54,622 nt of DNA. It comes from Cellvibrionales bacterium (GTDB lineage Bacteria > Pseudomonadota > Gammaproteobacteria > Pseudomonadales > JAHEIH01). The stretch lies in NCBI GenBank assembly GCA_024639455.1, contig JAHEIH010000028.1:8749-63370 (forward strand), read 5' to 3'. Every line of letters starts with the position of its first letter. Within the stretch, counting starts at the first letter, position 1. The notes under the pieces were generated by a model that saw only the letters and a list, made by a program, of their open reading frames with translations, was not told the origin of the DNA and did not search any database. A program made the translations under genes and the position numbers. Below, piece by piece: positions 1-54,622 of this stretch.

Positions 1-122
1 AATTGCGCCCCACAGTGTGGTGCGTCTTCTTACAACAATCAAGGCTGCAATACGCCCCGAGAATTGCGCCCCACATTGTGGTGCGTCTTCTTACAACAAT
101 CAAGGCTGCGCTACGCCTCGAG
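1..122 (-). repeat. Two tandem 61-base direct repeats with a tRNA-Pro-like 5' half
   Basis: Bases 1-61 and 62-122 are the same 61-base unit with four differences (57/61 identical). Read on the minus strand, each unit begins with CTCGRGGCGTA and ends its conserved start with GCAGCC. That closely matches the first 17 or so bases of bacterial tRNA-Pro. After that the unit departs from a tRNA and carries a short GC-rich inverted repeat around CCACA/TGTGG. A tRNA-Pro gene commonly follows the MerR gene downstream of ihfA in pseudomonads, so an intact tRNA-Pro may lie just beyond base 1. No complete tRNA can be folded inside the window. The relation to tRNA is inferred from sequence likeness and position. 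Confidence 0.75.
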
Positions 123-163
123 TCTTTACTTGAGCTAAAATATGCCGCCAGGAAAGGACGCGC

Positions 164-192
164 ATAATACACAATAAAGCAGGTTGTGTGAA
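164..192 (-). promoter_or_regulatory. Stable-RNA-type sigma-70 promoter reading left into the tandem repeats
   Basis: On the minus strand TTCACA (bases 187-192) and TATTAT (164-169) are separated by exactly 17 bases. Each hexamer has one mismatch to the sigma-70 consensus. The -10 box is followed at once by GCGCG, the GC-rich discriminator typical of stringently controlled tRNA and rRNA promoters. Transcription would start near base 157 and run into the tRNA-Pro-like repeats. An AT-rich 7-bp hairpin lies at 203-224; nothing else is recognised between this promoter and the MerR stop codon. Confidence 0.6.
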
Positions 193-257
193 CACTTGGG
201 GATAAAATTAGCAGGAAAATTTTAGCGGCTATATAAATACAAATAAGCCAAGCGGGG

Positions 258-614
258 CTAGGCTTTGAGAACCTTCATCAACTCTTCGAGTTCGGCAATG
301 GTTTGCTTGATAAGCTGGCGACTTTGGCTGCTATCACTCTTACTGCTGTCGCCTTCTAACCGCTGTCGCGCGCCGCAAATGGTAAAACCTTCATCGTATA
401 AGAGTGCGCGAATCTGGCGAATCATGATAACGTCTTGGCGCTGATAGTAGCGTCGATTACCACGACGCTTAGTCGGTGACAGCTGGGGAAATTCCTGCTC
501 CCAATAGCGCAACACGTGGGGTTTAACTGCGCACAATTCACTGACTTCGCCAATAGTGAAGTACCGTTTGCCGGGGATTACCGGAAGTTCGTCGTTATGA
601 CTCGGTTCCAACAT
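258..614 (-). CDS. MerR-family transcriptional regulator (ihfA-linked)
   Basis: This 118-residue protein has a MerR-type winged helix-turn-helix at about residues 18-57, with the sequence features [19 protein letters not shown] and RRGNRRYY. It ends with a short predicted coiled coil (residues 95-118) instead of a metal or ligand binding domain. It belongs to the small, functionally undefined MerR group found directly downstream of ihfA in many Gammaproteobacteria. Its ATG lies inside the end of ihfA (20-base overlap), so the two are probably translationally coupled and share the pheST-ihfA transcript. No target operator or effector can be deduced. Confidence 0.9.
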
Positions 615-897
615 AGGTCTCTACTCGCGCCTTGAGTTTTTGACCTGGCTTAAACGTCACCACGCGGCGGGCAGAGATAGGAATCTCTTCTCCGGTTTTG
701 GGGTTACGGCCAGGACGCTGTCCTTTATCACGTAGGTCGAAGTTGCCAAATCCAGACAACTTGACCTGCTCATTGCTTTCTAGGGCGATGCGAATCTCTT
801 CAAAAAACAGCTCGACGATTTCCTTTGCTTCGCGCTTGTTAAGCCCGAGCTCTTCAAACAGTCGATCGGCCATTTCGGCCTTAGTTAATGCTGTCAT
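595..897 (-). CDS. ihfA: Integration host factor subunit alpha
   Basis: IHF alpha pairs with IHF beta to bend DNA sharply at specific sites in replication, recombination and sigma-54 transcription. The protein has 100 residues, the usual family length. It shows the HU/IHF fold with the N-terminal start [20 protein letters not shown] and the DNA-inserting arm carrying GRNPKTGE near residues 63-70. The gene follows pheT with three bases between them, the order known from E. coli and Pseudomonas (pheS-pheT-ihfA). It overlaps the MerR gene downstream. Confidence 0.98.
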
Positions 898-900
898 TCC

Positions 901-3291
901 TTACGCCCTCAGAACTGCTTGGAAGGTGTCACCCAAGTGCGCCACGATGTTGTTAATCGCCGTGTTGACATCGTCATCTTGCAGGGTACGATGCTGATCT
1001 TGGAAGATCAGGGCAAGCGCCAAACTGCGCATACCAGGCTCAACGCCTTTTCCTTCGTACACATCAAACAGACGCGCAGACTTGAACAAATTTCCACCAA
1101 TTTTGCTAATTTCATTAAGAATAGTCGAAGAGGGTATGGTGTTGTCAACTAACAAGGCTAAATCCCTGCGAATTTCAGGGTATTTTGATAACTCTTTGAA
1201 TGCTGGCAACTTCGCTTCGACAATTTGTGAAAGGCGCAATTCTACCATGACCACCCGACGACTCAGATCCAACGCCGCCTGTACGCTGGGGTGAATGGTA
1301 CCGATGAATCCGACATGCTCACCGTTGCGTGTGATCTCGGCGCACTGGCCAGGGTGCATGCCATCGCGCTGGGCCGGGGTAAAAGCAAACTCGTTAGCTG
1401 CGCCAGTTAACGCTAGCAAGGATTCGAGATCGCCTTTTAAATCGAAGAAATCCACCGTAGCGGTACCGCCGTGCCAAGAATCGTTTTGATTGTTACCGCA
1501 AGCGGCAAAGGCAAGCATAGGCTCTTGTACTAACCCACCGGCACTGGGCACAAAACGCAAACCACTTTCAAACACGCGTACACGGCTGCGCTGGCGATTG
1601 AGGTTATGTCGAATGGTGGCAACCAGGCCGGGCAACAAACTGCTGCGCATGGCAGCCATGTCAGCTGAAATAGGATTGGCCAAGGTCACAGCCTGTACTG
1701 AGGGATCAAAGATCGCCTGTAGTTTTGGCTCGATGAAGCTGTAGGTGATCGCTTCGCGGTAATCGCGCGACACCAAGTGGCGGCGCAAGTGTCGCAGCTC
1801 TAATTGATTTTCTGGTTTGGCCTGTAGTGATAAACGGGCCCCCAAGGAGGTAACAGGCAAGTTGTTGTAACCGTAGATACGCGCCAGCTCTTCCAGTAAG
1901 TCCGCTTCAATCGAAATATCGAAACGGTAACTGGGCACCTCTACCATCCAGCCTTCGTCATTGGCCGTAACGCCGAGGCCCAAGCGGGTTAAGATCTCTT
2001 CCACTTGGCCGTCTTCTATCGTCAGCCCCAGCAGGCGACCAATCTGGCTACGACGCAGGGCCACCGCCGGCTTACTCGGCAAGTGGGCTTCGCTCACTTG
2101 CTCGACGATGGGGCCTGCCTGGCCACCAACGATATCCAACAACAACTGGGTAGCGCGTTCCATGGCATCGCGTTGCAAAGCGAAGTCGACACCACGCTCA
2201 TAGCGGTGTGAAGAATCCGTGTGCAAGCCGTAATTACGCGCCTTACCAGCGGCTAATTCGGGTGTAAAGAAGGCCGACTCAAGAAATAGGTCGGTGGTAC
2301 TATCGCTAACCGCGCTCTCTGCGCCGCCCATAATACCTGCCATTGCCAGTGCACGGCTGCGATCGGCGATCACACAAGTGTTGCTCGCCAGGGTCACTTG
2401 CTGATCATCCAACAACGTCAGTTCTTCTGCTTCGTTGGCGTAACGTACCACGATACCACCGTCCAGCTTTTTGAGGTCGAAGGCGTGCATGGGCTGACCC
2501 AGCTCTAACAGAATATAATTAGTCACGTCGACCACCGGATCGATACTGCGCAGACCGCTGCGGCGTAACCGCTCAACCATCCACATCGGACTGGCGGCGG
2601 TAATATCGATATTGCGGATCACACGACCGAGATAGCGTGGGCAGTAGTCGGGAGCGTCGATTTGAACGCTAAACGTTTCGTCCATGCTGGCCGGCACGGC
2701 CTCAATAACGGGCTGGCATACATCGGATTGATTAAGCACACCCACTTCACGGGCGATACCTTTCACGCTCAAGCAATCACCGCGATTGGGGGTCAGATCG
2801 ACCTCGATCAATTGATCATTTAATTGCAGGTAGTCGCGCAAGTCGGCACCGACAGTGGCGTCGAGGGGTAATTCCATGAGGCCTTCATTGGCGTCGGAAA
2901 TCTGCAACTCGGCCTCGGCGCACAACATGCCGAATGACTCAACACCACGCAACTTAGCCTTTTTAATTTTGAAGGGTTTGCCATCGTCTCCAGGGGGCAA
3001 TAATGCACCCACCACAGCGAATGGGACCTTAATGCCGGGGCGGGCATTAGGCGCACCGCAAACGACTTGGAACTGTTCGTTACCATTGCTCACAGTACAA
3101 ACGCGCAAACGATCGGCTTCCGGGTGCTGGATGGCGTCGACGATTTCGCCCACAACCACACCACTAAACTCACCGGCAACGGGCTCGACGGCGTCTACTT
3201 CAAGGCCTGCCATAGTAATCTGGGCGACCAATTCGTCGGTGTTGATGCTGGGGTTTACCCACTGTCTCAACCACGCTTCACTTAATTTCAT
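901..3291 (-). CDS. pheT: Phenylalanine--tRNA ligase beta subunit
   Basis: The beta subunit of the alpha2-beta2 synthetase binds tRNA-Phe and edits mischarged Tyr-tRNA-Phe. The ATG at 3291 gives 796 residues, the normal size, starting MKLSEAWLRQWVNPSI. An in-frame extension to 3411 is out of family character and runs into pheS, so it was not used. Visible domains are the N-terminal EMAP-like tRNA-binding domain (about 40-150, HPEADRLRVC), the B3/B4 editing domain, the B5 domain, and a C-terminal ferredoxin-fold anticodon-binding domain in the last 95 residues. It sits 16 bases behind pheS. Confidence 0.98.
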   Translation of the reverse strand: MKLSEAWLRQWVNPSINTDELVAQITMAGLEVDAVEPVAGEFSGVVVGEIVDAIQHPEADRLRVCTVSNGNEQFQVVCGAPNARPGIKVPFAVVGALLPPGDDGKPFKIKKAKLRGVESFGMLCAEAELQISDANEGLMELPLDATVGADLRDYLQLNDQLIEVDLTPNRGDCLSVKGIAREVGVLNQSDVCQPVIEAVPASMDETFSVQIDAPDYCPRYLGRVIRNIDITAASPMWMVERLRRSGLRSIDPVVDVTNYILLELGQPMHAFDLKKLDGGIVVRYANEAEELTLLDDQQVTLASNTCVIADRSRALAMAGIMGGAESAVSDSTTDLFLESAFFTPELAAGKARNYGLHTDSSHRYERGVDFALQRDAMERATQLLLDIVGGQAGPIVEQVSEAHLPSKPAVALRRSQIGRLLGLTIEDGQVEEILTRLGLGVTANDEGWMVEVPSYRFDISIEADLLEELARIYGYNNLPVTSLGARLSLQAKPENQLELRHLRRHLVSRDYREAITYSFIEPKLQAIFDPSVQAVTLANPISADMAAMRSSLLPGLVATIRHNLNRQRSRVRVFESGLRFVPSAGGLVQEPMLAFAACGNNQNDSWHGGTATVDFFDLKGDLESLLALTGAANEFAFTPAQRDGMHPGQCAEITRNGEHVGFIGTIHPSVQAALDLSRRVVMVELRLSQIVEAKLPAFKELSKYPEIRRDLALLVDNTIPSSTILNEISKIGGNLFKSARLFDVYEGKGVEPGMRSLALALIFQDQHRTLQDDDVNTAINNIVAHLGDTFQAVLRA

Positions 3292-3307
3292 GTCTTTTCC
3301 CTTTTGC

Positions 3308-4345
<1,038 letters not shown>

Positions 4346-4373
4346 CTATGGATTTTTCTTACAACAGGCAGAG

Positions 4374-4410
4374 AAAAAAATAGGGAAAGAGCTTTCACCC
4401 CTTCCCTATT
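4374..4410 (-). terminator. Intrinsic terminator/attenuator between rplT and pheS
   Basis: On the minus strand a perfect 9-bp stem, AATAGGGAA with TTCCCTATT, encloses a 14-base loop and is followed by seven T residues (bases 4374-4380). This is a classic Rho-independent terminator placed after rplT and before pheS. In E. coli the same gap holds the pheM attenuator. Here it could end the infC-rplT transcript, or act as a conditional attenuator. Confidence 0.85.
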
Positions 4411-4433
4411 CGAACTACACAAGTCGTTTTGAC

Positions 4434-4790
4434 TTAGGCCAGCGCTGATTTCGCTTGCCCTACTACAGCAGCGAAGGCAGCCTTGTCGTGAACGGCCAGG
4501 TCAGCCAGTACGCGACGGTCCAGTTCAATGTTGGCTTTCTTCAGGCCATCGATCATGCGGCTGTAGCTCAGGCCGTTGGCGCGAGCGCCCGCATTGATAC
4601 GAGCAATCCACAGAGCGCGGAAGGTACGTTTCTTAGCGCGACGGTCGCGGTAAGCATACTGACCAGCTTTGGTGACGGCTTGTTTGGCTACACGGAATAC
4701 ACGCGAACGTGCACCATAGTAACCTTTGGCTTGTTTCAAAATTTTCTTGTGACGACGGCGTGCAACCACACCACGTTTTACGCGAGGCAT
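4434..4790 (-). CDS. rplT: 50S ribosomal protein L20
   Basis: L20 is a 23S rRNA-binding assembly protein of the large subunit. At 118 residues it matches family length. The very basic N-terminal half begins [20 protein letters not shown], followed by the conserved [17 protein letters not shown] region. It follows rpmI by 32 bases. In E. coli L20 represses its own operon by binding the rpmI translation start; the same gene order suggests similar feedback, but the pseudoknot was not modelled. Confidence 0.98.
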
Positions 4791-4822
4791 ATAAGACTCC
4801 TAATTCTCTGGTGGATTGACGC

Positions 4823-5017
4823 TTAGTTCAAGCGCAACATACGATCGACCAACACCTGATCCGACTTGTGGATCGCGGTGCAACCACGCAGCTGACGCTT
4901 ACGCTTGGTGGTCATCTTAGTAAGAATGTGGCTCTTATAGGCGCATTTACGCTTGAAGCCGTTACCGGTCTTCTTGAAGCGCTTTGCAGCCCCACTGTGT
5001 ACTTTCTGCTTAGGCAT
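4823..5017 (-). CDS. rpmI: 50S ribosomal protein L35
   Basis: L35 is a 64-residue basic protein of the large subunit, with the typical start [20 protein letters not shown] and the Lys/Arg-rich middle. The ATG is preceded by GCGGAG at normal spacing. Its 5' untranslated region holds a small inverted repeat (GAATC/GATTC) and lies just past the infC terminator hairpin, so the gene is reached by read-through or by its own promoter. Confidence 0.98.
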
Positions 5018-5090
5018 TTTTAAAACTCCGCATTTGCAGCCGAATCATTTGATTCGCTTCATGTTTAATAAACAAAAGTAGTTGTACAAC

Positions 5091-5127
5091 AAAAAAAGCA
5101 AGGCCCTTCGGGTTGAAGGCGCCTTGC
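5091..5127 (-). terminator. Intrinsic terminator after infC
   Basis: On the minus strand bases 5127-5098 form a GC-rich hairpin: GCAAGGC and the following GCCTTC pair back with GAAGG and GCCTTGC around a short loop. Seven T residues follow (5097-5091). It lies 18 bases past the infC stop codon and before rpmI, so it should separate or modulate expression of infC from rpmI-rplT. Confidence 0.88.
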
Positions 5128-5144
5128 TTTCCTTCAATGTGTCG

Positions 5145-5669
5145 CTACTTTTTCTTTTTGGGGGCCAATACCATGGTGAGCTGTCGACCTTCCATTTTTG
5201 GAAATTGCTCAACAGACCCATATTCGGCTAAGTCAACTTCGACTCGCTTTAAAAGCTCCATGCCGATCTCTTGGTGGGCTAACTCACGACCGCGATAACG
5301 CAGCGTGACTTTCGCCTTATCCCCATGCTCAAGGAAACGTATCAGGTTGCGTAGTTTTACCTGATAATCCCCTTCTTCCGTCCCTGGGCGAAACTTAATT
5401 TCTTTAACCTGAGTGCGCACTTGGTTTTTCTTGGCAGCAGCGCGTTGTTTTTTCTGTTCAAACAACACTTTGCCGTAGTCCATTACCTTACAAACAACGA
5501 CGTCACCATCGGACATTTGTACTAGGTCTAAGCTCGCTTCTTCCGCAGCAGCCAAGGCCTCTTTAATAGACACAATACCGACCTGTTCACCATCGGCACC
5601 AATCAAACGTACTTGTGACGCTTCGATCTGATCATTGATCAGATGCTTTCCTTTTTTTGCTGACTTAAT
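5145..5669 (-). CDS. infC: Translation initiation factor IF-3 with an AUU start codon
   Basis: IF-3 binds the 30S subunit, prevents premature 50S joining and checks the start codon. With the start taken at the ATT at bases 5669-5667 the protein has 174 residues, beginning (M)[20 protein letters not shown]; this matches the E. coli N-terminus. A GAGG ribosome-binding site lies 8 bases upstream. Starting at a later TTG would delete about 20 conserved residues. An AUU start is the known basis of IF-3 autoregulation, because IF-3 itself discriminates against it. The C-terminal domain carries [18 protein letters not shown] and ends MVLAPKKKK. The gene sits 33 bases behind thrS. Confidence 0.96.
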
Positions 5670-5702
5670 TGCAATTTCCTCAAGTTAATGTGCTACGCGC
5701 AC

Positions 5703-7613
5703 CTAACGGCCGTATCGCGTCACGTCTTGGTCAAGAAGATCAGTCAATGCTTCAATTGAGATAGCACCGAGGTCTTCACCCGCACGTGTGCGAACAGCCA
5801 CTGTATTGTTTTCTACTTCTTTGTCGCCTATCACCAAGTGATAGGGAACCTTGTTAATCGTGTGCTCGCGAATTTTAAAGCCGATCTTCTCATTTCTCAA
5901 GTCCGCAACCGCCCTAAATCCACGTTTTTTCAACGTTTCTTCAAGATTTTTGCAATAATCGGCTTGTTTATCGGTAATATTGAGCACTACCGCTTGCACC
6001 GGAGCCAGCCAAGTGGGGAAAGCGCCCTCGTAGTGCTCGATCAAAATCCCGATAAAACGTTCGAACGATCCGAGCACCGCGCGGTGCAACATTACCGGCA
6101 CTTGGCGCGAGCCATCCTCGGCGACAAACTGCGCATCTAAGCGGCCTGGCATCGAGAAATCAACCTGAATAGTACCCAACTGCCAAACCCGGCCAATGCA
6201 GTCCGACAACGAAAATTCGATCTTGGGACCATAAAAGGCGCCCTCACCGGGCAGTTCTTGCCACGCCAAACCTTTGCTATCCAGCGCATCGGCCAAGGCC
6301 TTTTCGGCCTTATCCCAAATCTCGTCGCTACCAACACGCTGCTCGGGGCGAGTCGACAGGCGATAGATCACTTCGCTAAAACCAAAGTCGGCATAAACTT
6401 CATGCAGCATATCGATAAATGCACTGACTTCAGACTGAATCTGATTTTCAGCACAGAAAATGTGTGCGTCGTCCTGCACGAAACCGCGCACGCGCATAAT
6501 GCCGTGCAGCGAACCCGAAGGCTCATTGCGGTGACACGAACCAAATTCCGCCAAGCGCAAGGGCAGGTCACGGTAGCTCTTCAAGCCCTGATTGAACACC
6601 TGAATGTGACAGGGACAGTTCATAGGCTTAATGGCAAACTGGCGATCTTCAGTACTGATCGAGAACATGCCATCGGCGAATTTATCGGCGTGTCCGCTGC
6701 GTTGCCACAGGCTGTAATCCACCACCTGCGGCGTTTTAATTTCTTGATAGCCCCACTCGCGCTGTTTCTGGCGCATGTAACTTTCAATGGTCTGATAGAT
6801 AGACCAGCCTTTAGGGTGCCAAAACACCATCCCGGGCGCCTCTTCCTGCATATGAAACAGGTTAAGTTTTTTACCGATCTTACGGTGATCGCGTTTTTCG
6901 GCTTCCTCCAGGCGAGTCAGGTATCCCTTTAATTCTTTCTTGTTACGCCACGCCGTACCGTATACACGCTGCAGCATCTCGTTCTTCGAGTCGCCACGCC
7001 AGTAGGCGCCAGCCACCTTCATCAACTTGAACACACCGAGCTTACCGGTGCTAGGCACGTGCGGGCCGCGACACAGGTCCATCCAACTGCCCTGCTTATA
7101 TATAGAAATCTCTTCGCCCTCGGGAAGATCCTGAATGATTTGCACCTTGTAGTGCTCACCCATCTCGCGGAAGGTCTTCACCGCCAAGTCGCGGCTCATC
7201 ACAACGCGCTCTAATGGCAGGTCATCTTTTACCAACTCTTCCATGCGCTGCTCAATTTTCGCCAAATCTTCGGGCGTGAAATTGTGGCCCGTGGCAAAAT
7301 CGTAATAGAAACCATCATCGATGACGGGACCAATGGTGACCTGTACGCCAGGGAAGAGTTCTTGCACGGCCTGGGCAGTCAAGTGCGCGGTAGAGTGGCG
7401 GATAATCTCCAATCCCTCTTCATCGCGCTCGGTAATGATCGACAACTGGGCGTCGCTTTCCATGATGAACGAGGTATCGACCAACTCACCATCAACCCGC
7501 CCTGCGACCGCGGCTTTGGCTAAACCGGGACCAATAGAGAGCGCGACATCAGCGATGCTTACAGGGTTGTCGAAGGGGCGTTGACTGCCATCGGGGAGCG
7601 TAATTACGGGCAT
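5703..7613 (-). CDS. thrS: Threonine--tRNA ligase
   Basis: ThrRS charges tRNA-Thr and hydrolyses mischarged Ser-tRNA-Thr. The start [17 protein letters not shown] at 7613 gives 636 residues and matches the family N-terminus; a longer in-frame start adds 12 unlikely residues. Domains in order are TGS (1-60), the editing domain with its HxxxH motif (HSTAH, about residue 73), the class II core with the zinc cysteine in MNCPCH and motif 2 around [11 protein letters not shown], and a C-terminal anticodon-binding domain. It heads the translation gene block and is divergent from the LolA-like operon, 191 bases away. Confidence 0.98.
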
Positions 7614-7804
7614 AATTTTTGTCCTGTCTTCAGTGGTAACCCACACCAAGGGCTACGTGAGTGTGGCACAGGCGTAAAGACCCGTGCGGCGTGAAAGGGT
7701 GGCATCGTAATTGTTCTGCATCAACAAGTAAAGTTATCGCCCGCAGTGGGGCTGCATTACGCGCCATAAGCCGCTACTATTAAACAATAATAAGGAGAAT
7801 ACCT

Positions 7805-8554
7805 ATGCGAGTCTGGATATCCGCCAGTTGGCTTTTCCTAGCGATGATATCGCCTTTAGCGGCGGCCATAGAGGCGCGCGACATTGTCGCCAGCGCCATG
7901 GACCGTTGGCGTGGTAACAGCTCTATCGGTGAGATGCGAATGACCATCCATCGCCCCGACTGGGAGCGTAGCATTAGCCTAAAAACATGGACATCAGGAC
8001 TCGACCAGTCACTGATCCTGGTGACCGCTCCGGCCAAGGACAAGGGTAACGCCACCCTCCTCGACGACCAACAGCTGTGGTCGTATTCACCGAAAATCAA
8101 CCGCGTCATTAAAATACCTAGCTCGATGATGAGCCAGAGCTGGCTGGGCAGCGACTTTTCTAACCGCGACATCACCAAAAGCACAGAAATTCTCGATCAA
8201 TACGATTTTTCCCTACTTGCCACTAGCCGCGCTGGGCAGCACGACAACTATACCATTGAAGCCATTCCCCACGCCGATGCGCCCGTAGTATGGGGCAAGG
8301 AAATATTGGTGGTACGCGACGACTTCGTCATGCTCAAGCAGGAGTACTACGACCAAGACATGGCGCTGGTTAAAACCCTCGACACGCTCGCCATCGATAC
8401 CTTCGACGGCCGCCCCGTCGCCAGCCATAGGCGTGTAAGCGAGATCGAGAAACCCGATCAATGGACTGACATAGAAGTGCTCAGCAGTCAATTTGATGTC
8501 GATCTTCCCGCCAGCACCTTTACCCTCAGTCATTTGCGGAGCGTTGGGCGCTGA
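7805..8554 (+). CDS. LolA-like outer-membrane lipoprotein-sorting family protein
   Basis: The 249-residue protein has a clear signal peptide (MRVWISASWLFLAMISPLAAA) and no lipobox cysteine, so it should be a soluble periplasmic protein. Motifs such as ERSISLKTW, DKGNATLLDDQQLWSYSP and LGSDFSNRDI match the LolA-fold group often annotated outer membrane lipoprotein-sorting protein (COG2834-like). That fold carries acyl chains across the periplasm. It opens a five-gene operon: TAAGGAG lies 6 bases before the ATG, and its stop overlaps the next ATG (ATGA type). Its substrate is unknown; the context suggests it hands a lipid or lipoprotein between the permeases and the beta-barrel. Confidence 0.82.
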   Translation: MRVWISASWLFLAMISPLAAAIEARDIVASAMDRWRGNSSIGEMRMTIHRPDWERSISLKTWTSGLDQSLILVTAPAKDKGNATLLDDQQLWSYSPKINRVIKIPSSMMSQSWLGSDFSNRDITKSTEILDQYDFSLLATSRAGQHDNYTIEAIPHADAPVVWGKEILVVRDDFVMLKQEYYDQDMALVKTLDTLAIDTFDGRPVASHRRVSEIEKPDQWTDIEVLSSQFDVDLPASTFTLSHLRSVGR

Positions 8555-9783
8555 TGCCACTGAGCCTTCGACTTGCTTGGCGCAACCTTTGGCGCCACCA
8601 GCGCCGCACGTGGTTGACGGTGGCGGCGATGGCGCTGTGCAACACCCTATTGATTTTCATGATAGGCCTGCAAGCAGGCAGCTACCTCACCATGCTAAAC
8701 AACAACCTTGCGGTGTTCAGCGGCCACTTGCAAGTACAGCACCGCGATTACCACGACCAACCCAAGCCACGCTTTAGTGTGGCCAATGGGGTGGCACTCG
8801 CAGCGCGACTAAGGCAACTTCCAGAAGTCAGTGGCGCCGCCGCTCGTGGCATGGGCTTCGCGCTGCTGTCGAGCGACAAGCGAAGTAAGGCAATGCAGGT
8901 AATTGGTGTCGAAGCGGAGTATGAAGCTAGCGTTTCAAGTATCCCCGGTACCTTGCGCGAAGGCCAATACCTGTCCGCCGACACCCCCAACGGGGTTTTA
9001 TTGGGGCAGCGCAGTGCCAACCACCTCAAAGCCAATATAGGCAGTGAAATAACCCTACTTGGTAGCGGCCGAGACGGCTCATTCGCCGCCAGTGTGCTCA
9101 CCGTCGTGGGCATCGTCGACAGCGGCATGGAAGAGTTCGATCGCAACACCGTTTTTATCAGGCTAAGTGACTTTCAAGACATTTTCAGCTACGGCGATGA
9201 GGTGAGCCATATCGCTTTGCTCAGTGCTTCAATTTTCGAGGTTGCAAATACCCAGGCCGCGATCGATGGGCTTATCGCCGATCGAGAAACATTACGCAGC
9301 CTCGACTGGGATGTCCTTATGCCCGGTCTAAAGCAAGCCATCCAATCTGACATCGCTAGCGCGCTGTTCATTTACACGGTGCTGATTATCGTGGTGGTCT
9401 TTAGCGTGCTGAACAACCAACTGATGGCGGTACTGGAGCGGCGCAAGGAATACGGCATATTGCTATCGCTAGGCGTTGCCCATCGCCGCCTGATAGGACT
9501 GCTGTTCACCGAAACAGCCCTATTGGCACTGCTTGGCCTGCTGGTCGGCATTGCGCTTGGCGGCGCGCTCAACGAATACTTCGCCATCGTCGGGGTGCAA
9601 TTTGCGGGTATGGAAGAAATGGGTGAAAAATTTAACTTACCGGCCCGCATCCACCCCATCACGCATCCGCTCACCCTATTGGCCGGACCAATTATCGTCT
9701 TTATTGGCAGTGTCTTCGCCGCGCTTTACCCTGCCATCAAACTGCGACATTTGAACCCCGTCTCCGCGAGGGCCGGCCTATGA
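8554..9783 (+). CDS. FtsX/MacB/LolCE-type ABC transporter permease 1
   Basis: This 409-residue membrane protein begins MPLSLRLAWRNLWRHQRRTW, the amphipathic start typical of FtsX-type permeases. It has one membrane helix at about 20-40, a large periplasmic domain (about 45-265), then three C-terminal helices (about 270-395). The cytoplasmic loop RRKEYGILLSLGVAHRRLIG is the coupling region for the ATPase. It overlaps the LolA-like gene and the second permease by 1 and 4 bases. These permeases usually use mechanical force to extract a substrate from the inner membrane, as LolCE does. Confidence 0.9.
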   Translation: MPLSLRLAWRNLWRHQRRTWLTVAAMALCNTLLIFMIGLQAGSYLTMLNNNLAVFSGHLQVQHRDYHDQPKPRFSVANGVALAARLRQLPEVSGAAARGMGFALLSSDKRSKAMQVIGVEAEYEASVSSIPGTLREGQYLSADTPNGVLLGQRSANHLKANIGSEITLLGSGRDGSFAASVLTVVGIVDSGMEEFDRNTVFIRLSDFQDIFSYGDEVSHIALLSASIFEVANTQAAIDGLIADRETLRSLDWDVLMPGLKQAIQSDIASALFIYTVLIIVVVFSVLNNQLMAVLERRKEYGILLSLGVAHRRLIGLLFTETALLALLGLLVGIALGGALNEYFAIVGVQFAGMEEMGEKFNLPARIHPITHPLTLLAGPIIVFIGSVFAALYPAIKLRHLNPVSARAGL

Positions 9784-11012
9784 GCGCCAAACTGCCCACG
9801 ACTCACCTTCTCGCTCTGGCTTGGCGCAACCTGTGGCGCAACAGCGAGCGCAGTGTAGTGATGATCGGCGCACTGGCCATCGCCGTGGCGGCGATGCTGT
9901 TCCTTATTGCCATGATGCGCGGCCTGCTGAACGACATGTCGCAACAAAACCTGCGCGCGTTGCCCGGCGACCTGCAAATCCATCAGCCTGGCTATTTAGA
10001 CGACCCATCCATCGACTATCGCATGCCCTGGCCCAGTGGCGATTTACTGGCAGAACTAGATGGCGTTGGTGTTGCCCGCTGGAGCGGCCGCTTGAGTGTC
10101 GGCGCCATGGTAGCCAGCGAACGTGAGGCGCGCGGCATTCAATTGATCGGTTATGTACCCAGCCGCGAAGGCCAAAATAGCTTTAATGAGTGGCGCTTAA
10201 TCGACGGGGACTGGCCGAGCGATGACAGCAAGGGCGTGGTGGTTGGCGCCAGCTTGCTAGAAAAACTCGACACCCAGCTCGGTAAACGCATCGTGCTCAC
10301 CAGCCAAGGTGCCGACGGCGAGATTGCCGACATCGGCGCTCGCATCATCGGGGTCTACCGTGCCGAGATGGCGCAACTCGAAGAACGCTTGGTGTACATG
10401 GCGCTACCGGCGATGCAAAGCATGCTGCGCAGCCCAGATGACATACAACAAATCGCGATCTTTAGCCGCGACCCCTCGCGCCTGCTCGACGTGCAATCAC
10501 GCTTTCAGCAGCTTTTACCCAGCGCCGACATCCAACGCTGGGATCAACTCAACAGCTACTTAAGTGCCATGCTCGACAACATGGATGCCATCATTACCGT
10601 CTTGATCGTGGTGATGTTTATCACCTTAGCCTTTGGTCTGGTGAACACCTTGGTAATGGCTATTTTCGAGCGCGTAAAGGAAATCGGTCTGATGTTGGCA
10701 CTGGGCCTTAAACCGACGCAAATAGCGCTGATGATTTTAGCGGAAACATTGGTGTTATTACTGCTCGGCATCGCCATTGGCAACGCCGCGGCGGGACTCG
10801 CACTGTTGAGCCTTCGCGACGGCATCGACCTAAGCGCAATGGCCGAGGGCTTTGCCATGATTGGTGCAGCACCAAGCCTAACACCACAGTTTTTATGGCG
10901 CGATCTATGGATGTGCAATGGCATCGTCAGCGTGCTTGGGCTCGCCTGTAGCCTTCTGCCTGCCTGGCGCGCCGCCCACTACTCCCCAATTGAGGCCCTC
11001 TACCGTGACTAA
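9780..11012 (+). CDS. FtsX/MacB/LolCE-type ABC transporter permease 2
   Basis: The 410-residue second permease has the same layout: the start LLALAWRNLWRNSERSVVMI, one helix near 25-45, a periplasmic domain to about 265, and three C-terminal helices. The loop ERVKEIGLMLALGLKPTQIALM matches the LolC/LolE coupling region. It differs enough from permease 1 that the two probably form a heterodimer like LolC-LolE. Start and stop overlap both neighbours (ATGA at 9780; the GTG of the ATPase lies before its stop), which points to coupled translation. Confidence 0.9.
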   Translation: MSAKLPTTHLLALAWRNLWRNSERSVVMIGALAIAVAAMLFLIAMMRGLLNDMSQQNLRALPGDLQIHQPGYLDDPSIDYRMPWPSGDLLAELDGVGVARWSGRLSVGAMVASEREARGIQLIGYVPSREGQNSFNEWRLIDGDWPSDDSKGVVVGASLLEKLDTQLGKRIVLTSQGADGEIADIGARIIGVYRAEMAQLEERLVYMALPAMQSMLRSPDDIQQIAIFSRDPSRLLDVQSRFQQLLPSADIQRWDQLNSYLSAMLDNMDAIITVLIVVMFITLAFGLVNTLVMAIFERVKEIGLMLALGLKPTQIALMILAETLVLLLLGIAIGNAAAGLALLSLRDGIDLSAMAEGFAMIGAAPSLTPQFLWRDLWMCNGIVSVLGLACSLLPAWRAAHYSPIEALYRD

Positions 11013-11700
11013 CGCCGTTCACTGCCATCAGCTTTGCCGGAAATTTCACCAGGGCGGGCAAACCATCCACGGGCTCGACCACGTTGACTTCGACGTTGCC
11101 GCTGGCGAGTTTATTTGCTTGACCGGCCCCTCTGGCTCGGGCAAAACCACTTTACTCAATGCGATCGGTGGCCTGGACCGCCCCGACAGCGGCGACATTG
11201 CGGTGGGCGGCGTGTCGCTCAACACCCTCGATCAAGGCGCCTTAGCGGACCTGCGACTGGCACATATCGGCTTTGTGTTCCAGTCCTACAACCTGATACC
11301 GGTATTAAGCGCCCGTGAAAATATCGAATTCATCCTACTGATGCAGGGGGTCGACGCCACCGAGCGCCATCGCCTAGCCGACGATATGTTGCGCGAAGTC
11401 GGTCTGGAAGGCCTCGGCTCGCGCCGCCCCAGCGAACTGTCAGGCGGTCAACAGCAACGTGTAGCCGTAGCGCGCGCCATTGTGAGCCGCCCCACCCTAG
11501 TCCTCGCCGACGAACCTACCGCCAACTTAGACTCCCACACCGCCGAGCAGTTGATGGCACTCTTCGCCGAACTCAACCTGCGCCACGGTACCACCTTTAT
11601 CGTCGCCAGCCACGACCCTAGAGTACAGCACTTCGCCCGCCGCCTCATCCGCATGCAGGATGGCAAAATTATCGAGGACCACCCCCTTGCGCACGACTAG
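11005..11700 (+). CDS. LolD/MacB-type ABC transporter ATP-binding protein
   Basis: The 231-residue ATPase starts at a GTG (11005) that overlaps the upstream stop codon by 8 bases. The longer reading frame to 10918 would lie inside the permease gene. Walker A is GPSGSGKTT, the Q-loop region is FVFQSYNLIPVLSARENI, the signature motif is LSGGQQQR, Walker B is LVLADEPTANLD, and the switch histidine is in VASHDPR. This is the typical subgroup that powers FtsX-type permeases (LolD, MacB, FtsE). It should couple ATP hydrolysis to the two permeases just upstream. Confidence 0.95.
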   Translation: MTNAVHCHQLCRKFHQGGQTIHGLDHVDFDVAAGEFICLTGPSGSGKTTLLNAIGGLDRPDSGDIAVGGVSLNTLDQGALADLRLAHIGFVFQSYNLIPVLSARENIEFILLMQGVDATERHRLADDMLREVGLEGLGSRRPSELSGGQQQRVAVARAIVSRPTLVLADEPTANLDSHTAEQLMALFAELNLRHGTTFIVASHDPRVQHFARRLIRMQDGKIIEDHPLAHD

Positions 11701-12721
11701 CGCGTGGTTATTACTACTTTTAGCTGCGCCTTGCTGGGCCGAGCTGACTTTGGGCGGCCACCTAAAAGCGCTCGGCCAGCATTCGCTGCAGTCAAGTCAG
11801 CACAACACCAGTGGCGAAGGCCGACTCAACCTCGCACTCAACCGTGACAGTTGGTCCGTTCAGGTTCAAGGCCTCGGCCAACAGTGTAGCGACCAACATC
11901 AATGCCGCGATTGGCGCGTTGATCGCGCCAACCTGCACTGGCAGCGCGGGCAATTTCAAGTGACCGTTGGGCGCCACGCCATCAGCTGGGGCAACGGGCT
12001 GATTTTCAACCCGGCCGACGTCTTTAACCCCTTTAACCCACTCGCCATTGATACCGAATACAAACCTGGCGATGACATGCTGCACGCCCAGTATGGGCTC
12101 GATAACGGTGATGATATCCAAGTCCTGTGGGTCGAGCATGGCGACCGTCATTCAAGCGCGCTGAAATACCACCGCTTTGCCGGCAACTGGGAGTGGGATG
12201 GGCTGCTATCACAACACAGGGGGGAAGGCATGCTCTCTATCGGTGCTAGCCGCCCACTAGGCGACTGGCTTTGGCGCGGTGAGTGGGTGCAGCAGCGCAG
12301 CGAGAGTGGCCTTCGTGCCAACCATGTCGTCGCCAACATACAACGCTTTTTCGATGTCGCGGGTCAACCGGCGGGACTCACCCTGGAGTGGTTTCACAAC
12401 GGCTGGGGTATCGATCACCAAAGCTCACCCGAGCAACGCATTGAACTGCTAGCCAGACTATCGCGAGGCGAATTATTCACCCCCGGCAAAAACTATCTAG
12501 CGCTATCGCTTAACCGGCAAATGCACCCGCTTTGGCAAATGGGTGTCACCCACATCAGCGAGGCGAATAATGACAGCCATATCAGCCAAGTTTTTTCTAA
12601 CGTCGACCTCTCTGAAGAAGTACAATTGCGCATCGCTGTTGCACTGCCATGGCGAAATAGCCGCCTTCTAGATCTGCCCGCTGAGCGCTATCTGTTGGCA
12701 CAACTCGCTTGGTATTTCTAG
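11660..12721 (+). CDS. Predicted outer-membrane beta-barrel protein of the LolA-like/ABC operon
   Basis: The 353-residue protein has a signal peptide ending at about residue 27 (LLLLLAAPCWA, then ELTLGG). The mature part alternates polar and hydrophobic residues and ends in LAQLAWYF, the terminal aromatic signature of Bam-inserted barrels. A stretch with GRHAISWGNG and FNPADVFNPFNP resembles porin-like proteins annotated only as hypothetical. The ATG at 11660 overlaps the ATPase gene by 41 bases; a TTG start about 10 codons later is possible. It is probably the outer-membrane end or recipient of the transport system. Function is otherwise unknown. Confidence 0.72.
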   Translation: MAKLSRTTPLRTTSAWLLLLLAAPCWAELTLGGHLKALGQHSLQSSQHNTSGEGRLNLALNRDSWSVQVQGLGQQCSDQHQCRDWRVDRANLHWQRGQFQVTVGRHAISWGNGLIFNPADVFNPFNPLAIDTEYKPGDDMLHAQYGLDNGDDIQVLWVEHGDRHSSALKYHRFAGNWEWDGLLSQHRGEGMLSIGASRPLGDWLWRGEWVQQRSESGLRANHVVANIQRFFDVAGQPAGLTLEWFHNGWGIDHQSSPEQRIELLARLSRGELFTPGKNYLALSLNRQMHPLWQMGVTHISEANNDSHISQVFSNVDLSEEVQLRIAVALPWRNSRLLDLPAERYLLAQLAWYF

Positions 12722-12733
12722 GCCACTCGCCAT

Positions 12734-13651
12734 ATGAATATATTGTTGTACTGCCTGACCGTATTGATCTGGGGCTCCACCTGGATCGCCATTAACTACC
12801 AATATGGTATTGTTCCAGTTGAGCTTTCCATTGCTTATCGTTTCGGCCTAGCCTCGCTAGTACTTTTTGTCATTTGCTGGTTGGCGGGCAAACCATTGCG
12901 CTTCAATGCCCAGCAACATCTGCGCTTCATCATGCTGGCATGCTGCATTTTTGGGATTAACTATCTGTGTATTTACAGTGGCCAAAAGCACCTTAACTCG
13001 GCACTGGTATCTATCATTTTCTCGACGATAGTGATGATGAATATCGCCCACAGCCGGATTTTCTTTGGTACACCCATCACGCTTAGCACGGTGATTGGTG
13101 CCGGTATTGGCAGCATCGGGATAGTGGTCTTGTTCTGGCCGACCATCGCTGACACCCATTGGGGTGATAAAGCCGCCTTCGCCATTATTATTTGCTTACT
13201 AGGCTCGATGATTGCCTCGTGGGGCAATATGATCTCCATAGGCAACCAGCTGCGAGGCCTTCCCGTGTTGCAAACCAATGCCTGGGGCATGGGTTACGGC
13301 GCTTTAATCATGCTCGGCTTGGCGCTTTTCAATGGCCACGAGATCGTCTTTGATACATCGACGCCCTACCTGGCCTCGCTGTTTTACTTGGCCATATTTG
13401 GCAGTGTCATCGCCTTTGGCGCCTACTTTGCCTTGCTAACGCGTCTCGGTACCGCTAAGGCGTCTTACGCCAGCATTTTATTCCCGGGCATTGCGGTGGT
13501 CATATCTACCTGGGTAGAAGATTTTCACTGGTCGGCCTACACGGTAAGTGGTTTCAGCCTTATTATGCTGGGCAATATTATTTTGATTACTCACTGGCCT
13601 TGGTTGTTGACCCAATTAGGCTGGCAACGAACCGAGATCCAAGCACGCTAG
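12734..13651 (+). CDS. EamA/DMT-superfamily permease
   Basis: This is a 305-residue integral membrane protein with ten predicted helices in two EamA repeats, beginning ILLYCLTVLIWGSTWIAINY, the usual WGSTW motif of the family. A second repeat is visible from about residue 150. Members export amino acids, nucleosides or other metabolites, but the substrate cannot be read from sequence. It starts 12 bases after the beta-barrel gene and ends 9 bases before cnoX, so it may be cotranscribed with both. Confidence 0.88.
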   Translation: MNILLYCLTVLIWGSTWIAINYQYGIVPVELSIAYRFGLASLVLFVICWLAGKPLRFNAQQHLRFIMLACCIFGINYLCIYSGQKHLNSALVSIIFSTIVMMNIAHSRIFFGTPITLSTVIGAGIGSIGIVVLFWPTIADTHWGDKAAFAIIICLLGSMIASWGNMISIGNQLRGLPVLQTNAWGMGYGALIMLGLALFNGHEIVFDTSTPYLASLFYLAIFGSVIAFGAYFALLTRLGTAKASYASILFPGIAVVISTWVEDFHWSAYTVSGFSLIMLGNIILITHWPWLLTQLGWQRTEIQAR

Positions 13652-13660
13652 GGAGCACGC

Positions 13661-14524
13661 ATGTCACACGCCTCACCCCAAATCATCGATGTCACCTTCG
13701 AAAATGCTCAGGCCACACTGATCGATGAATCGATGCAACGCCCGGTTGTGGTCGATTTCTGGGCTGATTGGTGTGCGCCCTGTAAGCAACTGATGCCGAT
13801 CTTGGAAAAATTGGCAATGGAATACAACGGCGCCTTCCTACTTGCCAAGGTGAATGCCGATGAAATGCAGGGCATAAGCCAACAATTTGGCGTTCGAAGT
13901 TTACCCACGGTTATGGTTATTCAAAATGGCCAACCGGTGGATGGTTTTACCGGCGCCCAAACCGAGGGTTTTATTCGCGAAATGTTGGACAAAGTGCTGC
14001 CCAAACCTGAAGACGAGATGTTGGCCCGCGCCCAGCAATTGATGGCGACCGAGCAGTTCAACGAGGCCTTGGCGGTATTGCGCGACGCCCGACAAGCGGC
14101 ACCTAGCCGCAGCGACATAGCCATCCTCACGGCGCATTGCTGCGCCGAATTAAATAAGACCGACGAAGCGACGGCCCTCTTAGCCGATGTTCCAATGGTC
14201 GACCAAGACAGCCACTATCAGCAGGTCAAAGCACTGATCGAACTAAAGCGCGAAGCCGCTGATACGCCAGAAATTCGCTCGCTGCAGGAACAACTCGCCG
14301 CACAACCGGACGACCAACACCTGCAGTACCAATTGGCCGTGCAATTCAGCCAAGTCGGCCGCGAAGCAGAGGCGCTTAGCCTGCTGTACGACATTCTAAA
14401 AATAGATAGAGAGTTTGCGGATAACGGCGCGCGACGGACCTACTTGGATATATTGAAGGCCCTTGGCAACAAAGACCCATTGGCCATCGAATTCCAACGC
14501 AAACTCTATTCGCTGCTTTACTAA
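13661..14524 (+). CDS. cnoX: CnoX/YbbN-type thioredoxin-TPR co-chaperone with a CAPC active site
   Basis: The 287-residue protein joins a thioredoxin domain (1-110) to a C-terminal TPR-like region (about 120-287), the YbbN/CnoX arrangement. The active site is WADWCAPCK, with C38 and C41 in a CxxC. E. coli CnoX lacks the redox CxxC and acts as a holdase for GroEL and DnaK, whereas homologues with CxxC also act as reductases. This version is therefore likely redox-active. GGGAG lies before the ATG. It is 9 bases from the EamA gene and 6 from the RarD-like gene. Confidence 0.9.
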   Translation: MSHASPQIIDVTFENAQATLIDESMQRPVVVDFWADWCAPCKQLMPILEKLAMEYNGAFLLAKVNADEMQGISQQFGVRSLPTVMVIQNGQPVDGFTGAQTEGFIREMLDKVLPKPEDEMLARAQQLMATEQFNEALAVLRDARQAAPSRSDIAILTAHCCAELNKTDEATALLADVPMVDQDSHYQQVKALIELKREAADTPEIRSLQEQLAAQPDDQHLQYQLAVQFSQVGREAEALSLLYDILKIDREFADNGARRTYLDILKALGNKDPLAIEFQRKLYSLLY

Positions 14525-14530
14525 GCCCAC

Positions 14531-15424
14531 ATGGCGAGCAACGACCAACACAACCCCGAATACAGACTAGGTATGAGCCTAGCGCTGTTCGCTTACATTT
14601 GGTGGGGGTTCGCCCCCATCTTTTGGCACCAGCTTTACCACGTCGACGCGCTGCACGCGGTCGTTAACCGCATGCTGTGGTCTGGCCCCACCCTTTTGTT
14701 GGTGGTTCTGCTAGGGGGCAAATGGCCGCTGATACGACGCGCCGCCAGCCAGCCTAACATCCTAGCGATGCTGTTATTGTCTGGTCTGGTGGTCACGTTT
14801 AACTGGGGTGTTTATGTATGGGGCGTGCTGCAGGGCAACATCAAAGAAGTCAGCCTGGGCTACTACTTACTTCCTTTGTTCAATGTGCTTATGGGTTTCG
14901 TCGCCTTTAAGGAGCGTCCCAACCCAGCGCAGTGGATGGCGATCTCTGTCGCGTCTATTGGCATTGTCGTCATGCTCGCTAAACAGGGCTACTTTCCTTG
15001 GTTGGCGATAGCGATCGCGGCCAGTTTTTGTATCTACGGCGCGCTGCGCAAAATTACCCCGGTTGACGCCACCGCCGGCAACACTATTGAATCCCTGCTG
15101 TTAGTCCCGCTAGCCATCGGCTGGATGCTAATTAACCAAAGCAGTGCCAGTTTGGGCCAATTCGATACACGCACCGACATCTTTTTAGTGCTATCTGGGG
15201 CCTTTACCGTTATTCCGTTGATCTGCTATATAGGCGCAACTCAACGGGTAACGCTGACCAGTATGAGCCTGATCTTTTACATTGGCCCCAGTATGCAGAT
15301 GCTGCTGGCGCTTTTTATCTACGGAGAAAGCGTCAGCACTGATGAATGGATCGCTTTTTCCTGTATCGCCATCGCCCTGGTCATTCACACCGTGGACCTG
15401 TTACGAAAACTTCGCAGCAAATAA
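14531..15424 (+). CDS. rarD: RarD-family EamA permease
   Basis: The 297-residue membrane protein begins with RLGMSLALFAYIWWGFAPIF and carries the RarD features HAVVNRMLWSG and NWGVYVWGVLQGN, then about ten helices. RarD proteins are drug/metabolite-superfamily permeases; the name comes from a chloramphenicol-sensitivity annotation and the true substrate is unsettled. It differs clearly from the EamA permease two genes upstream. It follows cnoX by 6 bases. Confidence 0.9.
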   Translation: MASNDQHNPEYRLGMSLALFAYIWWGFAPIFWHQLYHVDALHAVVNRMLWSGPTLLLVVLLGGKWPLIRRAASQPNILAMLLLSGLVVTFNWGVYVWGVLQGNIKEVSLGYYLLPLFNVLMGFVAFKERPNPAQWMAISVASIGIVVMLAKQGYFPWLAIAIAASFCIYGALRKITPVDATAGNTIESLLLVPLAIGWMLINQSSASLGQFDTRTDIFLVLSGAFTVIPLICYIGATQRVTLTSMSLIFYIGPSMQMLLALFIYGESVSTDEWIAFSCIAIALVIHTVDLLRKLRSK

Positions 15425-15564
15425 CGAGCAATTATTGATCAACTAGGGTAAGATGCGCGCCTTTCGTGGCAAGATTTAGTTCCAGTGCGGGGTGCACCGG
15501 TCGTTCGGGTGAACAGCTAAGCGATGCCATATTCTTTGCACGCTCACTGAGGTACCCCCCCCTG

Positions 15565-17352
15565 ATGGAAACCCCCACTTTCGAGGCTCTCGCGCTCGAC
15601 GCACGTCTATTGCAAGCTATTGATGCCCTAGGCTACGAAAAACCTTCGCCGATTCAAGCGGCTTGTATTCCCCCCATGCTAAAAGGTCGTGACCTGCTTG
15701 GCCAAGCGCAAACAGGCACCGGCAAAACCGCGGCCTTTGCTCTGCCAAGCCTTAGCATGATCGATCTTTCGCTGAAAGAACCGCAGCTGTTGGTACTAAC
15801 CCCAACCCGTGAACTGGCCATCCAAGTGGCCGAAGCCTTCCAGGCCTACGCCAAGTTCCTGCCTGGCTTCCATGTTCTGCCTATCTACGGCGGCCAAAGT
15901 TTCGACACCCAATTCCGCGGCCTGAAACGTGGCCCCCAAGTGATTGTCGGCACGCCTGGTCGCGTCATGGATCACATGCGTCGCAAGAGTCTGGTACTCG
16001 ATTCGCTGCGCTGCTTAGTGCTGGATGAAGCCGATGAAATGCTGCGCATGGGCTTTATCGACGACGTGGAGTGGGTATTGGAACAAACCCCTGACGAACA
16101 CCAAACCGCGTTGTTCTCTGCCACCATGCCCAAACAAATTCGATCGGTCGCAGAGCGCTACCTAAACAACCCAGAAGTGGTCAAAATAGAGTCGAAAACA
16201 ACGACTGCCACAACGATTCGACAGCGCTACTGGAATGTCAGTGGCATGCACAAATTGGATGCCCTGACGCGCATTCTTGAAATCGAAGAATTCGAAGCCG
16301 TCCTCATTTTCGTGCGCACTAAAACCGCTACCGTCGAACTGTCCGAGAAGCTTCAAGCGCGTGGTTACGCGGCCGAAGCCCTTCACGGCGACATGTCTCA
16401 GCAAATGCGCGAACGCGCGGTTGATCGCCTCAAGGCTGGCAAACTAGATATCGTGATCGGTACCGATGTTGTAGCGCGCGGGCTCGACGTGGAGCGTATT
16501 TCACACGTTGTGAACTTTGACATTCCCTACGACACGGAATCCTACGTACACCGCATTGGCCGCACCGGTCGCGCAGGCCGCAACGGCGACGCCATTTTGT
16601 TTGTCGCACCGCGCGAGCGCCGCATGCTGAATGCCATTGAGCGCGCCACCGGCCAACCCATCGAAGCGATGGATATGCCCACCGTGGGCGACATCAACGA
16701 CAAACGCGTTGAGCGCTTTAAGCAGAAGATTGTCGACACCCTTGCTAGCGAGGATCTCGACCTGTTCTACAAAATTTTGAAAGACCTGCAAATGGAGCAC
16801 GATGTTCAGCCTATCAATATTGCGGCGGCACTGGCTCACTTGAACACGGGTAGCTCTCCTTTACTGTTAAACGAAAAGGAACAGCGTCCTCGCCGCGAGC
16901 GTGAAGAGCGTGGCGAACTTGGCGAACGTGGCGAACGCAGTGGACGTCGCATGCGCGACAAAGACGATGACGGCAGCAATCAGGAAGAATTCGACAGCGA
17001 GCGCTTCCGGGTTGAAGTCGGCCGTCGCGATGGTGTGAAACCTGGCAACTTGGTGGGCGCTATCGCCAACGAGGCCGGCATTTCTAGCCGTTTCATTGGC
17101 AGCATCGATATTTTCGATGAATATTGCACTGTCGACCTGCCCTCTGGTATGCCCAAAGAAGTACTCGACACCTTGCAGCGCGCCGTTGTATGTAATAAAC
17201 CCCTAGCTATGACCAAAGTCGGCAAAGGCGGCAAGGTTGGCGGCCCGCCGCGCAACAAAAAGAAAGGCACCTCGGCTAATCGCAAGGCGGCTCGTGCCAA
17301 CAAACCGCGCGATGGTTTTGCCCCGAAACGCGAGCGCAAGGTAAAAAAATAG
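15565..17352 (+). CDS. deaD: DEAD-box ATP-dependent RNA helicase DeaD/CsdA
   Basis: The chosen ATG at 15565 gives 595 residues beginning METPTFEALALD; a longer in-frame start adds 33 residues without family likeness. Motif I is AQTGTGKT (48-55), motif II DEAD follows LRCLVLDEADEMLRMGF, motif III is SATMP, and motif VI is HRIGRTGRAGR. A DbpA-type RNA-binding domain lies at about 480-560. Between core and this domain is an Arg/Glu-rich stretch encoded by tandem 9-base repeats (16909-16935). DeaD helps 50S assembly and mRNA unwinding, especially in the cold. A 140-base untranslated leader precedes it. Confidence 0.95.
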   Translation: METPTFEALALDARLLQAIDALGYEKPSPIQAACIPPMLKGRDLLGQAQTGTGKTAAFALPSLSMIDLSLKEPQLLVLTPTRELAIQVAEAFQAYAKFLPGFHVLPIYGGQSFDTQFRGLKRGPQVIVGTPGRVMDHMRRKSLVLDSLRCLVLDEADEMLRMGFIDDVEWVLEQTPDEHQTALFSATMPKQIRSVAERYLNNPEVVKIESKTTTATTIRQRYWNVSGMHKLDALTRILEIEEFEAVLIFVRTKTATVELSEKLQARGYAAEALHGDMSQQMRERAVDRLKAGKLDIVIGTDVVARGLDVERISHVVNFDIPYDTESYVHRIGRTGRAGRNGDAILFVAPRERRMLNAIERATGQPIEAMDMPTVGDINDKRVERFKQKIVDTLASEDLDLFYKILKDLQMEHDVQPINIAAALAHLNTGSSPLLLNEKEQRPRREREERGELGERGERSGRRMRDKDDDGSNQEEFDSERFRVEVGRRDGVKPGNLVGAIANEAGISSRFIGSIDIFDEYCTVDLPSGMPKEVLDTLQRAVVCNKPLAMTKVGKGGKVGGPPRNKKKGTSANRKAARANKPRDGFAPKRERKVKK

Positions 17353-17404
17353 CGAAGCAGTAGGAGCCATCTATACTTAGCTGAGAAATCAACAAGGAAT
17401 AAAA

Positions 17405-18538
17405 ATGGATATTAAAGATCTGTTGAAAATCTTAGCTTACAAAGATGGCTCCGATCTCTATCTCTCGACGGGCGCGCCACCGTGCGCCAAATTTCAAGGC
17501 ACCCTAAAACCGCTCGACAAAGTCCCTTATCAGCCCGGCGACATTGAAAAGATCGCGCGCAGCCTAATGGATGAAGAGCAAAATAAAGCCTTTGAACACG
17601 ACCTGGAGATGAACCTGGCGGTTTCGCTACCCAACATTGGTCGATTCCGCATCAACATTTTCAAACAGCGCAACGAATGCTCTATTGTGGCGCGCAATAT
17701 CAAAACTGAAATTCCCAAATTTGACGACCTCGGACTGCCGGAAGTACTCAAAGATGTCATTATGGCTAAGCGCGGTTTAGTACTGTTCGTCGGTGGCACA
17801 GGGTCGGGTAAATCAACATCGCTAGCTGCGCTTATTGACCACCGCAACAGTAACAGTGGCGGCCACATCATCACCATCGAAGATCCCGTTGAATACGTTC
17901 ACAAGCACAAAAAAAGCATTATTAACCAACGCGAAGTTGGGGTGGACACACGCAGCTTTCACAACGCGCTGAAAAACACCCTTCGCCAAGCGCCCGATGT
18001 GATTTTGATCGGGGAGATTCGCGACCGCGAAACTATGGAACACGCCATGGCCTTCGCCGAAACAGGCCACTTGGCCATTTCAACGCTACACGCCAATAAC
18101 GCCAACCAGGCGCTGGATCGTATCATCAACTTTTTCCCCGAGGAACGCCGCCACCAATTGCTACTCGACTTAGGCCTCAACCTACGCGCCTTTGTGTCGC
18201 AGCGGTTGATCCCCACTACCGACGGCAAACGTTGCGCAGCCATCGAAATTTTACTCGGCACACCCAGTGTGCAAGAGCTTATTTGGCGTGGCGAAATCGA
18301 AGGGATTAAGGAAATTATGCAGAAATCTCGTGAGCTGGGGATGCAAACATTCGATCAGGCCTTGATCAATTTGTATAAAGAGGGAAGAATAACCCTAGAC
18401 GAGGCGTTGAAAAACGCCGATTCAGCAAACAACGTCCGCTTGCAGATCAAGTTGGATAGCAACACCGCGGGTGGCTCAGAATCCGAGATGTCGCTGCAAC
18501 TAGATCCCATCAAAAATGATGAAGATGACGAAGATTAG
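17405..18538 (+). CDS. pilU: Type IV pilus retraction ATPase PilU
   Basis: The 377-residue protein has the PilT/PilU two-domain layout: an N-terminal PAS-like domain (1-110), then a RecA-like ATPase with Walker A GGTGSGKST, the Asp box and LIGEIRD, and the HAMAFAETGHL and STLHANNANQALDRIINFFPEERR motifs. The latter sequence and the extended acidic C-terminus favour PilU over PilT. PilU assists PilT in pilus retraction and twitching. No pilT lies beside it, unlike the common pilT-pilU pair. AAGGA stands 6 bases before the ATG. A c-di-GMP signalling gene follows by 14 bases. Confidence 0.92.
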   Translation: MDIKDLLKILAYKDGSDLYLSTGAPPCAKFQGTLKPLDKVPYQPGDIEKIARSLMDEEQNKAFEHDLEMNLAVSLPNIGRFRINIFKQRNECSIVARNIKTEIPKFDDLGLPEVLKDVIMAKRGLVLFVGGTGSGKSTSLAALIDHRNSNSGGHIITIEDPVEYVHKHKKSIINQREVGVDTRSFHNALKNTLRQAPDVILIGEIRDRETMEHAMAFAETGHLAISTLHANNANQALDRIINFFPEERRHQLLLDLGLNLRAFVSQRLIPTTDGKRCAAIEILLGTPSVQELIWRGEIEGIKEIMQKSRELGMQTFDQALINLYKEGRITLDEALKNADSANNVRLQIKLDSNTAGGSESEMSLQLDPIKNDEDDED

Positions 18539-18552
18539 GCCACCCAATAGCC

Positions 18553-20841
18553 ATGAAAATTCGCTCCAAATTAACGCTCGCGACTTCGGCTATCAGTGTA
18601 TTAGTCGTCAGCTTGCTGTTCATTTTGGGCAGCAGGCAAGGCATCATTCGCGATAGCGCGAGCGACTTAGTCGATCGCCAAATTGGCCTTCTCGAAGACG
18701 TTCACATCCTATTCGACACTATAAGCCAAGAGCTACTAGCCGCCAGCCGCTTGATGGTGGATTTTGACCTGCAGCAATTCACCTCGATCCACAACAGGGC
18801 CCACGCAAATGTAGAGGCCAACCTTGAGACATTGCGCCACGGCGGAGCATCAAGCGCGACACTTGATCAAATCGAGCGCCGCACCATCGAATATCACCAC
18901 GCCATTGATACCGCCATTAACGCCACCGGGCAATCAAACCTCCGCGATGACCAACAAGCGGTGCTGCGGCAGAGTATGAGCGATATCCACAGCAAGGCCA
19001 GTGAACTCGAAAGCCTCATCGTCACATTACGCCAATCCATTTTATTAGACATCGAAGACACCCGCCGCGACATCAGCGCTGAAGGGGAGCAAATGTTCAT
19101 TGACGCCCTCTTCCTCGGGGTGTGTATGATGGCAATATTAGTGATTTTGTTCGTCAACATTCAAGCGTTACGCCGTTCCCATAAGGAACAGCAGGCCTTG
19201 AGTTACTTCCCTCAACGCGCACCAGAGGCAATGCTAACCATTAATGCTAATGGCGACGTGATATATGGCAACCCCAAAGCCCAACAATTGCTGGAAGAAC
19301 TCGGCATTGCCCGCAACGAATACCAGCGCCTATTGCCGATGGCAATCAAAGCCAATGTTAACAGCCTAAAGAGTGGTACCTCGGATACTGCAATCTGGAG
19401 TCACCGCGTTGGCGGCACTACCTTTGAAACCACCTTGCAGTGGCTGCGCGACATGAATCAAGGTCACATATACTTGCACGACGTGTCGCGCACCGAAGCC
19501 CTACAAAAAAGGCTCAACTTCCTCGCCTATTTCGACCCGCTCACTAGACTACCCAACCGCCGCCGTTTTGAGGAAGAAATCGACAACATCCTTTCGCTTA
19601 ACAAATACGGCCCACCGCAACAGTGGGCAGTGGGGTTGATTCGTCTAGACCGCTTCGCCCACGTCACCACCGGCCACGGCTACAACCTGGGCGATAAGCT
19701 ACTGGCCGCCTGTGCAGAGCGTTTAAACGACGCCATTGACAGCTACCATGATGCCCACATGTTCCGCTTCGACGGCGCCCGTTTCGGCATTTTAGCGCTG
19801 GCAGAGCAAGGTCTGGATATCGCGCAGAAGCTAAACAAGTCGATGGAGAACCCCATCGTCGTGGATGATGCGTCTTTTTACCTCACTCTCTCTATCGGCT
19901 ACACCTTCACGCCAGGCGAGGAGGACTCCGTCGCCAAGCTCATCATCAATGCCGGGGCCGCACTAGAAAGCGCCAGCGAGAATGGTGGTAACAACCTATG
20001 CGAATTCACCAGCGAAATGCGCACCCGTGAATTGAAATGGCTAAACATGGAAATTGCCTTGCGGCAGTCACTGTTTGCCGGCGAGCTCGATGTTTACTAC
20101 CAACCCCAGGTTAGTAGTAGCGATGGCATGTTGATTGGCATGGAGGCGCTGGTAAGGTGGCGTCAGAGCAACGGCGAGTTTATCCCCCCCAGCGAATTTA
20201 TCCCCTTGGCAGAACGCATCGGCCTGATTGTCGTACTCGGCGAATGGGTGTTACACAGGGCCTTCGCCCAGGCGGCGGCGTGGCAGAAGGATTTTGGCAA
20301 ACACTTCACTATGGCGGTAAACATTTCTACCAAGCAGTTCAACCATGTCCACTTCCTCGATATGTTACGTAATGCGCTGGAAAGTACCGGGGTTGACCCT
20401 CGGATCATCGAAATTGAAATCACCGAATCGGTCATGCTAGAAAACACCGACTACGCAATGCAAGTCATCAATGTCATGAAAGACATGGGCTTTTCAATTT
20501 CAATCGATGATTTTGGTACTGGTTATTCGTCGATGAGTTATCTGAAAGACTTGCCCATCGACAAAATCAAAATTGATCGCGCGTTTGTGATGGGTATCAG
20601 TGAAGAGAGCGATGACGACCACGCGCGTGACAAAGCGATCGTGGCATCGATTGTGGAGCTGGGTCACAACCTCAACATGAAGGTCATTGCTGAAGGGGTA
20701 GATAACTCAGAACAGGTAGACTTCTTGCGTCGCGTGGGCTGTGACTACTTCCAAGGTTTCTTGTTCAGCCGTCCGCTACCAGCCCCGCAAATGGAAGACT
20801 ACATCAATAGCAGCGACGACGCCTGCAGCGCACGCATTTAA
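18553..20841 (+). CDS. Membrane PAS-GGDEF-EAL protein with degenerate GGDEF and intact EAL
   Basis: The 762-residue protein has a membrane helix at 7-27, a periplasmic helical sensor region, a second helix near 197-217, a PAS-like domain (225-320), a GGDEF domain (330-490) and an EAL domain (505-750). The GGDEF motif is replaced by FDGARFG, so diguanylate cyclase activity is unlikely. The EAL domain keeps MEALVRW, the Asn of NIST, EITES, DDFGTGYSS, the Lys of KIKID and the Glu of AEGV, so c-di-GMP phosphodiesterase activity is expected. Being next to pilU suggests a role in pilus control, like FimX. Its TAA stop shares TTAA with the convergent DUF1820 gene. Confidence 0.92.
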   Translation: MKIRSKLTLATSAISVLVVSLLFILGSRQGIIRDSASDLVDRQIGLLEDVHILFDTISQELLAASRLMVDFDLQQFTSIHNRAHANVEANLETLRHGGASSATLDQIERRTIEYHHAIDTAINATGQSNLRDDQQAVLRQSMSDIHSKASELESLIVTLRQSILLDIEDTRRDISAEGEQMFIDALFLGVCMMAILVILFVNIQALRRSHKEQQALSYFPQRAPEAMLTINANGDVIYGNPKAQQLLEELGIARNEYQRLLPMAIKANVNSLKSGTSDTAIWSHRVGGTTFETTLQWLRDMNQGHIYLHDVSRTEALQKRLNFLAYFDPLTRLPNRRRFEEEIDNILSLNKYGPPQQWAVGLIRLDRFAHVTTGHGYNLGDKLLAACAERLNDAIDSYHDAHMFRFDGARFGILALAEQGLDIAQKLNKSMENPIVVDDASFYLTLSIGYTFTPGEEDSVAKLIINAGAALESASENGGNNLCEFTSEMRTRELKWLNMEIALRQSLFAGELDVYYQPQVSSSDGMLIGMEALVRWRQSNGEFIPPSEFIPLAERIGLIVVLGEWVLHRAFAQAAAWQKDFGKHFTMAVNISTKQFNHVHFLDMLRNALESTGVDPRIIEIEITESVMLENTDYAMQVINVMKDMGFSISIDDFGTGYSSMSYLKDLPIDKIKIDRAFVMGISEESDDDHARDKAIVASIVELGHNLNMKVIAEGVDNSEQVDFLRRVGCDYFQGFLFSRPLPAPQMEDYINSSDDACSARI

Positions 20842-21164
20842 TCTTCGTCGCTGACGACAGGCATACCTGCGCGAGGCATGCCAGGGAAAAGCGAAACGTT
20901 ACTACCCTTAGATTCAGAAATTTTCACCGTGCCGCGCTTTTCCACTTCGTCGATGCGAATAATCGCGTGCATTGGAATAAAACTACGCTTGACCCCAGTA
21001 AACTCAGTCTTAAGCTTCTCTTCCGAAGGGTCGATTAAGATACCCGAGCGCTCGCCAAATACGTACTCTTCCACCTCGATAAAGCCGTACATATCGCTCT
21101 GGTAAATTTGTTCTACAAACAATTCGAACACTTCGTTTTGGTTTTGAAAAACGACCTTAAACAT
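20838..21164 (-). CDS. DUF1820 family protein
   Basis: The 108-residue protein starts MFKVVFQNQNEVFELFVEQI at 21164; an in-frame extension to 21218 has no family likeness. It contains the typical LYGFIEVE-like and SFIPMHAIIRIDEV stretches of DUF1820, a small family in Pseudomonas and relatives often beside miaB, with no known function. It has no signal peptide or membrane helix and ends in an acidic tail. It faces miaB divergently and its stop overlaps the EAL gene's stop on the other strand. Confidence 0.88.
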   Translation of the reverse strand: MFKVVFQNQNEVFELFVEQIYQSDMYGFIEVEEYVFGERSGILIDPSEEKLKTEFTGVKRSFIPMHAIIRIDEVEKRGTVKISESKGSNVSLFPGMPRAGMPVVSDED

Positions 21165-21316
21165 AGACGCCGTATCAATCTCGCTAATGGGTTGCAAAAA
21201 GGGCGGCAATAATAGCACAACTGTTCAAATAAAAATCAATTTCGTCCCTGTCATCGCGCCAGATTCAACGATATAATTGCCCACCTTTTGAGCAAGACAC
21301 AGGTGTATAAGGCCCC

Positions 21317-22663
21317 ATGGCGACCAAAAAGCTTTACATTCAAACTCACGGCTGTCAGATGAACGAGTACGATTCGTCGCGTATGCGCGATTTGTTGGGG
21401 GAATCCCACCAACTCGAGTCGACCGACAACCCAGAGGAGGCAGACGTTATTCTGCTGAACACCTGTTCTATTCGCGAGAAAGCACAGGAGAAGGTGTTTC
21501 ACACCCTAGGTCGCCTCAAACATTTAAAAGACAAAAATCCCGATCTAGTCATTGGTGTGGGTGGTTGTGTGGCCAGCCAAGAGGGCGACGCCATCAGCAA
21601 GCGCGCCCCCTATGTAGATATGATTTTTGGCCCGCAGACCATTCACCGCCTACCGGAAATGATCGATGTCTCGCGCACTAATCCGCAAGGGCCAGTAGTG
21701 GTCGATGTGACCTTCCCTGAAATTGAGAAATTCGACCGCCTGCCGGATCCCAGCGTCGATGGTCCCAGTGCCTTCGTTTCTATTATGGAAGGTTGCAACA
21801 AATACTGTACTTTCTGCGTGGTGCCCTATACCCGCGGCGAAGAAGTGAGTCGCCCGGTCGACGACGTGATATTTGAAGTCGCTCACCTAGCAAGCCAGGG
21901 CGTGCGCGAAGTCAACCTGCTCGGCCAAAACGTCAATGCCTATCGCGGCGATGCCCACGACGGCCACACAGTGGATCTTGCCGAGCTGATTACCATGGTC
22001 GCCAAGATTGATGGTATCGATCGTATCCGCTACACAACGTCTCACCCCGTGGAATTTAGCGACGCGCTGATCGATGTGTACGCCGAGGTACCCGAATTAG
22101 TATCTCATCTGCATCTACCGGTGCAAAGCGGCTCCGATCGCGTATTAGCGCTCATGAAACGTGGCCACACCGCCTTAGAATACAAATCGAAATTGCGCCG
22201 CCTGCGCAAAATTCGTCCCGATATCAGCTTCTCGTCTGACTTCATTATTGGCTTCCCAGGGGAAACCGAAAAAGACTTCGAGGACACCATGAAGCTGATT
22301 GCAGACATCGGTTTCGACACGAGCTTTAGCTTTGTCTACAGCGCAAGACCCGGCACACCCGCCGCGGATCTCGTCGATGATACCCCCGAAGATGTAAAAA
22401 AACAGCGTCTGTCACTGCTTCAGCACCGTATATTGCAACAGGCGGCAGAAATTTCTCGTCGCATGGTGGGCACCGAGCAGGTCATTTTGGTCAGTGGTGA
22501 ATCCAAGAAACAATTAAGCCAATTGCAGGGTCGTACGGAAAATAACCGCGTGGTGAACTTTGCTTGCGATGACACTACGTTGATCGGTAAATTTGTCAAA
22601 GTACGCATTAACGAAGCCCTGCCTAATTCACTGCGCGGTGAATTGGTGGACGTGATCGGCTAA
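21317..22663 (+). CDS. miaB: tRNA-2-methylthio-N6-dimethylallyladenosine synthase MiaB
   Basis: MiaB adds a methylthio group to i6A37 of tRNAs reading UNN codons. The 448 residues show the UPF0004 domain ([16 protein letters not shown]) with its three cluster-binding cysteines, the radical-SAM motif CNKYCTFC (about 157-164), and a C-terminal TRAM domain. The sequence PFVP-like GEEVSRP after the radical-SAM motif is typical of MiaB. It starts the miaB-ybeZ-ybeY-ybeX-lnt cluster that is conserved in Gammaproteobacteria. Confidence 0.97.
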
Positions 22664-22748
22664 ACTGACTAATTTTTAAGCAATACTATTCAAATGCTCA
22701 GTGGGCGTTTATAGTGACATTTCGAATTGATATAGGTATTAAAACCGC

Positions 22749-23759
22749 TTGAACGACAGCACTTCCAGTAAGGACTTGGTCCTTGAGCCCAGCGATATCG
22801 AACGCCTCGCCAACTTGACGGGGCAACTCGATGAGCATCTGAAGCAAATCAGTAAACGCCTCAACGTGACGATCAGCAACCGCGGCCACCACTTCCGAGT
22901 GCAAGGTCCCGACGGTGCTGTGCTCGCAGCGACGACGTTGCTACAACAGCTATACAAAGAGACCGCCAGTACCGAGCTAACACCCGAAATGGTGCACCTG
23001 CATTTGCAAGAAGCAGGCCTAGAGGTATTACTAGAAGAAAGTGAAGCTGCTCAACAGCAGATACCAATGATTAAAACGCGTCGCAGCATGATCAAACTGC
23101 GCGGCAAGAACCAACAAGCCTACGTAAAGGCGATCCAGACCCACGACATCAACTTTGGTATTGGACCCGCAGGAACTGGCAAGACCTATCTCGCGGTGGC
23201 CTGCGCCGTACAAGCCTTGGAGCGCGAGGAAATTCGCCGCATCCTTTTGGTGCGCCCGGCGGTAGAGGCCGGTGAAAAGCTCGGCTTTCTTCCTGGGGAC
23301 CTAAGCCAAAAGATCGACCCCTACCTCCGCCCATTATACGATGCACTGTATGAGATGCTCGGTTTTGAGGTGGTCGGTAAACTGATCGAGCGCAATGTGA
23401 TCGAGGTGGCCCCACTGGCCTATATGCGCGGCCGCACACTCAACAATTCATTTATCATTTTGGACGAAAGCCAAAACACCACCAAGGAACAGATGAAGAT
23501 GTTCTTGACCCGTATTGGTTTTGGCTCGACCGCAGTGATTACCGGTGACGTAACGCAGATCGATTTACCACGCGGCACCCAATCGGGCCTGACCCACGTC
23601 AGTAAAATTCTTCAAGATGTCGAGGGCATCTCCTTTACTCACTTCGGTTCACGCGATGTTGTTCGCCATCCACTAGTGCAGCGTGTAGTGGAAGCTTACG
23701 ACCGCTTTGAAAGCGAAGAGACCCTAGTGGTTCCCAACCGCGACCAACGTCAAAAGTAA
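22749..23759 (+). CDS. ybeZ: PhoH-like ATPase YbeZ
   Basis: The 336-residue PhoH family protein starts at a TTG (22749), as do pseudomonad homologues. It has an N-terminal KH-like domain (about 15-75) and a C-terminal NTPase domain with Walker A GPAGTGKTYLAV (about 138-150), Walker B FIILDESQNTT and the sequence TRIGFGSTAVITGD. YbeZ works with the RNase YbeY in rRNA processing, and the two genes are separated by three bases here. The ribosome-binding site is weak (AGG), which suits coupling within the operon. Confidence 0.93.
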   Translation: MNDSTSSKDLVLEPSDIERLANLTGQLDEHLKQISKRLNVTISNRGHHFRVQGPDGAVLAATTLLQQLYKETASTELTPEMVHLHLQEAGLEVLLEESEAAQQQIPMIKTRRSMIKLRGKNQQAYVKAIQTHDINFGIGPAGTGKTYLAVACAVQALEREEIRRILLVRPAVEAGEKLGFLPGDLSQKIDPYLRPLYDALYEMLGFEVVGKLIERNVIEVAPLAYMRGRTLNNSFIILDESQNTTKEQMKMFLTRIGFGSTAVITGDVTQIDLPRGTQSGLTHVSKILQDVEGISFTHFGSRDVVRHPLVQRVVEAYDRFESEETLVVPNRDQRQK

Positions 23760-23762
23760 ACC

Positions 23763-24233
23763 ATGCCGCACGATATCGATATCCAACGGGCGAGTGACGC
23801 CGACATCCCCGACGACGAGACCTTCAGGCGTTGGGCGCTTGCCGCCCTCGCCGAACAATCCCGACCGCGTGAGATGACCATTCGTGTGGTTGATGAAGAC
23901 GACATCCGCCAACTTAACCGCGACTACCGCGGCAAGGACTACGCCACCAATGTGCTGTCCTTTGAAGCCGATCTGCCCCCCGAACTCGACTTGCCACTGT
24001 TAGGCGATATCATCATATGCCCTAGCGTTGTCAAACGTGAAGCCGACGAACAAGGCAAGAGCTTGGAATCGCACTGGGCACACATGGTGATACACGGCAC
24101 CTTGCATTTACAGGGCTACGACCATGTAGAAGATAGCGAAGCTGAGGCCATGGAATCCTTGGAGATAGCCATTATGCAAAGGCTAGGCTATGCTGACCCC
24201 TACAACCACGGAGCACAACACCCCAATGAGTGA
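23763..24233 (+). CDS. ybeY: Endoribonuclease YbeY
   Basis: YbeY is a single-strand RNA endonuclease needed for 16S rRNA 3' maturation and ribosome quality control. The 156 residues carry the metal-binding motif [11 protein letters not shown] (H-x3-H-x5-H) near the C-terminus and the family stretch [17 protein letters not shown]. It sits between ybeZ and ybeX and overlaps the ybeX start by 8 bases. Confidence 0.97.
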
Positions 24234-25065
24234 AGACCGATCTAGCAACGATCTAGGCGACAAGTCCTGGATCGAAAAAATTTCAGCCGCTTTTTCAGCC
24301 GAGCCCAAGAGCAAGGCCGATCTCATCGAACTGCTCGACATCTCGCACAGCAACGACTTGCTCGACGGCGATGCACTCAACATTATCAAGGGAGCGCTTG
24401 AAGTCGCCGAACTACAGGCGCGCGACGTGATGGTACCACGCCCCCAAATGATCGTATTACGCGACGATTGCGAGCGCCAAGATTACCTAGAAGCCATTGT
24501 CGAATCGGGTCACTCTCGCTTTCCAGTGGTCGGTGAAAACATCGACGAAGTTCGCGGTATTTTGCTCGCGAAAGACATTTTGCCCACTTTGGTCAACGGT
24601 GGCGAAAAGACCAAACTCTCCGATCTTGTGCGTCCAGCGGTATGTGTCCCCGAGAGCAAACGCCTCAACGTGCTGTTGCGTGAATTCCGTGAAAACCGCA
24701 ACCACATGGCCATCGTCATCGACGAATACGGCGGGGTGTCCGGTCTGATTACAATCGAAGACATCCTTGAAGAGATCGTAGGCGAAATTGAGGACGAGAC
24801 CGATGAAGATAGCGATATTTTTATCCGCAAGGTCAACGACCAAGACTTTGTCATTAAAGCCTTAACGCCGATCGATGACTTCAACGAATACTTTAAAGCC
24901 AACCTAGACGACAGCGAATACGAGACTATCGGCGGCCTGATCATGCAGAGCTTTGGCTACATGCCCAAGCGCAATGAGATTACTGAAATTGACGGTTATA
25001 CCTTCCGAGTCGTCAATGCTGATAACCGCCAACTGCACCTGTTGCGACTGAGCCTGGAAGGATAA
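24226..25065 (+). CDS. ybeX: CorC/YbeX-family magnesium-transport accessory protein
   Basis: The ATG at 24226 ([14 protein letters not shown]) gives 279 residues, the usual length. A pair of CBS domains (about 66-190, beginning [11 protein letters not shown]) is followed by a CorC/HlyC domain (about 205-279). There is no membrane DUF21 domain, as expected for the cytosolic YbeX/CorC type. Such proteins have been linked to cobalt/magnesium homeostasis and ribosome metabolism. The start codon lies within ybeY, so the two are probably translationally coupled. Confidence 0.94.
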
Positions 25066-25071
25066 TCACCC

Positions 25072-26568
25072 ATGTGGCTGCAACGCCATCGCTATGCTGT
25101 TGCCGCCCTTCTGGGCGGTATTGCTATCAGCCTTTCGCTCGCGCCTCTGCACTGGTGGCCACTCGCTTTTGTAGGGCCAGGCCTCATCTTTTGGGCGCTG
25201 CACTACACTCACACTGATACCGCCAAATGGGTGGGCTGGTGGAGTGGTCTAGGGCTATTTGGCAGTGGCGCTTCCTGGGTGTACGTGAGCATCCACTACC
25301 ATAGCGACACCCCGGCCGTTATCGCCGCACTGATGACCTTTATATTCTGTGGAGGTTTAGCGCTACTGCCAGCCGGCATGGCTTGGCTATACTGCAGCAG
25401 GCTGCGCCACGGGTCACTCGCTCCGCTGGCGTTTACCGCCTTATGGGTGTTATTCGACGCGTTGCGCGGGGTCATTCTTACGGGGTTTCCGTGGCTGTAT
25501 ATCGGCACAGCCCACACTGACTCGCCGCTCGCTGAGTTGATGTCCATCTTGGGAGCGAATGGCCTGACGGCGGTCACTGTGCTCGGTGCCTCCCTCATGG
25601 TGCAAGCGATTGATAGCGCACGACGCGTGCCTTCGCTCATTGCTGTCTGCCTTCTGGCTGTCATATTGGCAATCACACCACAAGTGGTAGATCGCGGTGT
25701 ATCTACCATCGGCGAACGTCCACTATTGATAGGTATCGCGCAGGGCAACATCGACCAAGAAGAAAAGTGGAAACCGGAAAATATTCGCAGCACCTTAAGT
25801 AGTTACACGGCACTGACTGAAGAACTCTGGCAGAGCGACATTGTGGTGTGGCCAGAGACTGCCATCACCGTTGATTATTGGCGCGCCGCGAGTTTTCTCA
25901 ACGCCATGCACGATATCGCCCAAATCGAACACACCACCCTGGTCACCGGTATCCCCTATTTCGACCCCGAGAAAAACATCTTCCACAATTCCATCACCGC
26001 GGTGGGGAAAGGCGAAGGTTTGTACCACAAACAAAAGCTCGTGCCTTTTGGTGAATATGTGCCGCTGGCCAATGCACTGCGCGGCACCCTCGCCTTTTTC
26101 GACCTGCCTATGTCGAGCTTCGATCGCGGCAGTGCCGAGCAAGCACTGCTGCGCGCTGGCGCATACACTCTAGCACCCTTTATTTGCTACGAAGTGGCCT
26201 ACAGCGAATTCGTTCGCGAACAAATGCGCGACGCCAATTTCATTGTCACCGTCAGCAACGATGCTTGGTTTGGCCGATCTTGGGCGCCGTGGCAACATCA
26301 ACAAATTGCTCAAGTGCGCGCCATGGAAACCGGCCGCTATGTCTTGCGCGCCACCAACAACGGCATTTCCTCGGTCATCGCGGCCAATGGCGAGATCATT
26401 GCCAGCACTCCCCAGTTCGAACGCACCACGTTGTTGGCTGAGGCCTGGCCGATGCAGGGCAGCACGCCCTATCTGCGCTGGGGCTCGGCACCGCTTTGGT
26501 GGCTATGCGGAGTCATCACCCTATTACAAGCCCTGCTAATGCGCCGCAGAGGCGCGACAGAGAATTGA
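25072..26568 (+). CDS. lnt: Apolipoprotein N-acyltransferase
   Basis: Lnt adds the third acyl chain to the N-terminal cysteine of lipoproteins in the inner membrane. The 498-residue protein has about six N-terminal helices, then a periplasmic nitrilase-fold domain with the Glu-Lys-Cys triad visible in WPETAI, KQKLVPFGEYVPL and FICYEVAYSE, and a C-terminal helix. The ATG follows ybeX by 6 bases, and AAGGAT at the end of ybeX serves as ribosome-binding site. It closes the miaB-lnt cluster; leuS starts 89 bases later. Confidence 0.96.
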   Translation: MWLQRHRYAVAALLGGIAISLSLAPLHWWPLAFVGPGLIFWALHYTHTDTAKWVGWWSGLGLFGSGASWVYVSIHYHSDTPAVIAALMTFIFCGGLALLPAGMAWLYCSRLRHGSLAPLAFTALWVLFDALRGVILTGFPWLYIGTAHTDSPLAELMSILGANGLTAVTVLGASLMVQAIDSARRVPSLIAVCLLAVILAITPQVVDRGVSTIGERPLLIGIAQGNIDQEEKWKPENIRSTLSSYTALTEELWQSDIVVWPETAITVDYWRAASFLNAMHDIAQIEHTTLVTGIPYFDPEKNIFHNSITAVGKGEGLYHKQKLVPFGEYVPLANALRGTLAFFDLPMSSFDRGSAEQALLRAGAYTLAPFICYEVAYSEFVREQMRDANFIVTVSNDAWFGRSWAPWQHQQIAQVRAMETGRYVLRATNNGISSVIAANGEIIASTPQFERTTLLAEAWPMQGSTPYLRWGSAPLWWLCGVITLLQALLMRRRGATEN

Positions 26569-26627
26569 GTTTCAACTACCTTTTAGGTCCCACATTAGGG
26601 TAAAATCACAACTTTTCGCCGCTTTGA

Positions 26628-29135
<2,508 letters not shown>

Positions 29136-29136
29136 G

Positions 29137-29634
29137 ATGCTCGCCCTGTTGCGCACAAGTCTCGTTGCACTGACACTACTGGCGTTGTCAGCCTGTGGTG
29201 GCTGGCACCTGCGCGGCAGCCAAAACGACAATATCGACACCGACCTGACCCTTAGCATTAGTGGTGGCAGCCCCGAAATGCGCGCGGCACTAGCCCGCTA
29301 CGCACGCCTCAATGTGATCGATGTGGTTACTGTCGGTGGAGACGTCAAACTAACATTGCACAGCGATGTTTACCGCCGCCGCATTCATAGTGTCGGTGTT
29401 AACGAACAGCCCACCGAGTTCATGTTGATCTACGACATGATCGCCAGCGCTCAGCAGCTCGACAGCCCGCTATTCGAGCAAGCAAATATGCGTCGCGAAC
29501 AGATATTCGCCTACAACAGCGAAAACCCGCTGGCAGGGGATAATGAGGCTCAGTTACTGGTCGATGAGATGCGCAACGACTTGGCGCGTCAGTTAGTGCT
29601 GCGCGCTATTCGCCAAGCGAGCCAGAGCAAGTAA
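29137..29634 (+). CDS. lptE: LPS-assembly lipoprotein LptE
   Basis: LptE plugs the LptD barrel and helps deliver LPS to the outer leaflet. The ATG at 29137 gives a 165-residue lipoprotein with signal peptide MLALLRTSLVALTLLALSAC and the lipobox LSAC (Cys20). CGGWHLRG right after the lipobox is typical of LptE. The order leuS-lptE-holA matches E. coli. The stop overlaps the holA start by one base. Confidence 0.95.
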   Translation: MLALLRTSLVALTLLALSACGGWHLRGSQNDNIDTDLTLSISGGSPEMRAALARYARLNVIDVVTVGGDVKLTLHSDVYRRRIHSVGVNEQPTEFMLIYDMIASAQQLDSPLFEQANMRREQIFAYNSENPLAGDNEAQLLVDEMRNDLARQLVLRAIRQASQSK

Positions 29635-30635
29635 TGCAATTGCGTCCCGATCAGCTGGATAAACACCTGGCCGGCGACCTAAAGCCCATCTATTGGATTC
29701 AGGGCAACGAAACATTGGTAGTGATGGAGTGCCAAGAGGTATTGCGCAAAGCTTGTCGTGAGCGAGGTATTCTGGAGCGCGATGTCTACCACGTCGACAA
29801 CCCCAACCAATTCAATTGGGATACCTTGGCAGACGCCAATGCTAGCTTATCGCTGTTTGGCGACCGCAAGATCATAGAATTGCGTATGAACGGCAATAAG
29901 GTGGGCGACCAAGGCTCCAAAGCCCTGCAGGCCTACGCCAATGATGCCAACCCAGATAACGTACTGATCATCTCTTCACCACGCTTGGAAAAAGCCCAGT
30001 TCAACAGCAAGTACTTTAAAGCCGTACAAGCGGCCGGTGCCACCGTGCAAGTGTATGATATTGGCAGTGATGACCTGCCGGCTTGGCTAAGCACCCGCGC
30101 CGGAGCCCGCGGCTTGCACCTTACCCCCGATGCCTGTCGCCTAATGGCAGATCGCGTCCAGGGCAATTTGTTGGCGGCGGCGCAAGAAGTAGACAAACTC
30201 TTGATGGCAGGGCACAACGAGGTAGACGGCGAGACCGCGGCGGCACTGGTGGCAGACAGCGCCCGCTTTAGTGTTTTCACCATGGTGGATGCCGCCATGG
30301 CCGGCGACAGCAAGTGCCTGACGATCTTGGAATACCTTCGTGCTGAAGGCAATGACTCAGTAAGTACGATCATGGCATTGGCGCGAGAGGTACGTATCGG
30401 TTTAGAGATCATGGAAGGTCTAGATCGAGGCCAACGTCTAGATGGTATGATGCGTAGCCTTAATCTATGGTCATCCAAGATGCCCATTTACAAACGATTT
30501 AGCCAACGCATGAATGTACGCAAGGCCGCACGTCTGCTGCAGCAATGCAAAGAAGTTGAACACATGAGCAAGGGGATGGCCGACGGCGACCCCTGGATAG
30601 GCATTGGCCGTATCATGCTCAATATGTGTCGTTAA
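29634..30635 (+). CDS. holA: DNA polymerase III subunit delta
   Basis: The delta subunit opens the beta sliding clamp within the clamp loader. The 333 residues start MQLRPDQLDKHLAGDLKPIYWIQGNE, typical for HolA, and have the AAA+-like delta fold without a functional Walker A. The sequence near 70-76 (SLSLFGDRKIIELR) is the beta-interaction region. It overlaps lptE by one base and converges on the FAD-oxidoreductase gene with 10 bases between stops. Confidence 0.95.
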   Translation: MQLRPDQLDKHLAGDLKPIYWIQGNETLVVMECQEVLRKACRERGILERDVYHVDNPNQFNWDTLADANASLSLFGDRKIIELRMNGNKVGDQGSKALQAYANDANPDNVLIISSPRLEKAQFNSKYFKAVQAAGATVQVYDIGSDDLPAWLSTRAGARGLHLTPDACRLMADRVQGNLLAAAQEVDKLLMAGHNEVDGETAAALVADSARFSVFTMVDAAMAGDSKCLTILEYLRAEGNDSVSTIMALAREVRIGLEIMEGLDRGQRLDGMMRSLNLWSSKMPIYKRFSQRMNVRKAARLLQQCKEVEHMSKGMADGDPWIGIGRIMLNMCR

Positions 30636-30645
30636 AAAATACCCT

Positions 30646-31851
30646 CTAACACCAGGCCTGTTCAGTGTCGGCCAGCACGGCAGGATCGGGGCTTATACCG
30701 GCGGGAATATGACGCCGTGCCATCATAAAGTCGGCCGGGCTATTCACCGCGTCTACGGCGATTAGACGACCTTCTTGCAAATAAAATACGGCAAAGGCGC
30801 CGCTGCTAATATCACCGCGTACCACCGTTTGATCGTAACCGGTCGACAAACCCGCCGTCTGTAATTTGGTATCGTACTGGTCTGACCAGAACCAAGGCAA
30901 GGCATCATAAGCCACAGGCTTACCTGCAATCGACGCAGCTGCCACCTTGGCTTGGTCGTTAGCATTGGGCACCGACTCGAGGCGCAGGCGGGTACCATAT
31001 AAGTGATTGGGGTGGTTGCAGCAATCGCCAATCGCAAACACCTTGGGATCGCTGGTGACGGTTGTCTCGTCAACTAAAATACCGTTATCGCACTGAAGAC
31101 CAGCCGCTTGGGCCAGTTCCACATTGGGCAGTACGCCGATACCGGCAACCAATACATCAAAGCCGATCTCGCTGCCGTCCTTCAAGGTAGCTATCCAGCC
31201 ATCGCCATCAGCCCTCACAGTATCAAGCATGGCTGCCACGCGCACATCCACACCGCGAGAACGGTGCAGATGGGTATAGAAATCACTCATGATTTCGCAG
31301 GTCACTCGCGCCAATACGCGCGGCGCGGCCTCGAGTACCGTAGCGCTGGCGCCCATATTAATAGCTGAGGCCGCCAACTCAAGACCGATATAACCCGCGC
31401 CCACCAACAGCACACGTGTACCGGGCTGAATCTCCGCGCGGATACCATCGGCGTCGTCGAGGGTCCTTAGGTAATGCACGTTGTCATCGGGTAAGCCTGG
31501 TACCTGCAGCAAACGTGGACGTGTACCCGTAGCAATAATGAGAAAATCATAAGCGACGCGTTCTCCGCTGTCAGTGACCACCTGTTGTTGCTGGCGGTCG
31601 ATGTTGATGACACGAGTATTAAGACGCATATCCGCAGCCACTTTTTCATACATAGCAGGATTTTTGATCGCCAACTTAGCAGCATCGAGATCGCCTTTTA
31701 AAAACGCTTTTGACAGCGGTGGACGCTGATAGGGAAGATGCGCCTCGTCGCTTAGCATAACAATATTTTCACGCCAACCCATTTGGTAAAGGGCAATAAC
31801 GGCTTCAGCGGCGGCGTGGCCTCCACCAATAATCACAACAGATCTAGTCAC
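30646..31851 (-). CDS. NAD(P)/FAD-dependent ferredoxin/rubredoxin-type reductase
   Basis: With the GTG at 31851 (AAGGAG 5 bases upstream) the protein has 401 residues; a TTG at 31875 is a weaker option. The FAD-binding motif is VVIIGGGHAAAEA at the N-terminus, the NAD(P) motif is VLLVGAGYIGLELAAS at about 150, and PYQRPPLSKAFLKG and FAIGDCC are typical of the putidaredoxin/rubredoxin reductase family. It should pass electrons from NAD(P)H to a ferredoxin or rubredoxin. No such partner or oxygenase is nearby, so its pathway is unknown. Confidence 0.9.
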   Translation of the reverse strand: MTRSVVIIGGGHAAAEAVIALYQMGWRENIVMLSDEAHLPYQRPPLSKAFLKGDLDAAKLAIKNPAMYEKVAADMRLNTRVINIDRQQQQVVTDSGERVAYDFLIIATGTRPRLLQVPGLPDDNVHYLRTLDDADGIRAEIQPGTRVLLVGAGYIGLELAASAINMGASATVLEAAPRVLARVTCEIMSDFYTHLHRSRGVDVRVAAMLDTVRADGDGWIATLKDGSEIGFDVLVAGIGVLPNVELAQAAGLQCDNGILVDETTVTSDPKVFAIGDCCNHPNHLYGTRLRLESVPNANDQAKVAAASIAGKPVAYDALPWFWSDQYDTKLQTAGLSTGYDQTVVRGDISSGAFAVFYLQEGRLIAVDAVNSPADFMMARRHIPAGISPDPAVLADTEQAWC

Positions 31852-31981
31852 ACGATTCTCCTTAATGAATCGCAATCATAAGCGCGACAAAAGAAAAACG
31901 CGAGCTCAAAGCCCGTTTCTGAGGCTTTGACAAACCCTCGCTATACAGACACAGACAAATAAATAACAAATAAACTTGTCA

Positions 31982-32000
31982 TAATGTAAAGCATGCATTA
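31982..32000 (+). promoter_or_regulatory. Inverted repeat upstream of the membrane protein/HTH pair
   Basis: TAATG and CATTA form an inverted repeat with a 9-base spacer, containing GCATGC, 30 bases before the membrane-protein ATG. Overlapping upstream is TTGTCATAAT, which could contain promoter elements. It may be an operator for the HTH regulator encoded second in the pair. Only the symmetry and position support this. Confidence 0.3.
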
Positions 32001-32029
32001 CCTTTATTGCTCAACCGGAGGAAAAAAGT

Positions 32030-32416
32030 ATGAATGCTATTGAATCTACCAAACATCTCGCCGTTTGGACCGCACTGTGGCTTGTGAGTCTCGCCGCGGC
32101 TAGTTTTGGCCCGATACTACTGTGGTCGGATAACAACCTCATCACCGGCGCAGCCATCGTTTTGAGTCTCGCCACTGGCTGGGGAATGGTGAGAGCCAAT
32201 ATCCTGCACGTTCTTTCACAAGATGAAATGCAGCAGCGCATAATGCTGGAAGCCATGGGGCTAACACTTGGCCTGACATTAATTGTAGGTATCGCCTATT
32301 CACTGCTCGATACCAGCAACCTCATTAGCAACAATGCAGAAATCAGTGTATTGGTAATGTTTATGGGCCTATGTTATATGGCCAACGTGTTGCTTGCTAG
32401 GAAGCGATATTCATGA
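32030..32416 (+). CDS. Small four-helix membrane protein paired with an HTH regulator
   Basis: This 128-residue protein has four predicted membrane helices (about 12-30, 37-55, 73-92 and 103-122) and short polar loops. It is not recognised as a named family with certainty. CGGAGG precedes the ATG. It overlaps the following HTH gene by 4 bases (ATGA). Small multi-helix proteins beside 68-residue XRE regulators are common in bacteria and often annotated only as hypothetical. Function unknown. Confidence 0.8.
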   Translation: MNAIESTKHLAVWTALWLVSLAAASFGPILLWSDNNLITGAAIVLSLATGWGMVRANILHVLSQDEMQQRIMLEAMGLTLGLTLIVGIAYSLLDTSNLISNNAEISVLVMFMGLCYMANVLLARKRYS

Positions 32417-32619
32417 AAAACCGCTTAAAAGTACTGCGCGCGGAACACGATTTCACCCAACAAATCCTCGCTGAGAAATTGCACGTTTCGCGCCAGACCG
32501 TCAACGCCATTGAAAAAGGTAAATTCGACCCGAGCCTTCCTTTAGCGTTTGCCATGGCGCGGCTTTTTGATTGCCGTATTGAAGATATTTTTACTGATGA
32601 AGAGGCTAGCGGTGAATAA
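32413..32619 (+). CDS. XRE-family helix-turn-helix regulator (YozG-like)
   Basis: The 68-residue protein is almost only a HTH_3 domain: KNRLKVLRAEHDFTQQILAEKL, then VSRQTVNAIEKGKFDPSLPLA and a short tail. This compact form is typical of small regulators encoded with a membrane protein partner. It overlaps the membrane gene by 4 bases and is followed at once by a strong terminator. It probably controls the pair itself, perhaps through the inverted repeat at 31982-32000; that is inference. Confidence 0.92.
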   Translation: MKNRLKVLRAEHDFTQQILAEKLHVSRQTVNAIEKGKFDPSLPLAFAMARLFDCRIEDIFTDEEASGE

Positions 32620-32620
32620 C

Positions 32621-32648
32621 AAAAGCCCGGCAGAACCGGGCTTTTTTT
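32621..32648. terminator. Bidirectional intrinsic terminator
   Basis: AAAGCCCGG and CCGGGCTTT pair perfectly around the loop CAGAA, with seven T residues on the plus strand and AAAA on the other side. It ends the HTH gene on the plus strand and the aldehyde dehydrogenase gene on the minus strand. Confidence 0.95.
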
Positions 32649-32654
32649 GCAGAA

Positions 32655-34175
32655 CTAAAAGAAACCTAGTGGACTGGTGCTATAACTGACCAACAAGTTT
32701 TTGGTTTGCTGGTAATGCTCCAGCGCCACCTTGTGGGTTTCGCGCCCGATACCCGATTTCTTATATCCACCAAACGCGGCGTGGGCCGGATAGGCATGGT
32801 AGCAGTTAGTCCAAACGCGGCCCGCTTGAATGGCGCGCCCCATGCGATAAGCGCGGTTCATATCGCGAGTCCACAAGCCGGCACCTAGCCCGTACTCTGT
32901 GTCGTTGGCAATCGCCAAAGCGTCGGCCTCATCCTTAAACGTGGTGACACCCACCACGGGACCGAAGATCTCCTCTTGGAATACGCGCATGTTATTGCTT
33001 CCCTTCATCAAGGTAGGCTGGATATAGAAACCCTTGCTGAAGCCCTCACCCGCATCGTGTGCACCACCACCGATGAGGAATTCAACGCCCTCTTTCTTGC
33101 CCAAATCCAAGTAACCCATGATACGCTCATACTGCTCTAGTGAAGCTTGGGCGCCCACTTGGGTATTGGTATCGAGCGGATTACCACGAACAATTTGCTT
33201 AGACCGCTCGATCACCATGGCGATGAAATCGTCGTAGATCGATTCTTGAATCAGTGCACGTGAAGGACAGGTACATACTTCGCCTTGGTTGAAGAACGCC
33301 AACACCATGCCCTCGACAGCCTTGCTAATATAGTCCGCCTCGCCTTGCATGACGTCTTCAAAATAGATATTGGGTGACTTGCCCCCCAATTCGACGGTGC
33401 TTGGAATAAGCGAATCAGCTGCGCATCGCAGTACGTGTTGCCCCACGGCAGTAGAGCCAGTAAAGGCTAGTTTAGCGATACGCTTGCTGGTCGCTAACGC
33501 TTGGCCGGCCTCTTCGCCGATACCGTTGATGATATTCACCACGCCCGGAGGCAACAAATCACCGATAATTTCCATCAGCACTAGGATCGAGGCAGGGGTT
33601 TGCTCGGCAGGTTTCAACACCACGCAATTACCAGCAGCCAAGGCTGGTCCCAACTTCCATGCAGCCATCAAGATAGGGAAGTTCCAAGGAATAATCTGAC
33701 CAACCACTCCCAACGGCTCGTGGATATGATAGGACACCGTGGTAGCATCCAATTCAGCGGCAGTACCTTCCTGAGCGCGGATACAACCGGCGAAATAACG
33801 GAAGTGATCGGCTGAGAGCGGAATATCCGCCGCCAAAGTTTCACGCACGGCTTTGCCGTTGTCCCAAGTTTCCGCCACGGCGAGTTTTTCTAAATTGGCT
33901 TCGATGCGGTCAGCGATCTTCAACAAAATATTGCTGCGTTCGGTGGCCGACGTGGCGCCCCAAGCCGCGGCGACTTTATGGGCCGCGTCTACGGCGAGGT
34001 CGATGTCAGCACCATCAGAACGCGGTACCCGGCAAAACACTTCGCCATTGACCGGACTGATATTGTCCATGTACTGACCATTGACGGGAGCGACCCACTC
34101 GCCACCAATATAATTTTCGTACTGTTGTTTGAAGGTAATGACGGCGCCTGCGTCGCCGGGGTTGGCATAAATCAT
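32655..34175 (-). CDS. NAD-dependent aldehyde dehydrogenase (ExaC/AldB-like)
   Basis: The 506-residue enzyme begins with [19 protein letters not shown], characteristic of the ExaC/AcoD/AldB acetaldehyde dehydrogenase group. IIPWNFP and LKPAEQTP form the NAD site, ELGGKSPNI carries the general-base Glu, and the catalytic Cys lies in [11 protein letters not shown] near residue 305. It ends with the usual C-terminal [11 protein letters not shown] and LLVSY. AAAAAGG lies upstream of the ATG. It should oxidise acetaldehyde or a similar aldehyde; no alcohol dehydrogenase is beside it. Confidence 0.93.
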
Positions 34176-34286
34176 ACTGTTTTCCTTTTTATATGATGTT
34201 TTTATGGCCCATTAATGGAGCAATCGGCAACACAGTATGGCCAAAAAACAACCAACACACCAATCGCGTTTGGTCAAGTTAGAGGG

Positions 34287-34904
34287 TCAATAATGGCTAG
34301 ATGACGACGGAGGTAAGGTGTGGCGCGACAGAAAAACGCCCACGGCAACCAGTGCACCGAGGGTATCCGCCATAATGTCTTTTTGGGCGTCCCAGATATC
34401 GCCCTGCGATCCAAGTACCGCTATACCCGCCTCTGGATCGGCAGAGACCGCGTAAAGCCACTCGACGACTTCGTAAAGCCCGGCCACGGTCACGATACTA
34501 AATACACCAAACATGGACAACACGACGCGGTCCACAATTAAGCGACGCGCTAACAGAAATTCCATAATGGGATAGGCGTAAAAACCCACCGAAAAATGCG
34601 CAATGCGATCGTAGTGATTGCGCTCAAAACCAAAGGCATCGCTGACCATGCCAAATGGCACGCGTTCAAAGGTGAAGTGGCCACCGATGGTGTGCAACAC
34701 AATTAACACCGCCATCGCGGCATAACTGAGTGGCGAAAAAGCATGGTAGCTTCGTGCCCATACGATGCCAGCCACAATCAGCCACATGGGGAGGTTTTCA
34801 GCTAGCCAAACGTCGCGACTATAGGGTTCGATACCCAGCGCGACCATAAAAATGAGATAAGCTAAAAAAAGTGATTTACCGAGCACGTTCAATGCTCCCA
34901 ACAT
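34287..34904 (-). CDS. YjdF-like DUF2238 inner-membrane protein
   Basis: The 205-residue protein has about six membrane helices. [18 protein letters not shown] and [17 protein letters not shown] are characteristic of DUF2238 (E. coli YjdF), a family without known function. The ATG lies inside the end of the hybrid kinase gene (29-base overlap), so it is probably translated in coupling with that kinase, an unusual partnership. Confidence 0.88.
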
Positions 34905-36609
34905 TGACTTGCTTGTTGTCCTCGGCTGATATCAAAAGTGACGAAATTGTATTGAGTATCGCGTCTCTATTTAGCGGTTTGCTTAATACTTGGTTAAAAC
35001 CCACCGAAAGATAATGCGCCACGTCTTGCGGGGCTACATTACCCGACATGGCCACTGCGGGGGTATCTGCATATATCTTACGCATTTCAATTAGTAAATC
35101 GTCCCCCGACATTTGAGGCATCGCGATATCAGTCAGTAGTAAATCGACATTCACCTTTTGTAGTAACTTGATCGCCTCTAGACCGTTTTTTGCCACCATT
35201 AATGTGGCACCGGTGTCGCGTAAAAACATGAGACAAACATCTAAATTAAGCGGATTGTCCTCTGCAATTAAGATCTTCTTGCCCTGCAAATCTGGCGCAG
35301 ACACGCTCGCAATGGATGGGTACTTAGGCGCCTCCACCACCTCTGGAAGGGGCAGTTCAATCACAAAAGTCGAACCCTCGCCAAGAGTACTGTGGACATC
35401 GATCGAGCCATCCATCATATCGACAAATTCCTTGCTGATCGACATGCCCAGACCGGAGCCCTTAAAGTGTTTCTTGGTAGAATCATCGGCCTGGGTAAAA
35501 CGCTCAAATAAGACGTTGATCGTATCTTGTGACATACCAATACCGGTATCTGACACCTCAAAAAGCACGGCATTATCACGATAACGCACGCTTAATTGTA
35601 CTCTCCCTTGTAAAGTAAACTTAACGGCATTGCCCACAACATTGTTGATGATCTGGGCAATACGTAAGCCGTCACCAAGTAATATAGCCGGAAAATCGTT
35701 GGCAATGACCACCTGCCATCCAATATTTTTCCGCTTGGCCTGACCGGCAAACAAGATATCAGTGTTCCGAATAATATCGCGCAAGTCGAAGGGTTCAACC
35801 GCGAGACGCAACTTGCCATTTTCCAGTTTCGACATATCGAGCACATCATCAACAATAGCGCTCAATTGACGACTTGAGGATAGCGCTGCATCGAGCAAGC
35901 GGTGGTCATCGCCCAAGTTGGGGTTGTTGCGAAGCACTTGCAACACGCCGAAGATACCGTTCATTGGGGTGCGAATTTCATGCGACATATTGGAGAGAAA
36001 GCGCGACTTGATTTCATTGGCGATATTGGCTTTTTCACTCGAAACCTGCAACGTCACCAACAATGATTCAGTGTGCTCAACGAAATAGAAAAAGGTAAAA
36101 CCGAGCAGGATTATCGAGGTTATCAGCGAGATGGGATAGTACAACGCAGCGACATCGGCATTTTCACCAATTTGCATGCCAAGCAGATTATAATCAGATC
36201 CCACAGTTAAAATAGTCCCCAGTAACGCCAACAGCAACACAGTAAGAATGACATACATATTCTCGCGCCAGCTGAAAAGCGCAAAGCTCATACCAACAGT
36301 CGTGATCAACAGGAGACTTGCTTGCGCTGATGGCGCCACAGCGTTCATGGAATTGATGCTAGCAAAGAGCAGTGTAAATTGAAGCGTTAGTTTAGCGGCA
36401 TTGTGACGGCCTAAGCGAAAGAGTCCCCAAATCGCGGCGTAGATGAACTGAACCAGAAGGACCAAAAAAGTCTTAATGTCTGTACCAAAAAGCCAAAAAG
36501 CAGCCGCTAACCAAACGGGATTAAGCACAAACAACATTATGCTCAGGCGCTCCCCCAAGGCACTTCTGAAATCGAATTCTAGCGATGCACTCTTGGGGAG
36601 TAGCGACAT
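34876..36609 (-). CDS. Membrane hybrid histidine kinase with one receiver domain
   Basis: The 577-residue protein has about six membrane helices in the first 180 residues, then a HisKA domain with the phospho-His in [14 protein letters not shown] (about 215), an HATPase domain with N box, DTGIGMS and GSGLGMSIS, and a C-terminal receiver domain with the phospho-Asp in [13 protein letters not shown]. There is no periplasmic sensor domain or HPt, so the signal may be sensed in the membrane. The output regulator is unknown. It overlaps the YjdF-like gene downstream. Confidence 0.93.
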
Positions 36610-36674
36610 TGAAACATCTCAATTGTATTAAACTAGTTAAAATATAGATTATTCCTCACTGGCGAGCAATTATT

Positions 36675-37160
36675 CTATTTTATTAAATAAGGCTCTAGCA
36701 GACGCCCGATGGTATTGGGATGGACCAGATGCGCGCCGTACCACGTATGCAAACAACGAATCCTACCAGTATCCGCGATGCCCCCAATACCTCGCCCATC
36801 GAAAGCGCCCTGCAAATTCTTCTGCGCGATTTCAGCTTTGGTCGCCTCGTCCATAAGGCTGTCTCGTAGGGCAATATAATGGGCGTGATCACTGACCATA
36901 CTGGCTTGCAAGTCAGGATCTGTATCCACCTGTTGCTGCAGTAGCGCGATAAGGCCGTTGGCTTCTAATTTATCGATGGCATAGTTAATCGACGGGTGAA
37001 CCAACCAAAAAAGCGTGGGAAAGGGCTTGCCATCGACCATGGAGGCCACCCGCACCACCGCTGGGTCATCATGAAACCAAGCAGACACCTCTTGTAGACC
37101 GCGTGGCTCGCGGCCAAGGTATTGAGCAATGCGTTGGCGGGTGTTGTCGTCAATGGTCAT
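36675..37160 (-). CDS. DUF501 family protein
   Basis: The 161-residue protein starts MTIDDNTRQRIAQYLGREPRG and carries the DUF501 stretches FPTLFWLVHP, RDSLM and RCLHTWYGAHLV. The family is widespread, of unknown function, often annotated next to exopolyphosphatase in other phyla; no ppx lies here. It has no signal peptide. It is 54 bases downstream of the periplasmic protein gene on the same strand. Confidence 0.9.
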   Translation of the reverse strand: MTIDDNTRQRIAQYLGREPRGLQEVSAWFHDDPAVVRVASMVDGKPFPTLFWLVHPSINYAIDKLEANGLIALLQQQVDTDPDLQASMVSDHAHYIALRDSLMDEATKAEIAQKNLQGAFDGRGIGGIADTGRIRCLHTWYGAHLVHPNTIGRLLEPYLIK

Positions 37161-37214
37161 CGGCTAACTATCCAAAAGCTAACATTCTAACCGACTGCGA
37201 CCGCCAACGCAGCC

Positions 37215-37748
37215 CTAGCGGGCATCGGACATGTAGTAATCGATCAACCCGAGTGCGTCGTCCGACAGGGTCACACTATTCGCCACGTCGCGGAGCCTTA
37301 ATAATTGCTCACGGCTACACTCGCCAGCGAACTTCGATACCCAGTCATTAAGCACACTTGCACGTGCGGTGGGGTCACTGTAGTTAGTTAACGTTGTTTC
37401 TAGCCCCCCCACTTGGCATTGTGCGGGTGCCGCGGGAGTGAGTGAGGCTGTGGGAGGCGCTACCTGACCACGACGCACCACGGGCTCTGCAGGCACATGA
37501 TGCGGCGCGACGGGCATATTGTGTACCTGAGGCTCACAGACTTCAGCGCTGGGCTGTGGCACATTGCCCTGCGCTTCCAATTGACGACGCAAGGCAGCGT
37601 TATCACGAATCGCGTCGCCTAACTGCAGTGTCAGCTCCTGAATGGTTTGCTGCATACGTGCAATACGTGCGTCGTCTTGTGCCCATGAGGCACTGCTAAT
37701 CAAACTGGTCGCAATCGCGACGGGAATCATAATGTGAGCAAAACGCAT
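37215..37748 (-). CDS. Hypothetical periplasmic protein with coiled coil and Pro-rich linker
   Basis: With the ATG at 37748 (AAGGAG upstream) the product has 177 residues and a signal peptide ending in SSASWA before QDD. A coiled coil (about residues 24-57, MQQTIQELTLQLGDAIRDNA) is followed by a Pro/Val/Ala-rich linker (60-110) and a small C-terminal helical domain with two conserved-looking cysteines. Not recognised as a named family. It may bind the cell wall or an envelope partner, but nothing in the sequence shows this. Confidence 0.78.
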   Translation of the reverse strand: MRFAHIMIPVAIATSLISSASWAQDDARIARMQQTIQELTLQLGDAIRDNAALRRQLEAQGNVPQPSAEVCEPQVHNMPVAPHHVPAEPVVRRGQVAPPTASLTPAAPAQCQVGGLETTLTNYSDPTARASVLNDWVSKFAGECSREQLLRLRDVANSVTLSDDALGLIDYYMSDAR

Positions 37749-37842
37749 GGAGGTCTCCTTCATTTTTTGCTTGAATGTAGCACTTATCAACGCCAACGCC
37801 ATCGCGACTTTAGTCGAGCATGGCTTGTAACAGGATCACAAT

Positions 37843-38121
37843 ATGGCAGGTTTCACCCTTCAACGCCTTTTTACAGCCAACAGCGACGAGGTACGGCGTA
37901 CCGCTCGACAACTGGCCGACAAATTGTGCGCCGAGCACCCAGTAAAAGCAGACTGGCATAGCGAAGACGAGTGCTTGTTGTCAGGCATGGGTGTCGACGG
38001 TCGGGTACATATTGGCGAAGGCACACTGACCATTGAAGTTAAACTCGGGCTATTGACCCGCTTGTTCGAGGATCGCATGAAACGCGAGATCGAACACTAC
38101 CTCGACAAATATCTTATCTAA
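37843..38121 (+). CDS. Polyhydroxyalkanoic acid system family protein (PHA_gran_rgn)
   Basis: The 92-residue protein shows the signature of PF09650: a helical start, then SGMGVDGRVHIGEGTLTIEVKLGLLTRLFEDRMKREIEHYLDKYL. The family is named for association with PHA granule gene clusters in some bacteria, but no PHA synthase or phasin gene lies in this window, so its role may be more general. Its stop overlaps the convergent MFS gene by 8 bases. Confidence 0.88.
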   Translation: MAGFTLQRLFTANSDEVRRTARQLADKLCAEHPVKADWHSEDECLLSGMGVDGRVHIGEGTLTIEVKLGLLTRLFEDRMKREIEHYLDKYLI

Positions 38122-39340
38122 GCCTGCGCTTCAGGGCGGTAAAGGCAAATAGCATTACCCCACATGAGAGGGGCAGAATCCAATAGGCGGCTTGGCCGCC
38201 CACCGCATCAAACAATCGCCCCACCGTGAACGATCCAGTGCTGCCGCCAATGACCGAAAAGATTAAAATCAGGCCAGTCATCGGCGCGTGCTTGCTGACG
38301 TGCAACGTCGACAAAATTACCGAACAGAGCATGGGGTAAAGCGGCGCAAAAAATAACCCAGTAGCGGGTAACGCCAATACGCCAAGAGGAATCTCTCGCC
38401 AACTATTAATCACTCCTTGGTGCTGATGTATCGACCACAAGCCAATCACAAGCAACCCAGCGATCGCCACACAGCATACCACCGTCAATGGGTACCAATC
38501 GATAAAACGCAGAATCCACGCGCTTAGCAAACGCCCCAAGGCCAACAGTAGTGCCAATATACTCGCCACTTGAAGTGCCAAGCGCGTGGGCATTTCCAAC
38601 ACTTGGCGATTGTAGCTTGGCAGCCATGACATAAGCCCCTGCTCGGTAAACACATAGAAGAATATCCCGCACACAAAAAACAACACGTATACCGCGCTGA
38701 GTAGTTGCAGCATCTCGGCAAATCCAGCACTGCTCTCAGCGCTCTCCTGCAGCGCCGACTCGTCCAACGGCATTCGCCAAAGCATTAACAGCGCCAAACA
38801 TAATAGTGCGCCCAACAAATAATAACTGTTCATCCAACTTGTGCTAGTGGGGTTAGCATCGTCGACAAATGCACCAAAGGTATAGTACATAGCCAACACC
38901 GCGAACATATAAAAGGCTTCGAACAAACCCATCGTCGATGCATGCTGTTTGGGATCTTTAGCCACCAAGCCAATGGTCGAAAAAATAGCAATTTTGACGA
39001 CGGCGAACACACCGCCGGTCAGTGCGAACATGGCCAGCGACGAATAATAACTTGGCACGCTTGGTAGTAGTAAGCACGCCATTGCTAGTGGCGATAAGCC
39101 AAACAGCATGGCGCGTTTTAATCCAAAACGGGCTAATTGACTAGCCAATAAAAACGAGGCAAGGGCGGCACTAACATCCTTGCTAGGCTCGAGAAAGGCG
39201 GCTTGGGTAGCGCTCGCTGAAAAGCTTTGCTGAACTTGTAGAATCACCACCCCTACGCTGCCAATGAGCAAAGTATTGATAAAATACGCAAACAACAGTG
39301 TTGGAATAATGGGCATTAGACTAGGCCAATGTTTGTGCAT
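38114..39340 (-). CDS. MFS transporter
   Basis: The 408-residue membrane protein has about twelve predicted helices, with a central loop between two six-helix halves. The start HKHWPSLMPIIPTLLFAYFINT is typical of the superfamily. The substrate cannot be read from sequence. It overlaps the upstream MFS gene by 20 bases, yet the two are clearly different families, so they are probably coexpressed for related substrates. It converges on the PHA_gran_rgn gene. Confidence 0.9.
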   Translation of the reverse strand: MHKHWPSLMPIIPTLLFAYFINTLLIGSVGVVILQVQQSFSASATQAAFLEPSKDVSAALASFLLASQLARFGLKRAMLFGLSPLAMACLLLPSVPSYYSSLAMFALTGGVFAVVKIAIFSTIGLVAKDPKQHASTMGLFEAFYMFAVLAMYYTFGAFVDDANPTSTSWMNSYYLLGALLCLALLMLWRMPLDESALQESAESSAGFAEMLQLLSAVYVLFFVCGIFFYVFTEQGLMSWLPSYNRQVLEMPTRLALQVASILALLLALGRLLSAWILRFIDWYPLTVVCCVAIAGLLVIGLWSIHQHQGVINSWREIPLGVLALPATGLFFAPLYPMLCSVILSTLHVSKHAPMTGLILIFSVIGGSTGSFTVGRLFDAVGGQAAYWILPLSCGVMLFAFTALKRRLR

Positions 39341-40508
39341 CGGGTTGTCGACGCAAGTAAAGCGTTAATAGCGCGCCTGCAAACAGCCCGCCAGCGGCAA
39401 GGCACATACCAGCATTATAGTTACCGGCACGTTCGGCCAACACCCCTGTCAGAGCGGGAGCAAAGATCTGGGCAACACCATAGCAGATGGTCATATTACC
39501 CATCATTTTGGCGGGCTTGGTGGGATAGTAGAGTCCCGCAAGGGTTAAGACCAAGCTGACGATGCCGGTAAATGTCCCCCCAAACAGGGCCGCACTTGCC
39601 AGCGCCATAGGTAATGTGGGGGACACTACTGGTAACAAGGCAGCAAATGCCTGTACCCCAAATGCAACAACCATAGCGTTATAGGGCCCCCAACGGCGTG
39701 AGAAAAGATCCCATAACATCGTCGCCGGCGCAGCACACAGCCCTAGCAACAGGAAGGCCCATGTGCCACTGCCCTTTAAGCCTGGCAACTGGTCGATAAG
39801 AGCCACTATGAAGGTAGCACTCACGACGTAACCTATACCTGCACAAAAATAGGCCAGCATAAACACGGCCAAAAAGCCTTTGTGTGGCGGTCGGTCAGTT
39901 AACACTTTACCCTGCTGGGAAACACCGCTGTTGCTCGGCGGCGGAAGCCAGTACCAGGCGGGGATCAGTAATATCACACCCAAAAGCGTCAGCCCATACC
40001 ACTGCTGTGACCAATCGAGGTGTCGACTGGCGATTTCGACAAACAGCGCCACCATGGCGATACCTAGACCGAGACCGCTAAAGTGAATGCCTAACTCGCT
40101 GCGCATATCGTGTCGCAGCAGCCAATTAAGAATAAGAGCAGCGCCAAGCAACATACCGCCGACGGCACAAATACCTGCTAAAAAACGTGACAAGGCTAAC
40201 ACCCAGAAGTTATTACTCACTCCCATCATGAAGGTGGTCGCTATGGCGACCAATAAACCAACACGGTAGAGACGGTCTTTGGTGTACAGTGAACTGACCT
40301 GTGCGGCGATGAGGGCACCGATCAAATAGCCCACATAATTGATGGCGGCTAACCACCCCCCTTCGGCGATACCCAACCCTGCCTCGGTCTGCATGATGGG
40401 CATTAAAGGCGTGTAGGAAAAACGCGCCACACCGACGGTTAGCAACATGCTGCAGATACCGGCAAACAGGACTTTAAAGCGTTTTCGTGTAAGGTGGTTG
40501 GTGGTCAT
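39321..40508 (-). CDS. YbfB/YjiJ-family MFS transporter
   Basis: The ATG at 40508 gives 395 residues starting MTTNHLTRKRFKVLFAGICS; a longer frame to 40574 has no support. GVARFSYTPLMPIMQTEAGLG is a hallmark of the YbfB/YjiJ MFS group. About twelve helices are predicted. The substrate is unknown. It is the first gene of a two-transporter operon, divergent from the SAM-methyltransferase gene 116 bases away. Confidence 0.9.
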   Translation of the reverse strand: MTTNHLTRKRFKVLFAGICSMLLTVGVARFSYTPLMPIMQTEAGLGIAEGGWLAAINYVGYLIGALIAAQVSSLYTKDRLYRVGLLVAIATTFMMGVSNNFWVLALSRFLAGICAVGGMLLGAALILNWLLRHDMRSELGIHFSGLGLGIAMVALFVEIASRHLDWSQQWYGLTLLGVILLIPAWYWLPPPSNSGVSQQGKVLTDRPPHKGFLAVFMLAYFCAGIGYVVSATFIVALIDQLPGLKGSGTWAFLLLGLCAAPATMLWDLFSRRWGPYNAMVVAFGVQAFAALLPVVSPTLPMALASAALFGGTFTGIVSLVLTLAGLYYPTKPAKMMGNMTICYGVAQIFAPALTGVLAERAGNYNAGMCLAAGGLFAGALLTLYLRRQPDAQTLA

Positions 40509-40624
40509 AGCGAGCCTCTTCTCATCGCCACATAGTAACCTAGCGCGCCCAATCCGCTCAGAGAAATTTTGCACCTGTAGGAGGTTTTATTGATATATTC
40601 ATGGCACGTCGAGAGGAGCCATAC

Positions 40625-41242
40625 ATGAGCGATCGCCAACAGCACTGGGACAGTGTATACCGAGATAAAAACCACCAGCGGGTGAGTTGGTTTCAAGCGG
40701 ATTGTCAGGCCGAGGCCGCCGAGATTAACGCCCTCGATCTACCCCACGACAGTCTGATTCTGGATGTTGGCGCCGGCGCCTCACGTCTGGTGGATGCACT
40801 TCTTCAAGAGGGCTATAGCCAATTACATGCGCTCGACATAGCCAGGGATGGGCTGGTCATAGCGCAACAACGGCTAGGGGATGCGGCAGCAAACGTGCAT
40901 TGGCACTGCGCCGATATTATCCGCGCAGAACTGCCAAGACCTATTGCACTGTGGCACGATCGCGCCGCGTTTCACTTTCTCACAGACCCTGCTGATCAAC
41001 AGGCCTATGTGCGGCAACTTCGCCTGCACTTAGCGCCGGGAGGCTATGTCATGTTGGCGGCGTTTGCCATCAACGGGCCAGCGAAATGTAGCGATTTGGT
41101 GGTTGAGCAATACAATTCAGAGAAACTTCTCACCACACTAGGCGAGGGCTTTGCGTTAATACACAGTGAACAGCGGGTGCATGTGACACCCGCCGGCGCA
41201 GAGCAGTTATTTGAGCATTGTTTGCTTAGATGGGCCGGGTGA
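40625..41242 (+). CDS. Class I SAM-dependent methyltransferase
   Basis: The ATG at 40625, preceded by GAGAGGAG, gives 205 residues starting MSDRQQHWDSVYRDKNHQRVSWFQ. The SAM-binding motif I is LILDVGAGASRLV, motif II the acidic residue in LHALDIA, and motif IV DRAAFHFLTD. It resembles small methyltransferases often annotated as trans-aconitate or generic methyltransferase; the N-terminal WDxxY and VSWFQ resemble a group common in proteobacteria. Substrate unknown. It is convergent with the CBS gene. Confidence 0.88.
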   Translation: MSDRQQHWDSVYRDKNHQRVSWFQADCQAEAAEINALDLPHDSLILDVGAGASRLVDALLQEGYSQLHALDIARDGLVIAQQRLGDAAANVHWHCADIIRAELPRPIALWHDRAAFHFLTDPADQQAYVRQLRLHLAPGGYVMLAAFAINGPAKCSDLVVEQYNSEKLLTTLGEGFALIHSEQRVHVTPAGAEQLFEHCLLRWAG

Positions 41243-41249
41243 GAGCTCT

Positions 41250-41675
41250 CTAGTTTCTTCTCACTTTGCGGCGCGAGAATTCCATCAACGCCCACAACAC
41301 ATTACCCGAGCTGACTTGACCTACCAATTTACCATCCACTATGACTGGACGGCGGCGCTGTTTGGTCGCCAGCATGGCCTCGGCCACTTCAACAATACCA
41401 TCTTGAGGAGCGCACGAGTTGACGTCTTTGGTCATAAAGTCACCGACGCAACCTGCCTCATCGGCCTCGCCATCGTTGTAGATCGCGTTCAAAATAGCGC
41501 GAATACAATCCACTTCGGAAATCACACCGACGACCTTCTGCTGCTCATCGACCACGGTCAAACCGGTAAGTTTGTATTCGAGCATTTTCTCAACAGCGTC
41601 GACAATGTTCTTTTCTTGGGTAATAGTTAGGGGTGAACGGTGCATACACTGTTCAATGTTTTGAGGCTTATCCAT
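41250..41675 (-). CDS. Tandem CBS-domain protein
   Basis: With the ATG at 41675 (AAGGAG upstream) the product has 141 residues starting MDKPQNIEQCMHRS. It consists of one Bateman pair: CBS1 (about 10-70, AVEKMLEYKLTGLTVVDEQ) and CBS2 (about 80-138, VAEAMLATKQRRRPVIVDGKLVGQV). CBS pairs usually bind adenine nucleotides and regulate partner proteins. No partner domain is fused. An in-frame extension to 42014 is antisense to the deaminase gene and was rejected. Role unknown. Confidence 0.92.
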   Translation of the reverse strand: MDKPQNIEQCMHRSPLTITQEKNIVDAVEKMLEYKLTGLTVVDEQQKVVGVISEVDCIRAILNAIYNDGEADEAGCVGDFMTKDVNSCAPQDGIVEVAEAMLATKQRRRPVIVDGKLVGQVSSGNVLWALMEFSRRKVRRN

Positions 41676-41769
41676 GAACGACTCCTTTTTATTAGGTATT
41701 TCGAATATAGCAGCATAGTGAACACTTGGAAACCTAGTGTAGACCAAAGTAGAGGGAGGTATTTTCATC

Positions 41770-42345
41770 ATGTATATCAATATTGAATTACCTAAAGAAC
41801 TGCTGGTATATGAGACGCACTTCCCAAGCTGCAGTGACGATGTTGAGTTAATGTCGGCGCTGATTGAGCTGACGCACGCATCCATTGAATGGGGATATGG
41901 TGGCCCATTCGCGGCGGCCGTCGTACGTTGCGACAACTTGCAACCTGTGGCGCTAGGCATCAATTTGGTGCTAGGCCAACAACTTTCGACCCTACATGCG
42001 GAAATGGTGGCCATTATGTCGGCTCAACGCCGCTTAAAAACCTTTGATTTAGGGCAGTGCGCTACGCCGTTAGCGCTATATACCAGTTGCGAACCTTGCA
42101 CGATGTGCCTCGGTGCTTGCCATTGGTCGGGGGTAGTCAAGGTCGTTTCGGGGGCGCGCGATGCCGATGCCGCCACCGCTGGCTTTGATGAAGGTCCAAA
42201 ACCAGCACACTGGGCCGCGGCGCTTCGCGAACGGGGAATAGAGGTAGAGGAAGATGTTTGCCGACAGAAAGCGGCGGCCGTGTTGAAACGCTACCAACGT
42301 ATTGGTGGCCTAGCCTACAACAGCCTGCGTAACGATTTAAAGTGA
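41770..42345 (+). CDS. Nucleoside/base deaminase (guanine-deaminase-like cytidine deaminase fold)
   Basis: The 191-residue zinc enzyme has the motif HAE at 76-78 and PCxxC at 109-113 (SCEPCTMC). GAxxW-like LGACHWSGVVKVVSGARDADA is typical of guanine deaminase/GuaD-like members. It is not TadA, which is usually shorter and lacks this C-terminus. GGGAGG precedes the ATG. It probably deaminates guanine or a related base. Its 3' end overlaps the convergent amidotransferase gene by 31 bases. Confidence 0.88.
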   Translation: MYINIELPKELLVYETHFPSCSDDVELMSALIELTHASIEWGYGGPFAAAVVRCDNLQPVALGINLVLGQQLSTLHAEMVAIMSAQRRLKTFDLGQCATPLALYTSCEPCTMCLGACHWSGVVKVVSGARDADAATAGFDEGPKPAHWAAALRERGIEVEEDVCRQKAAAVLKRYQRIGGLAYNSLRNDLK

Positions 42346-43115
42346 GCGCACACTTCGCCCTCATTGAAGACAATCAATTCTCCGGGCTCCATCGCCGTCC
42401 ACGATTCTCCAACGGTAAGTGGCTCTGTCGCCAACACGGTAACGATATCGTTAGGTGTGGTCTCTGCTGCAAAATCTACTGTCATTGCCACGTCCTTCAA
42501 ACGCGCCTCTCCGAAGGGTGCACGACGTGTAATCCACTGCAACTTATTGGAGCAGTGGGCGATTAATACTTGGCCATCGCTGAGTAAAAAGTTACTCACA
42601 CCCATATTGTGGAGCCGATCCGCCATACTCGCCACTCCCTGCCACAGCATATCGGGGTTAGCGGGCTTGAATGGAAATGCTCGGCTGATCTGATCTAGCA
42701 TCCAACAAAAGATGTGCTCGCTATCGGTGGTACCTACGGGTGTATAACGACCTAGCGGTAGTTCGAGATGGGCACCGTCTTTAAGTTGGCCGTTGTGGGC
42801 AAAACTCCAATACTGCCCCCACAATTCACGGCTGAATGGATGGGTGTTTTCTAAGTTAACATCGCCCACATTGGCGTGGCGGATATGACTAATGACGGTT
42901 TTGCTGCGAATGGCATGCAGTTTTACCAATTGAGCGACCTCTGAATCAACACCGGGGTCGGGATCCTTAAACTCCTGCATCCCCTTGCCGTGGTAGAAAA
43001 CGATACCCCAACCGTCGCGATGAATATCGGTCCCTCCACCCCGCTGCACAAGCCCGGTAAAACTAAATCGCGCATCGGTCGGCACGTTGGCCGACATCCC
43101 CATCAATTGACACAT
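42315..43115 (-). CDS. Class II glutamine amidotransferase (YafJ-like)
   Basis: The 266-residue protein begins MCQLMGMSANVPTDARFSF with the catalytic Cys at position 2, followed by the Ntn-type glutaminase features HIRHAN and SFAHNGQL. It has no second synthetase domain, like E. coli YafJ, so the acceptor reaction is unknown. GAGAGG precedes the ATG. Convergent overlap with the deaminase gene is 31 bases; a divergent isochorismatase gene follows on the plus strand. Confidence 0.9.
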   Translation of the reverse strand: MCQLMGMSANVPTDARFSFTGLVQRGGGTDIHRDGWGIVFYHGKGMQEFKDPDPGVDSEVAQLVKLHAIRSKTVISHIRHANVGDVNLENTHPFSRELWGQYWSFAHNGQLKDGAHLELPLGRYTPVGTTDSEHIFCWMLDQISRAFPFKPANPDMLWQGVASMADRLHNMGVSNFLLSDGQVLIAHCSNKLQWITRRAPFGEARLKDVAMTVDFAAETTPNDIVTVLATEPLTVGESWTAMEPGELIVFNEGEVCAHFKSLRRLL

Positions 43116-43208
43116 ACATCCTCTCTCGCAATGCAGCGTATGATAACACCTTCAGTCTCTTGACGTTGCCCCGTGTGAAGCACAAACTCAAGGCAAAGGA
43201 GAATAGCC

Positions 43209-43748
43209 ATGCTGCATACCGATAGCGCCGCCCTTGTCATTATTGATGTCCAAGGCAAGTTAGCCCATACCATGCATGACAAAGAAGCACTTTTCAGTGG
43301 CCTTCAAACGATGGTGAAGGCTGCCAAACTACTTTGTCTCCCAATCCTCTGGGCCGAGCAGTTGCCGCAAAAATTGGGGCCCACCATCCTAGAATTGAGC
43401 CAACTGCTGAGCGATGAAACCCCTCTGCCTAAATCCTGCTTCAGTTGCGCCGGCAATGCGGAATTTAACGAAGCCTTGGCCCGCAGCGGACGCAAACAGT
43501 TATTAGTGGTAGGTATTGAAGCACACATCTGCGTCACTCAATCGACGCTGGAATTTTTAGCGCGTGGCTATGAAGTGCATTTAGTGTGTGACGCCATAGG
43601 CGCGCGCAACTCGGGTAACAAAGCCATCGGACTTGCACGCTGTGAACGCGCTGGCGCTGTACTGTCTAGCTGCGAGATGGCCTTATTCGAATTAATGAGA
43701 GAGGCGTCACACCCACAATTCAAAGCCATTCAAGGTCTCATCATTTAA
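43209..43748 (+). CDS. Isochorismatase-like cysteine hydrolase
   Basis: The 179-residue hydrolase has the family's triad: Asp13 (VIIDVQGKL), Lys75 (LPKSCFSC) and Cys108 (GIEAHICVTQ). It is close in size to YcaC/YecD-type hydrolases, rather than true isochorismatase. Substrate unknown; amides or ureido compounds are typical. AAGGAG lies 7 bases before the ATG. The gene shares a 4-base convergent overlap with the hybrid kinase gene. Confidence 0.9.
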   Translation: MLHTDSAALVIIDVQGKLAHTMHDKEALFSGLQTMVKAAKLLCLPILWAEQLPQKLGPTILELSQLLSDETPLPKSCFSCAGNAEFNEALARSGRKQLLVVGIEAHICVTQSTLEFLARGYEVHLVCDAIGARNSGNKAIGLARCERAGAVLSSCEMALFELMREASHPQFKAIQGLII

Positions 43749-45580
43749 CTTACCGATGGGTCAGCGCTATCGCCCAGATAACGCGACAAAATAGCCTCAA
43801 ACTCCGAGGTCTGAATGGGCTTGGAAATCATGTCGTCCACCCCAAGAGTTTCAAAACGACGGCGCACGTCCTTATCGAGTGAGCCGGTCACTGCAACCAC
43901 ATGGGTTTCATTCCACATTTGCTCTTGGCGCAGCCGTTTGATAAATTCATAACCATCCATGATCGGCATGTAATAATCGACTAATATCACATCGCAGCGT
44001 GGCATCTTTTTTAACTTACCAAGTGCTTCTGCACCATCATGGGCGATCACAATGTCGACCTGGTAATCACGCAACAACATTTCCAGCAAACGGATATTGT
44101 TGTCATCATCTTCTACAAGTAACACACATGGCAGGCTGTTATCCGATGTTTGAAGCGACTTATTGGCGGTTTCTTCATGGGCTTGCGCCGCATCATGATT
44201 ACGCTGTAAAGCCCTGTCTCGAGCGAGCTCGACAGGGATTTTAACCAAGAATTGAGTGCCGCGCGTCGCATCGCTTTTGACCTCCATAGAGCCACCCAGC
44301 ACAATCAATAGTTGGTTCACAATAGCCAACCCTAGACCAGCGCCCCCTCCCTCTCGTGTGAGACTCATATCCTCCTGCGTAAAGGGGGATAGGTAGTAGT
44401 CTAGCTTGGCCTCATCGATGCCTATACCGGTATCGACTATGGAAACATTCAGTTCTCGTTTTCCCGTTCCGAGGGCAATGTCATGGATGTGTACAGCCAC
44501 ACGCCCGACATGAGTATACTTAATGGCATTATCACAGAGATTATGAACGATCTGCCCAAGACGATTACCGTCCACATACAGCCACGGCAGGTGAACGTCT
44601 TGCTCCCAGTGAAATTGCAGCTCTTTGCTCTCAGCTTTGCTACGCATCTTGTGTTTAATTTCGCTGAAGATATTTGCGACATTCGTATCAATAGGGGACA
44701 GTTCAAGGCTGTGTGCCTCGATACGCGTGATATCGAGGATGTCATTCGCTAATTCCAAAAGGCGTTTATTACTATCGAGGGCAATTTCAACAAAATGGCG
44801 GGACTTTTCGTCTAGTGGCGAGTCCAACAATAAATTGAGCATGCCATTGAGCCCATTCAATGGGGTGCGAATTTCGTGGCTCATATTAGATAGAAATTGT
44901 GTTTTTACCTTGCTAGCCTGCTCAGCTTGAATTTCAGCGCGACGTAATTCGTCATTGGTCTGAGCCATGTCAACAAGAATACTTTGCAAGGACTGCTGAT
45001 GTCCTTGGCGAATACTAGTAAAGGCAAACACCACGAACATCACATAGGCTAATTGCAGAATCTGATGTACACGTGTTATTAAGGCAACTTCATCGATGAT
45101 CATCTCGCGCTGCCATGCACTATCATCAATATACATAAAAAAGGCAAACGAGCTTAAAACCAACACGACAGCAAGGGTAGTGATCTTAAGATCTCGCAAA
45201 ATAGTCGTCGCGACCAAGAGCACTATAAGCCAGGCGATACTTGGGTGATCCACACCACCACTGGTTAAAATCGCGACATTGGCACTGCCGTGCATCCCCG
45301 CCAGTGCTAACCAATTGGCAAGCATTTTATTCGGGGTATAGCTATTCAGATACCAAGCACCTAAAAAAAGCGACGTGGCGGTTAAATAGGTTGCGAATAA
45401 CAACGGGTAGTTAAACGATAGCAAAATGAGTATACCGGTAACCGCTCCACAAGAAATATAAAATTGATTGTTGATGCCTCGCGCTACAGATCTATCTAAC
45501 GATTGAATCGCCTCGGGTATGCTGTCATGTGAAACCGACATAGTGCTGCTGGCCATGTGCTTTGTGTCACGTTTATCCAC
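43745..45580 (-). CDS. Membrane hybrid histidine kinase with C-terminal receiver
   Basis: From the GTG at 45580 (GGAG upstream) the kinase has 611 residues. About six membrane helices occupy residues 35-200. HisKA carries [14 protein letters not shown] (about 235), HATPase carries DTGIGID and GAGLGLAIV, and the receiver has VILVDYYMPIMDG. It lies 3 bases behind the response-regulator gene with degenerate HD-GYP, so the two probably form one phosphorelay. No HPt domain is seen. It is a different protein from the hybrid kinase at 34876-36609. Confidence 0.93.
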   Translation of the reverse strand: MDKRDTKHMASSTMSVSHDSIPEAIQSLDRSVARGINNQFYISCGAVTGILILLSFNYPLLFATYLTATSLFLGAWYLNSYTPNKMLANWLALAGMHGSANVAILTSGGVDHPSIAWLIVLLVATTILRDLKITTLAVVLVLSSFAFFMYIDDSAWQREMIIDEVALITRVHQILQLAYVMFVVFAFTSIRQGHQQSLQSILVDMAQTNDELRRAEIQAEQASKVKTQFLSNMSHEIRTPLNGLNGMLNLLLDSPLDEKSRHFVEIALDSNKRLLELANDILDITRIEAHSLELSPIDTNVANIFSEIKHKMRSKAESKELQFHWEQDVHLPWLYVDGNRLGQIVHNLCDNAIKYTHVGRVAVHIHDIALGTGKRELNVSIVDTGIGIDEAKLDYYLSPFTQEDMSLTREGGGAGLGLAIVNQLLIVLGGSMEVKSDATRGTQFLVKIPVELARDRALQRNHDAAQAHEETANKSLQTSDNSLPCVLLVEDDDNNIRLLEMLLRDYQVDIVIAHDGAEALGKLKKMPRCDVILVDYYMPIMDGYEFIKRLRQEQMWNETHVVAVTGSLDKDVRRRFETLGVDDMISKPIQTSEFEAILSRYLGDSADPSVS

Positions 45581-45583
45581 GCG

Positions 45584-46819
45584 TCATTCTCCGTAAGCGT
45601 CGTCAATAGCAAACTTAATATTCGCCGGTAGCGATGATTGAAAGTACTTCAGCCGGCTAATAGTCTGTTGGGTAAAAATATGTCCTTTTGGCAATAACAA
45701 GATATTGTTTGTCGTGTACACATCTTCGACTAATACCATGCCAGGCTCAATATCATCCAAGTTGTAATTACCCGGCAAGTGGCTCGTTTCTAATAGCCTA
45801 GGCTGTTTAAGGATGAGGTCGAGAATTTCGATACTATAGCGACTGCCTCTATAGCGCGTAATCTCCCCCATCGCTTTTTGGTGGGAGGCGGGCTTGTCGA
45901 AATAACGCCCCTCTAGCATTCGAAAATAATCCCGCACGATGGCGATAATTTGCGCGCCCATACTAGGGACGGGCGTTTTATCGGTCAACGGATTGGCGGC
46001 GGTATATTGCTCTCTTAAAATTTTAGCGACGTCATTCAAATGGTTCGCCGGCGATAAAATTTGGCTGGTAATTTCGGATTGCTTTTTAAATTCGGTAATT
46101 TGTCCTGCCGACATTTTTCTGTATGGAATTTGGCACAGCGTTTGCGGCAGTCCGATAAACCCGAGCTCGCAAAATAGCCCTGCCAAACCTACGCTGTAGA
46201 CGAACTCTGAATTACTATCGATTTCGATGGCGATATTGCGAGAAACTAGGCTGACTTTCTTAGCAAACTCTCCATTAATATTAGGGTGAGAACTGAGCAG
46301 GTTAAACAAAACATTAAGGTTGGCGACATGGGTGCGCTCGAGCTTTTTTAACGCCGCTCTAATTTGCTTTGTGCGCAACTGTACCTTTTCATCCAAACTG
46401 GCATTGGCTTCTTCGAGCGCCGTCCGAAGACGTTCATTTTCAAAAAACAATTCGGTGTGCTTAGCGCCCTTTTCGACCACCGACACGAGGTGTTCAGTAT
46501 CCCACGGCTTTTGCAGAAAACCACTAATCGCGCCGCGATTCACCACATCGAGAGTGGCGTTCATATCAGCATAACCTGTGATTACCACACGATAGCATTC
46601 TGGACGAATGTCATTTACACGAGCAAGAAAATCCTGGCCGCTCATAATGGGCATGCGCATATCAGAGATGACGACGTGAGGTCGATTGCCTTCCAGGAAG
46701 GCCAATGCTTCTCGAGGATCTATAAAACCCTCCACAGCGAAGTGATGACGTAGCAGGACTCTGCGTAACGAATTAACGATTTGTTCTTCGTCATCCACTA
46801 CTAAAATTAAGGGTTTCAT
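45584..46819 (-). CDS. Response regulator with a degenerate HD-GYP-type output domain
   Basis: The 411-residue protein begins with a receiver domain (phospho-Asp53 in VVISDMRMP), then a coiled coil (about 130-170) and an HD-GYP-like domain (about 175-350). The HDIGKIG motif has become CELGFIG, and the GYP loop is replaced by REQYTAANP, so metal and c-di-GMP catalysis should be lost. Homologous pseudo-HD-GYP regulators are known to act by protein contact, e.g. HnoD in NO signalling. The ATG at 46819 gives MKPLILVVDDEE; an ATG at 46843 is possible. It precedes a hybrid kinase gene by 3 bases. Confidence 0.88.
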   Translation of the reverse strand: MKPLILVVDDEEQIVNSLRRVLLRHHFAVEGFIDPREALAFLEGNRPHVVISDMRMPIMSGQDFLARVNDIRPECYRVVITGYADMNATLDVVNRGAISGFLQKPWDTEHLVSVVEKGAKHTELFFENERLRTALEEANASLDEKVQLRTKQIRAALKKLERTHVANLNVLFNLLSSHPNINGEFAKKVSLVSRNIAIEIDSNSEFVYSVGLAGLFCELGFIGLPQTLCQIPYRKMSAGQITEFKKQSEITSQILSPANHLNDVAKILREQYTAANPLTDKTPVPSMGAQIIAIVRDYFRMLEGRYFDKPASHQKAMGEITRYRGSRYSIEILDLILKQPRLLETSHLPGNYNLDDIEPGMVLVEDVYTTNNILLLPKGHIFTQQTISRLKYFQSSLPANIKFAIDDAYGE

Positions 46820-46977
46820 GGTTTGGTCATTCAAAGTTAACATCCTTTATTAACACGGTAACTATAGTCAATTCCTGCTATGCGAGGGAAGTAATATTGT
46901 TACGATTATTGCCTCTACATTCATTTTAGGTTCAGCCTTTTTGACTATGCTTAAGCCATCATTGAAAGGAGAATTCT

Positions 46978-47634
46978 ATGAACAAATTAACCACCCTTGC
47001 TGCGATTGCTTCATTAACACTCGCTGGTTGCAGCACGACAGACCCCTACACAGGCGAACGCAAAACCAGCGAAGCTAGCAAGGGGGCGGCTATTGGTGCT
47101 GCGGCTGGAGCCGTTTTAGGCGTATTGGTAGGGGACAACAAACGCAGTGCTGCCAAAGGTGCCATCGCCGGTGCCGCGATTGGCGGAGGTGTTGGCTACT
47201 ATCAAGATCGCCAGGAAGCCGAACTGCGTAAACGCTTGGCAAGTACGGGTGTCGGCATTGCCCGAGACGGGGACAACATTCGCTTGGTTATGCCATCCAA
47301 TATCACTTTTGAGGTCGATCGTTTCGATGTGCGGCCAGGGTTTTACAACACCCTCGAAGATATCGCTTTGGTACTGCGCGAGTACAATCAAACCCAGATC
47401 AACATCTATGGCCATACCGACGCTACAGGTGGCGCTGAATACAACCAAGTACTAAGTGAACGTCGAGCGCAAGGGGTGGGAGATTTTTTGGTATCTAATG
47501 GTATTTCTGCCCAGCGAATTGCTAACTTTGGCTATGGCGAGCAATACCCTATCGCCAGTAATGACAATGCCGAGGGTCGTGCTCAAAACAGACGGGTAGA
47601 ATTAGAATTGGTACCAATAGCACAGAAGAAATAA
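46978..47634 (+). CDS. OmpA-family lipoprotein with glycine-zipper region (YiaD-like)
   Basis: The 218-residue lipoprotein has the signal peptide MNKLTTLAAIASLTLAGC with lipobox LAGC (Cys18). A Gly/Ala-rich zipper (about 35-80, GAAIGAAAGAVLG) is followed by an OmpA C-terminal peptidoglycan-binding domain (about 105-215) with IYGHTDATG and LSERRAQGVGDFLVSNGI. It should tie the outer membrane to the cell wall, as YiaD does. AAAGGAG precedes the ATG. Its 3' end meets a candidate small RNA transcribed in the opposite direction. Confidence 0.93.
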   Translation: MNKLTTLAAIASLTLAGCSTTDPYTGERKTSEASKGAAIGAAAGAVLGVLVGDNKRSAAKGAIAGAAIGGGVGYYQDRQEAELRKRLASTGVGIARDGDNIRLVMPSNITFEVDRFDVRPGFYNTLEDIALVLREYNQTQINIYGHTDATGGAEYNQVLSERRAQGVGDFLVSNGISAQRIANFGYGEQYPIASNDNAEGRAQNRRVELELVPIAQKK

Positions 47635-47736
47635 GCCATATCCTTATGGCTCTGCGTCCTTGCAGAACCCGCATCCTTGCGGTGGATAATCCTTTGAATC
47701 CTTGATGGATGTAATTAAAGGCGATCCATCGCATTC
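47624..47736 (-). ncRNA. Putative RsmY/RsmZ-like CsrA/RsmA-sequestering small RNA
   Basis: On the minus strand this 113-base stretch holds six GGA motifs, most displayed in hairpin loops, the hallmark of RsmX/Y/Z and CsrB/C RNAs. GCGA-TGGA-TCGC is at 47721-47732. Two further AAGGAT motifs lie in 47684-47704. CCGC-AAGGAT-GCGG is at 47669-47682, TCTGC-AAGGAC-GCAGA at 47651-47666, and AGCCAT-AAGGAT-ATGGCT at 47634-47651. The last is followed by TTATTTCTTC and can serve as a terminator. TATTAT at 47742-47747 is a plausible -10 box. No GacA-type TGTAAG-N6-CTTACA site was found upstream. Its length matches the 100-130 bases of RsmY and RsmZ. No protein fits this gap. Confidence 0.72.
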
Positions 47737-47774
47737 TCTCAATAATACTTTGGTACTAACACGAAAGGATGACA

Positions 47775-48356
47775 ATGAACTTTTGGGAAGAAAAATACCA
47801 GCAAGCACAGACAGGCTGGGAGCGAGGACAGATTAATCCCGCGTTTGACCTGTGGCAGGGGTTTAACGATTTAACCCCAGGCACAGTCTTGATTCCTGGC
47901 TGCGGCCGTTCGCCAGAGGTACGCGCTTTTGCCGCCCGTGGTTGGCAGGTGATAGCCGTCGATATGGCCCCTTCTGCGGTAGAGTTTCAGCGCCACGACA
48001 ACCAACTGTATGGGGATAGCGTCATCGTGGTAGAAGCCGATCTATTAGCGTGGCAGCCCGAACAGATCTTTGATTTAGTATATGAACAAACCTGCCTTTG
48101 TGCACTTAACCCAGAACAGTGGCAACAATACGAACAACGCTTGGCCTCCTGGGTCACCCCGGGCGGCCAACTCGCGGCGCTGTTTATGCAAACCTACAAA
48201 GACGGCGGCCCACCTTTTCACTGTGAGTGGGGCGACATGAGGGAGCTGTTCACAACAACACGTTGGCAATGGCCCGAACAGGAACCTCTGCAGTCTGAGC
48301 ACCCGACAGGCATTCACGAACTGGGCATACGTTTAACGCGATTAGGGGCTGTTTGA
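47775..48356 (+). CDS. Thiopurine S-methyltransferase-like SAM methyltransferase
   Basis: With the ATG at 47775 (AAAGG 6 bases upstream) the protein has 193 residues starting MNFWEEKYQQAQTGWERGQ. FWEERY/W-type N-terminus, VLIPGCGRSPEVRAFAARGW as SAM motif I and IAVDMAPSAVE as motif II are characteristic of the TPMT (PF05724) family. In bacteria these enzymes methylate thiols, selenium or tellurium compounds. Its start region may overlap the promoter of the small RNA on the other strand. Confidence 0.88.
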   Translation: MNFWEEKYQQAQTGWERGQINPAFDLWQGFNDLTPGTVLIPGCGRSPEVRAFAARGWQVIAVDMAPSAVEFQRHDNQLYGDSVIVVEADLLAWQPEQIFDLVYEQTCLCALNPEQWQQYEQRLASWVTPGGQLAALFMQTYKDGGPPFHCEWGDMRELFTTTRWQWPEQEPLQSEHPTGIHELGIRLTRLGAV

Positions 48357-48396
48357 TCCATCGCTGATTTGCATCGCCGAGTAAGCGCGAGCTAGG

Positions 48397-48402
48397 TATA
48401 AT
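48397..48402 (+). promoter_or_regulatory. Consensus -10 box upstream of rimO
   Basis: TATAAT at 48397-48402 is a perfect -10 hexamer 28 bases before the rimO ATG. No -35 with the usual 16-18 base spacing is convincing, so it may need an activator or an extended element. Confidence 0.45.
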
Positions 48403-48429
48403 AGGCTTTTTTAAAGCGCGGTATTTCCT

Positions 48430-49776
48430 ATGTCAGACATCTCTCAGACAACTAAAAACGGCAAGGTCGGTTTTGTCAGCCTTGGCTGCCCAAAGGCCCT
48501 GGTCGATTCGGAACGAATATTAACCGAGCTAAAGCTCAGTGGTTACGGCGTAGTGCCAAACTATGATGACGCCGATGTCGTGGTAGTAAATACCTGTGGT
48601 TTTATCGAAGGCGCCAAGCAGGAGTCGTTGGACGCTATTCGCGAGGCAATGAAAGAAAACGGCAAGGTCATTGTGACAGGCTGTATGGGTAAGGGCAGCG
48701 ACGCGGAAAAAATTAAAAGTGAAAATCCCGGCGTTTTGAGTGTTTCAGGACCCGCCGATTACAAAACCGTGGTGGATGCCGTACAACAGTTCGTTCCCAA
48801 TTCGGCGCCATTGCCACACGAAGCCGTACCACCTCAAGGTGTGAAATTGACCCCTGGGCACTTCGCCTATTTAAAAATTTCTGAGGGCTGCAACCACAGC
48901 TGCACCTTCTGCATCATTCCCGATATGCGTGGCAAACTTGTGAGTCGCCCCATTGGCAGCGTAGTGGCTGAGGCCAAAAAACTGGTCGACAACGGTGTGC
49001 GCGAATTGCTGGTAATCTCTCAAGACACTAGCGCTTACGGTATCGACACTAAATTCAAATTGGATTTTGTGGACGGTGAAGTGCTGGAAACTCGTGTGCA
49101 AGACCTTGTGGAAGCTCTAGGCGATTTAGACGTTTGGGTGCGCCTGCACTACGTGTACCCCTACCCCCATGTCGACAAACTGATCCCGTTGATGGCGGAG
49201 CGCAAAATTCTGCCCTATTTAGACATTCCTTTCCAACACGCTAGCCCCAAGATATTGGCGGCCATGAAACGCCCAGCGCATTCTGAGAAAGTCTTAGAGC
49301 GCGTAAAAAAATGGCGTGAGATTTGCCCCGATTTGACGATTCGCTCGACGTTTATTGTCGGCTTTCCAGGCGAAACCGAAGAGGACTTTCAGATCTTACT
49401 CGACTTCCTGCGTGAGGCGCAGCTGGATCGTGTTGGCTGCTTTAAATATTCGCCGGTGGAAGGCGCGCGCGCCAACGCGCTTGCGGATCATGTGCCTGAA
49501 GATGTTGCCCAAGATCGCTGGGAGCGCTTCATGGAACTGCAACAAGAGATCAGCCGCCAACGTCTACAAGATAAGGTCGGACAAATACTTCCGGTCATCA
49601 TCGATGACATCGATGACGAAGGTGCCATCGGCCGTTCGCCTGGCGATGCGCCAGAGATTGACGGTGTTGTGTATCTTAACGACGAGTTCAATGTATCCGT
49701 GGGAGATATCGTGCCAGTGATGATCGAGCACGCCGATGACTATGATCTTTGGGGCAGTGTTGTCGATCTGACATGA
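48430..49776 (+). CDS. rimO: Ribosomal protein S12 methylthiotransferase RimO
   Basis: RimO adds a methylthio group to Asp89 of S12. The 448 residues show the UPF0004 domain ([19 protein letters not shown]) and the radical-SAM motif CNHSCTFC with [13 protein letters not shown], and a TRAM domain near the C-terminus. It is a paralogue of MiaB (21317-22663), with which it shares the same three-domain plan. Its stop overlaps the rsmE start by four bases (ATGA). Confidence 0.97.
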
Positions 49777-50483
49777 ACCTGTGCCTGATTCGTCCAGCGG
49801 AGTATCTTAACGAGACACGCTTTGCTCTGCGAGGCGCACGCAAACAGCATGTCGAGGAAATACTAGGCATGACTGTGGGCGACAGTTTTAACGCCGCAGA
49901 AATCAATGGGCGCCAAGGCCGAGCGACCATAGAATCTATCAGTACTGACGCTATGGTATGTCGCGCTCACTTTGATGCCGTGCCACATGCTAAACCTAAC
50001 CTAGAACTGATTGTAGCCTTGCCTCGACCCAAAATGCTCAAGCGGATGCTGCGTACCTGCGCCGAGCTCGGCGTGCGCAAATTGGTATTACTTAATAGCT
50101 GGAAGGTAGAAAAGAGCTACTGGCAAACGCCATTCTTAGCTGAGGACGTGGTGCGCGAGCAATTATTACTGGGGCTGGAGCAGGCTGTGGATACTGTGTT
50201 GCCGGAAGTCGTTATGGCCAAGCGCTTTAAGCCCTTTGTGGAAGACGATTTACCAGACCTCTTGGGTGGGCGCGAAGGTTGGGTAGCCCACCCTGGGGTT
50301 AGCACTCCTTGCCCGGCGGCGGCGAACCAACCACGCACCATTATTATTGGCCCAGAGGGAGGCTTTACTCCTTATGAGGTCGACCAGTTAATCGCGGCCG
50401 GTTGCCAAAGCTTTCATCTGGGCAGGCGTATTTTGCGGGTGGAAACTGCTGTCACCACCTGTCTCGCCAAATTAACGCCCTAG
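49773..50483 (+). CDS. rsmE: 16S rRNA m3U1498 methyltransferase RsmE
   Basis: The ATG at 49773 ([12 protein letters not shown]) gives 236 residues, as expected. It is a SPOUT enzyme with a PUA-like N-terminal part and a C-terminal knot: [33 protein letters not shown] and [12 protein letters not shown] are the conserved RsmE stretches. It methylates U1498 in the decoding centre. It is coupled to rimO and shares a CTAG-overlap with the convergent glyoxalase gene. Confidence 0.96.
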
Positions 50484-50863
50484 GTTACCTTACGCTGGAT
50501 TAATTCAACCATATAACCGTCGGGGTCTTTCACGAAGGCAATGACTGTCGTGCCGTGTTTCATTGGCCCTGCGTCACGCACGACATCGCCGCCTTTGTTG
50601 CGAATTTCGTCGCAGGCTTTATAGGCGTCTTCTACTTCGATAGCGATGTGTCCGAAGGCATTACCTAGCTCATAGCTATCGGTATCCCAGTTATGGGTCA
50701 ATTCGATTTGCACTTCATCTGCACCGTAACCCAAAAAAGCTAAGGTAAAACGCCCCCCTTCAAAGTCTTGCCGACGCAGCAGCTGCATGCCAAAAATTTG
50801 AGTATAAAACTCAATGGAAGCATCAAGATCGACCACGCGCAGCATGGTATGCAAAATACGCAT
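50480..50863 (-). CDS. gloA: Lactoylglutathione lyase (glyoxalase I)
   Basis: Glyoxalase I converts the hemithioacetal of methylglyoxal and glutathione to S-lactoylglutathione. The 127-residue protein has the expected metal ligands His5, Glu54, His72 and Glu120. [20 protein letters not shown] and [11 protein letters not shown] are typical of the Ni-type bacterial GloA. Its ATG overlaps the stop of the acidic-protein gene by one base (TAATG), so the holD-like/rimI/acidic/gloA genes form one coupled operon. Confidence 0.93.
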
Positions 50864-51273
50864 TACTCTTCATCACCCTCTTCGTTAAATTCAAGTGTAT
50901 CTAGAATATCTTCAACCATGCCAACGTCCATTGCCTTGTTGTCGAGATCGCAATCGTAGCTCACCAATAGCACCAAGTCTTCGCAACGCAGGAACCATTC
51001 GATCACAAAAACATCGTCCTCGTCGTACTCAAATCGAATACCTACGAAATCACCCATTGCTGCAGGTGTATGTTTGATACCCTGTTCAATCAACTCTTCT
51101 GCCAATTCGAATAGGTCTTCTTGGCTAGCATCTCCTTCTTCGCGCTTGAGGTCGGTCAGCTGAATAGTACCAACATCGTCCTCATCGAAAATAACGATGG
51201 CCTCTTCATCGCGCTCGGCGATCCACTCATCGGGTAAACTGATCGACCACCAGTTGGTTTCTAATACGCGCAT
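50863..51273 (-). CDS. Hypothetical acidic cytosolic protein
   Basis: The 136-residue protein is rich in Asp and Glu, with no signal peptide or membrane helix. It begins [22 protein letters not shown] and has alternating beta-like strands with [24 protein letters not shown], reminiscent of small alpha/beta domains. I do not recognise a named family. It lies 2 bases behind rimI and overlaps gloA by one base. Confidence 0.78.
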
Positions 51274-51275
51274 AA

Positions 51276-51719
51276 CTACCTCACATAACGGTGTGAAAAC
51301 AACAGCGCATCTTCATGGCCACTGCTGAGGGGATAATAATTTTTACGAACGCCCACCTGCTCACAACCCAGTGAGCGGTATAGATGTTGCGCCTTGAGGT
51401 TTGACTGTCGAACTTCGAGAATGCACTGTTCAAAGCCTTGTTCTTGACCCATGCGCAAACCTGTCTGTAATAGCGCACGCCCAACACCCTTTCGACGACA
51501 CTCTTGATCGGTGACAATAAGCAACAATTCCAAACAGTCCACGGCGTTGTAGTATATGGCAAAGCCGATGACTTGGTCATCGTCACAAGCAACAAAAACC
51601 GTATCGTTAAGTAGGCATTCTCTAAGACTATTAGGACGCCAAGGGAAGGGGTTACTGATGGCATCGATCGACATGATGGCATCAATGTCATGGGCATTCA
51701 TACTGCGAACATCAACCAT
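51276..51719 (-). CDS. rimI: Ribosomal protein bS18 alanine N-acetyltransferase RimI
   Basis: With the ATG at 51719 the GNAT enzyme has 147 residues starting MVDVRSMNAHDIDAIMSID. The acetyl-CoA site is VTDQECRRKGVGRALLQ, and FEQCILEVRQSNLKAQHLYRSLGCEQVGVRKNYY is characteristic of RimI. It acetylates the N-terminus of S18. The start overlaps the holD-like stop by one base (TAATG); holD-rimI is also the E. coli order. Confidence 0.95.
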   Translation of the reverse strand: MVDVRSMNAHDIDAIMSIDAISNPFPWRPNSLRECLLNDTVFVACDDDQVIGFAIYYNAVDCLELLLIVTDQECRRKGVGRALLQTGLRMGQEQGFEQCILEVRQSNLKAQHLYRSLGCEQVGVRKNYYPLSSGHEDALLFSHRYVR

Positions 51720-52459
51720 TAACGTCTGTGCACCTTGAGTTGTTGCCATGCATCGCGCTTGCTAATTTGGCCCTGTAAAAGATCGGTCAACGAGAAAGGT
51801 AGACGCAAGATATTGAGATTTTCAGCATCAATAATGTCGAGCGTATCGCCGGTGCAGACAAGGGTTTCTATCTTACACCGCTGTGCGAAAGAAGCCAAAA
51901 ACGCTTTGGTTGATGACCTAGCCTGGGAACGGCGTCTATCCATGCGCGGCATATTTACCACAGGCCAAGTAAATTGATTATCCTCCAATTCTGCCGGCCC
52001 ACATAGCGCAAGCACAATAGCCGCGCCTAAATCATGGTGGGCGCGTTGATGACCCAACTTATGCTGGCAAATATCGAGGAGTGCGAAACCCGCAGGGTGG
52101 TATTGGATTTGAATGGTAAACGCGACATCGGGGTCAGCCTGTGTGTCAGCCTCATCTGCAATTAATACAGGTTCTTGGGCCTGAATATGCTCTGCTGGCT
52201 GCGATACCACCGACTTAGATGACGGTTCATTAACAGGAACCGCAACGACATCTGTATCTACAACCACAGATTCAACTAAAGGCGCGCTGTCTTCCGCCAG
52301 GTTTTCCGCGGATGCAAAAAACAATAATTCTGGAAGAAGGTGCTTATCACCTAACCTTGGTGCCATCACAATGCGCTGATCATCGCTGTCGACAACTCTG
52401 GGTTGCCACACAGTGACTCCCATGGCGTCTAAATAGGCTGTACGCTGCGATTGATCCAC
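51719..52459 (-). CDS. DNA polymerase III psi-subunit (HolD)-like protein
   Basis: The 246-residue protein starts at a GTG (52459). Its N-terminus, QRTAYLDAMGVTVWQPR, matches the chi-binding segment of HolD (E. coli has LQQLGITQW there), and the gene directly precedes rimI as holD does in E. coli. It is much longer than E. coli HolD (137 residues). A Val/Ser/Glu-rich linker (about 65-110) separates the N-terminus from a C-terminal domain (about 115-240). HolD links clamp loader to SSB via chi; this role is inferred. Outside the N-terminus, similarity is weak. Confidence 0.65.
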   Translation of the reverse strand: MDQSQRTAYLDAMGVTVWQPRVVDSDDQRIVMAPRLGDKHLLPELLFFASAENLAEDSAPLVESVVVDTDVVAVPVNEPSSKSVVSQPAEHIQAQEPVLIADEADTQADPDVAFTIQIQYHPAGFALLDICQHKLGHQRAHHDLGAAIVLALCGPAELEDNQFTWPVVNMPRMDRRRSQARSSTKAFLASFAQRCKIETLVCTGDTLDIIDAENLNILRLPFSLTDLLQGQISKRDAWQQLKVHRR

Positions 52460-52494
52460 CGTTATTAACGTCCTGAAGGGCTTATGACAGAGTC

Positions 52495-52503
52495 AGTATA
52501 TCA
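52495..52503 (-). promoter_or_regulatory. Extended -10 promoter of the holD-like/rimI operon
   Basis: On the minus strand TGATATACT is an extended -10 element (TG-n-TATACT) 36 bases before the GTG of the holD-like gene. No strong -35 is seen, as is allowed for extended -10 promoters. The rest of the 158-base gap to the kinase gene holds only an AT-rich imperfect stem. Confidence 0.45.
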
Positions 52504-52617
52504 GTTCAGTGCAGATGTGTAGCTATCAAACGTCGTTGTGGATTTAAAATAGCTTATGTATGAAATACTATTTAAAACATCCTGATCTTGGAGATCACAC
52601 CTGCACGGATTTTGTCC

Positions 52618-53865
52618 TTACATGACATCTAATGGTAGCATCACTGTAAAAGTACTGCCGTGACCAACACGGCTCGACACGTCAATTTTTCCACCATGGT
52701 TTTCTATAATACCGTGGCTGATAGCAAGACCTAGGCCTGTGCCTGATCCAACATCTTTGGTCGTGAAGAAGGGCTGAAAAAGCTTCGCTAGATTTTCTTG
52801 TTGAATACCATGACCATTATCCGTGACATAAATATTCACATGTCCATTATTACTATCCACAAGCACATCAATTTGACCATTATCAGTAAGTGCATGAGAG
52901 GCATTCACTAATAAATTAACGAATACTTGGCTTAATTCAGTGAGATTACCGCGCACGTATATATTCTCAATCGTCGGAAAATTGAGTCGACCTTTGTGTT
53001 TAATTTCATTCATGGTCAAGGATATAGCTAGCTCAAGGGCTTCCTTCAAGCTAATGCGGCACTGTTTGGTATCAGAGGGATGAGCAAAACTTTTTAAGCC
53101 TGCGACAGTTTTGCTCACTCGCTTCCCTCCTTTTAAGCTCTCTTGAATTAACGGTTCAATATCTTCGCTTATGTATTCAAGTTCCTGCCAGTCAATGGTC
53201 TTTCCTATGACTTGTTCAAGGCTTTTCCGTTGCTCAATAGGCAAATGTTGTAAGCCTTCTAATATATTCTTAACGTCCTGCATATAACTCTGCAAGGATT
53301 CCAAATTGCTAAGCATATATCCCATAGGATTGTTGATTTCATGTGCAACGCCTGCTGCCAAAGTCCCCAGCGATGCCATTTTTTCAGACTGCAGCAATTC
53401 TTTAGTACGCTGCTCTACAAGCTCTTCCAACTGCTCTTTACTTCGCTCTAATTCCTTATTTAAGGATATGAGCTCTTTATACATGCTATCTTTTAACTGT
53501 AACGTACCAACATAAAAATTGATGGGGTCGTGACTGACAAAATCGGACAAACTTAAGCCCATTTTTGAGAGTTGATTCATCTCGGTGAGCTGTGGATAAC
53601 CAATAAAACTAAAACCCTTTTCAGTACTATTAAACGTACCTCCAAAGATCATATCCGAGCGACCTAGTGGCCTCAACGTTAACAACTGGCCATCAAACAT
53701 AGCAAGATATCGTGACTCAATAGGTAGTGAGGGATTCTGAAGCGCAAAATGATGTTCAAGCGGAGACCCCACGCACAACTCAGAAATCACCCTGCAAAAT
53801 GCAGGCGCAACATCAGTAATGATGAGGTTTTCATCTATATCGATATAAAAGCTATGCTGTTGCAA
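52618..53865 (-). CDS. NO-signalling sensor histidine kinase with N-terminal HNOBA domain
   Basis: The 415-residue soluble kinase starts at a TTG (53865), 9 bases after and in the same frame as the H-NOX stop. Residues 1-115 resemble the heme-NO-binding-associated (HNOBA) domain of guanylate cyclases (FIGYPQLTEMNQLSKMGLSL). A coiled coil (125-165) leads to HisKA with AAGVAHEINNPMGY (His175) and an HATPase domain with DNGHGI and GSGTGLGLAI. The cognate response regulator is not adjacent. With the H-NOX protein it forms an NO-responsive two-component sensor. Confidence 0.92.
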   Translation of the reverse strand: MQQHSFYIDIDENLIITDVAPAFCRVISELCVGSPLEHHFALQNPSLPIESRYLAMFDGQLLTLRPLGRSDMIFGGTFNSTEKGFSFIGYPQLTEMNQLSKMGLSLSDFVSHDPINFYVGTLQLKDSMYKELISLNKELERSKEQLEELVEQRTKELLQSEKMASLGTLAAGVAHEINNPMGYMLSNLESLQSYMQDVKNILEGLQHLPIEQRKSLEQVIGKTIDWQELEYISEDIEPLIQESLKGGKRVSKTVAGLKSFAHPSDTKQCRISLKEALELAISLTMNEIKHKGRLNFPTIENIYVRGNLTELSQVFVNLLVNASHALTDNGQIDVLVDSNNGHVNIYVTDNGHGIQQENLAKLFQPFFTTKDVGSGTGLGLAISHGIIENHGGKIDVSSRVGHGSTFTVMLPLDVM

Positions 53866-53874
53866 TTTGCTGTC

Positions 53875-54420
53875 TCAATGAAAAAATATTTTAAAGACAC
53901 TATAAGGTTGACTGTCATCTTTCACAGCGACAGTATCAACATCAGCAGGCTCGTCAAAGTGTTTACAAACACCTAATAACAACCCTTCAACAAATGGTTC
54001 CAGTCCTGCCCGGCTAGAGAAATACTGAACCTCGATTGAACCATCAGAACCTTTTGTACATAAAAAGGAAGGGGGTATTAGCTCGGTCATCTGCGCCGAG
54101 ATCACTTGATGCATATTGTTCAAGTTCGAAATAAATTCATAAGCGCCACCATCGACCAGCGAATACATCGCCTGATAACTACCCTGCGCTGTTTCAGCCA
54201 CCCAATCTTCACCCATCTCTTTGAGGAAAGAAGCCAAATCGACGTTCAAATGTTGAATAGCGGCACCTACAATGCCAAAAGTAACATCATCCGAGTATGG
54301 CTGGACTTCGATAAAGAATTCCGCGCTATCATCTAACTTGTCTGAAATTTGATCCCATGCAGACTGTCCATAACGTTTAACAACAGTCGTAGAGATAAAT
54401 TTATTGACCATACCGTACAT
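53875..54420 (-). CDS. hnoX: Heme NO-binding H-NOX protein
   Basis: The ATG at 54420, with GGAGG 8 bases upstream, gives 181 residues; an in-frame extension to 54459 lacks a ribosome-binding site. It starts MYGMVNKFISTTVVKRYGQ. The proximal heme ligand is His104 in NLNNMHQVI, and the heme-propionate YxSxR motif is YFSSR (133-137). H-NOX proteins bind NO and regulate a partner kinase or cyclase; the partner is the kinase just downstream. No membrane helices are present, so it is a soluble bacterial type. Confidence 0.95.
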   Translation of the reverse strand: MYGMVNKFISTTVVKRYGQSAWDQISDKLDDSAEFFIEVQPYSDDVTFGIVGAAIQHLNVDLASFLKEMGEDWVAETAQGSYQAMYSLVDGGAYEFISNLNNMHQVISAQMTELIPPSFLCTKGSDGSIEVQYFSSRAGLEPFVEGLLLGVCKHFDEPADVDTVAVKDDSQPYSVFKIFFH

Positions 54421-54469
54421 AACGTGAACCTCCATTTGTGATTTAACAATATACGACATGAAAGGGGTA

Positions 54470-54490
54470 TTAGCGAATGACTCGCGCTAA
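54470..54490 (-). promoter_or_regulatory. Inverted repeat upstream of the H-NOX gene
   Basis: TTAGCG and CGCTAA form an inverted repeat with 9 bases between, about 50 bases before the H-NOX ATG. TATATT at 54451-54456 (minus strand sense) is a possible -10 box, so the repeat would overlie or flank the -35 region and could be a regulator site. The regulator is unknown. Confidence 0.3.
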
Positions 54491-54500
54491 CGTTTAGACA

Positions 54501-54530
54501 AAAAGGGCTACCCGTTTGGGTAGCCCTTTT
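54501..54530. terminator. Bidirectional intrinsic terminator at the right end
   Basis: AAAAGGGCTACCC and GGGTAGCCCTTTT pair perfectly (13 bp) around a GTTT loop, with T-rich sequence on both sides. It probably ends the partial gene at the right edge and isolates the H-NOX operon from it. Confidence 0.93.
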
Positions 54531-54534
54531 ATAT

Positions 54535-54622
54535 TTAGAAGCCTGGCGCCGCTGTGGGCTCGCACTCTTGAGCAATCGGTCGCCGAGCTCGGAGCGCTCC
54601 AACGAGCAAAAGCCAAACTTTT
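54535..54622 (-). CDS. Partial 3' end of an unidentified gene
   Basis: One minus-strand frame stays open from the window edge to a TAA at 54535-54537, 4 bases before the terminator stem. It reads VWLLLVGALRARRPIAQEC and ends PTAAPGF. The hydrophobic run followed by arginines looks like a C-terminal membrane helix. The coding call rests on the frame and on the terminator right after it; 29 codons are too few to name a family. Confidence 0.35.
   Translation of the reverse strand, partial: KVWLLLVGALRARRPIAQECEPTAAPGF

Follow-up and report, generated by a model that had tools for sequence, protein, structure and literature searches.

A putative Csr/Rsm-type decoy RNA from a gammaproteobacterial lineage apparently without GacA

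The window analysed here, a 54,622-nucleotide stretch of a contig from a Cellvibrionales bacterium, contains an intergenic gap whose minus strand is likely, with a probability of roughly 0.77, to specify a Csr/Rsm-type decoy RNA. In the proposed mechanism, the minus strand of the gap would give rise to a non-coding RNA of ∼100 nt, CsrA dimers would bind its three ANGGAX hexaloop hairpins and probably also two linear ANGGA sites, and this titration of CsrA would release the mRNAs that the protein represses. Transcription of the RNA would have to be driven by a regulator other than GacA, because GacA appears to be absent. The class is known: what would set this member apart is that it has no Rfam match and that it comes from a lineage apparently devoid of the usual activator.

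The gap measures 134 nt from the stop codon of the lipoprotein ORF to the TPMT-type ORF (Table 1). Both flanking genes are carried on the plus strand, so that the array, read on the minus strand, runs opposite to both, and the last base of the lipoprotein stop codon is also the final base of the outermost hairpin. On the minus strand the motif ANGGA occurs six times, starting at positions 47729, 47703, 47694, 47678, 47661 and 47645, as against once on the plus strand. Three adjacent and perfect hairpins present AAGGAY as their entire loop, which is the published high-affinity CsrA/RsmE form (PMC4005645). According to the NMR work on RsmE/RsmZ described there, the target bound with high affinity is an ANGGAX hexaloop that sits immediately on a stem and has its N and X looped out; all three hairpins have this form in both species discussed below. 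Repetition of A(N)GGA, with several copies in the loops of short hairpins, is characteristic of the decoy class and is found here as six motifs, three of them in ANGGAN hexaloops. Single ANGGAN hairpins are at chance level in the source genome: those with the hexaloop on a Watson-Crick stem of at least 4 number 14 in 600 kb, both strands included, and six control loop patterns give a similar 11 to 30. The array, on the other hand, is above chance. When the 134-nt gap was shuffled 20,000 times with its dinucleotides preserved, no shuffle reached six ANGGA and none reached three ANGGAN hexaloop hairpins, the maximum being one. The gap is the sole place with six ANGGA starts in 90 nt among 509,244 nt of strand (the window plus a 200-kb sample of the genome, both strands), and the positions of the 14 hairpins comprise no triple and one close pair, a statement for the 600 kb that is drawn from the listed positions, the dedicated scan for triples having covered the first 200 kb. 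An earlier sequence-only reading of this DNA had placed the three hairpins correctly and had assigned all six motifs to hairpins; the six motifs are present, two of them as linear sites.

Table 1. Features of the gap and of the genes that flank it, in positions of the window.
Feature	Position	Strand	Remarks
YiaD-type OmpA lipoprotein ORF	46978-47634	+	5' neighbour of the gap
Putative Csr/Rsm-type decoy RNA	47634-47733	-	∼100 nt, predicted ends; motif array, kept in G001
Hairpin AGCCAU-AAGGAU-AUGGCU, then UAUUUCUUCU	47634-47651	-	G001: GCCAC-AUGGAU-GUGGC, U-A to C-G compensated, without U-rich tail
Hairpin UCUGC-AAGGAC-GCAGA, C-G closing pair	47651-47666	-	G001 loop AUGGAC
Hairpin CCGC-AAGGAU-GCGG, C-G closing pair	47669-47682	-	G001 loop AUGGAU
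Two linear ANGGA motifs (47699-47703, 47690-47694)	47690-47703	-	G001: ACGGA and AAGGA, 1 base further from the array
5' hairpin GCG-ATGGAT-CGC with the first ANGGA	47721-47732	-	Not conserved in G001
Conserved block at promoter position	47734-47763	-	24/30 identical to G001; TATTAT at 47742-47747
TPMT-type methyltransferase ORF	47769-48356	+	3' neighbour of the gap

The protein that a decoy of this class presupposes is encoded in the same genome. The source genome specifies a CsrA of 64 amino acids that scores 118.9 bits against a cut-off of 73; it is the single Pfam match, has a canonical sequence and shares 49 of 57 residues with a solved CsrA, as counted on the printed alignment. Another locus of this genome bears two ANGGA hairpins on the minus strand (L094, ∼11138-11190 of contig C27), with loops AAGGAT and AAGGAG on stems of 6 and 8 bp. 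The hairpins lie in the gap that precedes a presumably dprA-like gene, and the second loop resembles the Shine-Dalgarno sequence of this gene, a predicted CsrA-repressed target.

The evidence for conservation comes from one relative, G001, the only other genome of the same genus searched and 75% complete. G001 harbours the array in the equivalent gap, flanked by the same two genes. It was found via its TPMT gene, and a DNA search with the gap misses it: at E values up to 1 that search gave matches in 28 of 56 genomes, one being the source gap itself, and the other 27 (E of at least 0.03, 15–39 aligned bases, none in G001) are read as chance. A scan of genome contigs returned the array in JALRIU, a MAG labelled 'Pseudomonadales bacterium' that we presume to be G001, as well as a distant Lautropia TPMT. 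The TPMT sequences of the two genomes are 64% identical, and their aligned DNA blocks 66% (the block that includes the gap) and 72%. Across the 48-nt array 41 positions are identical, and of the seven substitutions three fall on the free loop N, one per hairpin, two on linkers and two on a single compensated pair, U-A to C-G. All 13 pairs and the three ANGGA loops are preserved, the loops reading AUGGAU, AUGGAC and AUGGAU in G001. Random sets of seven substitutions left the 13 pairs and the three loops intact in 748 of 2,000,000 draws, a figure that stems from a single comparison with one relative and assumes uniform change. Shuffles of the two-row alignment gave 254/500, two rows being uninformative for such a test. 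Over the whole gap, five of the six motifs are conserved: the two linear ones are kept and the most 5' (47725-47729) is not. The free N of the loops, at 47644, 47660 and 47677 (3341-3384 of L063 in G001), has changed from A to U in all three cases together. The sequence-only reading had asked that the same gap be aligned in relatives and had staked its core proposal, a minus-strand RNA that titrates CsrA/RsmA, on the conservation of stems and GGA loops; with three hairpins and their ANGGA loops maintained through substitutions in G001, that putative RNA survives the comparison.

The same reading had gone further and defined a transcript of about 110 bases, whose ends are unsupported, as no promoter is scored and the terminator-like tail is not in the relative. 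Its -10-like TATTAT does exist at 47742-47747, inside a 30-nt conserved block, but no sigma-70-like site was scored on the minus strand at the locus, either in the source genome or in G001. The T-rich stretch that follows the last hairpin is real in the source genome, where the scan scores a single terminator-like site, with its stem at 47652-47633 and a T-rich tail; shuffles of the 601 bases scanned lead one to expect 0.4 such sites, which makes it weak evidence for an RNA end, and neither a terminator-like end nor a U-rich tail was found in G001.

The loops had also been held to fix the strand. Taken alone, pairing and loop constraint are strand-neutral, and it is what ANGGA signifies that assigns the array to the minus strand. 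Folding favours the plus strand, with z values of -4.8 against -1.9 for the minus strand in the source gap and fold energies of -39.3 against -31.7 kcal/mol in G001. Together with the orientation of the lipoprotein and TPMT genes, both on the plus strand, and the lack of a scored minus-strand promoter, this lends some weight to a plus-strand element, in which the hairpins would serve to stabilise the lipoprotein mRNA, to terminate it or to give the leader of TPMT its shape, while the minus strand stays silent. Such an element would have no need of a particular loop sequence, and yet the ANGGA core has been retained three times while N changes. Moreover, the rest of the plus-strand fold is unlike between the source genome and G001, and the plus strand of 47400-48000 shows no scored terminator-like site. 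We consider a plus-strand element unlikely.

A second alternative is that the array is an extragenic repeat, or a series of palindromes that matter at the DNA level, and bears its GGA loops by chance. What favours a repeat is the existence of another hairpin repeat with an ATGGAT loop, three copies of which occur in 600 kb of the source genome. However, the array is single-copy in that genome, both by DNA search and by a covariance model, R1, built from the source and G001 arrays and run up to E 10; its three stems differ in sequence, each being complementary to itself, and its position is kept in G001. A repeat is thus even less probable than a plus-strand element. The other repeat is intergenic, reads CGGCAGC-ATGGAT-GCTGCCG-TTTA and is located in L112 at ∼5815 and ∼6019 (minus strand) and in L118 at ∼12930 (plus strand); the L112 copies have a sub-threshold Rfam match only, to Ysr224 on the opposite strand. 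Finally, a 61-codon ORF (47549-47734, minus strand) is open across the array, but the idea that it yields a small protein is largely refuted and scarcely credible, given stops in the same frame just upstream of the array in G001 and a spread of the seven substitutions of 2, 2 and 3 over the codon positions.

The decoy RNA proposed here matches no Rfam family. None of 4227 Rfam families reached its gathering score anywhere in the window, and at E values up to 10 the sole match in 47500-47900 was to a snoRNA model and lay beyond the array; the covariance search recommended by the earlier reading yielded nothing for the locus. No covariance match places it in RsmX, RsmY, PrrB_RsmZ, CsrB, CsrC or TwoAYGGAY, the Rfam families of such RNAs. 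A PrrB_RsmZ match elsewhere in the source genome (20.2 bits, E 0.02, below the cut-off) was dropped: it falls on a hairpin that resembles a terminator and on the end of a gene, and control genomes match too. When R1 was run over 390 genomes of the order, with stricter filters that lose some weak matches, the source genome (G000) and G001 scored 101 bits each and three weak matches were added, with no strong match in the other 388. Among these 390 genomes the strong array is confined to the source genus. The best match outside the genus (L078, 27.1 bits) lies in genome G189, from another family of the order: the printed stretch at ∼1484-1660 has ten ANGGA, four of them in perfect hexaloops, and no Rfam match, and is read as a candidate CsrB-like RNA, which is counted in favour of the decoy reading. 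The remaining two matches are chance or unclear: one (L079) lies within a 393-codon frame and its printed stretch lacks ANGGA, and the other (L080) has two hairpins and one ANGGA.

The typical activators of such RNAs in Gammaproteobacteria are BarA/GacS and UvrY/GacA (PMC4682653). In the source genome, which is 99.5% complete, the best score against the UvrY/GacA model NF007018 is 82 bits, and in G001 it is 75, against a cut-off of 280. Across 42 genomes the model separates 29 that reach at least 217 bits, 24 of them above the cut-off, from 13 that stay below 175, the source genome and G001 included. Gene order tells a similar story: among the 12 gacA loci that score best, the set retrieved for this comparison, 10 have a uvrC match next to gacA, and no gacA stands beside uvrC in the source genome, where uvrC, with the start chosen, shares 8 bases with the end of the preceding ORF, probably murB. 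The kinase follows the same pattern. Of 23 genomes, 13 reach 600 bits against the BarA model, all of them among the 15 with UvrY at 217 bits or more, whereas none of the eight with lower UvrY scores does so; the model's own cut-off of 890 is attained by 0/23. The best BarA score in the source genome is 424 bits, from a match that does not cover the model's N-terminal part, and G001 has no match at E 1e-110. A BarA-like hybrid kinase with sCache_4 and a weak Hpt (L066, 374 bits against 890) was considered as GacS and rejected; a LuxR-type regulator, L072, lies ∼3 kb upstream on the same contig and scores 82 bits to the UvrY model, and in our judgement the pair is not GacS/GacA. GacA thus seems to be absent from the source genome.

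No GacA box (TGTAAG-N6-CTTACA) was found with up to 4 mismatches in 470 nt scanned at the source locus, and 500 nt of G001 contain one site at 4 mismatches; a looser pattern at 3 mismatches gives one site at the source locus and two in G001. With neither a box nor a GacA ortholog found, the locus does not conform to the GacA-activated RsmY/RsmZ type. The earlier reading had placed the RNA near several sensor kinases. At 43745-46843 on the minus strand, next to the lipoprotein gene, lie a hybrid sensor kinase and a response regulator that carries an HD domain and is NosR-like (312.6 bits, short of the 400 that the model requires); nothing was found that links them to the array.

A missing GacA is no argument against the decoy reading because Rsm RNAs independent of GacA exist, such as RsmW of Pseudomonas aeruginosa, an Rsm-type decoy with three of seven GGA in outer loops (PMC4950607). 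The array resembles RsmW in being a putative decoy without GacA activation; in contrast, RsmW is believed to originate from a 3'UTR and its genome has GacA, whereas the array is antisense to both neighbours and GacA was not found. With RsmZ, RsmY and RsmX of Pseudomonas it shares a small size, a number of ANGGAX loops carried by short stems and further GGA sites that are single-stranded, RsmZ of P. fluorescens being a 127-nt RNA with four stem-loops, a terminator and eight GGA motifs (PMC4005645); it differs from them in lacking an Rfam match, a GacA box and a detected GacA. Escherichia coli CsrB and CsrC and Pseudoalteromonas Pf1-Pf3 likewise repeat GGA, but with 9 to 25 motifs as opposed to six ANGGA here. 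Csr RNAs are described as usually without sequence conservation (PMC11882849).

If the decoy reading is true, it adds to this lineage an unannotated global regulator that is missed by every Rfam model. At about even odds, the lineage lost GacS/GacA and keeps, or re-invented, a CsrA decoy under a different activator, and the sponge would then be uncoupled from its supposedly dedicated switch. The coexistence of CsrA and a putative decoy RNA, apparently without GacA, raises the question of which alternative drivers may operate the Csr sponge.
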